Shown: positions 1 through 61,974 of the stretch, one piece after another | Position numbering within the stretch: the stretch's first letter is position 1 | How the letters are laid out: each line of letters starts with the position of its first letter | NCBI GenBank assembly: GCA_944324705.1 | Contig: CALUXI010000010.1 | Location: 1 to 61,974, forward strand | DNA length: 61,974 nucleotides | Source: an uncultured Acholeplasmatales bacterium | Lineage (GTDB): Bacteria; Bacillota_I; Bacilli_A; Acholeplasmatales; Anaeroplasmataceae | Direction: 5' to 3' | Program-made: the position numbers and the translations under genes | The notes under the pieces: generated by a model | Seen by the model: only the letters and a program-made list of their open reading frames with translations | Database searches by the model: none | What the model was told of the DNA's origin: nothing

Positions 1-397
1 GTGTTGGATTTAATAAATATATATTTTATATAGAAAATTATTTAATTACTACTTGATTTTTCTTATCTAATTTTATTGCATTTATTATTAAATTTTTAGG
101 AATTAATTTTATATAAATAGAGGACTTATCGGCTGTATTAACCGGTTTTTACGTTTTTAAAATTTGTGAATTTTTTGTGATTTTAAAATGTTATTTAATG
201 CTTTTTTGTTATTTTTTAGCTAAAAAATACATGTTTTTGCTATTATTTTACCAAAGATAAAATTATAATTTTTTATGAAAAAATAAAAAAATTAGTGAAA
301 ATATAGCTTCTTCAAAATTTAAAAGCACCTTTCACTAATTTAATTAGAAAATTATTCGTTTTAACCTTTATTCACCATAAAGTTAATCTTTAAAACA
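1..397. other. Gene-free AT-rich flank
   Basis: I see no convincing coding sequence here; it is very AT-rich with frequent stops in all frames. The only structure I can support is the inverted repeat at 289-341, listed separately as a terminator for the minus-strand tRNA. Confidence 0.5.
281..341 (-). terminator. Terminator downstream of tRNA-Arg
   Basis: A perfect 12-bp inverted repeat (AAATTAGTGAAA at 289-300, TTTCACTAATTT at 330-341) encloses a 29-nt loop. Read on the minus strand it is followed by a T-rich tail (complement of the A run at 281-290), so it probably ends the tRNA-Arg transcript. Confidence 0.6.
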
Positions 398-474
<77 letters not shown>

Positions 475-668
475 AACTCAATGCGCTCATTTATTATATA
501 ATAAATATAATAAAAAGTAAATAAGAAATTTTAGATTTTTATTTTTAGTTAATTCTAAAAGTAAATTTCTTTATTTATAAATATATTAATTAATAACATA
601 TGATAACAAATTTATAAAAATATTGCTAAAGAAACAATAGTTTTATATAATATATAAGGTGATTAGAA

Positions 669-1421
669 ATGGAATTAAAACAACAACAAGAAGAATTAGC
701 AGGTATATTATTTAGCATTGATAAAATACTTAAACGTAATTTACATATTCAAACTAAAGTATCTAAAGAATTACAAAAACATTTAATGGAAAATATATCT
801 AGTACAATTAATATTAATCTATTTAACAATATTATTAAGTTACAAACCGAGGGAAAAACTAAAGAAGAAATAATTAATAGTTTAAAACCATTAAAAGCTA
901 ATTTCGCTAGACAAATTAGAAGTTTTAATAATCAATTAAGAATGGCAAATGATATTGAAATAACAGATAAAAAATATAGTTTAGAAGAAATTAATGATTT
1001 TGAAACAGATTATTCATTATTAGTTAGAACATCTCATCCTTTAGTTGTAGTTTCAACTGATCAAATTAATGTAACTACTTTTAATATGTTAAGACAATTT
1101 TTTATGATTAATAATATTGATGGTTTTAAAAAATTACAGGAAGAACATCCTATTGTAAATCATGAAATTAAAGATGTAGAAGCAGCTTCTAAACAATTAG
1201 ATAAAACTATTAATGTCTATAAAGAGCAATTGAATAAATTAGAAACTGTAGATGATCCTAAATTCAAAAAAATGGAAGAAATTATTAATGATGAAACATT
1301 ATTAGCAAGAGAAGAAACAGCTTTAAGACAACAAAATTATAAATTAAAAGAACAATTAAATAACTTGAAAAAGAAAATGACAGAATTATATCCGGATGGA
1401 TATACTGATTTATTAAAGTAA
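669..1421 (+). CDS. Conserved-looking coiled-coil protein of unknown function
   Basis: I do not recognise this 250-residue protein. It is soluble (no signal peptide or membrane segment), rich in Lys, Glu, Asn and Gln, and predicted largely helical. The last 70 residues look like a coiled coil with Leu/Glu/Lys heptads. ATG 669 follows an AAGGTGAT ribosome-binding site, and TTGCTA-N17-TATAAT (623-651) is a plausible promoter giving a very short leader. Its 3' end overlaps that of convergent recU by 9 bp and no terminator lies between them, so the two transcripts may overlap. A cytoskeletal or nucleoid-associated role would be speculation. Confidence 0.8.
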   Translation: MELKQQQEELAGILFSIDKILKRNLHIQTKVSKELQKHLMENISSTININLFNNIIKLQTEGKTKEEIINSLKPLKANFARQIRSFNNQLRMANDIEITDKKYSLEEINDFETDYSLLVRTSHPLVVVSTDQINVTTFNMLRQFFMINNIDGFKKLQEEHPIVNHEIKDVEAASKQLDKTINVYKEQLNKLETVDDPKFKKMEEIINDETLLAREETALRQQNYKLKEQLNNLKKKMTELYPDGYTDLLK

Positions 1422-2024
1422 TTTTCCTTTAATTAAATTAATATCATTTTCTAAATAATAATCAATAGCTTTTAGATAATCTAAACGTGGATTGTAGCCT
1501 TCTTTAATTAGAAGGCTTTTTTCTTTTAATTCATTATAAGTAATAGATTTACGATCTCCATTTAACATTCTTTCCCAAAATATTTTTAAGTTCATGATAG
1601 GTAATAAAAATGTTTCATTAGTATGGTTCCAGCTAATAATTAAAAAACCAATTCCACCATGTTTATAAATATTAAGTAGATGATTATATTGATGCGGATG
1701 AATATTAGCTAGAGGAAAGGCCGTTTTATTGTGATTTTCCTTAGCTTCAAAGTCAATATAAAAACCTTTATATACACCATTATAATCTGTAGTAGAAGGA
1801 GTTTTATAATAAGCTTCAGTTATTACAGCTTTACTGCGCATTGGATAATCTACTTTAACTATTTGAACAGGAGTAGGTTTTTTATAAATTGCAGCCTTGT
1901 TAGCATTTAAATAAAAAGTATTAGATTCATTAATTGCTGTTTCTAATTGCATACCTAAATTAGCTTTATTAACATATTGATTATTATTAGTTTTTTTTAT
2001 TGGAAAATTCACTTTAATCACCAT
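1413..2024 (-). CDS. recU: Holliday junction resolvase RecU
   Basis: RecU is the Firmicutes Holliday-junction resolvase, cutting four-way junctions during recombinational repair and chromosome segregation. The 203 residues match the family length. The N-terminal NLGM segment, the KKPTPVQIVKVDYP block and the STTDYNG...DFEAKE block are hallmarks; the metal-binding catalytic residues are probably D80, E93 and K95. In Bacillus recU sits beside a class A penicillin-binding protein gene; here it stands alone, facing an unknown coiled-coil gene with a 9-bp 3' overlap. The family assignment is secure. Confidence 0.95.
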   Translation of the reverse strand: MVIKVNFPIKKTNNNQYVNKANLGMQLETAINESNTFYLNANKAAIYKKPTPVQIVKVDYPMRSKAVITEAYYKTPSTTDYNGVYKGFYIDFEAKENHNKTAFPLANIHPHQYNHLLNIYKHGGIGFLIISWNHTNETFLLPIMNLKIFWERMLNGDRKSITYNELKEKSLLIKEGYNPRLDYLKAIDYYLENDINLIKGKLL

Positions 2025-2153
2025 ACTAATTATATATTATTAAGTTAAAAATAGAAATAATTGGTTAAAAATATAGCGTTTTCATATAATATTTGTCTAA
2101 AAATGATTTAATTTTTTAAGATATTTGCTATAATATTTTTGGAGGTAAAAGAA

Positions 2154-2477
2154 ATGGCAGATAAAGTTAAAAAATGTAAGGTTGCTTTCAACATTAATGC
2201 ATGTCCATGTCATAATAAAGTTTATGTATGTGGTAATTTAGCTGAATTAGGTGAATGGGATGCAACTAAAGCAGTAGAATTAAAATATGATGAAGAAGCT
2301 AAATGCTATACTTGTTCTAAAATGTTACCTGAAGGGGCCAATGTAGAATATAAAGTATTAGCTAGCAAAGATTGGGCCAATGTAGAATGTGGTGCATATC
2401 AATGTGAAGTAGCTAACCATGTATTTGTTGTAGCTAAAGGTCATGTTGAAGTTGCTACTGTTGAAAACTTTAAATAA
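2154..2477 (+). CDS. Free-standing CBM20-like carbohydrate-binding protein
   Basis: This 107-residue protein is one CBM20/starch-binding-like beta-sandwich domain. The VYVCGNLAELGEWDATKAVEL stretch has the family's typical N-x-xLGxWD motif with the Trp that contacts glucans. ATG 2154 is chosen over an upstream in-frame TTG because GGAGG at 2141-2145 is ideally placed for it. TATAAT at 2129-2134 gives a short leader. There is no signal peptide, so it should be cytosolic. It carries eight cysteines, unusual for this family and for a cytosolic protein of this size. CBM20 domains are normally appended to amylases; a solo copy could bind glycogen or act as an adaptor. Function is not established. 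Confidence 0.75.
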   Translation: MADKVKKCKVAFNINACPCHNKVYVCGNLAELGEWDATKAVELKYDEEAKCYTCSKMLPEGANVEYKVLASKDWANVECGAYQCEVANHVFVVAKGHVEVATVENFK

Positions 2478-2478
2478 T

Positions 2479-2502
2479 AAAGGACTCTAGGAGTCTTTTT
2501 TT
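2479..2502 (+). terminator. Rho-independent terminator
   Basis: AAAGGACTC, loop TAG, then GAGTCTTTT (one G-U pair) followed by Ts, directly after the CBM20-like gene. Confidence 0.8.
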
Positions 2503-2569
2503 ATTGCATATTATTTATTTTTTTTATATAATATTTGTGAAATAAAGCGATTAATAGAGGAGTGATTTT

Positions 2570-4264
2570 ATGAGTCAAGTTTTATTTTATGCCTTGGGTG
2601 GCTTACAAGAAGATGGGAAAAATTTATACTGTGTTGAAGTTGATAAAAAAATTTTTATTTTAGATGCAGGATCAAAAGTGCCACCTAGTGATTTGCGTGG
2701 TGTTGATATAATTGTTCCTAATATTAATCATTTAATAGCAAATAAAGATCGAATTGTTGGGCTTTTCTTGACACATGCACATGATGAGCATATAGGTTCA
2801 GTTTATCAAATTATTAAATATATAAATTGCAAGATTTATGCTTCAAATTTTACAATGGTTGTTTTAAAAGATAAATTAGAAAAAGAAGGTATTACTTATA
2901 ATCCGCAAAATTTAATAACGGTTAGATCACGTTCAACCTTAGAATTTGATAATATTAAAGTTCGTTTCTTTGAATTAGCTCATAATTTACCTGATTGTTG
3001 TGGTATTGATATCCAAACTATTGATGGCAATATTATTTATACAGGTAATTATAATTTTGATCAAAATGCTAAAGTTGATTATGCAGCTATGTTTAGAAAT
3101 CTTGCTGTATTTTCTAAGGAAAAAGTTTTAGCTTTACTAACAGAATCTCTAGGTGCTATTAATGCTTCTAATCGTGGTACTATTTTAGAGTTTAAAACAA
3201 GAATGAATTCAATTTTAACATCTGCCCCTAGTAGAGTTATCTTTAGTTTATACTCATCAGATATTTTACGTATTCAACAAATTATAAATATTGCTATTGA
3301 TAATAAGAAAAAAGTAGCATTAATTGGTAAAAAGACACAAAGATTATTAGCAAAAGCTATCGAACTTGGTTATTTAAATATACCGGAACAATATAATGTT
3401 AATTTACGTTATATCGATGAAAATAATGATAACAATGATAAAGATTTAGTAGTTTTAGTAACCGGAGAACGTCATGAACCATTCTTTATGTTACAAAGAA
3501 TGTCAAAAAAGATTGATAGATTAATTCATATGGAAAAGACAGACACTGTTGTTGTCTTAACAAATCCAGTTTTAGGAACTGAAAAAATGTCTGCTAGAAC
3601 CTTAGATATAATTTATAAAGTTACTAGTAAAGTTCATGTATTTAAACCGGATTTATTACCACCTGTTAATGCATCAAGAGAAGAAATTAAACAAATGATA
3701 AATATTTTAAAACCTAAATATATCATTCCGGTTATTGGGGAATATAGACATTTAGATGCTTGTTTAGTTGTGGCAGATTGTGTTGGTTATACAAGACAAA
3801 ATACTATTTTGTTAGATACTGGTGATATTTGTGAATTTAATAACGGCAAATATGTCGGTATTACTGGTAGTGTTGAAGTTGGTGAGGTTATGTTAGATGG
3901 TAAGGCCTTAAGTAATATTGGTGATGTTGTAATGCATGATAGAGAATTATTAGCTAAAGATGGGGTAGTTATAATTTCAGCAAACATTAATCCTAAGACC
4001 AAAAAGGTTATAATTGGGCCAGAAATCACTTCTAAAGGTTTTATGTTTGATACTGAGGAAATGAATGTTACAAATCTAATAATTGAAGGATTTAATAATG
4101 TTTCAGAAACTTATTTAAATCAAAAGTTTATTAATTGGTCTGAATATAAAAATGACTTAAGAAGTGAAATAGCATCTAGTATATTTAAAAATACTAAAAG
4201 AAGCCCAATCATTATTCCTGTATTAATTTCTACTGACCCAGATATTATAAATAATAAAAATTAG
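2570..4264 (+). CDS. RNase J-family protein (degenerate active site, J2-like)
   Basis: The 564 residues follow RNase J architecture: metallo-beta-lactamase core, beta-CASP insertion and C-terminal domain (NPKTKKVIIGPEITSKGF). RNase J enzymes process and degrade RNA from the 5' end. Several metal or catalytic positions are altered. The HxHxDH motif reads HAHDEH (69-74, Asp to Glu). The Asp of the TGDFKFD motif is Asn160. The conserved His of the GHAS motif reads Asn367, and the His of PVHGEYR is Ile389. Motif III His (AHNLPD, H138) remains. This suggests a structural or regulatory paralogue comparable to RNase J2, with an active RNase J expected elsewhere. RBS GAGGAG precedes ATG 2570. Confidence 0.85.
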   Translation: MSQVLFYALGGLQEDGKNLYCVEVDKKIFILDAGSKVPPSDLRGVDIIVPNINHLIANKDRIVGLFLTHAHDEHIGSVYQIIKYINCKIYASNFTMVVLKDKLEKEGITYNPQNLITVRSRSTLEFDNIKVRFFELAHNLPDCCGIDIQTIDGNIIYTGNYNFDQNAKVDYAAMFRNLAVFSKEKVLALLTESLGAINASNRGTILEFKTRMNSILTSAPSRVIFSLYSSDILRIQQIINIAIDNKKKVALIGKKTQRLLAKAIELGYLNIPEQYNVNLRYIDENNDNNDKDLVVLVTGERHEPFFMLQRMSKKIDRLIHMEKTDTVVVLTNPVLGTEKMSARTLDIIYKVTSKVHVFKPDLLPPVNASREEIKQMINILKPKYIIPVIGEYRHLDACLVVADCVGYTRQNTILLDTGDICEFNNGKYVGITGSVEVGEVMLDGKALSNIGDVVMHDRELLAKDGVVIISANINPKTKKVIIGPEITSKGFMFDTEEMNVTNLIIEGFNNVSETYLNQKFINWSEYKNDLRSEIASSIFKNTKRSPIIIPVLISTDPDIINNKN

Positions 4265-4270
4265 TATTAG

Positions 4271-4300
4271 ATACCTAAAATGCATTTTTAGGTATTTTTT
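4271..4300 (+). terminator. Terminator of the RNase J-like gene
   Basis: ATACCTAAAA/TTTTAGGTAT hairpin followed by a T run. Confidence 0.85.
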
Positions 4301-4314
4301 AATTGTTTAAACAT

Positions 4315-4338
4315 TAAAAAAAGAAGACTAAATCTTCT
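4315..4338 (-). terminator. Terminator of rarA
   Basis: On the minus strand AGAAGA-TTTAG-TCTTCT is followed by seven Ts. The hairpin overlaps the rarA stop codon. Together with the plus-strand hairpin at 4271-4300 it separates two convergent genes. Confidence 0.8.
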
Positions 4339-5554
4339 AATTTTTTAATATATTATTTAATTTACTAACATATTCTTTTAAGGCTAACTCATATTTACTA
4401 TTACCTTTAGGTTTAAAATAAGTATGAGTTTTAATTTCATCTGGCAAATATTGTTGTTTAACAAAATCATGAGGGAAATCATGAGGATATAAATATTTAG
4501 CCCCGCCTTTGATTTCTTTATTTAAAATATGGTGTGGTATTTGTTTAGATTTTAAATTTGCTAAATCAGCAACTGCCTCATCATAAGCTAAATAACTAGC
4601 ATTAGATTTAGGACTAGAAGCTAAATTAACGACAGCAAAACTTAAAGGGATTCTAGCTTCCGGTAAACCAACTTTAAGAGCTGTTTCGCAAGCTGCTAAA
4701 ACCTGTGGGCCTACTTGAGGATTACCAAAACCAATATCTTCATAAGCCGAAATAAGAAGACGTCTAGTTACCATTTCTAAATCTTCACAAGCTAAAAAAC
4801 GGGCTAAATAATGAAGACTAGCATCAACATCTGAACCTCTAATAGATTTAATCATAGCAGATAAAATATCATAGTAATTTTCCCCTTTACCATCAACAGC
4901 AATAGTCTTTATGCCAATTACATCTTTAACATGTTCTAAATCTCTTTCATTTTCATCAATTAAAGAAGTAGCTTCTAACATATTTAAGGCAGTTCTTACT
5001 TCTAAACTAGAAGCAGTAGAAATATATTTATAGACATTTTCATCTTTAATTAAAATATTTTCCTTATTAGCGGCATTTTTTAATAATTTAATTAAATCAT
5101 TTTCCGTTAGTTCATGCATCTTATAAATGTGTAATCTTGATCTAATAGCTGGGTTAATAACTCGATAAGGATTTTCGGTAGTTAGCCCAATTATAATTAG
5201 ACTTCCATCTTCAAGAAAAGGTAAGAGGTAATCCTGTATATCTTTTTTCATTCTATGAATTTCATCAATTATAAGTATTACAAAATCATAATAATTACGA
5301 GCTTCAATAATACCTTTTAAATTAGCTTTATTATCAGTAGAAGCATTAAAAGTAAAACAATTATTTTTATATAAATCTTTAATTAAATAGGCAATAGTAG
5401 TTTTTCCACTACCGGCAGGGCCGTATAAAATAAAAGAAAAAAGTTTTTCTTTTTTGAGCATAGTAGTAATAATTCCGTTTTCACCTACTAAGTGGTCTTG
5501 ACCTACAACCTCATTAAATGTTTTAGGTCGCATGCGATAAGCTAATGGTTGCAT
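4337..5554 (-). CDS. rarA: Replication-associated recombination protein RarA/MgsA
   Basis: RarA is a clamp-loader-like AAA+ ATPase that acts at stalled replication forks and on single-stranded DNA. The 405 residues contain Walker A (GPAGSGKTT, 45-53), Walker B (LIIDEIHR), sensor 1 (GLTTENP) and an arginine-finger segment (IRSRLHIY), then the MgsA tetramerisation domain with its SDVDASLHYLARFLA and YDFPHDF-like signatures. The gene is divergent from apt with about 90 bp between. AGGAGG lies upstream of the ATG. Full length and clearly functional. Confidence 0.95.
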   Translation of the reverse strand: MQPLAYRMRPKTFNEVVGQDHLVGENGIITTMLKKEKLFSFILYGPAGSGKTTIAYLIKDLYKNNCFTFNASTDNKANLKGIIEARNYYDFVILIIDEIHRMKKDIQDYLLPFLEDGSLIIIGLTTENPYRVINPAIRSRLHIYKMHELTENDLIKLLKNAANKENILIKDENVYKYISTASSLEVRTALNMLEATSLIDENERDLEHVKDVIGIKTIAVDGKGENYYDILSAMIKSIRGSDVDASLHYLARFLACEDLEMVTRRLLISAYEDIGFGNPQVGPQVLAACETALKVGLPEARIPLSFAVVNLASSPKSNASYLAYDEAVADLANLKSKQIPHHILNKEIKGGAKYLYPHDFPHDFVKQQYLPDEIKTHTYFKPKGNSKYELALKEYVSKLNNILKN

Positions 5555-5643
5555 AATTTTTAGCCTCCTTACAACAAAATTATAGCATATTTTATTTATT
5601 ATTTAAATCTAATGTGTTATAATTTGAAAAAGGAGTTGTAATA

Positions 5644-6168
5644 ATGAATTTAGAAAAATTTATCGCTAAAATACCAAATTTTCCTAAACAAGGAATAGTT
5701 TTTTTAGATATTACACCATTATTAGAAAATAAAGATGCCTTTAAAGAAGCTACAAACATTTTAAAAGATTACGCAATTAGTAAGGGAGCTAATAAAATTG
5801 TAAGTCCGGAAGCTAGAGGATTTATGGTTGGGGCTCCGGTTAGTGTAGTAGCTAATATGGGGTTTGTCCCTGTTAGAAAACCTGGCAAATTACCCCGTGA
5901 ACAAGTAAGTTGTGCATATGATTTAGAATATGGTTCAAACACTTTAACAATGCATAAAGATGCGATTAAAAAAGGTGATAAAGTAGTCATTATTGATGAC
6001 TTACTAGCTACGGGGGGAACAGTTAAGGCTGCTATTAAATTAGTTGAAGAATTAGGTGGCGAAGTAGTAGGCTGTGCCTTCTTAATTGAACTTATAGATT
6101 TACCAGGCAAAGAATTACTTAAAGATTATGACATTTATTCCTTAATGCAATTTAAAGAAGAAATTTAA
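5644..6168 (+). CDS. apt: Adenine phosphoribosyltransferase
   Basis: Apt converts adenine and PRPP to AMP plus pyrophosphate in purine salvage. The 174 residues match the family. The N-terminal FPKQGIVFLDITPLL block, the EARGF and RKPGKLPRE segments and the PRPP-binding loop VVIIDDLLATGGT (114-126) are all intact. Only 15 bp separate it from rel, the conserved apt-rel-dtd order of Firmicutes, which links purine salvage with ppGpp metabolism. TATAAT lies about 25 bp upstream and AAAGGAG is the RBS. Confidence 0.97.
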   Translation: MNLEKFIAKIPNFPKQGIVFLDITPLLENKDAFKEATNILKDYAISKGANKIVSPEARGFMVGAPVSVVANMGFVPVRKPGKLPREQVSCAYDLEYGSNTLTMHKDAIKKGDKVVIIDDLLATGGTVKAAIKLVEELGGEVVGCAFLIELIDLPGKELLKDYDIYSLMQFKEEI

Positions 6169-6183
6169 AAAGGAGGTTGGATT

Positions 6184-8373
6184 ATGGATAACGTTTGTTA
6201 CAACGATTTATTAGAAAAAGTCAAAACATATATTCATAATCCAAAAGATTTAGAAAGAATATATGAAGCTTATAAGTTTGCTGATTTAAAACATAAAAAC
6301 CAAATGCGAAAATCAGGTGATCCTTATATTACCCATCCATTGCATGTAGCCATTATTTTAGCTGAATTACATGTAGGTCCGGACACTATTATTGCAGGCT
6401 TACTACATGATGTAGTTGAAGATACTGATGTTGTTTTAAATGAAATTAAAGATAAATTTGGTCCTGATGTTGCGGGAATGGTTGACGGAGTCACTAAATT
6501 AACTAAGATGAAATTTGCTTCCTTAGAACAAAAACAAGCAGAAAATCATCAAAAAATGCTATTAGCTATGGGGAAAGATATTAGAGTAATTGTTGTTAAA
6601 TTAGCTGATAGATTGCATAATATTAGAACAATTGATGCTCAAAATCCTGAAAAAAGAGAAAGAATTTGTAAAGAAACATTAGAGATATATGCTCCATTAG
6701 CTCATCGTCTAGGTATGTTTAAAATTAAAGCTGAACTTGAAGATAGAAGTTTACGCTATACAGATCCAATCATGTTTAAAAAGATTGAAGAAGATATATC
6801 TTCAACAAATTCAGCACGTTTAGAAAATATCGATCATATTATTGTAGAAATTAAAGATTACCTAAAGACAGAAGGTGTCAATGATTTTGAAATTAAAGGT
6901 AGAGTAAAAAATATTTATTCTATTTATAAAAAAATGATTAATCAACATAAAGAGTTTGAGGACATTTATGATGTTTTAGCTATTAGAATAATAGTTGACA
7001 CAATAGATAATTGTTACCGTGTTTTAGGTTTGATTCATGCTAAATATACTCCAGTTCCTAAACGATTTAAAGATTATATAGCAGTCCCTAAACCTAATAT
7101 GTATCAAAGTTTACATACGACTGTAATTTCGGGGGCAGGTTTAACATTTGAAGTTCAAATTAGAACTAAAGAAATGGATCAAATTGCCGAACTTGGTATC
7201 GCTGCTCACTGGGCATATAAAGAAAATGTTACTTATTCAAAAGAAAAAGAACAATTTGAAATTGCTCAAAAATTAAAATGGTATGCTGATTTATTACAAT
7301 TTAATGAAGAAGATAAAGATGAATCTGATCCAAAAACTTTTGTTGATAGTATTAGAAAAGATATCTTAACAACATCTGTTTATGTCTATACCCCAACAGG
7401 TGATGTCATAGACTTGCCTAAGGGTGCGACCCCAATTGATTTAGCTTATAAGATTCATACTGAACTTGGTAACACGATGATTGGGGCTTTAGTCAATAAA
7501 AAGATTGTTCCTTTAGATTATGAGTTACAAAATGGGGATATTGTTTCAATTAGAACAAATAAAAATTCCCAAGGTCCTAGTGCGAGTTGGCTTAAGATTG
7601 CTAAAACTACTCATGCAAGACATAAAATAAAATCATTTTTAAACAAACAAAATAAAGATATTTTGCTTGAATCAGGTAAAAGACAATTAGAAGAAGAATT
7701 CCAAAGTCAAAGAATTTATAATTATGAATTAAAAGATGAATTTGTCTTAAAGAATTTTGGTAAAAACAATATTGAAACTGTAACCGACTTATATATTGAA
7801 ATTGGTAAAGGTACCATTTCAGAAAAAACAGTCGTTATGAAATATATAGGTGAAGTTAAACGGGATAGAGAAACAATTATCCAACAATCTATTGCTAAGT
7901 TTAATAGAGGTCAAAAACATATTTCCGAAACTGGGGTTATTGTAGATGGTTTAACTAATCCCCAAATTAAGCTCGCTGTTTGTTGTTACCCAATCCCAGG
8001 GGACCCGATTGTAGGTTATATAACTAAGGGTACAGGTATTGTAGTTCATCACCAAAATTGTAAGAATTTAGCTAATTTGCAAAAAGAAAGATTAATTAAT
8101 TTAACTTGGGCGGATAATATTAACCGAAAATATCCTTTGGCTTTAAAGATTCTAGCTAAAACTAATAATCAATTATTAGCTGATGTTATGAATACTTTAT
8201 CTACTTTAAATATTAATGTTTCTAGTTTAAATGTTAAAAATAACTTAAATTTAGAAACCATTATTAAAATTAAAATTTTAGTAACTGATATAGAAGAATT
8301 AGATAAAGTATTAGTTAATTTATACAAGATACCAGCTGTAAATGAAATAAGAAGGGAAAATTTATGCGCTTAG
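6184..8373 (+). CDS. relA: Bifunctional (p)ppGpp synthetase/hydrolase Rel
   Basis: This 729-residue RelA/SpoT homologue makes and degrades the stringent-response alarmone. The HD hydrolase domain is intact (H51, H75-D76 in LLHDVVEDT, and KLADRLHN). The synthetase domain has GRVKNIYSIYKKM and the RFKD motif (294-297), the RxKD charge signature of bifunctional enzymes. A TGS domain (about 398-460), a Cys-containing conserved region (KLAVCCYPIPGD) and a C-terminal ACT domain (about 655-725) complete it. RBS AAAGGAGG precedes ATG 6184. The end overlaps dtd by 10 bp, suggesting translational coupling. Confidence 0.97.
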   Translation: MDNVCYNDLLEKVKTYIHNPKDLERIYEAYKFADLKHKNQMRKSGDPYITHPLHVAIILAELHVGPDTIIAGLLHDVVEDTDVVLNEIKDKFGPDVAGMVDGVTKLTKMKFASLEQKQAENHQKMLLAMGKDIRVIVVKLADRLHNIRTIDAQNPEKRERICKETLEIYAPLAHRLGMFKIKAELEDRSLRYTDPIMFKKIEEDISSTNSARLENIDHIIVEIKDYLKTEGVNDFEIKGRVKNIYSIYKKMINQHKEFEDIYDVLAIRIIVDTIDNCYRVLGLIHAKYTPVPKRFKDYIAVPKPNMYQSLHTTVISGAGLTFEVQIRTKEMDQIAELGIAAHWAYKENVTYSKEKEQFEIAQKLKWYADLLQFNEEDKDESDPKTFVDSIRKDILTTSVYVYTPTGDVIDLPKGATPIDLAYKIHTELGNTMIGALVNKKIVPLDYELQNGDIVSIRTNKNSQGPSASWLKIAKTTHARHKIKSFLNKQNKDILLESGKRQLEEEFQSQRIYNYELKDEFVLKNFGKNNIETVTDLYIEIGKGTISEKTVVMKYIGEVKRDRETIIQQSIAKFNRGQKHISETGVIVDGLTNPQIKLAVCCYPIPGDPIVGYITKGTGIVVHHQNCKNLANLQKERLINLTWADNINRKYPLALKILAKTNNQLLADVMNTLSTLNINVSSLNVKNNLNLETIIKIKILVTDIEELDKVLVNLYKIPAVNEIRRENLCA

Positions 8374-8828
8374 TTTTACAAAGAGTAAATAATGCTAAAT
8401 GTATTATTGATAATAAAGTATATAGTGAAATAGATGAAGGACTTTTAATCTTTATTGGCTTTACTGAAGGTGATAGTTTAGATCTTTTCCCTTATTTTTA
8501 TAAAAAAATAACAAATATGCGGATATTTAGTGATAAATTTTCAAAATTAAACTTATCAATTCAAGATATTCATGGTAAAATATTGTTAATAAGTCAATTT
8601 ACTTTATATGCTTGGCCTTATAATGGTAATAGACCATCTTTTACAAAAGCTTTAGCTTATGAAAAAGCTAATGAATTATATTTAAAATTTGCTGAAGGTT
8701 TAGGCCAAATCGTAGAAACTAAATGTGGGGTATTTGGGGCTGACATGAAAATTGAATTACAAAATGATGGTCCGGTGACTATCTTACTAGATTCAAATGA
8801 TATTAAGGAGGTTAATCATGGAAAATAA
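8364..8828 (+). CDS. dtd: D-aminoacyl-tRNA deacylase
   Basis: Dtd hydrolyses D-aminoacyl-tRNAs (and mischarged glycyl-tRNA-Ala), protecting translation fidelity. The 154 residues start with the family's MRLVLQRV. They contain the SQFTLYA segment (77-83), the GNRPSF loop and NDGPVT, whose cis-GlyPro-containing region gates chirality. The gene overlaps the end of rel by 10 bp and the next gene's start by 11 bp, so the operon is tightly coupled. Confidence 0.95.
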   Translation: MRLVLQRVNNAKCIIDNKVYSEIDEGLLIFIGFTEGDSLDLFPYFYKKITNMRIFSDKFSKLNLSIQDIHGKILLISQFTLYAWPYNGNRPSFTKALAYEKANELYLKFAEGLGQIVETKCGVFGADMKIELQNDGPVTILLDSNDIKEVNHGK

Positions 8829-9918
8829 TACAAAATATCATTTCTTAGGGGTCGAATATAATAATTATAAGGAATTAGCTTTAGCCTTAGCTAATAATTA
8901 TGCTGATGCCATTAACTTTATTTATACGAAAGAGTTTACTGATCAATTTACAGACACTTATTTAAAGGGACGCTTAATAGCCGAACAAGAAAGAGCATAT
9001 TACGCAACTAGTTGTTTAGCATGTTCACTTTATCTTTTAAACCCAGATTTAGGTTTAGTATTAAATGGTAAGGCTTTAAGAAGTTATGAGGATGTTTCTA
9101 ATGCTTTAGATGACCCTAATTTAAGAGAATCTTGTATTCATTTATTTAAGGATCATAGTATTAGCCATACAATTGGACAAGTAGATAAATCAATAGCTGA
9201 AATCTTTGAAATAGAAAATAATATTGATGATTTAGGGGTAATCTATTATTTCCAATTATTCTTTGATAAACGGTTTAAAGAAAATGATTGTCATGGTTAT
9301 AAAGCTTTAGATTATTATTTATTTGAAGCACTACAAGATAGAGATCCATTTAAGAAATATCAAGAATTAGTTTATAAACCAGAATTTAAAGGTATATTAG
9401 GTCACCGTTTTACTTTAAGAGAAACTTTAACTTGGTATCAAAGTAGTAGTCCAGAATATGTAATTATGGAACATTTACTTGATAATATTAACAGGGATAT
9501 TACACCTATTATTGAAAGTGGTATGCATAATTATTTCTTTAATACTAAAAAATATTTAAAGAATTATAAATTAATGAAATATTTAAAGAAAGTTAAAGCT
9601 TATGCTAAGAAAGCTAAAAAGTTAAGTAAGAAAGAAGATAACTCATATTTAGCTAATGCCATTTATTTTGATTTATATAAATTCATTATTAAGGGTATTG
9701 ATTTAGGTTTAATTACTGCTAAAGAACCAAAATATGAATTAAAATATGAATATATTAAAGAAGTAGTTTCAATAGACTATTTAAATAGTTTAGCTGATAA
9801 GAGTGAATATAATGTTTATGAAGTTAAAGAATTATCAGCTGATGAATTAAAAGCAGAAATTAAAGAATTAAAGAAGGACATTAAACTTTATAAAAAAGAA
9901 GTTTTAAACAATATTTAG
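8818..9918 (+). CDS. Hypothetical protein, last gene of the apt-rel-dtd operon
   Basis: I do not recognise this 366-residue protein. ATG 8818 is chosen over an upstream in-frame ATG because AAGGAGG ends 6 bp before it. It is soluble and mostly helical, with no signal peptide. Residues around 245-275 are extremely Lys-rich (KKVKAYAKKAKKLSKK), and the C-terminal 35 residues look like a Lys/Glu/Leu coiled coil. It overlaps the end of dtd by 11 bp and is followed by a strong terminator, so it is co-transcribed with apt, rel and dtd. The basic segment might contact RNA or ribosomes; that is a guess from composition and context. Confidence 0.8.
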   Translation: MENNTKYHFLGVEYNNYKELALALANNYADAINFIYTKEFTDQFTDTYLKGRLIAEQERAYYATSCLACSLYLLNPDLGLVLNGKALRSYEDVSNALDDPNLRESCIHLFKDHSISHTIGQVDKSIAEIFEIENNIDDLGVIYYFQLFFDKRFKENDCHGYKALDYYLFEALQDRDPFKKYQELVYKPEFKGILGHRFTLRETLTWYQSSSPEYVIMEHLLDNINRDITPIIESGMHNYFFNTKKYLKNYKLMKYLKKVKAYAKKAKKLSKKEDNSYLANAIYFDLYKFIIKGIDLGLITAKEPKYELKYEYIKEVVSIDYLNSLADKSEYNVYEVKELSADELKAEIKELKKDIKLYKKEVLNNI

Positions 9919-9921
9919 AAT

Positions 9922-9946
9922 AAAAAACGTGTTTAACACGTTTTTT
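9922..9946 (+). terminator. Terminator of the apt-rel-dtd operon
   Basis: A near-perfect hairpin AAAAAACGTGTT-T-AACACGTTTTTT that doubles as its own U tail. Confidence 0.9.
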
Positions 9947-10126
9947 ATATGGAGCCAACTATAAATAAATCAAGGGATAATTGATAAATTCTTGAAAATT
10001 AATTTATAGTTAAATAAAGGCACGACAAAAAGGGCCTTTCACCCTACATTAAAAAATGTGTTTATGGAATTCTATGTAGAATTACCAGAATTGTAATATA
10101 TCTTGATCTTTGAAAATTTTATATGG

Positions 10127-10984
10127 TTATTGTGAAGTGTATTTTGTATTGTTTTTAAGTATTGAATAGATTACTCTTACGAGCTTCTTTTCAATATGAC
10201 CTAAGATGACAAAATGGTGCTTATGTTCAGCTTTCTTTTTGAGATAGTATTTATTGAAGATTGAATCATGAATCCAGCAAACCTTAGCTACCTGCCATAG
10301 AGCATAACGTAAGTATTTAGATCCTTTCTTACTGATTCTATGGTTAGTAGCTTTGAATTTTCCATGAATTAAGCTTGCAATTGTATCTAAATGAGCTCTA
10401 GAAAGCTTTTTATGTGAATTATAGCGTTCTAAAATATTTAATGCTGATCCTTGATAAACATTGCTAAAAAGCTTTAAATATTCGGGAAATAGTTGGGTTA
10501 ATACTCTATAAATAGATAATTTAACCTTTCTAAGGTTCTCTACAAGACAAAATCGTTCTCTAGATAGTGATTTTAAGCCTTCAGTATGGTATGATGTAAT
10601 TGTATAGGGCTTGAAGTCTTGTTTAGTATCAAGAAGATACTTACAAATGTATTGAGAGTCGATATTATCAGTTTTAGCTGAATGAACTCGTTTCGATTTC
10701 TTAAACATATTGGTTAAGATAGGATTAATTAGCATTACTTCAAAATTATTATCTAGTAAATATTTGATAATGTTTAAATGATAAAATCCGGTAGACTCAA
10801 GTCCTATGCGAACTTTATAATCATTATTTGCTTCACAAAACTCGGTTATGGATTTGTGAAGCTTTTTAAATCCTAAAATAGAATTATCAATAGTTATAGA
10901 ACGTTTAGAATACACTTCACCTAGCTCGTTAGTGATAAAAAAATCATGCTTATCACTTGCGACATCAATTCCAACAAAAATCAT
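10127..10984 (-). pseudogene. IS110-family transposase with internal deletion
   Basis: The 285-residue product has an intact RuvC-like DEDD domain (D7 in GIDVAS, E63 in GLESTGFY, D106 and D109 in KTDNIDS). The C-terminal Transposase_20 piece HRISKKGSKYLRYALWQVAKV is also present. Family members are about 400 residues. The central coiled region end and helix-hairpin-helix segment (the PGVGPITA-type block) are missing, and the serine of the expected SGKF dipeptide reads HGKF at the junction (about residue 207). The reading frame is retained. It should be inactive on its own, though it could still bind RNA. ATG 10984 follows GAGGAGG. Confidence 0.85.
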
Positions 10985-11210
10985 GTTGTTTCCTCCTCAT
11001 TTAATAAATTTTGCACTGGTGCTATCTACGAATCTTTTCCTAAAGTACCCTAGTTCTTTATAACCAGTCAACATTAATAAGTGTGCTGTAACCAACTAAT
11101 AACCATATAAAAGAAAAGACTGTAGCTGAACCCTCTATAAACCAGTAAGTCTGTAGACTTCTGTAGGAAAAGGATATGAAACAGTCTACAGTGCTAAGTT
11201 AATTATAGCA
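10985..11210 (-). ncRNA. Candidate IS110 bridge-RNA region
   Basis: The 226-bp gene-free stretch upstream of the transposase is richer in G+C than the surrounding intergenic DNA and has repeated structure. A perfect 9-bp stem (CTGTAGACT 11151-11159, AGTCTACAG 11183-11191) closes a 23-nt loop. ATAACCAGT-type repeats occur near 11060 and 11140. On the minus strand TGCTATAAT (complement of 11202-11210) could be the promoter -10 box. In IS110 elements this position encodes the guide RNA with target- and donor-binding loops. The role is inferred from position and foldability. Confidence 0.5.
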
Positions 11211-11311
11211 TCTATAATAGATGATATAAAAGTTATGTTGTACTCATAACTATAAAAATCTTTAGAAGGAGAATGTATAATTAAAAGTACAATTTGATTA
11301 TACTAGGAAAA

Positions 11312-12604
11312 ATGAAATTATATTTAATTAGTTTAGGTTGTGCAAAAAATATGGTTGACAGTGAATTAATTGTTGGCCTTTTAGAACAAAATCAAATAAC
11401 TTTAATTGACGATCCTAATGATGCTGATATATTAATGGTTAATACTTGTGCCTTTATTGAAAGTGCAAGAAAAGAAGCCATTGATACAATCTTAAATTTG
11501 GCAGACTATAAAAATGATCACAATAAATTAATTGTTTGTGGGTGTTTACCTCAACGTTATGATAATTTAGCTAACTTATTACCAGAAGTAGATGCCTTTA
11601 TTTCAATTAGAGAATATAAAGATTTTATTAAAATTATTAATAATCTATATAAATCTGATTTTAAGGGTGAACTTGATTTTAAACATTTACATATTGCTAC
11701 CCCTAATTATATGCGTTATATTAAGATATCTGAAGGCTGTTTAAATCGTTGTGCCTTTTGTGCCATCCCATTAATTAGAGGAAAACTTAGAAGTAGAACA
11801 ATTGAAGATATTCTTAGTGAAGTTAAACAAAGTGTAGCTGAAGGAGCCTACGAAATCAATTTGATTAGCCAAGATACTACGCGCTATGGTTATGATTTAT
11901 ATAAAGAAAATAGTATAGTTAATTTATTAAAAGAAATAGTAAAAATAGAAGGTAATTTTAAAGTTAGATTATTATATTTATACCCAGATATTGTAAGTGA
12001 TGAATTAATAGATTTTATTAAAAATAATCCTAAAATAATGCCATATTTTGATATTCCTATTCAACATAGTGAAGACCATTTATTAAAGTTAATGAATAGA
12101 CGGGGTAATAAAGAGTTTATTACTAATTTAATAAAGAAAATAAAAAGAGAAATACCAGAAGCTATAATAAGAACAACACTTATTGTTGGTTTCCCAGAGG
12201 AAACAGAAGAAGATATTATTAATCTTGGTAAATTTATGGAAGAACTTAAGTTTGATCGTTTAGGGGCTTTTACTTATTCAATGGAAGAAGGAACTAAAGG
12301 AGCCACCCTTAAACAAATTCCTCAAGCTATTAAAGAGAAAAGATATAACTATATTATGCAAAAACAAGAAAAAATAGCTTTAGATAATAACTTAAAATTA
12401 GTTGGTAAAACGTTAAATGATTGTTTTATTACAGGTTATGATGAAAATAATTTTATGTATCTAGCAAGAAATTATATGTATGCTCCTGATGATATTGATG
12501 GTGTCATTTATGTAGCTGCTAAAGATGAACATAATTTAGGTGATTTAGTTAATATAGTTGTTAAAGATGTTGATAGCTATTCAATAACTGGTGAAGAAAT
12601 ATGA
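11312..12604 (+). CDS. rimO: Ribosomal protein S12 methylthiotransferase RimO
   Basis: RimO adds a methylthio group to Asp of ribosomal protein S12 using two iron-sulphur clusters and SAM. From ATG 11312 (MKLYLISLGCAKN, the usual family start) the protein has 430 residues. Auxiliary-cluster cysteines are C10, C46 (NTCAF) and C78 (CGCLPQRY). The radical-SAM CxxxCxxC is C143, C147 and C150, and a C-terminal TRAM domain binds substrate. An in-frame TTG at 11294 is possible. The RBS before ATG 11312 is weak, while the strong AGAAGGAG at 11264-11271 sits before a three-codon ORF (see findings). The stop overlaps trmL by 4 bp (ATGA). Confidence 0.93.
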   Translation: MKLYLISLGCAKNMVDSELIVGLLEQNQITLIDDPNDADILMVNTCAFIESARKEAIDTILNLADYKNDHNKLIVCGCLPQRYDNLANLLPEVDAFISIREYKDFIKIINNLYKSDFKGELDFKHLHIATPNYMRYIKISEGCLNRCAFCAIPLIRGKLRSRTIEDILSEVKQSVAEGAYEINLISQDTTRYGYDLYKENSIVNLLKEIVKIEGNFKVRLLYLYPDIVSDELIDFIKNNPKIMPYFDIPIQHSEDHLLKLMNRRGNKEFITNLIKKIKREIPEAIIRTTLIVGFPEETEEDIINLGKFMEELKFDRLGAFTYSMEEGTKGATLKQIPQAIKEKRYNYIMQKQEKIALDNNLKLVGKTLNDCFITGYDENNFMYLARNYMYAPDDIDGVIYVAAKDEHNLGDLVNIVVKDVDSYSITGEEI

Positions 12605-13128
12605 AATTAAATGTTGTTTTATTTGAACCAGAAATTCCTCAAAATACTGGTAATATAATGCGTAGTTGTGTAGGTTTTCATGCTAAATTACATTTAATTA
12701 AGCCCTATGGTTTTACATTAGATGAAAAACATTTAAAAAGAGCTAGACTTGATTATTTTAAATACTTAGAATTCGAAGAATATGATAGTTTAGAAGATTT
12801 TTTAGTTAAAAATAAAGGTGATTTTTATATATTATCTAGATATGGTCATAAATCACCTAAAGAAATTGATTTTACTAAAGCGCAAAATGATATTTATTTA
12901 ATATTTGGTAAAGAATCTACAGGTTTGCCTTATGATTTTATTGCTGATAATTTAGATAAAACATTTAGAATTCCTACAACTGATAAAGTAAGAAGTTTGA
13001 ATTTATCTAATTGTGTTGCTATAATGTTATACGAAGCAAGTAGTGTTTTAAATGATCCAGAATTAATTGGACATGAACCAGATAGTTTAAAAGGTGAAAA
13101 CTTTATTGACACTTATAAAACAAAATAG
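12601..13128 (+). CDS. trmL: tRNA (cytidine/uridine(34)-2'-O)-methyltransferase TrmL
   Basis: TrmL is a SPOUT-class methyltransferase that 2'-O-methylates the wobble base of tRNA-Leu isoacceptors. The 175 residues show the family's FEPEIPQNTGNIMR start, the LIFGKESTGLP SAM-binding knot segment and the VRSLNLSNCVAIMLYE motif. It is translationally coupled to rimO through an ATGA overlap, pairing two translation-modification enzymes. The C-terminal tail is slightly longer than usual. Confidence 0.95.
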   Translation: MKLNVVLFEPEIPQNTGNIMRSCVGFHAKLHLIKPYGFTLDEKHLKRARLDYFKYLEFEEYDSLEDFLVKNKGDFYILSRYGHKSPKEIDFTKAQNDIYLIFGKESTGLPYDFIADNLDKTFRIPTTDKVRSLNLSNCVAIMLYEASSVLNDPELIGHEPDSLKGENFIDTYKTK

Positions 13129-13139
13129 GAGGAAATTCT

Positions 13140-13994
13140 ATGTATGATTCAATAATAATAGGTATGGGGCCTGCTGGTATTAGTTGTGCTACCTATCTTA
13201 AAAGATATGGTCTAAATGTATTAGTTATTGGTAAAGATTTAGGCGCTTTAGAATTAGCTAAAGAGATTGAAAATTTCTATGGCATGGGTAAAATTAGTGG
13301 CCATGATTTAGCCTTAAAAGGCATTAAAGAAGCTATGAGCTTAGGTATTAATATTTGCCATGATGAGGTAATTAATATTGACTATTTAGCTAATGGTTTT
13401 AACATTTTAACTAAAAAGAATAATTATGATGCAAAAACTATTGTTTTAGCTACTGGTAAAGTAAGAAATGGTTTTACTTTAGCTAAAAATTTTGAAGGTA
13501 AAGGTGTATCATATTGTGCTACTTGTGATGGCTTTTTCTATCGTAAAAAAGAAATAGCTATTATTGGTTATAATTCATATATGTTACATGAATTGAATGT
13601 ATTATTACCTTTAGTTAAAAAAATTACTGTATTTACTAACAATAATGAACTAGAGGTCGAACTGCCAGCAAATGTAGAAGTAGTTAAAGATAAAATTACA
13701 AGTTTTAAAGGCAATGATATGCTAGAACAAATCATTTGTGGTGATAAGACATATAATGTAGAAGGATGTTTTATTGCTTTAGGCAGTCAAAATGCCTTTA
13801 CTTTAGCTAAACATCTAGGTTTAGATATTAAAAACAATAATTTAGTTGTAAATGATAATTATATGACTAATATTCCGGGTATATTTGCCTGTGGTGATGT
13901 CATAGGTGGTATGTTACAAGTAGCAAAAGCTGTTTCAGATGGGGCAATATGTGCTAATAATTTAAATAATTATATAAGAGAGCTAAAAAAATAG
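13140..13994 (+). CDS. Thioredoxin reductase-like flavoprotein lacking NADPH motifs
   Basis: The 284-residue protein has the thioredoxin-reductase fold: FAD-binding GMGPAG (8-13), a redox-active CATC (C126-C129) and the C-terminal GIFACGDVIGG FAD segment. The second nucleotide-binding site is degenerate. The usual GGGDSA reads GYNSYM (143-148), and the HRRxxxR phosphate-binding motif reads FTNNNELE. Classical NADPH-dependent activity is therefore doubtful. Ferredoxin-dependent flavin thioredoxin reductases (FFTR) of clostridia and related enzymes lose exactly these motifs, so an alternative electron donor is a reasonable inference. RBS AGGAGG is ideal, and 11 bp separate it from trmL. Confidence 0.85.
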   Translation: MYDSIIIGMGPAGISCATYLKRYGLNVLVIGKDLGALELAKEIENFYGMGKISGHDLALKGIKEAMSLGINICHDEVINIDYLANGFNILTKKNNYDAKTIVLATGKVRNGFTLAKNFEGKGVSYCATCDGFFYRKKEIAIIGYNSYMLHELNVLLPLVKKITVFTNNNELEVELPANVEVVKDKITSFKGNDMLEQIICGDKTYNVEGCFIALGSQNAFTLAKHLGLDIKNNNLVVNDNYMTNIPGIFACGDVIGGMLQVAKAVSDGAICANNLNNYIRELKK

Positions 13995-14003
13995 CTCTTT
14001 TTT
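13979..14003 (+). terminator. Terminator of the rimO-trmL operon
   Basis: AGAGCTA/TAGCTCT hairpin, six-A loop, then Ts; it overlaps the stop codon of the upstream gene. Confidence 0.75.
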
Positions 14004-14132
14004 ACTAGCTAAATAATTAATTTTCCTATATAATTATAAAAAAGCTACAGCACTAATAAAAATAAATGATTTAGAAAATATTAATTAAAAATAATTAAAT
14101 TTTTTCCTACACTTTAGAAAGGTTGTGTTAAT

Positions 14133-15041
14133 TTGAAAATAGGTATTATAGGAGTTGGTTATGTAGGTAGTACTTTATGTTATTCTTTAATTTGTAATAA
14201 ATTAGTAGATGAAATTTATATTTATGATATTAATGAAAAATTCTTGTTAGCTCAAAAACTAGATTTAGAACAAGGAACACCATTACTTGAGCACATTACG
14301 AAAGTTAAAATGACTAACTTAGATGAAATAAAAGAGTGTGACATTGTAGTTAATACGGCATCTGCTAAAGTATTGAGTCCAGATCGAATTATGGAACTTA
14401 AAGAAAACAGAAAGATTGTTAAAGAAATATTTAAAAATTTTAGTGATTATAAAGGCATTATAATAAATATATCTAATCCATGTGATATTATTTCTTATTT
14501 AATTGCTGAAGAAACTAAATTACCATTGAATAGAATTATAGGGTCAGGTACTTTACTCGATAGTGTCAGACTAAAATTAACTATCAGCAATTATTATAAT
14601 TTAGATTCTAAAAATGTATCGGCCTTAGTAATTGGGGAACATGGTACTAGTCAAGTTTTAGTTTATTCTAATTGTACTTATAAGAATGATAGCTTATCAA
14701 ATTATTTAAAAAATAATAATTTGAGTTTTAATAAACAGGCTTTAGATGCTGAAGTTAGAAAAGCTGGTTCTAATATTTTTGGTGTTAAAAATAGAACTGA
14801 ATATGGAATTGCTAGTTGTGTGACTTATATAATCAAACAAATAATAGAAGACAAGGAGACTACTTTACCTCTATCTACTCCATATTATTTTAAAAATAAA
14901 TTAATCTATATATCAAAATTAGCAAGATTTAATAAAAATGGTTATTTAGATGACGTTAAAATGCATTTAAATAAAGAAGAGATAGATTTGTTTAATAAAT
15001 CATGTGAAAGAATATTTGAAATTATGTATGAGGAGGAATAA
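14133..15041 (+). CDS. ldh: L-lactate dehydrogenase-family enzyme
   Basis: This NAD-dependent 2-hydroxyacid dehydrogenase (302 residues) probably reduces pyruvate to L-lactate to regenerate NAD in fermentation. It has the GVGYVGS dinucleotide-binding loop, an Asp ending the second beta strand (IYDIN, NAD preference), the substrate Arg in SPDRIMEL, GSGTLLDSVRLK and the catalytic His in IGEHGTSQ. It is a little short and divergent, so L-2-hydroxyisocaproate dehydrogenase is a possible alternative. Malate dehydrogenase is less likely. Translation starts at TTG 14133 after AGAAAGG. The stop is 3 bp before ppa. Confidence 0.88.
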   Translation: MKIGIIGVGYVGSTLCYSLICNKLVDEIYIYDINEKFLLAQKLDLEQGTPLLEHITKVKMTNLDEIKECDIVVNTASAKVLSPDRIMELKENRKIVKEIFKNFSDYKGIIINISNPCDIISYLIAEETKLPLNRIIGSGTLLDSVRLKLTISNYYNLDSKNVSALVIGEHGTSQVLVYSNCTYKNDSLSNYLKNNNLSFNKQALDAEVRKAGSNIFGVKNRTEYGIASCVTYIIKQIIEDKETTLPLSTPYYFKNKLIYISKLARFNKNGYLDDVKMHLNKEEIDLFNKSCERIFEIMYEEE

Positions 15042-15044
15042 TTA

Positions 15045-15584
15045 ATGAATAATATATGGCATTCTATTGACGATGATAGAATTAAGACAGAAGATTTTAT
15101 AGTATGTGTAGAAATACCTAAAGGAAGTAAGAAAAAATATGAATTAGATAAAGAAACAGGAATGATTATTTTAGATAGAGTATTATATACTTCAACACAT
15201 TATCCGGCTAACTATGGTTTTATACCAAGAACCTATTCGCAAGACCATGATCCACTTGATGTTTTAGTTTTATGTAGTGAAGTATTAGACCCGTTAGTGC
15301 TAGTCAGATGTTATCCAATTGGGGTAGTTAAAATGATTGATAATGATGAAGTTGATGAAAAAATAATTGCTATTCCGTTTGGCGACCCGTCTTATAATTC
15401 ATATAGTGATATTTCTGAATTACCTGTTCATCAATTTGAAGAAATAAGACATTTTTTCACAGTTTATAAGCAATTAGAAGATAAAGAAACATCTGTTTTA
15501 GAAGTCTTAGGAAGAAAAGAAGCAGTTAAAATTATTGATGATTCTTTAAAAGCTTATAATGAATTATATATTAATCGTAATTAA
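15045..15584 (+). CDS. ppa: Inorganic pyrophosphatase (family I)
   Basis: This enzyme hydrolyses pyrophosphate and so drives biosynthetic reactions. The 179 residues contain EIPKGSKKKYELDKETG, YPANYGFIPRTY and the metal-binding DHDPLDVLVL, where three Asp/Glu positions coordinate magnesium. The usual DGDPLD has His at its second position. A GAGGAGG RBS lies inside the end of the ldh gene, so the two are co-transcribed. Confidence 0.95.
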   Translation: MNNIWHSIDDDRIKTEDFIVCVEIPKGSKKKYELDKETGMIILDRVLYTSTHYPANYGFIPRTYSQDHDPLDVLVLCSEVLDPLVLVRCYPIGVVKMIDNDEVDEKIIAIPFGDPSYNSYSDISELPVHQFEEIRHFFTVYKQLEDKETSVLEVLGRKEAVKIIDDSLKAYNELYINRN

Positions 15585-15610
15585 CGTGTTTTTTAACACG
15601 TTATTTTATT
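15583..15610 (+). terminator. Terminator of ldh-ppa
   Basis: AACGTGTT-TTTT-AACACGTT hairpin followed by a T-rich tract. Confidence 0.85.
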
Positions 15611-15697
15611 TTTATATAGTATAAAATTAACAATTGTGATAAAATTAAAAAGGTTAGAAATTAATACTATCAAGTATATAAATAAAGGAGATATAAT

Positions 15698-16804
15698 ATG
15701 CCACTTACAGCCGGTATAGTTGGTTTACCTAACGTTGGTAAATCAACATTATTTAATGCTATAACAAAATCACAAATTTTAGCTGCAAATTATCCATTTG
15801 CGACTATTGAACCTAATGTTGGGATTGTACCTGTACCTGATCATAGGTTAGATGTATTATCTAAAATGTATAATCCTAAAAAAACAACTCCAGCAACTTG
15901 TGAATTCACAGATATTGCCGGTCTTGTTAAAGGAGCCTCAAAAGGTGAAGGGCTAGGAAATCAATTTTTAGCTAATATTCGTAATTGTGATGCTATACTT
16001 CAAGTAGTTAGGTGTTTTATCGATTCAAATGTAATTCATGTTGAAGGTAGTGTAGATCCAATAAGAGATGCTAAAATTATTAATTTAGAATTAATTTTAG
16101 CTGATTTAGATGTAGTTTCTAAACGAATCCCTAAATTAGAAAAGAAAGCTCAAGCTAAAGTTGATGATGCACCATTTGAATATGATTTACTAAAAAGAAT
16201 AGAACAAACTTTAATAAATGAACAACCTGTAAGATCTATGAAATTTAGTGAACAAGAAGCAAAATATGTTAAAAACTATAGCTTACTTACAGCTAAACCT
16301 TTTATGTATATTGCTAATATCAAAGATGATTATTTAACTAATCCAGAAGAAGATAAAGAATACTTAAAATTAAAAGAATTTGCTCTTAATGAAGGTTCTA
16401 TGATTTGTCCTATTAGTGCTGAAATAGAAGCTGAATTAGCTAATTTAGAAGATGAAGAACAACAAGAATTCCTAAATGACTTAGGTATTACAGAACCTGG
16501 GTTAAACCGTTTAGTTAAAGAAACCTACAAACTACTAGGCTATGAAACATTCTTCACTACAGGACCTGATGAATGTAGAGCATGGACATTTAAAAAAGGT
16601 ATGAAAGCCCCAGAATGTGCAGGTATAATTCATACTGATTTTGAAAAGGGTTTTATTAAAGCTGAAACAGTATCTTATGATGATCTAATTAAAGAAGGGT
16701 CATATCTAAAAGCTAGAGAAGCAGGTTTAGTAAGACAAGAAGGTAAAGATTATATTGTTCAAGATGGCGATATAATGTTATTTAAGTTTAATGTTACAAA
16801 ATAA
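15698..16804 (+). CDS. ychF: Ribosome-binding ATPase YchF
   Basis: YchF/Obg-like ATPase binds 70S ribosomes and is linked to oxidative stress responses. The 368 residues have G1 GLPNVGKST (8-16), an altered G4 typical of ATP-preferring YchF (the NIKDD region), DIAGLVKGASKGEGLGNQFL (G3/switch II) and a C-terminal TGS domain ending in GDIMLFKFNV. RBS AAGGAGA precedes ATG 15698. Monocistronic. Confidence 0.96.
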   Translation: MPLTAGIVGLPNVGKSTLFNAITKSQILAANYPFATIEPNVGIVPVPDHRLDVLSKMYNPKKTTPATCEFTDIAGLVKGASKGEGLGNQFLANIRNCDAILQVVRCFIDSNVIHVEGSVDPIRDAKIINLELILADLDVVSKRIPKLEKKAQAKVDDAPFEYDLLKRIEQTLINEQPVRSMKFSEQEAKYVKNYSLLTAKPFMYIANIKDDYLTNPEEDKEYLKLKEFALNEGSMICPISAEIEAELANLEDEEQQEFLNDLGITEPGLNRLVKETYKLLGYETFFTTGPDECRAWTFKKGMKAPECAGIIHTDFEKGFIKAETVSYDDLIKEGSYLKAREAGLVRQEGKDYIVQDGDIMLFKFNVTK

Positions 16805-16826
16805 ATGATTAATTTCATTTATTTTT
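16801..16826 (+). terminator. Terminator of ychF
   Basis: ATAAATGA/TCATTTAT 8-bp hairpin and a T run, overlapping the stop codon. Confidence 0.7.
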
Positions 16827-16859
16827 AATTGATTTAACATATGTTATTAAAACATATAA

Positions 16860-17248
16860 TAACTATAATCATGATAATGAAGTTAATAAACTAATTAAAG
16901 AGATAGAAGAGAATAAAAAATAAAAGTTTTATGATAAATTAGTTTTTAGTACTGGTTTAGTTAGAATTGGGAAAGCATATGAAAATGAAGTCTTAAAACC
17001 AGAGTTTAAAGTTATTGATCGATACTTTTTTGTTTCACTGCCAAATCTTAATTATGAATCAAATGTTTATATTGGTAACAAAAGCAATCATAGTGAACCA
17101 GAAAACAATCAAAATGAAGCAGTAAACAGTCAATGTGAAGCAGAAAAATCTATAGAAATTTAAATAAATTAAAAATTGAAAATAAGGTAAGACGTGTTGG
17201 TTCAAATAAAAGTGGATATTGGGAAATAATAAATGTTATTAATTACTA
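16860..17248 (+). pseudogene. Remnant of a divergent-AAA (AlbA/RecG-like) regulator gene
   Basis: No start codon opens this stretch, but one frame runs from 16924 to a stop at 17161, giving a segment with VFSTGLVRIGKAYENE and FKVIDRYFFVSLP. A second piece in another frame after 17164 reads IENKVRRVGSNKSGYWEII. The RVGSxKxGYWE ending is typical of the C-terminus of ATP-binding, AlbA-type or RecG-like transcriptional regulators that are often lost or gained with mobile DNA. A short NQNEA/SQCEAE near-repeat marks the junction. I read it as a decayed C-terminal fragment. Confidence 0.5.
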
Positions 17249-17256
17249 GTTAGTGT

Positions 17257-17290
17257 AATGAAAGAAAAAATTTTTTCTTTCATTTTTTTC
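17257..17290 (+). terminator. Strong hairpin upstream of the ECF S component
   Basis: AATGAAAGAAAAAA followed immediately by TTTTTTCTTTCATT forms a 14-bp palindrome with a T tail; it probably ends transcription from the decayed gene upstream. Confidence 0.6.
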
Positions 17291-17295
17291 TTATA

Positions 17296-17353
17296 TGATA
17301 TATAATAAGTGCGCTATGGGGACCTTTTAAGGCCTCAAGAGAAAGGAAAAAAT
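17296..17353 (+). promoter_or_regulatory. Promoter and hairpin leader of the ECF S component gene
   Basis: TATAAT at 17301-17306 places a start near 17313. The roughly 40-nt leader holds a GC-rich hairpin (CCTT-TT-AAGG extended by GGG/CTC, about 17318-17336) that stands out in this AT-rich DNA. It does not match a riboswitch consensus I know. The RBS GAAAGGAA follows the hairpin. Confidence 0.4.
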
Positions 17354-18046
17354 ATGAATAATACATTAAAAATTAGAAGACTAGTAGGAATTGCTGTCTT
17401 ACTAGCATTAGTTGTAGTATTACAATTAATTTCAAATTACATTACATTTGGGCCAATAAGTATTACACTTGCCCTAATACCTTTAACTATGGGAGCTATT
17501 TTATATGGACCTTTAGTTGGTTTGTTTTTAGGTTTAGTTATGGGAGCATTAATAATAGTTGCACCTAGTACTCAAGTATTTTTAAGTTTTAATATTTGGT
17601 ATACTATTTTATTATGCTTAGTTAAAACTGGATTAGCAGGTTTAGTATCTGGTTTAGTATTTAATGGTATTTTAATGATTAGAATACGGAAAGAATTAAA
17701 TAATATTAAATTTGCAACAGCTATAATTGTTAGTGCTTTATTAACACCAATTATTAATACAGGTATATTTATTGTTGGTGTTACATTCTTGTTTACAGGC
17801 TTATATTCAGCTAGTGGTAGTTTTGGAGAAGCATTTAGTAGTGCTTTAGCAGTTATAACTACTGCTAATTTCTTAGTAGAATTCTTAGTTAGTGCTATTT
17901 TAAGTCCGGCTTTAGTTTATTTAGTTAAAGTTTTAGGTAAACAAAAGAATATGGGATTTCAAAAAGATTTTACTTTATGTGCTTATGATAAAGTAGAAGA
18001 AAAACAAGATTTGAGTAATGTTAATAGTGATGAACTATTTAAATAG
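17354..18046 (+). CDS. ECF transporter S component, probably for pantothenate
   Basis: This is a 230-residue integral membrane protein with about six hydrophobic segments and the ECF S-component pattern (N-terminal RRLVGIAVLLALVVVLQLI, then GPISITLALIPLTMGAILYGP). It would bind a vitamin and dock on a shared EcfA/EcfT energy module encoded elsewhere. ATG 17354 is chosen over an upstream in-frame ATG because GAAAGGAA precedes it and the extra N-terminus is hydrophilic. coaX starts 8 bp downstream, so pantothenate is the most likely substrate; this rests on context. Confidence 0.85.
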   Translation: MNNTLKIRRLVGIAVLLALVVVLQLISNYITFGPISITLALIPLTMGAILYGPLVGLFLGLVMGALIIVAPSTQVFLSFNIWYTILLCLVKTGLAGLVSGLVFNGILMIRIRKELNNIKFATAIIVSALLTPIINTGIFIVGVTFLFTGLYSASGSFGEAFSSALAVITTANFLVEFLVSAILSPALVYLVKVLGKQKNMGFQKDFTLCAYDKVEEKQDLSNVNSDELFK

Positions 18047-18054
18047 GTGAGATT

Positions 18055-18810
18055 ATGCATTTGTTAGTAGATATAGGTAATTCAAGTATCTTTATGGGAC
18101 TTGAAGAAAATAAAAAAATTATTAGAACATATAGAGTTAATTCTGATACTAGTAAATCGAGTGATGAGTATTTAATTACTTTATTTCCTTTACTTAGTAA
18201 ATATAAAGTAGAAGATGCTTTAATTTGTAGCGTTGTTCCTATTTTAACAGGAGTTATGAAAAAATGTATTGTAACTCTTTATAATATTGAACCTAAAATT
18301 ATGGGTTTTGGAATGAAAACAGGTTTAAATATTAAAACTGATGATCCTAAACAAGTTGGTTCTGATTTAATTGCGGTAAGTGTAGCAGCAAGTAAAATTT
18401 ATCCTGAATGTTTAGTTTTAGATTTAGGGACAGCTTCTAAATTTTTATATGTTTCTAATAATAGTTTACTTGGAGTTGTTATTGCTCCGGGGGTTGCTGT
18501 ATCTACTAAAGCTATGATTTCTCATGCCGCATTACTTCCTAATATTGAATTAGTACCACCTAAAAAAGTATTAAATACTTCAACAATTCCTTGTATGCAA
18601 TCTGGTATAATTTATGGTTTTTCATCAATGATTGATGGAATGATTTATAGAATAAAAAAAGAATTAAATAAAAATGAATTAAAAGTAATTGCTACTGGAG
18701 GACTATCTGAATTAATTTGTCCTAATTGTTTGACAAATATTGAAGTATATAATAAATTAATTTTAGATGGTTTAATTGAAATTTATTATAAGAATTTAAA
18801 GTGGGTTTAG
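18055..18810 (+). CDS. coaX: Type III pantothenate kinase CoaX
   Basis: CoaX phosphorylates pantothenate, the first step of coenzyme A synthesis. The 251 residues have the actin-like ATPase fold signatures: DIGNSSIFMGL (P loop, 4-14), GSDLIAVSVAA, the catalytic/ADENOSINE-side LDLGTASKF and a final IATGGLSELI. Its position just after the S component implies that imported vitamin is trapped by phosphorylation. Type III kinases need a monovalent cation. Confidence 0.95.
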   Translation: MHLLVDIGNSSIFMGLEENKKIIRTYRVNSDTSKSSDEYLITLFPLLSKYKVEDALICSVVPILTGVMKKCIVTLYNIEPKIMGFGMKTGLNIKTDDPKQVGSDLIAVSVAASKIYPECLVLDLGTASKFLYVSNNSLLGVVIAPGVAVSTKAMISHAALLPNIELVPPKKVLNTSTIPCMQSGIIYGFSSMIDGMIYRIKKELNKNELKVIATGGLSELICPNCLTNIEVYNKLILDGLIEIYYKNLKWV

Positions 18811-18823
18811 GCTCACTTTTTTA
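18798..18823 (+). terminator. Terminator of coaX
   Basis: AAAGTGGG/CTCACTTT hairpin (one G-U pair) with a T tail, overlapping the stop codon. Confidence 0.8.
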
Positions 18824-18826
18824 AAT

Positions 18827-18850
18827 AAAAAAAGAAGACAAATGTCTTCT
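18827..18850 (-). terminator. Terminator of the minus-strand lipoprotein gene
   Basis: AGAAGACA/TGTCTTCT hairpin; on the minus strand it is followed by seven Ts. Confidence 0.8.
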
Positions 18851-18855
18851 AAAAA

Positions 18856-19347
18856 CTATATTACATTAATAGTAATATCATTATTAATTTCATAATTGAT
18901 AAAGTCAATAACATCATCACCTAATTTAAAAGTTAAAGTATGATCTATATCTTTACCATATGTTCTATCTATAAAATCATTTTGATTTAATCTTTCACCT
19001 TTTTGACAATATAATGTATATGTATTATCTTCATAAATAAATGTCACTAAACAAAGAAGATTAGGTGTGGTATAGATCCCTTTAACGTATAAATCACTAG
19101 GGACATTATTTTCAAAATTGTAACGTTTTGTACAATCTTCATCTAAATAAAAACCTTCAAATGCAGATAAGTAATCAAACTTATTTATACCACTATCATT
19201 TAAATAATCATCTACTGTATAATCGTGAAAAGAAACTTCCACATTATAATTATCATTATTGGCTAAATGAATCGTTGTTTTGTCACTACATCCTACTAAA
19301 GGTAAAAGTAGCAATAAGCTAAATAACAATGAAATTTTTTTGAACAT
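18856..19347 (-). CDS. Lipoprotein with an InlB-like (Flg_new) repeat
   Basis: From the ATG at 19347 (RBS AAGGAGG) the product has 163 residues. It starts with a lipoprotein signal peptide, MFKKISLLFSLLLLLPLVGC, with lipobox LVGC (Cys20). An upstream in-frame start would add a second hydrophobic stretch and lacks an RBS. The mature part contains GFYLDEDCTKRYNFENNVPSDLYVKGIY-type sequence, a single Listeria-Bacteroides InlB B-repeat. It should be a surface-anchored protein, perhaps adhesive. It stands alone between coaX and the phosphohexomutase gene. Confidence 0.85.
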   Translation of the reverse strand: MFKKISLLFSLLLLLPLVGCSDKTTIHLANNDNYNVEVSFHDYTVDDYLNDSGINKFDYLSAFEGFYLDEDCTKRYNFENNVPSDLYVKGIYTTPNLLCLVTFIYEDNTYTLYCQKGERLNQNDFIDRTYGKDIDHTLTFKLGDDVIDFINYEINNDITINVI

Positions 19348-19564
19348 TATAATTACCTCCTTATATATAAATAATAAATAAAAAAACAACAAAAATAAAT
19401 AATATACCATCGAAACTTACACCTTCATTATATCCTTTAATAAGGAAAGGTCAACACTTTAACTTTAATATATTATAAATTATAACAAAATATTAAATTA
19501 AATTTAACAATTCTTGAAAGCCTTTTCATAATATGTTATAATTTTAAAGAAAGAGGTAAGGGAA

Positions 19565-21250
19565 ATGAACTATTTAGAAAAATATGATTTATGGAAAAAT
19601 TATAAAGATTTAGATTCAAGATTAAAAGAAGAATTAATAAAAATGGATGATAAAGCTAAACAAGAAGCTTTCACAACAGATTTAGAATTTGGTACTGGTG
19701 GTATGCGTGGTATTTTAGGTGCTGGTACTAATAGAATGAATATTTATATTGTTGCTAAAGCTACTTTAGGTTTTGGTCGTTATTTAGCTAATTTTAAAGA
19801 TGCTTATAAACGCGGGGTAGCTATATCATTTGATAATAGACATTATTCACCAGAATTTGCTCGTATTAGTGCGGAAGTATTAAGTACTTTAGGCTTTAAA
19901 GTTTATTTATTTGAGGCATTACGTCCGACACCTGAATTGTCATTTGCTGTACGTCATTTTGGTTGTGTTGGTGGTATTATGATTACCGCAAGTCATAACC
20001 CAAAAGAATATAATGGTTATAAAATTTATGATGAAACAGGTTGCCAATTAGTACCTAAGGATGCGGATAAAGTAATTGCTGAAATCAATAAAATTGATGA
20101 TTATTTTGGTATTGATCATAGTAAAAATCATGATTTAATCCAAATTATTGGTAAAGATGTTGATAATATTTATATTAATGAAGTTAAAAAGATTATCTTA
20201 CGTCCAAATTTAAAGAAAGATTTTAAGATGGTTTATACACCTTTACATGGTACAGGTCAAGTATTTGCGGTTGATGTTTTACGTTCATGTGGTTATGATG
20301 TAACTCCTGTGGCTCAACAAATGACTTGTGATCCTGATTTTAGTGGGGTTAAAACTTCAAATCCAGAAAATAAAGAAGCCTTTGATGAAGGTATTGAACT
20401 TGCAAAACAAATTGGGGCAGACATTGTTTTGGCTACTGACCCTGATGCTGATAGACTTGGTATTGCGGTTTTACATAATGGTAAATATCATTTATTCACA
20501 GGTAATCAAACTGCTTCAATTGTTTTAAAATATATTTTAGAAACAAGAAAAGAATTAGGTACATTACCTAAAGATGGTTATGTTTTCACAACTAACGTTT
20601 CATCAAGTTTACCAGTAGTTATTGCTAAATCTTATGGTATGAATGTAGAAATTACTTTAACTGGTTTCAAATTTATTGGTGAGAAAGCTCGTGAAATGGA
20701 ACAAGGTAAAGGAACTTATGTCTTTGGCTTTGAAGAATCTTATGGTTGTCTTGTAAGCCCAATTGTTAGAGATAAAGACTCTATTCAAGCTATCTTAATG
20801 TTATCTGAATGTGCAGCTTACTATAGATCTAAAGGTATGGACTTATATGATGCTTTAGAAGCTATTTATAAAGAATATGGTTATTATAAAGAAGGAATAA
20901 CTAATATTGTTTTAAAAGGTTTAGATGGCTCTAAAAAGATTCAAGAAATTATGAATTATTTTAGAAATAATGATATAAAATTAGATGGTTTTGATATCTT
21001 AGTTAAAGATGATGTAAAATTAGGTATAAAAACTGATTTAAAAACTAAAAAAGAATCTAAAATTGACTTACCTACATCTAATGTAATTAAATATTATTTA
21101 CCAAATGATACTTGGTTTGTTTTACGTCCAAGTGGAACTGAACCAAAATTAAAGGTATATTATGGTGTTAAAGCTAATAATGAAAAAGAATGTGATGAAT
21201 TAGTTTCTAAATTATCTAATGAAGTATTAGCTATTGTAAATAAAATTTAA
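19565..21250 (+). CDS. Phosphoglucomutase/phosphomannomutase
   Basis: This alpha-D-phosphohexomutase (561 residues, PgcA-type length) interconverts glucose-1- and glucose-6-phosphate or the mannose equivalents. The phosphoserine loop is TASHNPKEYNG with Ser143. The metal loop is DPDADRLG, the sugar-binding loop FGFEESYGCLV, and the phosphate loop RPSGTEPKLKVYY. RBS AGAGGTAAGGG precedes ATG 19565. A terminator follows before the PfkB kinase gene. Confidence 0.95.
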   Translation: MNYLEKYDLWKNYKDLDSRLKEELIKMDDKAKQEAFTTDLEFGTGGMRGILGAGTNRMNIYIVAKATLGFGRYLANFKDAYKRGVAISFDNRHYSPEFARISAEVLSTLGFKVYLFEALRPTPELSFAVRHFGCVGGIMITASHNPKEYNGYKIYDETGCQLVPKDADKVIAEINKIDDYFGIDHSKNHDLIQIIGKDVDNIYINEVKKIILRPNLKKDFKMVYTPLHGTGQVFAVDVLRSCGYDVTPVAQQMTCDPDFSGVKTSNPENKEAFDEGIELAKQIGADIVLATDPDADRLGIAVLHNGKYHLFTGNQTASIVLKYILETRKELGTLPKDGYVFTTNVSSSLPVVIAKSYGMNVEITLTGFKFIGEKAREMEQGKGTYVFGFEESYGCLVSPIVRDKDSIQAILMLSECAAYYRSKGMDLYDALEAIYKEYGYYKEGITNIVLKGLDGSKKIQEIMNYFRNNDIKLDGFDILVKDDVKLGIKTDLKTKKESKIDLPTSNVIKYYLPNDTWFVLRPSGTEPKLKVYYGVKANNEKECDELVSKLSNEVLAIVNKI

Positions 21251-21273
21251 AAGTAGGTTTAGCCTACTTTTTT
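21249..21273 (+). terminator. Terminator of the phosphohexomutase gene
   Basis: AAAAGTAGG/CCTACTTTT hairpin with a T tail, only 13 bp before the next start codon. Confidence 0.85.
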
Positions 21274-21285
21274 AATGGTATGATT

Positions 21286-22230
21286 ATGAGTAATATAATA
21301 GTAATTGGTGAAGCCTTAATTGATTTAATTCCTAAGGATACCTTATATTTACCAAAAATCGGAGGAGCTCCTTTAAATGTTGTTTTAGCTTTAAAAAAAT
21401 TAAATATTAATAGTATTTTCTATACTAAATTAGGTAATGATTATTTTAGTAATTTAATTATTAATTATTTAAAAGAAAATAAAATTGATACAAAAAGAAT
21501 TAAAATGGATGGTAAGTATAATACAGCTTTTAGTTTAATTTATTATAAAGATAATAATAGAAATTTTATTTTTCCAAATAATATATTTAGTTACAATAAA
21601 ATAAGTAGAAATGAACTAAAAGAAGTAGATTTTAAGAAAAGTAAAATATTACATTTTTGTTCAGTAGCTTTAAAAGATGAAGTTTCTTATAATGCTCATC
21701 TAAAAGCAATTAAATTAGCTAAAAAATATAATTTATTAATAAGTTTTGATTTAAATTTAAGATTGGGTTTATATAACAATGATTTAAAATTACTTAAAAA
21801 AAGAGTAAATGAATTTATTAAATATAGCAATATAATTAAAATAAGTGATGAAGATGCTAATATATTATTTAAAGATTTTAAAATAGAAAAACTTAATAAA
21901 TTCTTAAATAATGATACCAAAATGATTTTATATACAGCCGGGAATAAACCTACAATTTGCTTGACTAAAGATAATATAATAGAAGTTCCTACAATTAAAA
22001 ATATTAATGTAGTAGATACTACGGGAGCCGGAGATGGATTTATAGCCGCAATATTAGCTAATATTATGAATTTAAATAAAAATATTTCTAATTTAACAAG
22101 TATTGAATTAGAAAATATGGTAAAATTTGCTAATGTATTTGCTGGTCTTTCAACTACTAAAGTAGGAGCAAGTTATCCAAATCCAGAAGAAATTAATGAT
22201 TTTTTAAGAAATTTTTCAAATAATGCTTGA
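21286..22230 (+). CDS. PfkB-family sugar kinase (fructokinase-like)
   Basis: This ribokinase/PfkB kinase of 314 residues probably phosphorylates fructose or a related sugar. It has the N-terminal GEALIDLIP and GGAPLNVVLALKKL (substrate and lid region), AGNKPTICLT, and the C-terminal DTTGAGDGF with the catalytic Asp and anion hole. The start is uncertain: ATGs at 21280 and 21286 are in frame and neither has a good RBS. The stop is TGA. The gene follows the phosphohexomutase terminator closely, so read-through expression is possible. Confidence 0.9.
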   Translation: MSNIIVIGEALIDLIPKDTLYLPKIGGAPLNVVLALKKLNINSIFYTKLGNDYFSNLIINYLKENKIDTKRIKMDGKYNTAFSLIYYKDNNRNFIFPNNIFSYNKISRNELKEVDFKKSKILHFCSVALKDEVSYNAHLKAIKLAKKYNLLISFDLNLRLGLYNNDLKLLKKRVNEFIKYSNIIKISDEDANILFKDFKIEKLNKFLNNDTKMILYTAGNKPTICLTKDNIIEVPTIKNINVVDTTGAGDGFIAAILANIMNLNKNISNLTSIELENMVKFANVFAGLSTTKVGASYPNPEEINDFLRNFSNNA

Positions 22231-22277
22231 CCTAAAGTAAAGTTTAGGTAGTATAAGATAGAAGAAAGGAGCTAATT

Positions 22278-23120
22278 ATGAATATTATAGAAGATAAAAT
22301 ATTTGAAGAAGAAAGAAGTTTATATTATTTACAAGATACATTAGTTAAAAAATGTACATTTAAAGGTCCTAAAGATGGTGAATCACCACTTAAAGAAGGA
22401 AGAAACATAAGCTTAGTAGATTCTTTAATAGATTTACGTTATCCTTTATGGCATGATATTGATTTAAAAATGGATAATGTTACTTTAACAGAAAATAGTC
22501 GAGCTGCCTTATGGTATTCACAAAATATTAAAATTGATAATTCTAATTTAGGTGGAATTAAGGCTGTTAGGGAATGTAAAAATATCATTATTAATAATTC
22601 AAGCATTAATTCAGATGAATTTGGCTGGAGAAATAATAATTTAGAAATATCTAATTCCAAATTAAATGGAATGTATGCCTTTTTCGAAACAAATAATATA
22701 ACTATAAATAACCTTGAATTTACAGGTAAATATTCTTTCCAATATGTCAATAATATGACTATTAGAAATAGTAATTTTAAGACTAAAGATGCCTTTTGGC
22801 ATTCTGAAAATGTTATAGTTTATGATTCATACTTAGAAGGAGAATATTTAGGTTGGTATTCTAAAAATTTAACTTTAATTAATTGTACTATTAAAGGTAC
22901 ACAACCATTATGTTATTGTAAAAACTTAAAATTAGTTAATTGCAAAATGATTGATACAGATTTATCATTTGAATATAGTGAAGTAGAAGCCTCAATTAGC
23001 GGAGAAATAGTAAGTGTAAAAAATGTCTTAAGTGGTACAGTTGTAGCTGATAAAGTAAATGATATAATAATTGAAGAAGGACCATATCAAATTAATGGGA
23101 AAGTTATAATTAGAAAATAA
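22278..23120 (+). CDS. DUF3737 family right-handed beta-helix protein
   Basis: The 280-residue protein matches the DUF3737 family: an N-terminal EEERSLYYLQD segment, then about ten short repeated turns of the type NNxxIxNSxxxG..., as expected for a right-handed parallel beta-helix. Sequence repeats such as LWYSQNI, FWHSENV and GWYSKNL are evident. There is no signal peptide. The biochemical role of the family is not established. RBS AAAGGAG precedes ATG 22278. Confidence 0.9.
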   Translation: MNIIEDKIFEEERSLYYLQDTLVKKCTFKGPKDGESPLKEGRNISLVDSLIDLRYPLWHDIDLKMDNVTLTENSRAALWYSQNIKIDNSNLGGIKAVRECKNIIINNSSINSDEFGWRNNNLEISNSKLNGMYAFFETNNITINNLEFTGKYSFQYVNNMTIRNSNFKTKDAFWHSENVIVYDSYLEGEYLGWYSKNLTLINCTIKGTQPLCYCKNLKLVNCKMIDTDLSFEYSEVEASISGEIVSVKNVLSGTVVADKVNDIIIEEGPYQINGKVIIRK

Positions 23121-23126
23121 TTTATT

Positions 23127-23163
23127 AGCCTTATTAAATGTAAAAGTTTATAAGGCTTTTTTA
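23127..23163 (+). terminator. Terminator of the DUF3737 gene
   Basis: AGCCTTAT...ATAAGGCT hairpin followed by Ts. Confidence 0.8.
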
Positions 23164-23166
23164 TAT

Positions 23167-23200
23167 AAAAAAAGATTAATATCCGAAAATACTAATCTTT
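23167..23200 (-). terminator. Terminator of the ATP-grasp gene
   Basis: AAAGATTA/TAATCTTT hairpin; minus-strand T tail from the A run at 23167-23173. Confidence 0.75.
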
Positions 23201-23206
23201 AATATA

Positions 23207-24391
23207 TTATTTAGCTAAAACAAACTGTCTAAATTTTTCCATTTCATCATAATCTTTAAAAGTAGCTATAAATGCTTCATTGCCCATAGCTGCAGCTAAA
23301 ATTTCTGGCATTCTTTCATGCATTTTAATATTATTCTGATATTTATATAAAATATTAGCAGTAGAATTCGAATAACTAATTCTATCACGTCTAGCTACAT
23401 AAATGCAATAATATTTATCTTTATTTAAATCGACAGTAGTACTATTATTAATCATGACATCAGCCCATATTTTGTAAGTATCAACGGAACCGGCAAAATT
23501 TATCATATCAGGAGTATAACCACCTGGTGGACGCATATTAACCTCAAGGGCTACGATATCTCCGACATCTCCAAGGCCAACTTTTGCTTTAGTAAGTCTA
23601 AAAAATTCAAGGTGAAAGTATCTTTTTTGAATGTTGAAAGCCTTTAAAACTGCTTGACCTTTTTCATAGACATCACGAGGCACCTCTCTATTAACATAAT
23701 AAGACACCTCTAAATTTTCATTAACGATATCCATAATAGAAGGTGGGAATATCTCATTATCACAATAAACAACATTACTAAATTCATCACAAACACCATC
23801 AAAAGAAATAATATTACCTTCAATATATTCTTCTAATAAATAAGGTGTAGTATAGTGATGATTATGGAAAGAAATTAAATCTTCATAATTTTTAATTTTA
23901 AAAGTTTCAGCTGCACCTACCCCAACATCAGGTTTAGCTACAACAGGATAACCTACTAAATTTATAAATTCTAAATCACTATCAATAGTAGAAGAGAATT
24001 TATAGCGCGCACAAGGTACATGTGCTTTTTCATAATATTTTTTCATTTTTGATTTAGAAGTAAATTCTAAAACATTTTTTACTTTAGGTCCCCAAATATT
24101 AAAGTCTTCCCTAAGTTTAGCATCTTGACGTAACCAATACTCGTTATTTGATTCTAAGTAATCAATTTTGCCATACTTAAAGCTAAAATAAGCAACGGCT
24201 CTAAAGACATCTTCATATTTTTCCATGTCTGGACAGTAGTAATATTCTGTTAATGAATCTTTACATTCATTTGTTAAAGAATCATAAGGAGTATCACCTA
24301 TACCTAAAACATTAACTCCTCGATCTCTTAATTTTTGACAAAACCGATAGTATGTTTTAGGAAAAGCTGGGGAAATAAAAATAAAATTCAT
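23207..24391 (-). CDS. ATP-grasp superfamily ligase
   Basis: The 394-residue protein has an N-terminal Rossmann-like PreATP-grasp domain (NFIFISPAFPKTYYRFCQKL) and a central ATP-grasp fold. The fold shows VAKPDVGVGAAETFKI, the EEYIEGNIISFDG lid and EVNMRPPGGYTPDM for metal and carboxylate binding. Such enzymes couple a carboxylate to an amine or thiol through an acyl phosphate; substrates cannot be deduced. It is often annotated as carbamoyl-phosphate-synthase-like or carboxylate-amine ligase. Monocistronic, with its own terminator and a minus-strand RBS AGGAGATG before the ATG. Confidence 0.88.
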   Translation of the reverse strand: MNFIFISPAFPKTYYRFCQKLRDRGVNVLGIGDTPYDSLTNECKDSLTEYYYCPDMEKYEDVFRAVAYFSFKYGKIDYLESNNEYWLRQDAKLREDFNIWGPKVKNVLEFTSKSKMKKYYEKAHVPCARYKFSSTIDSDLEFINLVGYPVVAKPDVGVGAAETFKIKNYEDLISFHNHHYTTPYLLEEYIEGNIISFDGVCDEFSNVVYCDNEIFPPSIMDIVNENLEVSYYVNREVPRDVYEKGQAVLKAFNIQKRYFHLEFFRLTKAKVGLGDVGDIVALEVNMRPPGGYTPDMINFAGSVDTYKIWADVMINNSTTVDLNKDKYYCIYVARRDRISYSNSTANILYKYQNNIKMHERMPEILAAAMGNEAFIATFKDYDEMEKFRQFVLAK

Positions 24392-24547
24392 CTTAACATC
24401 TCCTATGTGTTTTTATTATAACATATTTTATTATTAATTACATAGCAAAAAAATGGCTAAACTTAAATATATTTATTTATAAACTTTATTTGAAAGTAAT
24501 TAATAAATATTATATAATTAATATAAATTTGAAATGAGGTGGAATTG

Positions 24548-25939
24548 ATGTTAACAGAATTAGAGATTAAAAAAGTTTTATTAGAAGCTTGTTCGACTGG
24601 GGCTGATTTTGCTGAATTATATTTTGAGAACACAACTGATGAAATGATTAGAATGACTAAAGATGAAGTTGACAATATTACTAGATCAAATCTTTATGGT
24701 GTAGGTTTAAGAATTCTTAAAGGTACTGATGAAACTTATGGTTATAGTAATGATATAAGTTTCAATTCTTTAATGAAATTAGCTAGTGATTTAAATAAAT
24801 TTTATCAAGGTGAAGTTAAAGTTAAAGATATTAATTTTAATGATAGAAGTGTTAACAAAAATACTATTATTGATAAATTGAGTATTGAAGAAACTTTAGA
24901 AAAGAAAATAAGCCATTTAAAAATATTAAATACAACAGCTTTAAATTATGATAAGTTGATTGTTCAAAGTGTAGCTAATTTATATGAACATGTTCAAAAC
25001 ATTTTAGTATGTAATACTTTAGGTGTTTATAAGGAAGATACTAGAAATAATATGCGTTATGGTATTTCTGTAGTAGCAGAAAATGAAAATGGTAAACAAC
25101 AAGGTTCATTTAACTATGGAGGAAATTTTGGACTTAGTACTTATGATAATTTTGATTTTGAAGCTTTAGCTATCAAAGCATGTAAACAAGCCATAACAAT
25201 GCTAAAAGCTCCACAAATTAAAGGTGGTATTTATGATGTTGTTATAAATAATGATTTTGGAGGAGTAATTTTCCATGAGGCTTGTGGTCATGCCTTAGAG
25301 GCAAGTTCAGTAGCTCGTGGCCTTTCTATATTTACTAATAAACTAGGTAAACAAATCGCTTCGACTTTAGTAACAGCCATTGATGATGGAACTATTTCTA
25401 ATGAGTGGGGTAGCTTAAATATTGATGATGAAGGTCATGAAACTAAGAAAAATGTTTTAATTGAAAATGGTATTTTAAAATCTTATATGATTGATTATAA
25501 GAATAGTTTAATTATGAACATGCCAAGTACTGGCTCAGGTAGAAGACAAAGTTATCGTTTTAAACCAACTTCGCGTATGACTAATACTTATATAGCTAAT
25601 GGAACTTCAACATTTGACGAAATAATTCAAAATACTAAGTATGGTCTATTTGCTAAAGAATTAGGTGGAGGTAGTGTTAATCCTGTTACTGGTGAATTTA
25701 ATTTTGCCGTTAATGAAGGCTATTTAATTGAAGATGGTAAAATAACTACCCCGGTTAGAGGTGCTACTTTAATAGGCAAAGGTGATGAAACTTTATTAAA
25801 TATTGATATGATTGCTAATAATCAAACTTTTGGTTATGGTATGTGTGGAGCTAGTTCTGGCTCAATTCCTGCTTGTGTAGGTCAACCTACTATAAGGGTT
25901 AAAAATATGACTGTTGGTGGAAATGGCGGTGAAGCTTAA
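24548..25939 (+). CDS. tldD: TldD-family metalloprotease
   Basis: TldD with its partner TldE/PmbA forms a heterodimeric zinc protease that processes small peptides such as microcins or antitoxins. The 463-residue protein has the catalytic HExxxH as HEACGH (243-248) within FGGVIFHEACGHALEA, and the conserved GCxxxSGSIP-like C-terminus (CGASSGSIPACVGQP). ATG 24548 is chosen over GTG 24539 because GAGGTGG is correctly spaced before it. The stop overlaps the pmbA start by one base (TAATG). Confidence 0.95.
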   Translation: MLTELEIKKVLLEACSTGADFAELYFENTTDEMIRMTKDEVDNITRSNLYGVGLRILKGTDETYGYSNDISFNSLMKLASDLNKFYQGEVKVKDINFNDRSVNKNTIIDKLSIEETLEKKISHLKILNTTALNYDKLIVQSVANLYEHVQNILVCNTLGVYKEDTRNNMRYGISVVAENENGKQQGSFNYGGNFGLSTYDNFDFEALAIKACKQAITMLKAPQIKGGIYDVVINNDFGGVIFHEACGHALEASSVARGLSIFTNKLGKQIASTLVTAIDDGTISNEWGSLNIDDEGHETKKNVLIENGILKSYMIDYKNSLIMNMPSTGSGRRQSYRFKPTSRMTNTYIANGTSTFDEIIQNTKYGLFAKELGGGSVNPVTGEFNFAVNEGYLIEDGKITTPVRGATLIGKGDETLLNIDMIANNQTFGYGMCGASSGSIPACVGQPTIRVKNMTVGGNGGEA

Positions 25940-27261
25940 TGAATTTTAAATTACTAGAAGAAAAAGCTAAATTAGCTGGTATTAAAGAAATTGAATTATA
26001 TACAAAAGAAGATAATAAGATATCTTTTAACGTTTTTGATAATGAAATTAATGAAAAAACAATAGCTAAAACTAAAGTTTTTTGTATAAGAGGAGTATAT
26101 AATAATAAATTAGCTACTATTTATACAGAAAATGATTCTGATGATAACGTAGATAATATCATTTCTAATTTAAAAAATAATGCTAACAATTTAACTAATC
26201 GTGATCCATATTTTATTTATGGTGGAGATAAAGATTATCAAAAGGTTACTAATGAGGAATTAAAAGTTAAGAATATATCTATTCCTGATAAAATTAATTA
26301 CTTATTAAGTTTAACAAAAAAATTAAAAGAAATAGCTCCATTATATTATCATGCTGATGCTGACTATGTAGAAGTAACTGGCAGTGTTAGTATTATTAAT
26401 AATAATGGCTTAAATGTAAAAAAAGAATATGAATACGCTGAAATTGCTGCTTCTTTAATTCTTAAAAAAGATGAACAAACTGCTTTTGGGTATAAATATA
26501 AATTTATAAAAGATTTAAATGATTTTGATTTTAATTTATTAAATGAATTAAGTAAAGAAGTTGAAAGCAAATTAGGAGCTAAGTCAATAAGCTCAAATAG
26601 TTATGAAATCATTTTAAAAAATAATGTTATAGCAGATTTAATGAATGCCTTTATTGATAACTTTTATGCTAATAATGTTAAACGTAAATTAAGTTTTCTT
26701 GATGATGCTATTGATAAACAAGTGTTTGGCAATAATATTAATTTAGTAGATGATCCATTTTATAAAGATGCACCTATAAAAGATACATTTGATGATGAAG
26801 GTGTAGCTACATCTAAACATCAAGTAGTTAAAGACGGTAAATTATTAACATATTTACATAATTTATCAACTGCTAGTTATTATAATTTAAAATCAACTGG
26901 TAATGGTTTTAAAGCAAGCCCAAGTAGTCCGGTAAGTATTAATACTACAACATTCTGTTTAGAACCGGGTAACATTAGTTTAGATGAAATTATTAAAAAT
27001 ACTAAAGAAGCTATTATGATTACAGATGTAACAGGTCTACATGCTGGGGTAAATGCTATTAGTGGTGATTTTAACTTACAATGTAGTGGCTATTATATTA
27101 AAAATGGCAAAATTGAACGTGCTTTGACACTTATGGTTTTATCTGGTAATTTTAAGGATATGTTAAACAATGTTAAAGAGATTGCTAGCGATATAGAATA
27201 TAATAATGGTATGGCTATGCCAAGTTTAGTTATTAATAATATGAATATTTCAGGTAATTAA
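25939..27261 (+). CDS. pmbA: TldE/PmbA-family subunit
   Basis: This 440-residue paralogue of TldD is the non-catalytic partner and lacks the HExxxH motif. The family signatures DVTGLHAGVNAISGDFNLQCSGYYIKNG and a glycine-rich STGNGFKASPSSP segment are present. A TAATG overlap with tldD implies 1:1 translation coupling. No ribosomal peptide precursor or toxin-antitoxin pair that it might process is visible nearby. Confidence 0.94.
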   Translation: MNFKLLEEKAKLAGIKEIELYTKEDNKISFNVFDNEINEKTIAKTKVFCIRGVYNNKLATIYTENDSDDNVDNIISNLKNNANNLTNRDPYFIYGGDKDYQKVTNEELKVKNISIPDKINYLLSLTKKLKEIAPLYYHADADYVEVTGSVSIINNNGLNVKKEYEYAEIAASLILKKDEQTAFGYKYKFIKDLNDFDFNLLNELSKEVESKLGAKSISSNSYEIILKNNVIADLMNAFIDNFYANNVKRKLSFLDDAIDKQVFGNNINLVDDPFYKDAPIKDTFDDEGVATSKHQVVKDGKLLTYLHNLSTASYYNLKSTGNGFKASPSSPVSINTTTFCLEPGNISLDEIIKNTKEAIMITDVTGLHAGVNAISGDFNLQCSGYYIKNGKIERALTLMVLSGNFKDMLNNVKEIASDIEYNNGMAMPSLVINNMNISGN

Positions 27262-27263
27262 TT

Positions 27264-28010
27264 ATGAAAAAGAAGAAAAAAGTTGAAATTGAAGTTAAAG
27301 CTACTGAGGAACAAGAAGTAAAAAGCAGTTTAACCAATCCAATTCATGGGGTTAAGTTTTGGCTATTTGCCTTTGCAGCTGCCTTATTATTAGTTATAGG
27401 TATTTGGATTTTAATTGATAGAAGTTTTGGTTCAAGTTTAGCAATTGCTTTTACTGGTATTGCTATTATAATTTTTGGTATTGTTAGAATAATACCTTTA
27501 GTAAAGTCAAGAAAAACAGGATTAGCTAAATTTAGTACTATATTAGAAATAATTATTAATTTAGGTTTAGGTGCTTTTTTAATTTTTGCGGCTACTGAAG
27601 TTAAAAAAGACACTGGTTTAGGTGATTTTGTTGATTCATACTATAAATATTTTCTAGGTTTTGTTTTTTATGCTAAGGCAATATTTTATTTTGTTAATTC
27701 TAGTTTACTTAAAGAAGAAACTAATAAATTTGAATTTTGGTTACATATTTTAATTATTACAATAGCTGTTGTAATCTTTGCTTGTGATTTTGATGCTTCA
27801 AGTTTAGCCTTATTTATAGCTATCTTAGCTTTGATATGTGCTGTATTCTTAATAGGTATGTCTGGTGGTTCTTATTATAATTATCGTAAAACCATAAATA
27901 AAAAACCTAAAAAAGAAAAAGAAATGTCAAATGAAGAAACTAATGAAAATGAAGAAACTTTAATTCTACCAACAGATAAAGAAAACGATAATGAAACTTA
28001 TATAAGTTAA
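27264..28010 (+). CDS. Multispanning membrane protein (DUF308/HdeD-like)
   Basis: The 248-residue protein has a charged N-terminus, about six transmembrane helices between residues 28 and 205, and an acidic Glu/Asn-rich C-terminal tail. The pattern of paired short helices is like the DUF308/HdeD group, whose role is acid or membrane stress in other bacteria; the assignment is tentative. It starts 2 bp after pmbA and is the last gene before a terminator, so it belongs to the tldD operon. Confidence 0.75.
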   Translation: MKKKKKVEIEVKATEEQEVKSSLTNPIHGVKFWLFAFAAALLLVIGIWILIDRSFGSSLAIAFTGIAIIIFGIVRIIPLVKSRKTGLAKFSTILEIIINLGLGAFLIFAATEVKKDTGLGDFVDSYYKYFLGFVFYAKAIFYFVNSSLLKEETNKFEFWLHILIITIAVVIFACDFDASSLALFIAILALICAVFLIGMSGGSYYNYRKTINKKPKKEKEMSNEETNENEETLILPTDKENDNETYIS

Positions 28011-28015
28011 ATTAT

Positions 28016-28053
28016 AAGACTAATTTAGTATCTTGCTAGATTAGCCTTTTTTT
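28016..28053 (+). terminator. Terminator of the tldD operon
   Basis: AAGACTAATTTAG...CTAGATTAGCCTT hairpin with T run (one mismatch). Confidence 0.75.
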
Positions 28054-28139
28054 GTTGCATAACTTAAATTTATAAGTTATAATTTAAGTGAAAGAAGTCA
28101 TTTTAACTTAATTAATTAACTAATTAGAAAAGGAGGAGA

Positions 28140-28951
28140 TTGTCAAAAAAATCTTATTTTTAACAATAGTATTAATTTTATCTTTATATTTAATGTCATT
28201 TAAAAACACTAATAATGATAGCGATACAAAAGTATTTATTTTTACAAATCATATGACTGTAGAAAATGATAAAATTTATTCTTATGAATTTGATGATGCT
28301 ATTTTTTATAAATTAGAAAGTGATAACAATAAATACTCCTATCGGATTGTAGTTGATAATGAATTATACTTAATTATTTTTAAATTAAATTTAAAATATC
28401 AATTAATGGGGTATATTGAAAACACAAACATAATATTTAATATTTATTTAGATAATAAACAAATGACTGACATATTAAATAAAAAACATATCATAATACT
28501 AAATAAATATGATGAAGATTATTATAAAATATATAGTATATTAACGGAGTATTTAAATAAAGAAAGGGAATTTAACCCACAAATAATACCTAATGGTTTT
28601 CAAACCGAAGGTATTGCAAGCATAGACTTGATGACTTCTAGTGATGAATATATTGATTATTATGAATCACCTACATATTATTACTTTGCTAAAAAAACCG
28701 ATGATAATATTGTGAAAATAATACCTAAAGATTACTTTTTTAGAGTTGGTTTATTATCTTATGTAGGAGATGAATATTATATATACAAAAATACGTATTC
28801 GACTAAATATTCCGGTGAGGATGTTTATATATCTGAGGTTTTTATAGTAGATATAGATGTGACTAGGGCTCATAGTACAAATGAATATATTATGGGCAAT
28901 GCAAGTAACTTTAGATTCGATGGGACGACAGGAATATTTGTAGAACCTTAA
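28140..28951 (+). pseudogene. Frameshifted exported protein, N-terminal part
   Basis: A strong RBS (AGGAGGAG, 28131-28138) precedes TTG 28140, which opens LSKKS and stops after eight codons. If the A7 tract at 28145-28151 had one more A, the frame would read LSKKILFLTIVLILSLYLMSF, a clear signal peptide, and continue in the long frame to TAA 28949-28951. The mature part (252 residues from ATG 28193) has no family I recognise; it is rich in Asp, Asn and Tyr like other surface proteins here. A second shift seems to occur near 28940, because coding potential moves to another frame. Confidence 0.6.
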
Positions 28952-28952
28952 T

Positions 28953-29304
28953 AAATGAAGTTTATGTTGGATTTAATAAGGAAAATATTAAAAAGCACCA
29001 ACTTGATACCTATCAAGACCAACTGGTTGTTAATGCTAGAAATACAGATTTTTATGGTGCTTATCAACCAACGCCTAAGTATTTAATTATTGATGATTTC
29101 TTTGCTTTATATGATTTTGCGTATTCAGAATCATACAATTATTTACATAATTTTAGTTATAAGTTAAACATAAATTCTTATGTTAGTTCGCCATCAGATA
29201 CATCAAAAAAAATCTCATCTGGCTTCATTGGCATAGCTGAATATTTAGCTTCTAAAATAACAGAAGAATTAGATATTCCATATGTTAGTGATGAATTGAT
29301 ATGA
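28953..29304 (+). pseudogene. Middle segment of the broken exported-protein gene
   Basis: An uninterrupted frame without its own start or RBS runs through this stretch (for example VGFNKENIKKHQLDTYQDQL and PKYLIIDDFFALYDFAY) to TGA 29302-29304. Its composition matches the segments before and after it, which lie in the other two frames. It is most simply the middle of one long gene broken by two indels. No domain recognised. Confidence 0.5.
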
Positions 29305-30338
29305 TTGATGTAATATGGGATTCAGTAAACTTAATAATTGGAACACTAGATGCCAATGTCGATTATTATAATATAAATAGCACTATAAATAACATAGCAG
29401 ATGAACCATTTAATTACTCATTTTATGATAAGAATACAGTTGATACTATATTTTTAAACATCTATAATTATTTAGATTATCTTCGTCAAAATAATGCTTG
29501 GGAATATCAATACATTTTTTCACTAACCACCGATTTACGAAATAGAGAATCTGGTGAAATTGATGATGGTAAACTATATGACCCAACTTCATTTAGAGAT
29601 AGTTACATAAGATTTTCGTTTAACATCTATGATGAAACAAGTATGATAACTAATACACCAATTATTTATAACTATAATTTTACTGATTATAATGGATGGG
29701 GTCTTGGCAATAATCAAATAGATACAAATAGTTCTTTAGATGGTCTAAAATTTACTGTTGAAGGCGGAGCTATTGAGCACGTATATTTGTTGAATTCTAA
29801 TTCAACAGTTAACTTATTTTATTCCGTGCCAAATGATTGTTATTTAAAATTGTTATCTTATGATGGTAGAATATTATATTCTTCAGATTCAAGGCACGGG
29901 TCTTGCAATCATATATTAATGAAATTAGAAGATGATAAGACTTATATTTTAGTTGGTGGAACATATAGTAAAACAGCAAAAGAATTTATAATAGAAAGAG
30001 AAACAATAGGACATTTTACGTATCCTAAATATATGAACTATACATATAATGTTACAACTGAGCCAAATATTAAATGTCTTAGTTATTATCACCCGTTTGC
30101 TTATAGTATTTATACATTTACAACGGATTCTTATTTTGACACAGAAATTTATATTTATAATGATGATTTTGGATTAATTGGTTATGATAATGATTCTTTA
30201 TATGTAGATGAAGATAGTTCAAATTATAATGCCTCACTATATCAACCAATAGGAGATTATGAAACGGTTTATGTTGTTTGTCGAACAAGGTTAGTTTATA
30301 ATCCTGGCCAAGTTACGTTATCGATATTAGGGTGGTGA
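29301..30338 (+). CDS. C-terminal segment of the exported protein, PPC-like region
   Basis: The 345-residue frame opens with an ATG overlapping the stop of the preceding segment (ATGA) but has no RBS or signal peptide. It is likely the third piece of the broken gene rather than an independent protein. Residues about 140-340 are beta-rich, with two pre-peptidase C-terminal (PPC)-like modules; TTDSYFDTEIYIYNDDFGL followed by a DNDS loop is typical. PPC-like modules sit at the ends of secreted peptidases and surface proteins. Expression by reinitiation at the ATGA cannot be excluded. Confidence 0.55.
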   Translation: MIDVIWDSVNLIIGTLDANVDYYNINSTINNIADEPFNYSFYDKNTVDTIFLNIYNYLDYLRQNNAWEYQYIFSLTTDLRNRESGEIDDGKLYDPTSFRDSYIRFSFNIYDETSMITNTPIIYNYNFTDYNGWGLGNNQIDTNSSLDGLKFTVEGGAIEHVYLLNSNSTVNLFYSVPNDCYLKLLSYDGRILYSSDSRHGSCNHILMKLEDDKTYILVGGTYSKTAKEFIIERETIGHFTYPKYMNYTYNVTTEPNIKCLSYYHPFAYSIYTFTTDSYFDTEIYIYNDDFGLIGYDNDSLYVDEDSSNYNASLYQPIGDYETVYVVCRTRLVYNPGQVTLSILGW

Positions 30339-30342
30339 TATT

Positions 30343-31728
30343 TTGAAAAAAATTTTTTTAATCAATATTATATTGTTATTGTTATTTGCAATAAGTTGTA
30401 AGGAGGAAGAGGTTGTTTATAAAACGGGAGATCAGGTAGTTATTGATAATGTAGTATATGAATATATAGAGCCTACTTATAATAGTGATGATAAGCAAAT
30501 TAATATGCCGATTTATGATTATAAAACGGTTGATATTAATGATCCAAATCGACCATTATATTTTGGGGCTTATCCAATTGATATGATTCATCCAGAAAAT
30601 TATCCTTATAACGCAGATAATTGTTATATGCCAAGTTATATGTATTTTGAAACTGAGGAAGTAAAAGAAGGAGTCTATTCAACGACTGATACTTGGTATG
30701 TACCTTACTTTGGAAATAACTTAGGATTAGAATTATTACATTCCTATTATTACACGCTAATACCTGGTTTTTGGGTAGTTGGTTTAGATGATCATACCAA
30801 AGATTACGTAAAAGTAAATATTAAAAACAACATTTCGGGTTTTGTAGTAATAGGAATAGCTTATGGAGCTTTTAATAATACTAAAATCGATGAATTATAT
30901 ATTGAAGATTTAAATAGGTCGGAAATAAAAGAAGAATTTGATTCTTATTTTCTTTTACAGTACGATTTACAAATTATGCCATATGCTTTTAGTAACGCTA
31001 AAATTGATGGTAATTTTATTAGTGATAGGCCAGTTAGAATTTATCCTTTAGCTTTTAATGCTGTAAGTAATTCTTATTCTACAATCATAAATTTCAACAA
31101 TACTGCTTATCTTCATAGTCAAGCTTTCTATAAATGTAAGTTTACTGAATACCCACACTTTGGGGATCCTAACGTACATTTACTTTGGCCGGTTACTTTT
31201 GAAGTTATCATGACACAATTCCCTTTTGATACTGGTTCGTATACTATTCCTTTTATTGATCCGCCTTTTGTTGATTGTGAATTTCGTTATGTAAATTCTT
31301 ATAATATGTTTGTGGTCGATGATAATGAAATTTATTATTACTATGAAACCACGAATAGTCCAACATTGAATAAAGGAATTAAAGTTTTAATTTCTAATTG
31401 TAAGGATGTAGATGGTAATTATTCTAGTAAACCAAAAGCTTTATCACTTGATATTTTTATGCTCTACCATTCTATTATCCTTGATAATAAGTATGGTAGT
31501 TATTTATTTGACAATGAATTAAATAGTGAATTAGAAAACATTTATCTTAATTGTCCTTCTTCTGATCCGGTCACATTATCATATGAAAAGTCGGCTTTAG
31601 CTGATTATTATATTGATGAATATAATGTTTTATATCATTTGAGAACTTTTGCTGATAAACAAGTTTATATTGAAATCGTAAAAATACCTGAAAACTGTCA
31701 AGTTAGTTTAGTTGATTTATATGCATAG
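30343..31728 (+). CDS. Lipoprotein with BspA-like (LRR_5) repeat features
   Basis: Translation starts at TTG 30343 after GGTGGTGAT. The 461-residue product has a lipoprotein signal peptide ending LLLFAISC (Cys19). Its middle contains short repeats of the type IAYGAFNNTKIDELYIE, MPYAFSNAKIDG and YPLAFNAVSNS, characteristic of BspA-like leucine-rich repeat_5 surface proteins. The N-terminal part reads YFGAYPIDMIHP, a motif also seen in BspA-like proteins of gut Firmicutes. It starts 4 bp after the preceding frame. A decayed second copy of its QYDLQIMPYAFSNAKI segment lies at about 34139-34196. Confidence 0.75.
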   Translation: MKKIFLINIILLLLFAISCKEEEVVYKTGDQVVIDNVVYEYIEPTYNSDDKQINMPIYDYKTVDINDPNRPLYFGAYPIDMIHPENYPYNADNCYMPSYMYFETEEVKEGVYSTTDTWYVPYFGNNLGLELLHSYYYTLIPGFWVVGLDDHTKDYVKVNIKNNISGFVVIGIAYGAFNNTKIDELYIEDLNRSEIKEEFDSYFLLQYDLQIMPYAFSNAKIDGNFISDRPVRIYPLAFNAVSNSYSTIINFNNTAYLHSQAFYKCKFTEYPHFGDPNVHLLWPVTFEVIMTQFPFDTGSYTIPFIDPPFVDCEFRYVNSYNMFVVDDNEIYYYYETTNSPTLNKGIKVLISNCKDVDGNYSSKPKALSLDIFMLYHSIILDNKYGSYLFDNELNSELENIYLNCPSSDPVTLSYEKSALADYYIDEYNVLYHLRTFADKQVYIEIVKIPENCQVSLVDLYA

Positions 31729-31741
31729 TAGCTTATATATA

Positions 31742-31848
31742 AATAAGTTTTGCAATTCAGTTTTAGGTATGTTATAACCCGAGTTTGTCAGTTAATATAA
31801 AAAAGAAAAGCTGTAGTTTTATTTGTAAATAACTATGGGCTTTTTGTT
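31742..31848 (+). repeat. Promoter-like sequence plus 26-nt box and terminator (copy A)
   Basis: Three parts are visible. TTGCAA-N17-TATAAC (about 31750-31779) is nearly identical to the tig promoter region at 34399-34435. A 26-nt box at 31768-31793 (TATGTTATAACCCGAG...) matches 61888-61913 with three differences. A terminator hairpin, AAAGCTGTAGTT (31807-31818) with AACTATGGGCTTT (31831-31843) and a T tail, follows 13 bp later. This layout would make a small RNA of about 60-70 nt. See findings. Confidence 0.5.
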
Positions 31849-31869
31849 GTTTTAATTGTTGGTTTTTTA

Positions 31870-31962
31870 TATACCTACATTCAACAAATATAATATTTAT
31901 TTTCATCAATCTTAAATGTGTCTAATTTCTTAATCTTATATTGAATTACTCTAAGCAAAAGA
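31870..31962 (-). pseudogene. Possible transposase remnant
   Basis: On the minus strand one frame reads LLLLRVIQYKIKKLDTFKID, then a stop. Such a stretch resembles the C-terminal part of IS4/IS1634-like transposases (LLLLRILxxKL...). It is short, so the call is weak. The rest of 31729-32156 holds no gene I can support; an inverted repeat ATGTTCC...GGAACAT lies at about 31986-32013. Confidence 0.25.
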
Positions 31963-32156
31963 AGAGAAATCATAATATTAAAAAATGTTCCTAGTTATAT
32001 TGAACGGGAACATAATTATACACTATAAATGATTCTTTTGTACAAAATATAAGGTCCTTATTTTTAAAGTTATTTATACTTGATGGCTATGTTATAATAA
32101 AAGTGAGTTGAAAACGCATTCATTCATTCAGGATTTATATAGGGGAGGATAACATT

Positions 32157-33037
32157 ATGTTTAAAAGAATAATTATTTTAGTAGATGTAATTTTAATTAG
32201 TGTGATTTTTAGCAGTATGCAATTGTTCAATAATAAAAATATTCTTGATAATTCTACAATTGCCGAAGAATTGTTTGATAAGGAAGAAGATATCGATAAT
32301 TATTTAATAGGAATTTACTCGAACAATACGAATTTTGAACTGATAACTGAACAAACATATGGTAACTTATCTACTTTAAATGTATCACAATCAGCTTTAA
32401 AAGAAAAATATAATGATTTGACATTCATGTACTATGACTTAAATGGTGATGGCATAATAAACGAAAATGATAAGATTGAGATTATGGTATTTGTCAACCA
32501 ACAGCAGTTTCAATAGCACTTAGATATATGGTTAGTCGTGAAATGTATACCTATTTTCCAAAAATTGAAAATGATCGTACTGATGTTTTTAATATATTTT
32601 ATGATGTTTTAGGAGCATATATTGATTGTGGATGGAATGGTGGAGGAGCACCACAGAATACATGTTATGACAAGATTAATACTTATTTTGAAAATATACA
32701 TAACACAGATTTTATTGCTGACTATTATACAAACGATTATTTAAATCGTATATTAGAAACGTATGACAAGCAAATCCCTGCTATTGGTCATATATCAGGT
32801 TCAGATGGTGGACATGCTGTCGTAATCGCTGGTGTTATAACTAAAGTTGTTAAATACACTAGAAATGTTTTATGGTGGGAAGAAACTGAAGTGAAGACAT
32901 TTAATTATGCAGTTGTAAATGATGGGTGGTATACAGTAGAAGAAAGCTTATATTATCCTATGGATGTTTATTATAAAAATTATTCTTATTTAGATGTATC
33001 AGATTTAGATGGAATAACGATTATTAGCGAGGTTTGA
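32157..33037 (+). pseudogene. Frameshifted secreted cysteine peptidase (C39/papain-like)
   Basis: The first frame (32157-32516, 119 residues) has a hydrophobic N-terminal export signal and a dockerin/EF-hand-like calcium loop DLNGDGIINENDK. Past about 32480 the coding frame shifts: frame 2 reads YGICQPTAVSIALRYMV, the catalytic-Cys helix, and continues through ATG 32528 to TGA 33037. That part has GGHAVVIAG (catalytic His) and VVNDGWY (Asn/Asp). One extra A in GAGATTAT (GAGAATTAT) would join them into a peptidase of about 290 residues. As written, neither half can be an active enzyme. RBS GGGGAGG precedes ATG 32157. Confidence 0.75.
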
Positions 33038-33038
33038 T

Positions 33039-33689
33039 ATGCTAAAAAAATTTTTAAGTTTTTTATTAATGTTTGTTATTTTTATAAATTTAAATGCTTG
33101 TAAAAAAAGTAATTTAGTTAATGTTTTTCTAGCTGATTGGCAAAATAAAACTAGAAATGAAGTAGTAGCATTACGTTGCGAAAATTACGAATACCAACAA
33201 CCATACCATTTTTTATTTATTGCTTATGATACTAAGATTGAAAGTTTTAAAACTGAAATAGAAGCAAATAAATATACATTGTTAAAAAACAATGAAGAAA
33301 AAGAAGTATATCTTTTTTATAAAAACAATAATTATTATTGTTTTTATGAGGTAAATAATAATTTAGAATATTCAGTTATATCATTAGTCGCGGTTGAAAT
33401 AATTTATAAAGAATACCATTTCCTATTACCTATAAATGCTATTGATTATTTGGATTATTCTTATAAAAGTTCTTATTTAAAAAATTACTTTATGAATAAT
33501 GATTACAATGATGTTAAAACATATTATGAAAAATTTAGTAGTGGTATAAAACTAGATGATATAAAACAAACAGTTAAGATAACTACTTATGATCTTAATA
33601 CTAATGAGAAAATAGTAATTGTAGTTGATTATTTACAAAAAAGTTTATGCCTTTTAATTAATGATATGTTAGTTAACATAGAAGGTTAG
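33039..33689 (+). CDS. Hypothetical lipoprotein
   Basis: A 216-residue protein with a lipoprotein signal peptide (MLKKFLSFLLMFVIFINLNAC, Cys21, followed by KKS). The mature domain is Asn-, Tyr- and Lys-rich with alternating beta-type sequence and no family I recognise. It begins 1 bp after the peptidase stop and shares its GAGG RBS region, so it may have been the peptidase's partner or inhibitor; that is inferred from context only. Confidence 0.7.
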   Translation: MLKKFLSFLLMFVIFINLNACKKSNLVNVFLADWQNKTRNEVVALRCENYEYQQPYHFLFIAYDTKIESFKTEIEANKYTLLKNNEEKEVYLFYKNNNYYCFYEVNNNLEYSVISLVAVEIIYKEYHFLLPINAIDYLDYSYKSSYLKNYFMNNDYNDVKTYYEKFSSGIKLDDIKQTVKITTYDLNTNEKIVIVVDYLQKSLCLLINDMLVNIEG

Positions 33690-34032
33690 TCAAAGCATAT
33701 ATTATAAAGAAATATAAGAGGATTTAGTTTTTAATCAATCTTATTTTAGACATCAATGGTATATTTTATCAATTTATAATATAAATATAATATAAAAAAG
33801 CAAGTAATCCTTGTTTAGTTAAGTTTTTTTTAAGTTTCCTATAAAAAGTAGGAAACGGTTCTATTTTTTAGACTATTAATTTTTTCCTTTTTAACTGATT
33901 AATTATATGTGTGGACGGATTTTTTCAACCTTCGAGAACTAGTTATAAGTTAACCATGTATTTATGTTAGATTAGTATTTTTCACTTCTTAAAATTATAA
34001 GTTATAAGCCTGTTTTTAACACCTATATATTA

Positions 34033-34090
34033 AAAATCTTCTAATTTAATGATAGTTAAGATGATAAAATTAGAAGATTTTATTTTTTTA
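34033..34090 (+). terminator. Strong hairpin with T run
   Basis: A 15-bp stem, AAAATCTTCTAATTT with AAATTAGAAGATTTT, followed by TATTTTTTT; probably the terminator of the lost or preceding surface-protein gene. Confidence 0.7.
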
Positions 34091-34138
34091 AATATTGTGT
34101 TGAAATATTTCCTAAAAAAATTTTTAACTTTTTACTTA

Positions 34139-34196
34139 GTTCTTCAATATGATTTGCAAATTATACCATATGTCTTTAGTAATGTTAAAATTTTAT
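34139..34196 (+). pseudogene. Remnant of an LRR-lipoprotein paralogue
   Basis: The frame reads LQYDLQIIPYVFSNVKI, against LQYDLQIMPYAFSNAKI in the lipoprotein at 30343-31728, and stops follow. About 17 codons survive, flanked by non-coding DNA. It is evidence of a former tandem copy. Confidence 0.6.
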
Positions 34197-34407
34197 CTTT
34201 AATTTTATCACTTAGAATAGTATAATTTTCCACGAGAAAGCACTTCTTTGTTTTATATTTTTGTTACTTATATTATGACATTTTTAGGGTGACTTTTCCT
34301 TGTTTTTAGATGATTTAAAGGTCAACTTGTTAGTTATTTACGTAATTACTAACAGAATTTTTCATATGAAAATCATTTTGGGAAAGCTCAAAATAAATGT
34401 AAATAAG

Positions 34408-34435
34408 TTTTGCAATTTGGTTTTAGTTATGCTAT
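34408..34435 (+). promoter_or_regulatory. tig promoter
   Basis: TTGCAA, 17 bp, then TATAAT immediately upstream of the trigger factor RBS. TTGCAA recurs as the -35 box before lon and rnpB. Confidence 0.75.
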
Positions 34436-34464
34436 AATTTTCTTTGTATGAAAGGAAGATAATA

Positions 34465-35745
34465 ATGATTACTGAAAAATTAGAACATAGCCGTGTTAAG
34501 GCAACATTTGATGTAACAAAAGATGAATTTGAAACAGCATTAGACTATTCTTTTAAGAAAAATGTAGAAAAAGTTACAATTAAAGGTTTTAGAAAAGGTA
34601 AGGCTCCTCGTGACATTTTTGAAAAATTATATGGCGTAGAAGCATTATATGAAGATGCTTTAGACTATGTATTAAATAATAAATTAATGGAAATCTATAA
34701 AGATGAAACATTAAAAAATGAAGTTGTTGGTGGTTTTGTACCTGAAATTGATAAAGATGAAAAAATCGAAAGAGGACATGATTTCAAAGTAAGTATTATT
34801 TTTGATGTTCGTCCTGAATTTAATTTACCTCAATATAAAGGTGTAGAAGTAAAAGAAGCTGACACTACTGTTTCTCAAGAAGATATTGATAATGCTATAA
34901 ATAATTTATTAAAACCAAAAGCTAAAAAAGAACCAAAAGAAGATAAAACAATTGCATTAGGTGATTATGCTAAATTCGATTTCAAAGGTTTTGTAAATGA
35001 TGAAGCTTTTGAAGGTGGCGAAGCTAAAGATTATGAATTAAAAATTGGTTCAAATCAATTTATTCCAGGTTTTGAAGCACAAATGGTTGGAATGAAAGAA
35101 GGGGAAACTAAAGATATTAATGTTACTTTCCCAGAAAACTATGGTGCCGAAAATTTAGCTGGTAAACCTGCAAAATTTGAAGTTACTGTTCATCAAGTAT
35201 TAGTTGAAATTTTACCTGAATTAAATGATGATTTTGTTAAGAGTTTAAATATTAAAGATGTTAATACTAAAGATGAATTAGTAGCTTATGAAGAAAAAGA
35301 ATTAAAAGCTAGAAAAGAAACTGCTGAAAAAGATCGTCAAACAAATGAAATTATTAATAAAATTTTAGATAATACAGTTATTGATATGCCTGCTTCAATG
35401 ATTAATTCACGTGTAGATGCAATGCGTAAACAATATGAAAATCAAGCTAAAATGTATAACATCCCATTTGATACATTCTTATCACTTATGGGTTTAGATA
35501 AAGAAAAATTTGAAACAGAAACTTATGAACATGGTAAACGTAATGCTATTTTCAGTGAAGTTATGTCAAGAATAATTGAAGAAGAAAAGTTAGCTCCAAG
35601 TGAAGAAGAATTAAAAGAAGCTTTAGGTATTACGGAAGAGAATAAGAAGAAAGTAACACCTGAAGAATATGATAGTGCTTTCTCTCGTTTAGCATATGAT
35701 CATGTCGTTAAGTTCTTATTAGATAACGCTACATATACAAAGTAA
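34465..35745 (+). CDS. tig: Trigger factor
   Basis: Trigger factor is the ribosome-associated chaperone and prolyl isomerase that meets nascent chains at the exit tunnel. From ATG 34465 (RBS AAAGGAAG) the protein has 426 residues. It contains an N-terminal ribosome-binding domain with the GFRKGKAPRD signature (about 44-53), a central FKBP domain (LGDYAKFDFKGF...NQFIPGFEAQMVGM) and a helical C-terminal cradle. An in-frame TTG at 34444 lacks an RBS. It precedes lon, a common quality-control neighbourhood, but each has its own promoter and terminator. Confidence 0.96.
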   Translation: MITEKLEHSRVKATFDVTKDEFETALDYSFKKNVEKVTIKGFRKGKAPRDIFEKLYGVEALYEDALDYVLNNKLMEIYKDETLKNEVVGGFVPEIDKDEKIERGHDFKVSIIFDVRPEFNLPQYKGVEVKEADTTVSQEDIDNAINNLLKPKAKKEPKEDKTIALGDYAKFDFKGFVNDEAFEGGEAKDYELKIGSNQFIPGFEAQMVGMKEGETKDINVTFPENYGAENLAGKPAKFEVTVHQVLVEILPELNDDFVKSLNIKDVNTKDELVAYEEKELKARKETAEKDRQTNEIINKILDNTVIDMPASMINSRVDAMRKQYENQAKMYNIPFDTFLSLMGLDKEKFETETYEHGKRNAIFSEVMSRIIEEEKLAPSEEELKEALGITEENKKKVTPEEYDSAFSRLAYDHVVKFLLDNATYTK

Positions 35746-35751
35746 TTAATT

Positions 35752-35772
35752 AGGACCATTTGGTCCTTTTTA
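35752..35772 (+). terminator. Terminator of tig
   Basis: AGGACCA-TT-TGGTCCT hairpin followed by TTTTATTA. Confidence 0.85.
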
Positions 35773-35811
35773 TTATAAGTTTATAGCATTTTATTCTCTT
35801 TTTTAAATAAT

Positions 35812-35852
35812 TTTGGCAAACACCTTGCAATAGTGCCAAATTATGATATAAT
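35812..35852 (+). promoter_or_regulatory. lon promoter with overlapping palindromic operator
   Basis: TTGCAA (35825-35830), 16 bp, TATAAT (35847-35852) forms a good sigma-A promoter. A perfect inverted repeat TTTGGCA (35812-35818) N15 TGCCAAA (35834-35840) brackets the -35 box, as a repressor site would. It is neither the CIRCE (HrcA) nor the CtsR consensus. Confidence 0.55.
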
Positions 35853-35924
35853 ATGATGCTGTAGGAGTTTAGACTCCAAATATTTAAGAAAGGAGTTTAA
35901 TCAATTTTATTGATTAGTGATACT

Positions 35925-38228
35925 ATGCAAGATAATAAATTAATTTTACCTGCAATAGCCATTAGAGGCTTAGTTCCGCTTCCTAATTGTGATTTTAGAA
36001 TTGAAGTAGGACGAGAAATTTCCAAACAAGCTTTAGAAGCTGCTGAAAAGATATATGGTGGTAATGTTTGCTTAGTTATTCAAAAGAATCCTAACAATTT
36101 AGATATAACTGAGGACAATCTATATCCAGTTGCTGTTTTAGCTAAAGTACAACTAAAGCTTAAAATGCCTAATGGTAATTATAAAGTAAAATTTAAAGTT
36201 GATAAAAGAGTAAATGTTTTAAAATATGAAGAAAAAGAGCCATATTTGTTAGTAGAATATGAAGAAATAAACTCTATTTCTTTAGGCGATGAAGAAGAAT
36301 TAGCCTTAGTAAGAAAAGTCCTTGAAGTATTTCAAAAAGAAGGTAAAAATTTCTTAATTGCTCCTGAAGAAGTAGCAAGATTATTACAAAGTGGGTTAAC
36401 CACTGAACAAACTGCTGATGTTATTGCTTATTTCTTAAAGACTCAAGACAAATATAAATATTTAGCAGAAGTTTCGGTTGCTCGTCGTTTAGAAATGATT
36501 TTAGAGGACGCTGCTAAAGAAAAAAATATTATTGAAATCGAAAATAAGATTAATGAAGATGTAAAAAAATCTATTGATGAAAGTCAAAAAGAATATTATT
36601 TAAGAGAAAAGATGCGTGCTATTCAAACTGAATTAGGTGATAAAGCTAGACAGGATGAAGAAGTTGAAGAACTTAGGAAAAAAATCGCTGAAGCAAAAAT
36701 GCCTAAAAAGATTGAAGAAAAAGCCTATAAAGAATTAGAAAGATATGCTAATACTAATAATCAAATGGCTGAATCTGGTATAATTAGAAACTATTTAGAC
36801 TTTTTAATTAATTTACCTTGGTATAAACAAACAGAAGATACAACAGACTTAAATGCAGTTAAAGCGGCTTTAGATAAAAATCATTATGGTTTGACTAAAG
36901 TAAAAGAAAGAATAATTGAGTATTTAGCTGTTAAAATGATGACTGGTAAAAATCCTTCTACTATATTATGTTTTGCTGGTCCTCCTGGAGTTGGTAAAAC
37001 TAGTTTAGCTAAAAGTATTGCTGAAGCTTTAGGACGTAACTTTATTAAACAAAGTCTAGGTGGGGTGCGTGATGAATCAGAAATTAGAGGTCATAGACGT
37101 ACTTATGTTGGAGCCTTACCAGGTAGAATTTTAAAAGGCATGAAAGATGCCGGAACTATTAATCCCGTTTTCTTATTAGACGAAATTGATAAGATGGCGT
37201 CTGATTATAGAGGAGACCCAGCTGCAGCTATGCTTGAGGTTTTAGATCCAGAACAAAATAATAATTTCTCTGATAACTATGTTGAAGAGGCCTATGATTT
37301 GTCACAAGTTATGTTCATAACTACAGCTAATAGCCTTGAAGAAATTCCTGGACCACTTCGCGATAGAATGGAAATAATTGAATTATCAAGTTACACAGAA
37401 TATGAAAAGTTTAACATTGGCTTTAAACATTTATTACCAAAAGAATTAAAAAATCATGGCTTAAAACCAGAAGATTTAACAATTACTGATGAAGCTATGC
37501 TTAAAATAATTCAAGGTTACACTAGAGAAGCTGGGGTCAGAGAATTAGATCGTATGATTTCATCAATTTGTCGTAAAACTGTAAAAAATATTTTAATAAA
37601 TCAAGCAAAAAATACTATTGTTACTCCTGATAATTTATTCGACTATTTAGGTAAAGTAAGGTTTTTCAACAATGAAGGCAGAGAAAAAGGTCAAGTTGGA
37701 ATCGTTACAGGACTAGCATATACGACATTTGGTGGTGATACTTTAGATATCGAGGTCACTACATATCCTGGTAAAGGTGGTTTAATTTTAACTGGTAAAT
37801 TAGGTGATGTAATGAAAGAGTCAGCACAAGCCGGCTTGTCTTATGTTAAATCACATGCTAAGGAATTAAATATAAATGTTGATTTTGCTAACACTGATAT
37901 TCACATCCATGTGCCAGAAGGTGCAGTTCCTAAAGATGGTCCTTCAGCTGGTGTTACATTAATTACAGCTTTAGTAAGTGCTCTATCAAATCGACCTGTA
38001 CCATCTAATATTGGTATGACCGGAGAAATAACTTTAAGAGGTAGTGTTTTACCTATTGGAGGCTTAAGAGAAAAATCTATTGCGGCAGTTAGAACTGGTT
38101 TAAAACGCATTTATATACCACAAGAAAATGAACGTGATTTAGATGAAGTGCCAGAAGAAGTTAAAGAAAAGTTAGAAATAATTCCAATTAATAATATATC
38201 TGAATTATTAAATAGTATATTCAATTAG
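35925..38228 (+). CDS. lon: ATP-dependent protease Lon
   Basis: Lon degrades misfolded and regulatory proteins. The product (767 residues from ATG 35925) has the N-terminal LON substrate domain ([14 protein letters not shown]), an AAA+ module with Walker [10 protein letters not shown] and Walker [10 protein letters not shown], and a C-terminal protease domain with the Ser-Lys dyad in PKDGPSAG and LREKSIAA. The start is uncertain. GGAG at 35892-35895 is 14 bp from an in-frame TTG (35910) and 29 bp from the ATG. A hairpin ATCAAT-TTT-ATTGAT covers the TTG, and another, GGAGT-TTAG-ACTCC (about 35864-35877), lies upstream, suggesting translational control. Confidence 0.95.
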
Positions 38229-38250
38229 ATGTAGGTGACTACATCTTTTT
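38227..38250 (+). terminator. Terminator of lon
   Basis: AGATGTAG-GTGA-CTACATCT hairpin with T run; overlaps the stop codon. Confidence 0.85.
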
Positions 38251-38327
38251 GGCTCTATTAAAACAATTTTGTTTATCTAAATAAATAGATATGTTATAAT
38301 TATTCAAACTAAATTAAGGAATTTTAT

Positions 38328-38990
38328 ATGGAAATATTATACGAAGATAATCAAATACTAGTTGCTTATAAAGAAAAAGGTGTCTTAGCTCAAAGTGATG
38401 GTTCTAATAAATTAGATATTTTAACTTTAGCTAAAGATTATATTAAAAAGAAATACAATAAACCAGGTAATGTATATTTGGGTTTAGTTCATCGTTTGGA
38501 TTTAAATACGGAAGGGTTAATGGTTTTAGCAAGAACTAGTAAAGCGGCTAAAAGATTAAGTCTAGATATCAGTAATCACGTTAACTTTAATAAGAAATAT
38601 CTAGCTATTGTTGAAGGTATTCCTAAGGGAAATAGTATCAAATCTTATTTAGAGAAGGATGAAAAAAATAAAAAAGCTTATCTTAGTCCAAATGGTAAAT
38701 TGGCTTTATTAGATTATAAAGTTCTTAAATCATTTATTTTTAACAATAATAAATTAAGTATAGTAGATATAGATTTACAGACTGGTCGTTTTCATCAAAT
38801 TAGATGCCAATTTGCAAGCATTTCTCATCCTTTATTTGGGGATAAAAAATATGGTTCAAAAAACACATATGATTATCCTGTTTTGCAAGCATATAGTTTA
38901 AGTTTTAACCATCCAGTAAGTAAAGAATTATTAACTTTTACTAAGGTTGATTATAATAATTTATTTAAGAATATTGAGGGATTATTATGA
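38328..38990 (+). CDS. RluA-family pseudouridine synthase
   Basis: The 220-residue enzyme isomerises uridine to pseudouridine in rRNA or tRNA. The catalytic motif is VHRLDLNTEGLMVLAR (Asp of HRLD) and the TGRFHQIRCQFA segment is conserved. It lacks an N-terminal S4 domain, as in short RluA/YhcT-type members; its target cannot be inferred. The stop overlaps the next start (ATGA). Confidence 0.92.
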   Translation: MEILYEDNQILVAYKEKGVLAQSDGSNKLDILTLAKDYIKKKYNKPGNVYLGLVHRLDLNTEGLMVLARTSKAAKRLSLDISNHVNFNKKYLAIVEGIPKGNSIKSYLEKDEKNKKAYLSPNGKLALLDYKVLKSFIFNNNKLSIVDIDLQTGRFHQIRCQFASISHPLFGDKKYGSKNTYDYPVLQAYSLSFNHPVSKELLTFTKVDYNNLFKNIEGLL

Positions 38991-39937
38991 AATTAAGTGT
39001 AAATAATGTATTAACTTTAAAAAATTTAGCTGGACCTAATAATATTAATTTAAAGACATTAGAGGGTCTATATAGTATTGAATTAAATTTAGTTGGTGAT
39101 GAATTATTTATTAAAAATGCTGATGATACTGTCATCTATAATTTGAATATAATTATCAATAAATTAATAGAAGTAATCGAATTGGGTGCCAAAATAACAC
39201 CTAGAGATATTGTTTATTTAAATAATCTAGTGATTAATCATGAGGATGACAAATTTATTAAATTATATCAAAATAAAAAAGCTGTCTGCTACACTTATAA
39301 TAATAAACCTATTTATCCTAAAACCATTAAACAAATAGAATATATTAAATTATTAGATAAATTAAATATATTATTTAGTTTAGGGGCTGCCGGAACCGGT
39401 AAAACATATCTAGCAATAGCTTATGCTGTAAATTTGCTAAAAAATAATCAAATCGGTAAAATAATTTTAACTAGACCAGCTGTTGAAGCAGGGGAAAATT
39501 TAGGGTTTTTACCTGGTGATTTAAAGGAAAAAGTTGATCCTTATTTAAGACCACTATATGATGCTTTATACGATACTTTAGGACTTGAACAAACTGAAGA
39601 TTTAATAAGTAAAAATATAATTGAAATAGCTCCGTTAGCTTATATGAGAGGTAGGACCTTGGAGCATGCTTTTATAATATTAGATGAGGCACAAAATGCT
39701 ACTTGTGAACAAATAAAAATGTTTTTAACTAGACTTGGTTTCAATTCAAAAATGGTTATTACAGGAGATCCTAGTCAAGTTGATTTAAAGGATGCCCGTT
39801 TATCTGGACTTAAATTTTCAGCTGATTTATTAAAAGATATTGAAGGAATTGGTTGCCTAAATTTTACTAGTATAGATGTAGTTAGACACCCTTTAGTTGG
39901 GAAAATAATTGATGCCTTTGCAAAAGCGAAAAAGTAA
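38987..39937 (+). CDS. PhoH-like ATPase (YbeZ type)
   Basis: A 316-residue P-loop ATPase of the PhoH family, related to RNA metabolism and often adjacent to ybeY (absent here). Walker A is GAAGTGKTYLA and Walker B is FIILDEAQN. The family block RPAVEAGENLGFLPGDLKEK and a C-terminal DVVRHPLVGKIIDAF are present. It is translationally coupled to the pseudouridine synthase gene by ATGA and lies just upstream of pnp, consistent with an RNA-processing cluster. Confidence 0.93.
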   Translation: MKLSVNNVLTLKNLAGPNNINLKTLEGLYSIELNLVGDELFIKNADDTVIYNLNIIINKLIEVIELGAKITPRDIVYLNNLVINHEDDKFIKLYQNKKAVCYTYNNKPIYPKTIKQIEYIKLLDKLNILFSLGAAGTGKTYLAIAYAVNLLKNNQIGKIILTRPAVEAGENLGFLPGDLKEKVDPYLRPLYDALYDTLGLEQTEDLISKNIIEIAPLAYMRGRTLEHAFIILDEAQNATCEQIKMFLTRLGFNSKMVITGDPSQVDLKDARLSGLKFSADLLKDIEGIGCLNFTSIDVVRHPLVGKIIDAFAKAKK

Positions 39938-40017
39938 GAAAAATTTATCGCATATTTCATGAAATTATGCTATAATACACTTTGAATTAATTTAAGAGAA
40001 AGAATAGGAGAACGTTA

Positions 40018-42153
40018 ATGAGTGAAGTAAAACGTTTTGAGATGGAGTGGGCGGGACGTCCTCTCGTGGTTGAAATCGGTGAGGTAGCAAAACAAGCTAA
40101 TGGTGCTTGTGTAGTTACATATGGTGGAAGTACCGTTTTATCTTGTGTATGTTCTAGTGATGAAGTTAGTTCACAAGACTTTTTTCCACTAATGGTTCTA
40201 TATCAAGAAAAATTATATGCTGCAGGTAAAATACCTGGTGGTTTCTTAAGAAGAGAAGGTAGACCAACTGAACACGAAACTTTAGTTTCACGTTTAATTG
40301 ATAGACCAATTCGACCTTTATTTGCGGAAGGCTTTAGAAATGAAGTTCAAGTAATAAATACTGTTTTATCAAGTGATCCTGACTGTTCACCGGCTATGGC
40401 AGCTATGCTTGGTTCTTCAATAGCTTTAATGATTTCTAGTATTCCTTTTGAAGGTCCTATTGCTGGAGTTGTTGTTGGTTTAATAGATGGTAAATTTATT
40501 ATTAACCCTACTCCAAGTCAACTTGAAATATCTGATTTAAATTTAACAGTTGCTGGTACTTATGAAGCTATTAATATGGTTGAAGCTGGTGCTCGTTTTG
40601 TTGATGAAGATACAATGTGGGAAGCTTTAAAGTTTGGTCATGCTGAAATTAAACGTTTATGTGAATTTGAAAATGAAATCACTAAAGCTTGTGGCAAAGA
40701 AAAAGTTCAAGTTGAATTATTTGAATTAGATAAAGAAATAGAAAAAGAAGTTAGAGCTTATGCTGAAGAAAATATGAAAAAGGCTATCCGTATTGAGGAT
40801 AAATTAGAGCGTTATAAAGCTATTGATGAGGTAGAAGAAGACGCTGTTAATCATTTTGATGAGAAAGTATTTATAACTGAAGTTGGTGGCATAAAAGTAT
40901 TAGATACAGAAGCTAAAGCTTTATACTTAAAAAATGTAAAAGTGACTTTAGAAAACATTTTACATGAAGAAGTAAGACATATGATTGCTGTTGAAAAGAT
41001 TAGACCTGATGGTCGTATGTTAGATGAAATTAGACCATTATCTAGTCGTATTGATGTCTTACCACGTACCCATGGTAGTGCTTTATTTACTCGTGGACAA
41101 ACTCAATCACTAGGTGTTGTAACTTTAGGACCTTTATCAGATAATCAAATCATTGATGGTTTAGGATTAGAAGATGCAAAGAGATTTATGTTACATTATA
41201 ATTTTCCACAATTTTCAGTTGGGGAAACAGGTCGTTATGGTTCACCAGGTCGTAGAGAAATTGGTCATGGCGCTTTAGGTGAAAGAGCCTTATCTTATGT
41301 TATTCCGTCAGAAGAAGAATTCCCATATACTATAAGGGTGGTATCAGAAATTTTAGAATCTAATGGTTCATCAAGCCAAGCTACTATTTGTTCTGGTACT
41401 TTAGCTTTAATGGCAGCCGGTGTACCTATTAAAGCTCCAGTTGCTGGTATAGCAATGGGCTTAATTATGCAAGATGAAGCCAATTATACTATCTTAACTG
41501 ATATCCAAGGTATGGAAGACCATTTAGGCGATATGGACTTTAAGGTAGCTGGTACTCGCGACGGTATTACTGCTTTGCAAATGGATATAAAAATTAAAGG
41601 TATAACTTATCAAATTTTAAAAGAAGCCTTAGCTCAAGCTAAAAAGGGAAGATTACAAATTTTAGATCATATGGCTTTAACTATAGCTGAACCTCGAAAA
41701 GAATTATCACAATATGCACCTAAAGTTGTAACATCTATTATCAACCCTGATAAGATTCGTGATGTCATTGGTGCTGGTGGTAAAATTATTAATCAAATTA
41801 TTGAAAAATTTGATAATGTTAAGATTGATATTGAACAAGATGGTCGCTTATATGTAATGCATAGTAATATGGATACTGCAAAAGCTTGTTTAAAATATAT
41901 TGAAGACTTGGTTCGTGAAGTTGAAGTTGGTAAAGTATATGAAGGTAAAGTAACAAGAATCGAAAAATATGGTGTCTTTATTGAATTATGGCCTGGTTGT
42001 GAAGGTTTATGTCACATTTCTAAACTAGCAAAAGACAGGGTTGCTAAATGTGAAGATGTTGTATCTCTAGGCGACATTATTCTAGTTAAATGTATTGGCG
42101 TTAATGAAAAAGGTCAAATTGATCTTTCTCGTAAGGATGCTATTAAAGAATAA
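40018..42153 (+). CDS. pnp: Polyribonucleotide nucleotidyltransferase (PNPase)
   Basis: PNPase degrades RNA phosphorolytically from the 3' end and, with RNase J and helicases, forms the degradosome. The 711 residues hold two RNase PH domains ([14 protein letters not shown] and [18 protein letters not shown] phosphate-binding signatures), an intervening helical domain, a KH domain ([15 protein letters not shown]) and a C-terminal S1 domain ([15 protein letters not shown]). Full length. RBS AGGAGAACG precedes ATG 40018, with its own -10 TATAAT about 45 bp upstream. Confidence 0.97.
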
Positions 42154-42173
42154 GGGGTTAGCCCCCTTTTTTG
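42152..42173 (+). terminator. Terminator of pnp
   Basis: AAGGGG-TTAGC-CCCCTT hairpin with T run. Confidence 0.85.
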
Positions 42174-42186
42174 ATAAAGGAGTAAT

Positions 42187-42993
42187 ATGGAAAATTTTTT
42201 AAATAATATAAAGAGCTTTTTTGGCGATGCTCTATTTAATTTCTTAAATGGAATAATTGCCTTAGTTATAGGATTTATTATTCTTAAACTACTTAGATTT
42301 ATCATTAAAAAAGTCTTAACAAGACTACCTATCAATACAACAATTGCCACTTTTTTAAATAGTATATTATCTGCTGTTTTATATTTGATATATATTTTAA
42401 TTGTTTTAAGTGCCTTTGGTATTAATACTAATGGTGTAGTTGCTCTAGTAGGTTCAGTAGGGGTAGCAATTGGCTTAGCTTTAAAAGATTCATTGTCTAA
42501 TATAGCTAATGGTATTATGTTAGTTACTATGAAACCATTTAATGTTGGGGATTTTGTAGAAGTTAATGGCACATCTGGTACTGTTATTGCTATACATATG
42601 ATTAGTACAGTTCTACAAACCACAGATAATAAAGTTATTACTATTCCAAATAATGAAGTTTTATCTAATAATATAGTTAATTATAATGCTATGACAACTA
42701 GAAGATTAGATATGGTAGTTAGTGTAAGTTATGATACAGATATCGATTTAGCTAAAAATACAATTTTAGAATTAGTAGAAAAAGATAACCGAATATTTAG
42801 TGATCCTGCACCTGTTTGTGAACTTGATAAAATGAATGAATCATCACTTGATTTTACTTTAAGAGTTTGGCTAAAAAGTAGTGATTATCACAATGTTCGT
42901 TGGGACTTAAATCAAAAAATTATCAAAACATTTAATAAAAAGAATATTGAAATACCTTATAATCAATTAGATATAAGAGTAAGAAAGGATTAA
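42187..42993 (+). CDS. mscS: Small-conductance mechanosensitive channel MscS
   Basis: MscS opens under membrane tension to release solutes during hypo-osmotic shock. The 268 residues have three N-terminal transmembrane helices, the pore helix with VALVGSVGVAIGLALKDSLSNIANG, the beta domain (PFNVGDFVEVNGTSGTV) and a C-terminal alpha/beta domain ending in a short amphipathic tail. The gene starts 14 bp after the pnp terminator and is followed 1 bp later by an exported protein gene. Confidence 0.95.
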   Translation: MENFLNNIKSFFGDALFNFLNGIIALVIGFIILKLLRFIIKKVLTRLPINTTIATFLNSILSAVLYLIYILIVLSAFGINTNGVVALVGSVGVAIGLALKDSLSNIANGIMLVTMKPFNVGDFVEVNGTSGTVIAIHMISTVLQTTDNKVITIPNNEVLSNNIVNYNAMTTRRLDMVVSVSYDTDIDLAKNTILELVEKDNRIFSDPAPVCELDKMNESSLDFTLRVWLKSSDYHNVRWDLNQKIIKTFNKKNIEIPYNQLDIRVRKD

Positions 42994-42994
42994 G

Positions 42995-43987
42995 ATGAAA
43001 AGAATTATTAGTCTTATAATCTTGTTAATTACTCTAATAACAACTACTGGGGTAAAGGCTTTTAATATTGAAACTAGTAATGATTTAAATATAAATATTT
43101 TAAGTTCTACTAAAACTTTTACAATAACAAACGAATATACTGATATTTATTATAACACTGATAAATTAATTTTAATCAATAATGAATTTCACATAATTGA
43201 TCCAACTACAACAAGAATAATAATTAAAGACAATGATGATTTGACTACTATTAATTTAAATTTTGTTTCTCCAACTGTTGAAGAAATAAGTTTGAAAAAA
43301 AATAATGATTATTATTATGTTTATTATAATAATGAAATATTATATGGGGATTTTAATTTTATTGTTGATGATAAAGAAGTAACGGCTTTATGTGCAAGTG
43401 GAAATGTAGTTAGTTTAAATTATAATGATAGTATAATAACTATTAATTCTAATAATAATCGTAGTATATTTAGTGAATATTTTATTTTAATATTAGGTTT
43501 ATCATTACTATTTTTAATAATTTTATACTTAGTATATTTATTTATTCCTAAAAATCATTATAAAAAATTAACGAAATATGCTAAAAAAATATTAAATTAT
43601 TATCAAAAAGATAGAAGTAATAAACAAATCTTATTTAATACTAAAGTAGGATTAATCAATATAAGTACAGCATTTAGAGGTATACCTAGTAGTGATCCTA
43701 AATATGATGAAATAAAAAACATTATAAATAAAATGAATTTAGCAATGGAAAATTTGTTAAAAATAGATTATTTTAAAAATAATTATGACATTAAAGATTA
43801 TTTTAAATTTAAATTAGAACTCTTAATTAAAACTTTAGATAATGGTAATTATAGTTATAAAGAGAAAAAAGAAGAGGTAATAAAAAAGATTAATATTTTA
43901 AAACCCGAACAAATGGATAAGGAACAAGAAGATGCTTATCATTATTTAGAGGGTATTGGAATCATTAATAAAAAAGATAAGAATTAG
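42995..43987 (+). CDS. Membrane-anchored protein of unknown function
   Basis: This 330-residue protein starts with a cleavable-looking signal peptide (residues 1-22, ending GVKA). It has an extracellular beta-rich region to about 160, one transmembrane helix (about 163-187, FILILGLSLLFLIILYLVYLF) and a cytoplasmic helical domain of about 140 residues rich in Lys, Asn and Asp. I recognise no family. It is coupled to mscS (AGATG spacing), so a role in osmotic or envelope stress is a reasonable guess. Confidence 0.75.
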   Translation: MKRIISLIILLITLITTTGVKAFNIETSNDLNINILSSTKTFTITNEYTDIYYNTDKLILINNEFHIIDPTTTRIIIKDNDDLTTINLNFVSPTVEEISLKKNNDYYYVYYNNEILYGDFNFIVDDKEVTALCASGNVVSLNYNDSIITINSNNNRSIFSEYFILILGLSLLFLIILYLVYLFIPKNHYKKLTKYAKKILNYYQKDRSNKQILFNTKVGLINISTAFRGIPSSDPKYDEIKNIINKMNLAMENLLKIDYFKNNYDIKDYFKFKLELLIKTLDNGNYSYKEKKEEVIKKINILKPEQMDKEQEDAYHYLEGIGIINKKDKN

Positions 43988-44016
43988 TTGCAAAAATAAT
44001 TTATTATTGCTAAAAT
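43988..44016 (+). promoter_or_regulatory. rnpB promoter
   Basis: TTGCAA (43988-43993), 17 bp, TAAAAT (44011-44016), placed 7 bp before the expected 5' end of RNase P RNA. It overlaps the end of the upstream gene. Confidence 0.75.
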
Positions 44017-44022
44017 ACTAAA

Positions 44023-44349
44023 GCAATATGGTAATCGAGCAGAAATGTTAGGAAAGTCCATGCTAGCACAATCTGCGATGATTGTAGTGTTTGTGCTTAA
44101 GGAAAAAATAACTTAAGGCACCTTTTAGGTGACGGCGGATGAAATCTAAGTCGTAAGATATGATGTAATCTATAACGTGCCACAGAGACGAGTTATAGGG
44201 AAACCTATAAATGAAACGCGGTAAACCCCTCAAGCTAGAAATCCAAATTTTGGTAGGAGAGCTTAAACTGACGAAATGAAGTTAAGTTTAGGTCGCATAT
44301 TATGCGAAGATAGATGATTACCCTTGACAGAACATGGCTTATATATTGC
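44023..44349 (+). ncRNA. rnpB: RNase P RNA, bacterial class B
   Basis: The roughly 327-nt gene has the P1 helix GCAATAT/ATATTGC at its ends, the conserved AGGAAAGTCCATGC (CR I, about 44050), GTGCCACAGAGACGAG, GAAACGCGGTAAACCCC and the 3' ACAGAACATGGCTTA (CR V). Together these make a B-type (Firmicutes) RNase P RNA, the ribozyme that matures tRNA 5' ends. A dedicated promoter precedes it and a UUCG-loop terminator follows immediately. Confidence 0.97.
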
Positions 44350-44351
44350 AG

Positions 44352-44372
44352 GAGACCTTCGGGTCTCTTTTT
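44352..44372 (+). terminator. Terminator of rnpB
   Basis: GAGACC-TTCG-GGTCTC with T run: a UUCG tetraloop terminator. Confidence 0.9.
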
Positions 44373-44376
44373 AATT

Positions 44377-44402
44377 AAAAAAATGATGCAGGAGCATCAT
44401 TT
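44377..44402 (-). terminator. Terminator of the adh-aldh operon
   Basis: AAATGATGC/GCATCATTT hairpin; minus-strand T tail. Overlaps the aldehyde dehydrogenase stop codon. Confidence 0.85.
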
Positions 44403-45758
44403 CAAAAACATTTTGATTAATTTTTTCTTTAAATTAGTAAATGGAGTATAGCGAAGTGGTAAGTCAATTAAATTAGATTTTTTAATAATTGAACGTTCAT
44501 GTGAGAAAGTTTTAAAACTATAATTACCGTGGTAACTGCCAATTCCTGATTCTCCAACTCCACCAAAACCTAGTTGATTTGTAGCAAGATGAATAATAGT
44601 ATCGTTAATACAACCACCACCAAATTGAATATTTGCTAATATTTCTTTTTCTATGTTTTTGTCAGTTGTAAATAAATAAAGAGCCAAAGGATTTTTATTT
44701 TTAGTAATAATATTATAAATTTCGGAAATATTATTATAACTATAAATAGGTAAAAGAGGGCCAAATATTTCATTTGTCATTAAAGGAGTATTAAAGTCTT
44801 TAACATTGATAAGAGTTGGTTCTATTTTCAATTTATTTAAATCATACTTACCACCAAAAATAATTTCCTCATTATTTAAATAACTTAGTAGTCTGTTAAA
44901 ATGTTTTAAATTTATGATCTTTACATATTCAGGATTATTTAGACTATCTTTATATAAAATATTTATCCATTTAATTAAACTAGCTATTAATTCTTTTTTA
45001 ACTTTTACATCTACTAAAATATAGTCAGGAGCAACACAAGTCTGACCGGAATTTAAAAATTTACCAAAAACAATCCGTTTAGCAGTTAAATCAATTTTAG
45101 CACTTTTATCGACTATAACTGGACTCTTACCACCTAACTCTAACGTTACAGGTGTTAAATTGCTAGCTGCCTTTTCATATACTAATTTACCTATTTGAGT
45201 TCCACCAGTAAAGAAAATGTAATCCCATTTTTCATTTAATAATTCGGATGCAACATCGCTTTCGCCTGTTATAACGGTAACATAATCTTCTTTAAATGTT
45301 GCATTAATCATTTCCTTTATCACATTACTTATATTAATACTATATTCAGATGGCTTTAAAATGACTGTATTTCCGGCTGCTATAGCCCCTACTAATGGTT
45401 CAAGGGAAAGAAGAATAGGATAATTCCAAGGGGAAATTATTAATACATTACCATAAGGATGATATGATTTAAAACTTGTACCTTTGAATTGGGCTATTGG
45501 TGTTTTAACTTTATGTCTTTTCATATTCCTTTTAAGATGTTTAATTTGATAATTTATGTCGCTTAAAACTAAACCTATTTCTGTCATATAGCATTCAGTT
45601 TCACTTTTATTTAAATCTAAAAAAATGGCTTCATTTAATTTGTCTTGATATTCAATAATTGCATTTTTTAATTTTTTTAGGGCTTCTAAACGAAACTTAT
45701 AACCTTGAGTTATATTTGTATTATAAAATTCTTTTTGTTTTAATAAAATATTATTCAT
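44397..45758 (-). CDS. Aldehyde dehydrogenase (class 3-like)
   Basis: This NAD(P)-dependent aldehyde dehydrogenase (453 residues) has the catalytic Glu in TLELGGKSPVIV and the nucleophilic Cys in GQTCVAPDY. The cofactor motif is FFTGGTQIGKLV, and EIFGPLLPI is conserved. The C-terminal LPLRYTPFTNLKKKLIKM resembles class 3 / fatty-aldehyde dehydrogenases and may be membrane associated. It is the second gene of the minus-strand operon, overlapping the alcohol dehydrogenase by 8 bp, so it likely works on the same aldehyde. Stop is TGA. Confidence 0.93.
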   Translation of the reverse strand: MNNILLKQKEFYNTNITQGYKFRLEALKKLKNAIIEYQDKLNEAIFLDLNKSETECYMTEIGLVLSDINYQIKHLKRNMKRHKVKTPIAQFKGTSFKSYHPYGNVLIISPWNYPILLSLEPLVGAIAAGNTVILKPSEYSINISNVIKEMINATFKEDYVTVITGESDVASELLNEKWDYIFFTGGTQIGKLVYEKAASNLTPVTLELGGKSPVIVDKSAKIDLTAKRIVFGKFLNSGQTCVAPDYILVDVKVKKELIASLIKWINILYKDSLNNPEYVKIINLKHFNRLLSYLNNEEIIFGGKYDLNKLKIEPTLINVKDFNTPLMTNEIFGPLLPIYSYNNISEIYNIITKNKNPLALYLFTTDKNIEKEILANIQFGGGCINDTIIHLATNQLGFGGVGESGIGSYHGNYSFKTFSHERSIIKKSNLIDLPLRYTPFTNLKKKLIKMFLK

Positions 45759-46941
45759 CTTGACCTCGTATTATATAATAAATATTTTCTAATTCATTCT
45801 TATCTAAAAGAAGAGGAACAGGATATAAAGGATTAGCCTCTTTGTTAGCATAAAAGGCCATTAAAGGTATATCTTCATCTTTTATATCTTTTAATTTATT
45901 AGGAATATTCATTTCTTTATTTAAATTATAAATATAATTAATAAACTTTTTACTTGCAACAGCATTATCATCAGTATCATCTGCAATATTCGTTTCTCTA
46001 GCTAAGAATGCTAGTTTTTTATACACTTTTTTACCATAAATTTCAAGCATAATCGGTAGAATAATTGCATTAGCAAGTCCATGTGGTGTTTTATACTTAC
46101 CACCTAGGGAATGCGCTATAGCATGAATATAACCAACATAACTAATAGTAAAAGCAATCCCCGCATAATGGGCAGCATAAAGCATATTAGTTCGTGCTTT
46201 TAGATTATGAGGATTATCATAAGTTTCTTTTAAATTTTCCACAATTAATTTAACAGCTTTTATAGCGTAATAACGAGTTTTTTTAGTTGTTGAACGTCCT
46301 ATAAAGGCCTCTATAGCGTGAGTTAAGGCATCCATACCAGTAGTAGAAGTAATGTGACTTGGTAAATCCATTATTAATTCAGGAATAAAAATAGTATAAT
46401 TTGGAATTAAAGAAAAATCATTAATTGGATATTTATGATTATTTACTTCATCTGTAATTACAGCAGCTAAAGTAGTCTCACTACCAGTTCCGGCTGTTGT
46501 AGGAATAACTATTAATGGTGGCAATTTTTTACAAATGTGTAATAAGCCTTCCATTTTTTGAATAGATTTTTTAGGCTTCACGACCCTAGCCCCACATATT
46601 TTGGCTAAATCTATAACACTACCTCCGCCAATTGCTAAAATACCTTCACAATTATTATCTAAATAACTTATTCTAGCTGCTTCAACATCATTTATGGTAG
46701 GATTTGGTTTAACCTTATCATAAACAAAATAATTAATATTTAGACTATTTAAAATAGGGTTTATTAGTTTAATTAAATTATTATCTGTTATTATAAATAA
46801 TTTTTTTATACTTTCTTTACTTAATATATTATTTAAATTTTCAAGTTCAATTATCTTAGGACTTCGATATGGTAAAAGTGGAATAGCTAATTTAAAACAA
46901 GTTTGATATATTCTACAATATATTTTTTTTAAAATATTCAT
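45751..46941 (-). CDS. Iron-containing alcohol dehydrogenase
   Basis: A group III Fe-dependent alcohol dehydrogenase (396 residues). It has the NAD-binding GGGSVIDLAK, PTTAGTGSETT and the metal-binding region GMDALTHAIEAF...HAIAHSLGGKYKTPHGLANA, containing the metal-ligand histidines. It opens the operon with the aldehyde dehydrogenase. The pair could interconvert an alcohol, its aldehyde and the acid for redox balance; the natural substrate is unknown. Confidence 0.93.
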   Translation of the reverse strand: MNILKKIYCRIYQTCFKLAIPLLPYRSPKIIELENLNNILSKESIKKLFIITDNNLIKLINPILNSLNINYFVYDKVKPNPTINDVEAARISYLDNNCEGILAIGGGSVIDLAKICGARVVKPKKSIQKMEGLLHICKKLPPLIVIPTTAGTGSETTLAAVITDEVNNHKYPINDFSLIPNYTIFIPELIMDLPSHITSTTGMDALTHAIEAFIGRSTTKKTRYYAIKAVKLIVENLKETYDNPHNLKARTNMLYAAHYAGIAFTISYVGYIHAIAHSLGGKYKTPHGLANAIILPIMLEIYGKKVYKKLAFLARETNIADDTDDNAVASKKFINYIYNLNKEMNIPNKLKDIKDEDIPLMAFYANKEANPLYPVPLLLDKNELENIYYIIRGQDE

Positions 46942-47055
46942 GTATTTTCCTCCCCAATGTCATAAATTATATCATAAATTGATATAATGTAAATAAATTT
47001 TTTTATTGACAAATATATAGGCGTATTATAATATTAGAAAACCGGGAGGGATATT

Positions 47056-48288
47056 ATGCATAAAAAATATATAAATATTATTTTAGCAGTAATATTTTTA
47101 ATTTTAGAAATATTAAATACTTTTACTCCTAATTTAATGGAAATATTCAATACTCCTCATAATAATTTAAATGTTTTATCTAATATCATTAGAATAATAA
47201 CTATGACTTCATTTATGTGGATATTAATGGGTTTATTGTTTGATAAAAGAATAGCTAAGCTAAATAGCTTTTATTTTATATTACCAGCTACTATAATTAA
47301 TTTGTTTTTAAGTAGAGAGTATATTAATGTAACTCCAATTAATAATTATGAATTAGCAATTTACTATATTGATAATATATATACTATAATTCTTGCAATA
47401 TATTTATTTATGTTAACAAAGGATAAAAAGTATCATTTAAAATATTTTAGATATTTAATTTATTCAATAATTATATTTATTCCTTTAAATATTTTTAATC
47501 CTTTGAGTGTTTATTTAAGTAAATATAGCTTTTTAAATTTTAAATTATTTGGATTTTATCATATTTTATTTTTCTTTTTATTTATTTTAAGTGCCATATT
47601 CCTATATAAGTTTTTATATAAGAAAAATAAAGAAGAAAGATATTTAATAATATTTGCTTTATCATTAATGTTATTTTTCCATTTAGCTTGCAGATTTTCT
47701 TACTGCAGGTTACATGATTATCAAGATTCTTATAGAATTTATGGAGCTTTACCTTTATACGTATGTAGTTTTGGAACTATGTTATTACCATTAGCTGTTT
47801 ATTTAAGAAAGAAAACATTTTTGAATGTATTGTTTTTAATAAATATGCCGGGAGCTATTATTGTTTTAATAAATCCTACTTGCGGGGCAGTTAATATTTT
47901 TAGTTATAATGTAATTTATTTTTTCGTTAATCATATTGGATTATTTATTATAACTTTAATGTTTGTCTTTTATTTAGATATTATGCCATCTAAAAAAAGT
48001 GTTATGGTGGTTGGGTTTAGTTTAGGTATTTATTTTATTTGTATAGTAATTATCAATTCATTTATATTTAGTTATTTAAATATTGATCCAAATTTATCTT
48101 TTGTTTCTAAAAGCCCAATTGGTGGGAATGTAGAAAAGATTGGGACAATTAAGTTTATAAAGGCTTCCGTGTCAATTTTATATATCTTTATTTTATGGTT
48201 AGTTCAATATAGTTTGTCTTTAGTAACATATTTTATTTATAAAGTAATTAAAAATAATTCTAAAATTAGTAAAAAAACTATTGCATAA
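47056..48288 (+). CDS. Multispanning membrane protein, YwaF/TIGR02206-like
   Basis: The 410-residue protein has about ten to eleven transmembrane helices and few charged loops. The segment LPLYVCSFGTMLLPLAVYL and the VNHIGLFIITLMF helix resemble YwaF-type proteins, where Cys/His residues in helices are conserved; the function is unknown. GGGAGGG precedes ATG 47056. The -35 box of the next transcription unit lies inside its final codons. Confidence 0.7.
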   Translation: MHKKYINIILAVIFLILEILNTFTPNLMEIFNTPHNNLNVLSNIIRIITMTSFMWILMGLLFDKRIAKLNSFYFILPATIINLFLSREYINVTPINNYELAIYYIDNIYTIILAIYLFMLTKDKKYHLKYFRYLIYSIIIFIPLNIFNPLSVYLSKYSFLNFKLFGFYHILFFFLFILSAIFLYKFLYKKNKEERYLIIFALSLMLFFHLACRFSYCRLHDYQDSYRIYGALPLYVCSFGTMLLPLAVYLRKKTFLNVLFLINMPGAIIVLINPTCGAVNIFSYNVIYFFVNHIGLFIITLMFVFYLDIMPSKKSVMVVGFSLGIYFICIVIINSFIFSYLNIDPNLSFVSKSPIGGNVEKIGTIKFIKASVSILYIFILWLVQYSLSLVTYFIYKVIKNNSKISKKTIA

Positions 48289-48308
48289 AATCAAAATATT
48301 TGTATAAT
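48281..48308 (+). promoter_or_regulatory. Promoter of T-box 1
   Basis: TTGCAT (48281-48286), 16 bp, TATAAT (48303-48308). The -35 box overlaps the preceding gene's stop codon. The other T-box here has the same boxes and spacing. Confidence 0.75.
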
Positions 48309-48314
48309 TATGAC

Positions 48315-48562
48315 AACGAGGAAAAAGAAATACTAGCTTATCCTTATATTTAGCGAGCTACTGGTTGGTGAAAGAGTAGTATAAAAAGATAAGTGAACGC
48401 GTCTTTGAGTTATGTTAGGAAATATGAGTATTAACATCAGGTGCGCCTGTTACAGCGCTAGAGTATGATTGTACTTGATTTGAGTGTATATCGTAAGATA
48501 TAAATTAAGGTGGCACCGCGGATTTTCGTCCTTAAATGATTAGTTTCATTTAAGGCTTTTTT
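48315..48562 (+). promoter_or_regulatory. T-box riboswitch, probably arginine (CGC specifier)
   Basis: The leader holds the T-box AAGGTGGCACCGCGG (48507-48521), a Stem I with the distal GGTTGGTGAAAGA loop, and the specifier region GAACGCGTCTTTGAG. It ends in a terminator (CCTTAAATGA/TCATTTAAGG plus T run, 48530-48556) whose 5' arm pairs with AAGG in the antiterminator. The specifier is CGC at 48398-48400 (Arg) if the usual purine must follow the codon; GCG (Ala) would be followed by U. The UGGC bulge pairs with a GCCA tRNA end, and the tRNA-Arg at 398-474 has G73. Uncharged tRNA would turn on the M20/ABC operon. Confidence 0.88.
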
Positions 48563-48580
48563 TGTTTTTAAGGAGGATTT

Positions 48581-49735
48581 ATGATGATTAATTTAATGGA
48601 GAAAAAACAAAATGAATTATTAGAAGAATTTAATAGTTATGTTAAAGAAATATATGATAACCCAGAAATTGGAAATGTTGAATATAAAACCAGCAAATTA
48701 TTAGCTAATGTCTTAATAAAATATGGGTTTAAAACTAAATGTCCTAATTTATTAGAAACTGATTTTTTAGGAATCTACGAAAGTAAAAAGGCAGGACCTA
48801 AATTGGCTTATTTATGTGAGTATGATGCATTGCCAGAAATCGGACATGGTTGTGGACATAATTTAATTGGAGTAACTTCAATATTAGCGGCTATTATGTT
48901 AAAAGAAGTAATAGATGAAATTGGTGGTTCAATCTATGTTTTTGGTTGTCCTGCGGAAGAGAATTTTGGTGGTAAGGTTCAATTAGCTAAATTAAAGGCC
49001 TTTGATGGTTGTGATGTGGCTATGATGTTACACCCATCTAGTAAATATGCAGTAGGTAGTAGAACACAAGCCTTAATTCCAGTTCGTTTTACATTTCATG
49101 GTAAAAGTGCTCATGGTTGTCATCCTGAAGAAGGAAATAGTGCCTTAGATGGTGTAATAACAACTTATCAAGGAATCAGTATGTTGAGACAATTTATTAA
49201 GCCTTGTTGTTTTATACATGGGGTTATAACAAATGGGGGAAAAGCCGCTAATGTAATACCTGAAGTAGCAACCATAGATTATTATTTTAGAGCCCCTGAT
49301 ATTAAATATGCTAATTATATTAAAGAAAGGGCTATAAATATCGCTAATGGGGCGGCTTTAATGCATAAATTAACTGTTGAGCATGAAATATATGAATGTA
49401 TATATGAAGATAAAAAAATAAATTATACCTTAGCTAACGAATTAAAAAGCATTTTTAAAGATATGGGGATTGCTGCTAGCGATGTCGATGAAGTACCTGC
49501 TGGTTCAAGTGATGTTGGGGCAGTATCTTATCAAATACCTACAATCGAAGGAAATATGAAAATCTGTGATAGTAATGTTTGTGGTCATAGTAAAGAATTT
49601 GCTTTAGCCACTATTAGTGAAGAGGGTAAATTAGCTTTAAAGAATGGCTCAAAAGCTCTAGCTATTTTAGGTTATAATTTAATAACTAAACCTGAATTAT
49701 TAATAAAAGTGAAGGAGGAATTCTTAAGTGAATAA
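48581..49735 (+). CDS. M20-family amidohydrolase (AbgB/PM20D2-like)
   Basis: This 384-residue zinc hydrolase has the M20 signatures: metal-binding CEYDALPEIGHGCGHN (E80, D82, H89/H93 region), PAEENFGG and GKSAHGCHPEEGNSA. It is closest in pattern to AbgB and PM20D2, which cleave N-acyl or beta-alanyl amino acids, including basic ones. Under an arginine-type T-box it may release arginine from peptides or conjugates taken up by the adjacent transporter; the substrate is inferred. RBS AAGGAGG precedes ATG 48581, and the stop overlaps the transporter gene by 8 bp. Confidence 0.88.
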   Translation: MMINLMEKKQNELLEEFNSYVKEIYDNPEIGNVEYKTSKLLANVLIKYGFKTKCPNLLETDFLGIYESKKAGPKLAYLCEYDALPEIGHGCGHNLIGVTSILAAIMLKEVIDEIGGSIYVFGCPAEENFGGKVQLAKLKAFDGCDVAMMLHPSSKYAVGSRTQALIPVRFTFHGKSAHGCHPEEGNSALDGVITTYQGISMLRQFIKPCCFIHGVITNGGKAANVIPEVATIDYYFRAPDIKYANYIKERAINIANGAALMHKLTVEHEIYECIYEDKKINYTLANELKSIFKDMGIAASDVDEVPAGSSDVGAVSYQIPTIEGNMKICDSNVCGHSKEFALATISEEGKLALKNGSKALAILGYNLITKPELLIKVKEEFLSE

Positions 49736-51257
49736 AAAAATATTTTTATTCTTATTAGCTTGTTTAAGTATTTTTACATTAAGTAGTTGTAAAAAAGATA
49801 TTGAAGCTTATAACTGGATTGAAGAAGTCAAAGTTGAACAACAACTTGAAGTTCCTAATGAATTATTAGTTAAAGAAGGGACCTTAGTAGTTGCGACTAG
49901 CCCGGATTTCTCCCCGATGGAATTTGAAGACCCAACCCAACAAGGGGATTTAGTCTATCAAGGGGCAGATATTTATTTATCTAAATATATTGCTGATTAC
50001 TTAGGTTTAGAATTAGAAATTAGTAAAAGTACTTTTGATGGTATTCCGACTCAATTAGATACAGGTAAAGCTGATGTGGCTTTTTCTGGTTTTAGTTATA
50101 CTGAAGATCGGGCTAATTCCTATGACTTTACGGTATCTTATCACGCGGCTGGGGATGACGGACAAGTCTTAGTTGCTTTAAATAGTAATATAGATTTATT
50201 AAATAGTTTTGAAGACTTGAATAAAGAGGAAATAAGTATTGGTTGTCAAAATGGTTCAATTCAACAAAGTTTAGTAACTAGCCAATTACCAAATGCGAAA
50301 GATGTTACTGCACAAGATATTAATACTTTAATTCAAATGTTAAAAAAAGGTAGTATTGATGCTTTAGCTGTTTCTTATACTAATGCTAAGCCTATTTTAG
50401 AGGCTCAACCAGACATCAGGCTAATTACCGGTTTTAAGTTTGAAATAGAAGAATATGGCAATATGGGACTATTAACTAAGGGTAATAAGTTAAAACCTTA
50501 TATTGATGAAGCAATTGAATCTATGCCTGAAGGTTTATATGCTGCTTGGCTTGATATGGCAGGTGAGTATGTAGCTAGTTTAAATGAATTAACTAATGTT
50601 AATGAAGGTAATTTTTTCCAAAGATTTTTTAATGTTATTGCTAACTATTGGGACTTGTTTTTAAGAGGTACAGGTATAACTTTACTTTTAAGTTTTGTTA
50701 CGGTTGTTATGGGGACTGTCATTGCTTTACTTTTATCTTTCTTAAGAAAAATTAGATTTGCTCCTTTAAGATATGTCGGTAATATTTATGTTGAGTTTGT
50801 AAGAGGTATCCCATTACTATTATTACTTTGGTTACTTTATATGATTTCTCCGGCTTCTTGGCCATCATATATTAGTGTTTCTATTGCCTTATTCTTAAAT
50901 AGTGGGGCCTATGTTGCTGAAATTATAAGAGCTGGTTTAGGGGCAGTTGATAAAGGTCAATATGAAGCAGCTAGAACTCTTGGTTTATCTAAATTTCAAA
51001 CGATGAAAAAAATTGTTATTCCCCAAGCCTTAAAAAAGATATTCCCAGCTTTAGGTAATGAGTTTGTAGCCTTAATAAAAGAAACATCTTTAGCTTCTGT
51101 CTTCTTTATTGGTGATCTAATGACTGTTAAAAACCAAATTACCTCTATTACCTATTTATCAATAGAACCATTTATTATAGTTGGTATTATTTATTTCATT
51201 TTAACATTTGGTACTACTAAATTAATAAAATATTTTGAAGGGAGGATGATTGCCTAA
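49728..51257 (+). CDS. Amino-acid ABC transporter substrate-binding/permease fusion
   Basis: A 509-residue fusion, starting at GTG 49728 (RBS AAGGAGG). It opens with a lipoprotein signal peptide with LSSC (Cys21), then a family 3 polar amino-acid binding domain (about 45-280, [16 protein letters not shown]) and a HisM/GlnP-type permease (about 300-509). The permease has the [25 protein letters not shown] cytoplasmic coupling loop for the ATPase. The T-box context suggests arginine as substrate. It overlaps the M20 gene by 8 bp and the ATPase gene by 1 bp. Confidence 0.93.
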
Positions 51258-52102
51258 TGACAACTTTAATTAAAATAAGAGATTTATATAAAAATTATCA
51301 AAGTTTACAAGTATTAAAAGGTATTAATTTAGATATTAATAAAGGAGAAATAATATCTATAATTGGTTCATCAGGCAGTGGTAAATCTACTTTATTAAGA
51401 AGTATAAATTTACTAGAGACTCCTGAAAATGCAACTATTATTTTTAAAGATGAAGTTATTTATGATGTTAAAACTAATCATAAAGAAATTAGTGAATTAA
51501 TAAGCAATAACAATAATAAAAAGAAGCTAAAACATGAAATGAAAAAACAAGCTAAACTTACTTCAAAAGAAATGTATAAAATAGAAAAGAAATTAAATTT
51601 ATATCGCCAACAAGTAGGAATGGTTTTTCAACATTTTAATATATTTAATAATTTATCAGTTTTAGATAATATTACTTTAGCTCCTATTTTATTAAAGAAA
51701 ATAGATAAAGAAGAAGCTAATAAAAATGCTTTAGAACTACTTAAAAGAGTAGGATTAGAAGACAAAGCTAATGAATCACCAAAAAATTTATCAGGTGGTC
51801 AAAGACAAAGATTAGCTATTGTTAGAAGTTTAGCAATGAACCCTGAAGTAATTCTATTTGATGAACCAACTTCGGCACTTGATCCTGAAATGGTAAAAGA
51901 AGTTTTAAATGTTATAAGTGAGCTTGCTAAAACAGGTATTACAATGGTTATAGTAACTCATGAAATGGGGTTTGCTAAAGAAATATCATCAAGAGTCTTA
52001 TTTATGAATCAGGGAATTATTGAAGAAGAAGGAACACCTGATGAAATATTTAATCATCCTAAGAGTAAAAGATTACAGGAATTTTTAGATGCAGTTTTAT
52101 AA
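51257..52102 (+). CDS. Amino-acid ABC transporter ATPase
   Basis: A GlnQ/HisP-type ATPase with Walker [10 protein letters not shown] (37-45), Q-loop VFQHFNIF, signature LSGGQRQR, Walker [13 protein letters not shown] and switch His (VTHEM). It has 281 residues rather than about 240. The extra length is a Lys/Asn/Glu-rich insertion at roughly 72-112 between Walker A and the Q-loop. Start TAATG overlaps the permease stop. It energises the preceding fusion transporter. Confidence 0.93.
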
Positions 52103-52128
52103 TAGCAGGAGTAACCTGCTATTTTTTT
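52101..52128 (+). terminator. Terminator of the T-box 1 operon
   Basis: AATAGCAGG/CCTGCTATT hairpin with T run. Confidence 0.9.
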
Positions 52129-52129
52129 A

Positions 52130-52143
52130 ATAAAACGTTTTCA
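52130..52143 (+). promoter_or_regulatory. Possible cre-like (CcpA) site
   Basis: ATAAAACGTTTTCA matches the catabolite-responsive element consensus TGWAANCGNTNWCA except at its first two positions. It sits 46 bp before the broken reductase gene. No regulator gene is in the window. Confidence 0.3.
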
Positions 52144-52189
52144 TTATCTAAAATCTATGTTAAAATAAGCATAGGAAGGTCGCGAAAAT

Positions 52190-54129
52190 ATGAAATTATT
52201 AGAACCAATTAAGGTTGGGCATACCATTTTAAAAAATAGAATTATGTTCCCACCTTTAACAACTGGTTATGAAGAACGTGATGGGAGTATAGGGGAGCAT
52301 AGTCTTAATTTTTATAAAAGATTAGCTGAAGGTGAGTAAGTTATATTGTTATTGGGGATGTTGTTCCTATTCCTACTATTTCCCCTACACCTAAATTATA
52401 TTTAGATAGCCAGATTCCAAGTTTTAAAGCTTTAGCTGATGCTTGTCATGAATACGGGGCTAAAGTTGGTTTACAAATATTCCATCCTGAATATGATGCA
52501 GTAGCAATTGTCAATATGATGATGGCTAAAAAAACCAAATAACGAAATATATGCTAAACTTCATCATGATATGACGCATTACATAAATGAAGTAACAGAA
52601 GAACAGTTAAAAGAAATATTGAGTAAGATCACTGATTGTGTAAAAAGAGCAATTGTAGCTGGTGTTGATGTTATTGAAGTTTATGGAGATAGATTAGTAG
52701 GTTCTCTTTGTTCAAAAATTATTAATAAAAGAACAGATGAATATGGTGGTAGTTTTGAAAATAGAATTAAATTTGCATTACAGGTTGTAGAAGCCATAAA
52801 AGCTGCCTCCCAGGAGATAACAATTGATTATAAATTACCAATTGTTACTAAACAACCGGATGGAACTTTACTTGGCAAAGGTGGTCTTGAACTAGCTGAA
52901 GCTATTAAATTAGCTAAGATTTTAGAAGAACATGGGGTTCATATGATACATGTTGCCCAAGCTAATCATACTGGTAATATAAATGATACTATTCCAGCAA
53001 TGGGAACTAATAAATATTGTTTTATGTTAGATGAATGCAAAGCTATTAAAAATGCAGTTAGTATTCCAATTTCTACAGTAGGTAGAATAGTTGATTATAA
53101 GATGGCTGAAAAATTAATTAATGATGGTGTCTACGATATCGTTGGACTAGGCAGACCATTGCTAGCTGATCCGGACATTATTAAAAAATTAGAAAATAAG
53201 CAAGAACAATTAATTAGACAATGTATTATGTGCAATAAAGGTTGTACAGATGATATTCAAAATCGTAAATTTATTTCTTGTGTTTTAAATCCTGAAAATG
53301 GTTATGAATATAAACGTTTTATAACAAAACCAAGTAAAATTCATAAAGTAGCTATTGTCGGTGGTGGTATTGCCGGTCTTGAGGCAGCTAGAGTTTGTGC
53401 AATTAAAGGCCATGATGTAACCGTTTATGAAAAGAGTAGTCGTTTATATGGACAATTAAATATTGCCAGTGTACCACCTCGCAAAGAGGAAATGAATAGA
53501 TCAAAATTGTATTATGAAAGAATATTAAAGCATTATAATATTAAAGTTTTACTAAATACCAAGTTCAATAAATCTTTAGCTATTAATTATGATGATATTA
53601 TTGTAGCAGTAGGGGCTACTAATGCTCACCCTAAAATTAAAGGTATCGAAAATAGTGTTGATAGTTGGGATGTATTGGATAATAAAGTTGAGCCATATGG
53701 TAAAATTGTTGTTTGTGGTGGTGGCTTAGTAGGTGTTGAAACTACAGAATATTTAATTAACCGTGGTTATGAAGTTACCATCGTTGAAATGTTAAACGAA
53801 ATTGCTAAAGAAGAAAGTAAGACTATTTTGCCTACTATTTTAAATAGTTTTAAAAGTCATAATGTCATTATCTTAACTTCTCATAAATAAAAGAAATTAA
53901 ATCTAATAGTGTTATATGTGATGTATTAGATAAAAATAATAATATTATTGAAGAAAAAGAAATTAAATGTGATTTAGTAATAAATGCTTTAGCTAGTCAT
54001 AAAGAAAATATTGATTTAGAAGGTATTAATAAGAACATTATTGTCATAGGTGATGCTTTAAAGGATGCTCCTTGTAGTATTGAAAATGCAACTAAAACCG
54101 CCTATGATGCCGCTAATAGTTTAAATTAA
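52190..54129 (+). pseudogene. Old Yellow Enzyme-family reductase, broken by three indels
   Basis: Parts in three frames make one FadH/2-enoate-reductase-like enzyme of about 645 residues. The N-terminal flavin barrel opens MKLLEPIKVGHTILKNRI. The middle has the FMN/substrate region (NKRTDEYGGSFENR, STVGRI, GLGRPLLADPD) and the iron-sulphur cysteines CIMCNKGC. The C-terminal FAD/NAD domain has VGGGIAG. Single-base changes break it at GGTGAGTAAG (about 52333), the A7 tract near 52531 (one A too many) and CATAAATAAAAG (about 53886, one A too few). The largest intact frame, 52571-53890, lacks both ends. Stop at 54127-54129. RBS AGGAAGG. Confidence 0.85.
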
Positions 54130-54141
54130 CTTTCTAAATGT

Positions 54142-54176
54142 GCCCTTTGTTTTTATTGAAATAGAGGGCTTTTTTT
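54142..54176 (+). terminator. Terminator overlapping the lepA promoter
   Basis: GCCCTTT/AGAGGGC stem and seven Ts. The loop contains the lepA -35 box TTGAAA, so the two signals share sequence. Confidence 0.7.
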
Positions 54177-54184
54177 GCTATAAT
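54156..54184 (+). promoter_or_regulatory. lepA promoter
   Basis: TTGAAA (54156-54161), 17 bp, TATAAT (54179-54184), embedded in the preceding terminator. Confidence 0.7.
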
Positions 54185-54205
54185 TTAGTGATGAAAAGAA
54201 AGTAG

Positions 54206-56041
54206 TTGATACATTTGGATATTAATAAAAATGAATTAATATTAAGACAAAAAAAGATAAGAAATTTTTGTATTATTGCTCATATAGATCATGGTAAATC
54301 TACTTTAGCTGATAGAATTTTAGAAATTTGTGACAGTGTTAGTCAAAGAGAAATGCAAGAACAAATATTAGATTCTATGGAACTTGAAAGAGAAAGAGGT
54401 ATAACTATTAAATTAAATGCTGTTGCTTTAAAATATGAAGCTTTAGATGGTCAAATCTATGAATTAAATTTAATAGATACTCCTGGACATGTCGATTTTA
54501 CATATGAAGTTTCACGTAGTCTTGCAGCTTGTGAAGGCGCTATTTTAGTTGTTGATGCTACTCAAGGTGTAGAAGCTCAAACGATTGCGAACGTTTATTT
54601 AGCATTAGATAATAATTTAGAAATTTTACCATTAATTAATAAAATAGATTTACCTTCAGCTGATGTAGAAAAAGCTAAACATGAAATAGAAGATGTTATT
54701 GGTTTACCAGCTGATAATGCTGTTGCTTGTTCAGCTAAAACAGGTTTAGGGGTTAGAGATATATTAGAACAAGTAGTTAAATATATTTCCCCGCCTACAG
54801 GTGATATTTTTGGACCAACTAAAGCCTTAATTTTTGATAGTGCATTTGATCCTTATCGTGGTGTAATCGTTCTTATTTGTGTAAAAGAAGGAATGATAAA
54901 AATCGGCGACACTATTAAATTTATGGCTACTGGGGCCACCTATCAAGTTGTTGAAATAGGTGTACGTACCCCAAAAGAAGTCAAAAGAGATTTTCTAATG
55001 GCTGGTGAAGTTGGTTTTTTAACTGCTAGTATTAAAGATATTAATGATGTTCATGTAGGCGACACTATTACAACTTTATCTAATTTAGCTAATAGTCCCC
55101 TACCAGGTTATAAAAAAATGAACCCTATGGTTTATTGTGGACTTTATCCTATTGATTCAAAACAATATGAAGACTTAAAAGAAGCTTTAGAAAAATTAAA
55201 ACTATCTGATTCATCTTTAGTATATGAACCAGAAACTTCACAAGCTCTAGGTTTTGGCTTTAGAACAGGTTTTTTAGGCCTTTTACATATGGATATAATT
55301 CAAGAAAGAATAGCTAGAGAATTTAATATTGAATTAATAGCTACTGCCCCAAGTGTTTCTTATCATGTCTATTTAACTAATGGTGAAATGCTTATAATTG
55401 ATAACCCAGCTGACTTACCTGAAACAGGACTTATTAGTAGGATAGAAGAACCTTACGTTAAAGCTACAATCATGACTCCTAGTGATTATGTTGGGGCGAT
55501 AATGGATTTATGTCAAAAGAAAAGAGGAACTTTCCTCGATATGCAATATATTGAAGAAACAAGAGTCCTAATTCATTATTCGATGCCACTACTAGAAATA
55601 GTTTATGATTTTTTTGATAAATTAAAAAGTTATACTAAAGGATATGCTAGTCTTGACTATGAATTAGCTGATTATGAACCAAGTAAACTAGTTAGAATGG
55701 ATATTATGTTAAATGGTGATGTAATTGATGCTTTATCAACAATTGTTCATAAGGATTTTGCTTATCAACGCGGTAAAGTATTAGTAGAAAAATTAAAAGA
55801 TATTATTCCACGCCAATTATTTGAAGTTCCAGTTCAAGCCGTTATAAATCATAAAGTTATTGCTCGCTCAGATATTAAAGCCATGCGAAAAGATGTCTTA
55901 GCTAAATGTTATGGTGGAGACATCTCAAGAAAGAAAAAATTATTAGAAAAACAAAAAGAAGGCAAGAAAAAAATGAAAGCTATCGGGTCTGTTGAAGTAC
56001 CACAAGAAGCTTTCCTTGCCATTTTAAAAACTGATGAATAA
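54206..56041 (+). CDS. lepA: Elongation factor 4 (LepA)
   Basis: LepA is a ribosome-associated GTPase that remodels stalled or initiating ribosomes. The 611 residues have G1 [10 protein letters not shown]2 RERGITI, G3 DTPGHVDF, G4 NKID and SAKTG, then the EF-G-like and unique C-terminal domains ([13 protein letters not shown]). The start is TTG 54206 with a weak AAGAAAG upstream. An in-frame ATG at 54191 is separated from it by a TAG, giving a four-codon ORF (see findings). The HIT gene follows 12 bp later. Confidence 0.95.
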
Positions 56042-56053
56042 AAGAGGTATATT

Positions 56054-56485
56054 ATGTTATTAAAAGATTGTCAATACTGTTTAAACAGAGAAGCTATAGA
56101 AAACTTTGGTCGTATAGCTTTTGAAACTGAAACATCCATTATAATTGTATTTAAAGACCAAACTCATAAAGGTAGAATGTGTGTTGCTTACAAAAAAGAT
56201 CATGTTGCTGATATTTGCGATTTAAGTCCAGAAGATAGAATTGCATTTATTAATGATGTTGTAGCTTGCGCTAATGCTATTAAAGAAGTATATCATCCTG
56301 ATAGAGTTAATTATGGTGCTTATGGCGATACTTTAGGACACTTACATTTCCATTTAGTACCAAAATATAAAGATGAATTTGAATGGGGTGGCACTTTCCA
56401 AATGAATTTAGGGAAGGATCACTATGCAAGTGATACTGAACTAGCTGAAGTAGCTAAAAACATTAAAGAACATTTTCATTTATAA
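56054..56485 (+). CDS. HIT-family nucleotide hydrolase
   Basis: The 143-residue protein has the histidine triad in YGDTLGHLHFHLVPKYKDEFEWGG, typical of HinT/Fhit-like enzymes that hydrolyse nucleoside phosphoramidates or dinucleoside polyphosphates. The N-terminal CQYCLNRE is Cys-rich and may bind zinc. RBS AGAGGT precedes ATG 56054. It is likely co-transcribed with lepA and its 3' end overlaps the convergent M20 gene by 23 bp. Confidence 0.92.
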   Translation: MLLKDCQYCLNREAIENFGRIAFETETSIIIVFKDQTHKGRMCVAYKKDHVADICDLSPEDRIAFINDVVACANAIKEVYHPDRVNYGAYGDTLGHLHFHLVPKYKDEFEWGGTFQMNLGKDHYASDTELAEVAKNIKEHFHL

Positions 56486-57599
56486 CTAATTCTAATAAAA
56501 TTTTACTCCCATAATTTATTGTTTCAAATGGCACAATAAAATGAGCATTATGCAAATCATAATAAGTAGCTCCTATGTTTCTAGCTCCAATCCAAGTTAG
56601 ACAAGTAGGGGCTATTTCTTTATAGTAAGCAAAATCTTCACCCAATAAAGAAGGTTCCTTTAGCTCTATAACATTATCTTCCGTTAAAACTTTACCCGCT
56701 GCTTTAAACATCATATTAGCTAACTTAGGTTCATTAAAAACTGGAGGATAAGCATAATGAAAATCAAATTTATAAGTGATACCATATTTCTGGCAAACTC
56801 GATTAATGATATCATCCATTTTTTTATGTAATAAATGTCTAGTTTCTTCCTTAAAACTTCTAGCAGTACCTTTTAAATAAGCCTTATCTCTAATAATATT
56901 CATTGATACACCACTATTAAAATAAGTTGAAGAAACAACAATTAAATCATTTTTTTTCAATTCTTGATATAATTTTTCTAACTCCATAACAATTTCCGAA
57001 CCAGCTAAAATCGGATTTTTACCTCTTTCTGGTGTAGAAGCATGACAGCCAACCCCAGTTAATTCAAGTTCCCATAAATCAGGGGCAGCACAAGCTTCAT
57101 TTAGTTTAATACCAATTTGACCAACATATAATGAAGGGGAAACATGATAAGCAAAAAAGGCATCAATATTTTTAAGCAATGCATCATTTTTTAAATAATA
57201 AGCCCCACCAGGTAATGGTCCTTCCTCAGCAGGTTGGAAAAATAGAACTAAATTGTATTTTAATTTATTTATATTTTCTTTAAACAATTTAGCAGCATAT
57301 AATAAAATTGTCATATGAGCGTCATGTCCACAGGCATGCATATAATCATTGCAACTAGCAAAATCAACCCCAGTTTGTTCTTTAATATTTAAAGCATCCA
57401 TATCTGATCTTAAACCAATAGTTTTACTTTTACCTAAACTTAGACTTGCAATAACAGCTTTACCATCTAAAGCATAATTAACATCATAATCTAAATTTTT
57501 TAAGATATTATAAATATATTTAGCTGTATTGTAAGTATTAAAACCTATTTCTGGGTTTTGGTGTAAATGTTTTCTAACATTAATTAAAAATTCATCCAT
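56463..57599 (-). CDS. M20D-family amidohydrolase
   Basis: This 378-residue enzyme (ATG at 57599, RBS AAAGGAATG; an upstream in-frame TTG is less likely) has the M20D signatures RKHLHQNPEIG, RSDMDAL, HACGHDAHM (metal His/Cys) and FFQPAEEGPLPGG. The family includes hippurate hydrolase, N-acetyl-LL-diaminopimelate and IAA-amino-acid hydrolases, which release amino acids from N-acyl conjugates. It is not controlled by either T-box and is divergent from the methionine operon. Substrate unknown. Confidence 0.92.
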   Translation of the reverse strand: MDEFLINVRKHLHQNPEIGFNTYNTAKYIYNILKNLDYDVNYALDGKAVIASLSLGKSKTIGLRSDMDALNIKEQTGVDFASCNDYMHACGHDAHMTILLYAAKLFKENINKLKYNLVLFFQPAEEGPLPGGAYYLKNDALLKNIDAFFAYHVSPSLYVGQIGIKLNEACAAPDLWELELTGVGCHASTPERGKNPILAGSEIVMELEKLYQELKKNDLIVVSSTYFNSGVSMNIIRDKAYLKGTARSFKEETRHLLHKKMDDIINRVCQKYGITYKFDFHYAYPPVFNEPKLANMMFKAAGKVLTEDNVIELKEPSLLGEDFAYYKEIAPTCLTWIGARNIGATYYDLHNAHFIVPFETINYGSKILLELVINENVL

Positions 57600-57721
57600 A
57601 GTATCATTCCTTTTCAACTTTATAATTATAACATTTATTTTAAAATTCTACTATTAAATAATAATTAAATTTCTAATTAATATTCTAACATTAAAAAATA
57701 TTATAAATATAAAATAAAGAC

Positions 57722-57749
57722 TTGCATTTAATTTAAAAATTTGTATAAT
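57722..57749 (+). promoter_or_regulatory. Promoter of T-box 2
   Basis: TTGCAT (57722-57727), 16 bp, TATAAT (57744-57749); the same boxes and spacing as T-box 1. Confidence 0.75.
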
Positions 57750-57755
57750 TAAAGA

Positions 57756-58000
57756 AACGAAGAAAAGAAGAGTAGTTTAGCTAGTAATTTATAGAGAGTC
57801 TAGGTTTGGTGGAACTAGATAATGAAAACTAAATGAACATGGTCTTGGAGTTATTTAGCCAATATGTAGGTTAAATCGGGATTCGCCTGATATAGCGATA
57901 GAGTATGTTAGTACTTGAAAATAGGTCAATTTGTTATTGATGAATTAAGGTTGGTATCACGGATTATTAAGTCTCGTCCTTTATTGGATGAGGCTTTTTT
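57756..58000 (+). promoter_or_regulatory. T-box riboswitch, methionine (AUG specifier)
   Basis: The leader has Stem I with GTTTGGTGGAAC in its distal loop and the specifier region GAACATGGTCTTGGAG. The codon is ATG at 57839-57841, followed by G. The T-box AAGGTTGGTATCACGG (about 57948-57963) deviates from consensus by one extra U before the UGGU bulge and by AUC in place of ACC. UGGU pairs with an ACCA tRNA end, as expected of tRNA-Met. The terminator CTCGTCC/GGATGAG plus T run lies at about 57973-58000. Uncharged tRNA-Met would induce the downstream operon. Confidence 0.88.
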
Positions 58001-58019
58001 TAATTATAAGGAGGAATAT

Positions 58020-59285
58020 ATGGAATTAAAAGAATTAAGTTATGAAAATAGTCATGAAGAATATCTATTTTTTAAAAATAATTTAGAAAATGAAATGGGA
58101 TTTATTAATGAATATAAAGACTTTAGTTATGATGAATATAAGATAATCGCAATACCCGAACGTCTTAATAGTAAAAAAGGAATTAATTTAAAAGAAAATT
58201 ATGTTTCAAACACTTATTATTTTTTATATGATGATAATAAAATTGTTGGATTATTTAAATTAAGACATTATTTAAATGAAAAATTAAAAAATGGAGCTGG
58301 TCACATAGGTTATTTAATTAATAAAGAATATAGAAATAAAGGTTATGCTACAAAAGGCTTAAAAATATTAATTGAATTAATAAAAAAAGAAAAGTTGATT
58401 AAAGAAGATGAACTATATTTTGAATGTTTTGATAATAATATTCCTTCTATTAAGACAATATTAAAAAATAACGGGTATATTCACCATTATGCAGGTAATA
58501 ATGTATATTTAAGAATACGATTAGATGATTTAAATTTAAATACTATTCCGCTAGTAGAATATGATGAAAATAAAGAAGTATTTTTAGCTGAAGAAGCAAA
58601 AGATTTAATATTTACAAACAAAAGTAAATTAATTATTTGTTATTTTAAAGAGAAACTAGAAGAATTAATTTTTAATAATGAAATAGAGTTATATTACATT
58701 ATGAATGATACTATGACTATTAAACTTTATAAGGATAGAAAAACACCTGATTTATATTATTTAGAAGGTTTAGTTGGTGAACCATTAATTGGTGGTTATT
58801 TAGATCTATTTATTAGGCATGGTTTAACAAAGATATTATTTATAGGTGGGGCGGGAGCTTTAATTAAAACTAACCCTGGTGATGTTTTTATTATTAAAGA
58901 AGCAATTAGAGATGAGGGCTTTTCTTATCATTATTTGAAGCCTTCGAGATATGTTTTAGCTGATGAAAGAATAATAAAATTCTTAGAAAGTGAATTAAAC
59001 AAACAAAATATTAAATATCAATTAGCTAAAACTTGGACCATAGATGCTATTTATAGAGAGACTAAAAGAAAAATAGATTTAAGAAAAAAAGAAGGGGCTA
59101 TGCTAGTTGAAATGGAACAAGCTGGACTAATTGCTTTAACAAAGTTTTATAATGTTAATTATGGGGCATTAATCTATGCTGGCGATGATTTAAGCAGTGA
59201 AAATCATGATTTAAGAGCATGGAAAAGTATCGATATAAGAAAAGAATTATTAAATTTAGCTAGACAAATAATAATTAAAATGTGA
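58020..59285 (+). CDS. GNAT acetyltransferase fused to a nucleoside phosphorylase-like domain
   Basis: From ATG 58020 (RBS AAGGAGG) the protein has 421 residues. An N-terminal GNAT acetyltransferase (about 1-175) has the acetyl-CoA segment GHIGYLINKEYRNKGYATKG. The C-terminal half (about 185-421) is a PNP/UDP-family domain: FIGGAGALIKTNPGDVFI, then VEMEQAGLI (363-371, the Glu-Met-Glu ribose-binding motif) and YAGDDLSS. It is the first gene after the methionine T-box and precedes metN. I infer a role in methionine salvage, for instance phosphorolysis of a methylthio- or adenosyl-nucleoside. The fusion is unusual in my experience. Stop is TGA. Confidence 0.85.
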   Translation: MELKELSYENSHEEYLFFKNNLENEMGFINEYKDFSYDEYKIIAIPERLNSKKGINLKENYVSNTYYFLYDDNKIVGLFKLRHYLNEKLKNGAGHIGYLINKEYRNKGYATKGLKILIELIKKEKLIKEDELYFECFDNNIPSIKTILKNNGYIHHYAGNNVYLRIRLDDLNLNTIPLVEYDENKEVFLAEEAKDLIFTNKSKLIICYFKEKLEELIFNNEIELYYIMNDTMTIKLYKDRKTPDLYYLEGLVGEPLIGGYLDLFIRHGLTKILFIGGAGALIKTNPGDVFIIKEAIRDEGFSYHYLKPSRYVLADERIIKFLESELNKQNIKYQLAKTWTIDAIYRETKRKIDLRKKEGAMLVEMEQAGLIALTKFYNVNYGALIYAGDDLSSENHDLRAWKSIDIRKELLNLARQIIIKM

Positions 59286-59293
59286 GGTAAATT

Positions 59294-60295
59294 ATGAATA
59301 AAAATGAACTATCAAATATTAAAAATTCTAATTGTATAAAATTTGTAAATATCGTTAAAAAATATAGTGATTTAACTGCCTTATCTAATATTAATTTAAG
59401 TATAAATAAAGGAGAAATATTTGGTTTAGTTGGCCCTAGTGGGGCTGGTAAATCTACTTTATTAAGAACTATAAATAAACTTGAAGAAGTTGATAGTGGG
59501 GATATTTTTGTAAATAATTACAAAATAAATGATTTAAAAGGTAAAGATTTAGCTAGTTATCGACAAAAAGTGGCTATGATTTTTCAACATTTTGCTTTAT
59601 TACAAACTCAAAATGTATATAAAAATATTGCTTTACCTTTAGAAGCTAGACATATTAAGAAAAGTGAAATAAAAGAAAGAGTTTTATATTTAGCTAAACT
59701 AGTTGGTTTAGAAGAAAAATTAGATTCTCTTCCAAATACTTTATCTGGAGGTCAGTCACAAAGGGTAGCAATCGCTAGAGCTTTAGCCTTAAATCCTGAA
59801 ATCTTATTATGTGATGAAGCTACCTCAGCCTTAGATCCTAATACTACTATTCAAATATTAGATATCTTAAAAAAAATAAATAAAGAACTAGGAATAACCA
59901 TTGTTTTAGTAACTCATCAAATGGAAGTAGTTAAATATATTTGTAATCGTGTGGCAATTATAAATAAGGGTAAAATAATTGAGACTGGTAATACAGAAGA
60001 TATTTTCTTATATAAAAACAAAGCTCTAGACACATTAATTAATGAAAAACCAGTTTTACCTAATAATGGAAAAAATATTAAATTAATTTTCCCTAAAAAA
60101 AGTGCTAGTGATTCCTTAATAACAAAAATGGCTAGAGAATTAAATATTGACTTTGATATTGCTTGGGGAAAACTCGAAAAATTTGGTGATGATGTATTAG
60201 GTAGTTTAGTTATTAATGTTTTAGATAAAGACTTTCAAAAAGTCTTAGATTATGTTAGTAAAACAGACGTAAAATATGAGGTAATGGAGGGATAA
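59294..60295 (+). CDS. metN: Methionine ABC transporter ATPase MetN
   Basis: A 333-residue ATPase with Walker A GPSGAGKST, Q-loop FQHFALL, signature LSGGQSQR and Walker B ILLCDEATSALD. The C-terminal NIL/ACT-like domain (about 265-333) binds methionine and inhibits uptake when internal methionine is high. It follows the GNAT fusion by 8 bp and precedes the metI-metQ fusion by 1 bp. Expression is controlled by the methionine T-box, in addition to this allosteric site. Confidence 0.96.
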   Translation: MNKNELSNIKNSNCIKFVNIVKKYSDLTALSNINLSINKGEIFGLVGPSGAGKSTLLRTINKLEEVDSGDIFVNNYKINDLKGKDLASYRQKVAMIFQHFALLQTQNVYKNIALPLEARHIKKSEIKERVLYLAKLVGLEEKLDSLPNTLSGGQSQRVAIARALALNPEILLCDEATSALDPNTTIQILDILKKINKELGITIVLVTHQMEVVKYICNRVAIINKGKIIETGNTEDIFLYKNKALDTLINEKPVLPNNGKNIKLIFPKKSASDSLITKMARELNIDFDIAWGKLEKFGDDVLGSLVINVLDKDFQKVLDYVSKTDVKYEVMEG

Positions 60296-60296
60296 T

Positions 60297-61847
60297 ATGG
60301 AGTTTTGGAACAAGTTAAAAGAATATGTAACAGAAGACTTATTTAAATATTTAGGCGAAACCTTAGAGATGGTATTTATTACTGTTTTAATAGCTTTAAT
60401 CTTTGGTTTACTTTTGGGTTTAGTTTTATTTTATACTAATAAATCAAAGAAAAAATGGGTCAAAATCATTTATAAAATACTAGACATAATTGTTGGAATT
60501 GTAAGATCGTTTCCTTTTTATGTATTAATGTTTTTCGTTATACCATTTACAAGAATTGTTATGAATATTTTTACAGGAAAAGCTCAAGCTTTCTCAACTG
60601 AAGCTTTTATTGTCCCTTTAACTTTAGCTGCGATACCATTTTTTGCCAAACTATTTGAAAACAGTTTACAAGAAACTAATAAAAATATTTTAGAAGTTGG
60701 TGAAGCTTTAGGACTTAATAAATTTCAAATCACAACCAAAATAATATTAAAAGAAGCCTTACCATCTATTATTTCCGGAACTACTTTAGCTATTATTACC
60801 TTAATTGGTTATAGTGCAATGGCTGGAGCTGTAGGTGGTGGCGGACTTGGTTTTTTTGCCTATGATAAAGGTTATATAGCTTATGACTTTATAATGATGT
60901 GCTTTGCTGTAGTTACAATTATAATTCTTGTTTTATTAATTCAATTTTTAGGTAATTTATTATATAAACTTGCTAAAAAAGGTGTTTTAACTTATTTAAA
61001 AATAGGAATTGGGATTGGTGTTTTATTGCTAGCCTTTATTATTACTAAAGTTACGGTTTATGCAGTAAATAGAACGGATTTAACCGTTATTAAAGTAGGA
61101 ACTATGAGTCAACCAGGGGAACCGATTATTGAATCGATTACGGATAAAATGGAAGAGTTAGGTTATAAGATTGAAATAGTTATTGAAAGTGAATTTGATC
61201 CTTTAAATAAAGCTTTAGAAGATGGGTCTGTTGATGTTAATTTATTCCAACATGAGCCTTATTTAAATAGCTACAATCAAACTCATGGAACAGATTTATA
61301 TAATGCTTTAACAATGTATGATTGTGTTTATGGAGCTTATAGTTATAAGATTGAGGATATTGATGACTTACGTGGTAGTGAGGAAAAAGTTATCGCAATT
61401 GCTAATGATAGTTCTAACTTAAAAAGATGTTTAGAATTACTTGCAGCTAATGGTATCATTGAATTAACCTCTTATTATGAGAGTATTAGTAGTTATTCAG
61501 CTACAGATATTGACAAATATTACGAAACTTCACCATCATATAGTGGTATAGTTTTAAAACCAATGGCATCTGCTAGCATTGCTGAAGCTTTGAAAGATGA
61601 TACTTGTTATTTAGGAATTGTTAATGCAACGTTTGCCATTCAAGCCAATTTAAGCAATGAAGAATTAATATTTGAAGAAGAAGACCCTGAACATGTAAAT
61701 GCCAATATTTTAGCTTGTCGTGATGAAGATAAAGATTCAAAATGGTTAGAAGATTTAGTTAGTGTTTTAATGAGTGAGGAAACAGCCGATTTTATAAATG
61801 AATATTTTAAGGGTACAATTAAGCCATATTTTGTATCTCATATTTAA
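60297..61847 (+). CDS. Methionine ABC transporter permease-binding protein fusion (MetI-MetQ)
   Basis: The 516-residue protein begins with a MetI permease (about 1-230, five helices, coupling loop EVGEALGLNKFQITTKIILKEALPS). It has a further transmembrane helix (about 234-258) and ends with a complete MetQ/NlpA methionine-binding domain (about 262-516, VIKVGTMSQPGEPIIESI and VNLFQHEPYLNSYN). There is no lipobox; the binding domain is held outside by the last helix. Tethering binding proteins to permeases is a known strategy in cells without an outer membrane. It is the last gene before a terminator. Confidence 0.93.
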   Translation: MEFWNKLKEYVTEDLFKYLGETLEMVFITVLIALIFGLLLGLVLFYTNKSKKKWVKIIYKILDIIVGIVRSFPFYVLMFFVIPFTRIVMNIFTGKAQAFSTEAFIVPLTLAAIPFFAKLFENSLQETNKNILEVGEALGLNKFQITTKIILKEALPSIISGTTLAIITLIGYSAMAGAVGGGGLGFFAYDKGYIAYDFIMMCFAVVTIIILVLLIQFLGNLLYKLAKKGVLTYLKIGIGIGVLLLAFIITKVTVYAVNRTDLTVIKVGTMSQPGEPIIESITDKMEELGYKIEIVIESEFDPLNKALEDGSVDVNLFQHEPYLNSYNQTHGTDLYNALTMYDCVYGAYSYKIEDIDDLRGSEEKVIAIANDSSNLKRCLELLAANGIIELTSYYESISSYSATDIDKYYETSPSYSGIVLKPMASASIAEALKDDTCYLGIVNATFAIQANLSNEELIFEEEDPEHVNANILACRDEDKDSKWLEDLVSVLMSEETADFINEYFKGTIKPYFVSHI

Positions 61848-61867
61848 GCTACTTTGATGTAGCTTTT
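61846..61867 (+). terminator. Terminator of the methionine operon
   Basis: AAGCTAC-TTTGAT-GTAGCTT hairpin with T tail. Confidence 0.8.
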
Positions 61868-61887
61868 AATTTTGTTTAAATTTAAAT

Positions 61888-61967
61888 TATGTTATAACCT
61901 GAGTTTTACAGTTGTTATGCTATAAAGTGAGAAAAATGCTAAAATGCGTATATTTTCTCACTTTTTT
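61888..61967 (+). repeat. 26-nt box plus terminator (copy B)
   Basis: TATGTTATAACCTGAG... (61888-61913) matches 31768-31793 except at three positions. Ten bases later a 12-bp stem AAAGTGAGAAAA (61924-61935) with TTTTCTCACTTT (61953-61964) and a T tail follows. As at copy A, a box is followed at short distance by a terminator hairpin. See findings. Confidence 0.5.
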
Positions 61968-61974
61968 CTTTATT

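Follow-up and report, generated by a model that had tools for sequence, protein, structure and literature searches.

A GNAT–NP-I fusion gene located between a methionine T-box leader and metN in an uncultured Acholeplasmatales bacterium

Introduction

Two kinds of described system come close to the gene studied here: the enzymes of the NP-I (PNP/UDP) superfamily, which resemble part of its product, and the T-box-regulated metNIQ operons, which resemble its surroundings (for T-box regulons in general, see PMC2494555). In the PNP of Escherichia coli, phosphate is held by Arg24, Arg87, Arg43' and Ser90, whereas the base is protonated by Asp204 together with Arg217 (PMC6193948). The MTA/SAH nucleosidase (MTAN, Pfs) has the NP-I fold and is a hydrolase lacking the phosphate-site Arg.

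The window, that is, the whole stretch of 61,974 nucleotides that was analyzed, ends in a three-gene operon downstream of a T-box. The leader, the specifier, metN, metI and metQ of the T-box-regulated metNIQ operons are also found in this operon, which differs from them in having an extra gene between the leader and metN and in the fusion of metI with metQ. The extra gene encodes a GNAT domain followed by an NP-I domain. A literature search for a fusion of a GNAT with a nucleoside phosphorylase found nothing relevant in the library searched; the domain pair thus appears to be new in that literature, although both component families are well known. To our knowledge, no activity has been described for any member of the group to which either half belongs.

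Results

Organization of the locus and domains of the fusion protein

The sequence-only reading of this DNA described one frame joining a GNAT domain to a PNP/UDP-family domain, preceded by a T-box whose specifier is AUG and followed by metN and metI-metQ; this arrangement was confirmed by the open reading frame, Pfam and Rfam (Table 1). Alignment of eight leaders of the family showed GAA[C/G]AUGG around the specifier in all of them, and a Met T-box leader was conserved at the syntenic place in four related genomes (G002, G003, G004 and G007). The stop codon of the fusion gene is separated by 8 bases from the start of metN, and a pattern scan for terminator-like sites detected none between the two genes.

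Table 1. Features of the T-box operon and of the fusion protein, with window coordinates.
Feature	Position	Strand	Evidence
T-box leader, methionine type	57751..57984	+	Rfam RF00230 (cmscan), 99 bits vs gathering score 93, E 1.3e-20
Specifier codon AUG	57839..57841	+	Matches the specifier position (stem I specifier loop) of the Rfam consensus
Intrinsic terminator of the T-box expression platform	57969..57996	+	11-pair stem, then T-run
Ribosome-binding site AAGGAGG	58008..58014	+	Read from the sequence; common to the metN site of relatives (L060-L063)
GNAT–NP-I fusion gene, 421 aa	58020..59285	+	ORF without internal stop, Pfam, AlphaFold2 (40-sequence alignment, pLDDT 92)
GNAT N-acetyltransferase domain, residues 1-168	58020..58523	+	PF00583/PF13302
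NP-I (PNP/UDP) superfamily domain, residues 190-421	58587..59282	+	PF01048
metN, methionine ABC transporter ATPase with NIL domain	59294..60295	+	Pfam (ABC_tran + NIL), NCBIfam
metI-metQ fusion (permease + NlpA-type binding protein)	60297..61847	+	BPD_transp_1 + Lipoprotein_9, single frame
Terminator-like hairpin at the operon end, after metQ	61846..61865	+	Pattern scan

The first half was assigned to the GNATs by its Pfam score (Acetyltransf_1, residues 58-153, 36.5 bits vs a cut-off of 20.7) and by the R-x-x-G-x-A/G acetyl-CoA motif, present as RNKGYA at residues 105-110, with R105 kept in 12/12 relatives. The second half was assigned to the NP-I superfamily by PF01048 (PNP_UDP_1, residues 264-415, 75.2 bits vs 25.1) and by its fold, with a Z score of 23.7 against the Thermus PNP (1odi). 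The GC content was 19.8% for the GNAT half and 27.1% for the window, the fusion gene as a whole being only slightly AT-richer than the window; such a slight bias decides nothing about a foreign origin.

Distribution and origin of the fusion

The fusion was searched for in 160 genomes of the order and in a class-wide sample of 395 genomes, and the GNAT subfamily in a phylum sample of 392 genomes, both samples being drawn, non-exhaustive sets. Within the order, G004 was the only other carrier (56% identity over 417 residues), and the class-wide sample contained the fusion in G398, G450 and G455 (52-53% identity), three species from a single genus (g79) of family f11. In the GTDB r220 contigs, a scan recovered the same four other fusions and no further one, and the fusion records that it named were MAGs of uncultured Acholeplasmatales or Bacilli. 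The gene is thus known from five species in two families. It was full-length with an open frame in all four of the other species, none of which showed the split or frameshift between the halves that the sequence-only reading had held to count against a functional enzyme; intactness in five genomes rules out a frameshift or an assembly chimera in the window.

The phylogenetic trees of the two halves each placed the five fusions in one clade (100/98 in the NP-I tree, 100/99 in the GNAT tree). Since each half is monophyletic, two independent fusions are ruled out, and the simplest account of these trees is that the fusion arose once, in Bacilli. Adjacent GNAT and NP-I genes representing a pre-fusion state were not found in the relatives; in two genomes (G060 and G122) separate GNAT and NP-I genes were located on one contig, at distances of tens to hundreds of kilobases. 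Family f11 also contains the nearest standalone NP-I protein, that of G392. No relative of the fusion was detected in viral contigs using short peptide patterns, which is weak evidence against phage spread, and PADLOC gave no defence-system match for the fusion or its relatives.

Among the three g79 species, the dN/dS values were 0.19-0.35 for the GNAT half and 0.11-0.23 for the NP-I half, and higher for the linker, showing purifying selection on both halves within this genus; the selection figures cover g79 only, as dN/dS between the window and G004 looks saturated.

The GNAT half and its other fusion partners

Standalone relatives of the GNAT half are proteins of ~170 aa with 40-47% identity. 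Members of the close subfamily (about 40-60% identity) were found either as standalone proteins or fused to NP-I, to DUF402 (two genomes), to nucleoside 2-deoxyribosyltransferase (NDT; one genome) or to barstar (one genome), and more distant relatives were fused to NUDIX (in both orders), P-loop kinase-like, nucleotidyltransferase-like and VTT membrane domains. Of the four types of partner in the close subfamily, three are enzymes acting on nucleosides or nucleotides; in this small sample, grouped after the fact, that suggests a role in nucleoside or nucleotide clean-up, as a lead and not a result. Conversely, given barstar and the non-nucleotide partners in the wider group, the module may simply fuse freely.

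The latter idea leads to the best surviving alternative, namely that a promiscuous and sporadic GNAT module and the NP-I domain have two independent activities on one chain, their pairing having no joint pathway meaning. This is consistent with the variety of domains to which the same or related GNATs are attached and with the presence of the subfamily in only 13 of the 392 genomes of the phylum sample, but it fits less well with the retention of the fusion and the constraint on both halves in g79, or with the prevalence of nucleoside and nucleotide enzymes among the close-subfamily partners. We consider it possible, though somewhat unlikely.

Fold, active-site residues and predicted activity of the NP-I half

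Residues 190-421 were compared with known structures using VIA-align. They have the fold of the NP-I phosphorylases (1jds/1jdv, 1odi and uridine phosphorylase; Z about 23, rmsd about 2.9 Å) and keep their VEME ribose-binding glutamate and catalytic Asp (here D389), but show only 16-19% identity to them, carry Phe and Gly in place of Arg87 and Ser90, and have a GNAT fused in front. The Z scores for the Sulfolobus MTAP 1jdv (23.5), the uridine phosphorylases (about 23) and the Bacteroides AMP nucleosidase 1ybf (23.1) were nearly equal to that for 1odi, so that no activity can be chosen from the fold.

None of the NCBIfam equivalog models reached its cut-off for the C-terminal half. Scores were 27.8 bits vs 232 for deoD and 16.8 vs 280 for uridine phosphorylase, and the AMP nucleosidase models gave 38.4 vs 264 (PRK07115) and 32.1 vs 307 (TIGR01721), while the MTA/SAH nucleosidase models TIGR01704 and PRK05584 were not listed for the window protein at E values up to 1. 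The best NCBIfam match was to the AMN-like short form of AMP nucleosidase (PRK07115/TIGR01721; 7.7e-10), far below the curated cut-off, and the best single PDB sequence match was the Sulfolobus MTAP (1.6e-07). Similarity to MTAN was only remote (hhalign E 1.4e-08 to the canonical MTAN encoded separately in the same genome).

In an alignment of the protein with the DeoD of the same genome, Arg87 corresponded to F274, Ser90 to G277 and Asp204 to D389. Arg at position 274 was absent in 33/33 family members, and Gly replaced Ser90 in 25 of the 33. Ten residues were invariant in all 33 members (R297, E299, G300, W339, D342, E347, T348, M365, E366 and D389), including the RxEG and ET motifs. In place of the PGDPxR phosphate loop (Gly20-x-x-x-Arg24), which is present in the genome's DeoD, CYFKE was seen, in a part of the alignment that is ambiguous by one residue. 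Depending on the alignment, E211 (E or D in 24/33) lies on or beside the catalytic Glu12 of MTAN. The AMP nucleosidase 1ybf shares the RxEG motif and likewise lacks an Arg where E. coli PNP has Arg87 (AVIFLGKCGG). Standalone NP-I proteins of ~250 aa from Bacilli (four examined: L016, L083, L003 and L004) have the same motifs, with ~39-44% identity across the whole C-terminal half; they differ in having no GNAT half and mixed neighbours, such as NUDIX, HIT and uridine kinase genes.

Because the phosphate contacts are lost and the ribose and base residues are kept, as in AMP nucleosidase, the NP-I half is most likely a hydrolytic nucleosidase rather than a phosphorylase, a prediction that rests mainly on the Arg87 and Ser90 positions, given the uncertainty of one residue in the Gly20/Arg24 loop. 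Loss of the base- and ribose-binding residues, which the sequence-only reading had regarded as fatal to a functional enzyme, was not seen (E366 and D389 are kept), and with these residues retained the fusion is probably an active two-domain enzyme. The comparison with the MTAPs that it proposed agreed in the fold and in the ribose and base residues and failed at the phosphate site, where the MTAP residues are absent; as none of the curated models for MTAP, MTAN and PNP reached its cut-off either, the term "phosphorylase" used in that reading is doubtful.

A true phosphorylase that binds phosphate through different residues would be in keeping with the Foldseek and HMM neighbours, which are mostly phosphorylases, and the conserved arginines R297 and R399 could serve another anion site. 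Against this stand the substitutions at the Arg87 and Ser90 positions across the family and, in the part of the alignment that is ambiguous by one residue, CYFKE instead of the PGDPxR loop, and we regard this explanation as unlikely.

Association of the fusion with methionine genes

The fusion adjoined met genes in only one of the five species, that of the window, contrary to the idea that this architecture would always lie beside them. In G004 it was located between a P-type ATPase gene and a Fic gene, at a locus with neither met genes nor a T-box; the T-box–metN operon of this genome is of the normal form and lies at another locus. The f11 species carry it behind glgB, glgP and the gene of a small membrane protein, and the 14-15 kb examined there contained neither met genes nor a T-box. 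Across the order, 12 genomes other than that of the window have metN directly after the Met T-box and lack the fusion gene at this locus. Four of these (G002, G003, G004 and G007) have the lepA–HIT–amidohydrolase–T-box–metN synteny of the window, with no gene between leader and metN, and the direct succession of leader and metN was also observed in the other eight (G001, G009, G013, G016, G017, G018, G022 and G034). In three genomes (G035, G036 and G038) a SAM riboswitch takes the place of the T-box ahead of metN.

Since the T-box leads directly to metN in the relatives and the other fusions lie elsewhere, the window gene is best seen as an insertion that separates metN from an ancestral leader and the ribosome-binding site of that leader, and would be co-regulated with metN only here. 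A conserved met-gene association that would place the fusion in the methionine regulon was thus not found, and its methionine connection is probably incidental. Searches of genome content showed that the window genome has its own canonical MTA/SAH nucleosidase (TIGR01704, 151 bits vs a cut-off of 74) and also encodes a DeoD phosphorylase.

A methionine-salvage enzyme, in which the NP-I half would act on MTA or SAH, the GNAT would modify the product and the T-box would be the clue to function, draws on the Met T-box and metNIQ context and on the Sulfolobus MTAP as best PDB match and among the best folds, but is highly unlikely in view of the single met-associated locus among five, the 12 T-box–metN loci without the gene, the genome's own MTAN, scores far under the MTAN and PNP cut-offs and the absence of the MTAP phosphate-site residues. 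What stands of the bifunctional salvage enzyme proposed by the sequence-only reading is a genuine two-domain protein with its active-site residues kept; the methionine or MTA role does not.

Discussion

The explanation that we prefer is a bifunctional protein, a GNAT joined to a hydrolytic NP-I nucleosidase, of single origin and inserted under the Met T-box in the window species; taken as a whole, we judge it about equally likely to hold or to fail. The NP-I half would cleave the N-glycosidic bond by hydrolysis, with Glu366 engaging the ribose and Asp389 protonating the base, and the GNAT half may transfer an acetyl group to an amine, either of the same class of substrates or of a product. The two halves together would serve in the clean-up or detoxification of a modified nucleoside. 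In the window species, read-through of the T-box when Met-tRNA is uncharged would express the fusion with the methionine transporter, whereas no such co-expression would be expected in the other species that carry it.

A bolder and quite unlikely proposal takes the GNAT subfamily, with its recurrent fusions to the unrelated enzymes NP-I, nucleoside deoxyribosyltransferase and DUF402, as the marker of an undescribed pathway of clean-up or resistance. In this pathway one bifunctional protein would both acetylate and cleave a nucleoside that bears an amino group, such as a nucleoside antibiotic or a damaged nucleoside.

The fusion points to an NP-I family that is widespread in Bacilli and whose residues suggest hydrolysis more than phosphorolysis. 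The locus also serves as a warning, in that T-box control can be gained when a gene is inserted between the leader and its operon; annotating such a gene by the specifier codon would assign it to the wrong pathway.

Features of the window

Downstream of the methionine T-box, the permease and binding protein genes metI and metQ were found joined in one frame, an arrangement also detected in the comparison genomes G002, G003 and G007; in G004, another genome of the order that carries the GNAT–NP-I fusion, metI and metQ were two separate genes. A second T-box lay upstream of an M20-type amidohydrolase gene, with CGC or GCG as candidate specifier, according to the register.

Associations of the GNAT and NP-I domains

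Members of the GNAT subfamily were joined to three further kinds of partner (see table), and in the deoxyribosyltransferase protein the domain order was opposite to that of the window fusion. A glycogen phosphorylase gene was the neighbour of a standalone GNAT of this subfamily in genome G424, as well as of the fusion of the f11 species (G398, G450 and G455), a common neighbourhood that is possibly a coincidence.

A close standalone NP-I protein was encoded in genomes G031 and G155, where its gene, about 2 kb downstream from a uridine kinase–MTAN pair, immediately preceded a NUDIX gene. G002, G003 and G007, members of the window's genus, each encoded a divergent standalone NP-I protein beside purF in the purine biosynthesis operon; in G002 and G007 its gene had purF on one side and purM on the other. 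A search of the window genome revealed no standalone gene of this pur-operon type, the fusion being the sole match. The presence of an NP-I enzyme within a pur operon is unexpected.

Coordinates of the features in the window and in loci (L) cut from comparison genomes
Feature	Location	Remark
metI-metQ	window 60297-61847	single 516-aa frame
Second T-box	window 48310-48536	122.7 bits
Nucleoside 2-deoxyribosyltransferase joined to GNAT	L111:1706-2701	
DUF402 joined to GNAT	L109:2439-3491; L110:2133-3182	
Barstar joined to GNAT	L161:1249-2001	
GNAT/glycogen phosphorylase neighbourhood	L104:1495-3494; L105:3447-7900	G424 and f11 fusion
Standalone NP-I, uridine kinase–MTAN, NUDIX	L066:4175-7448	
Divergent standalone NP-I beside purF	L076:8379-9116	also L006, L008
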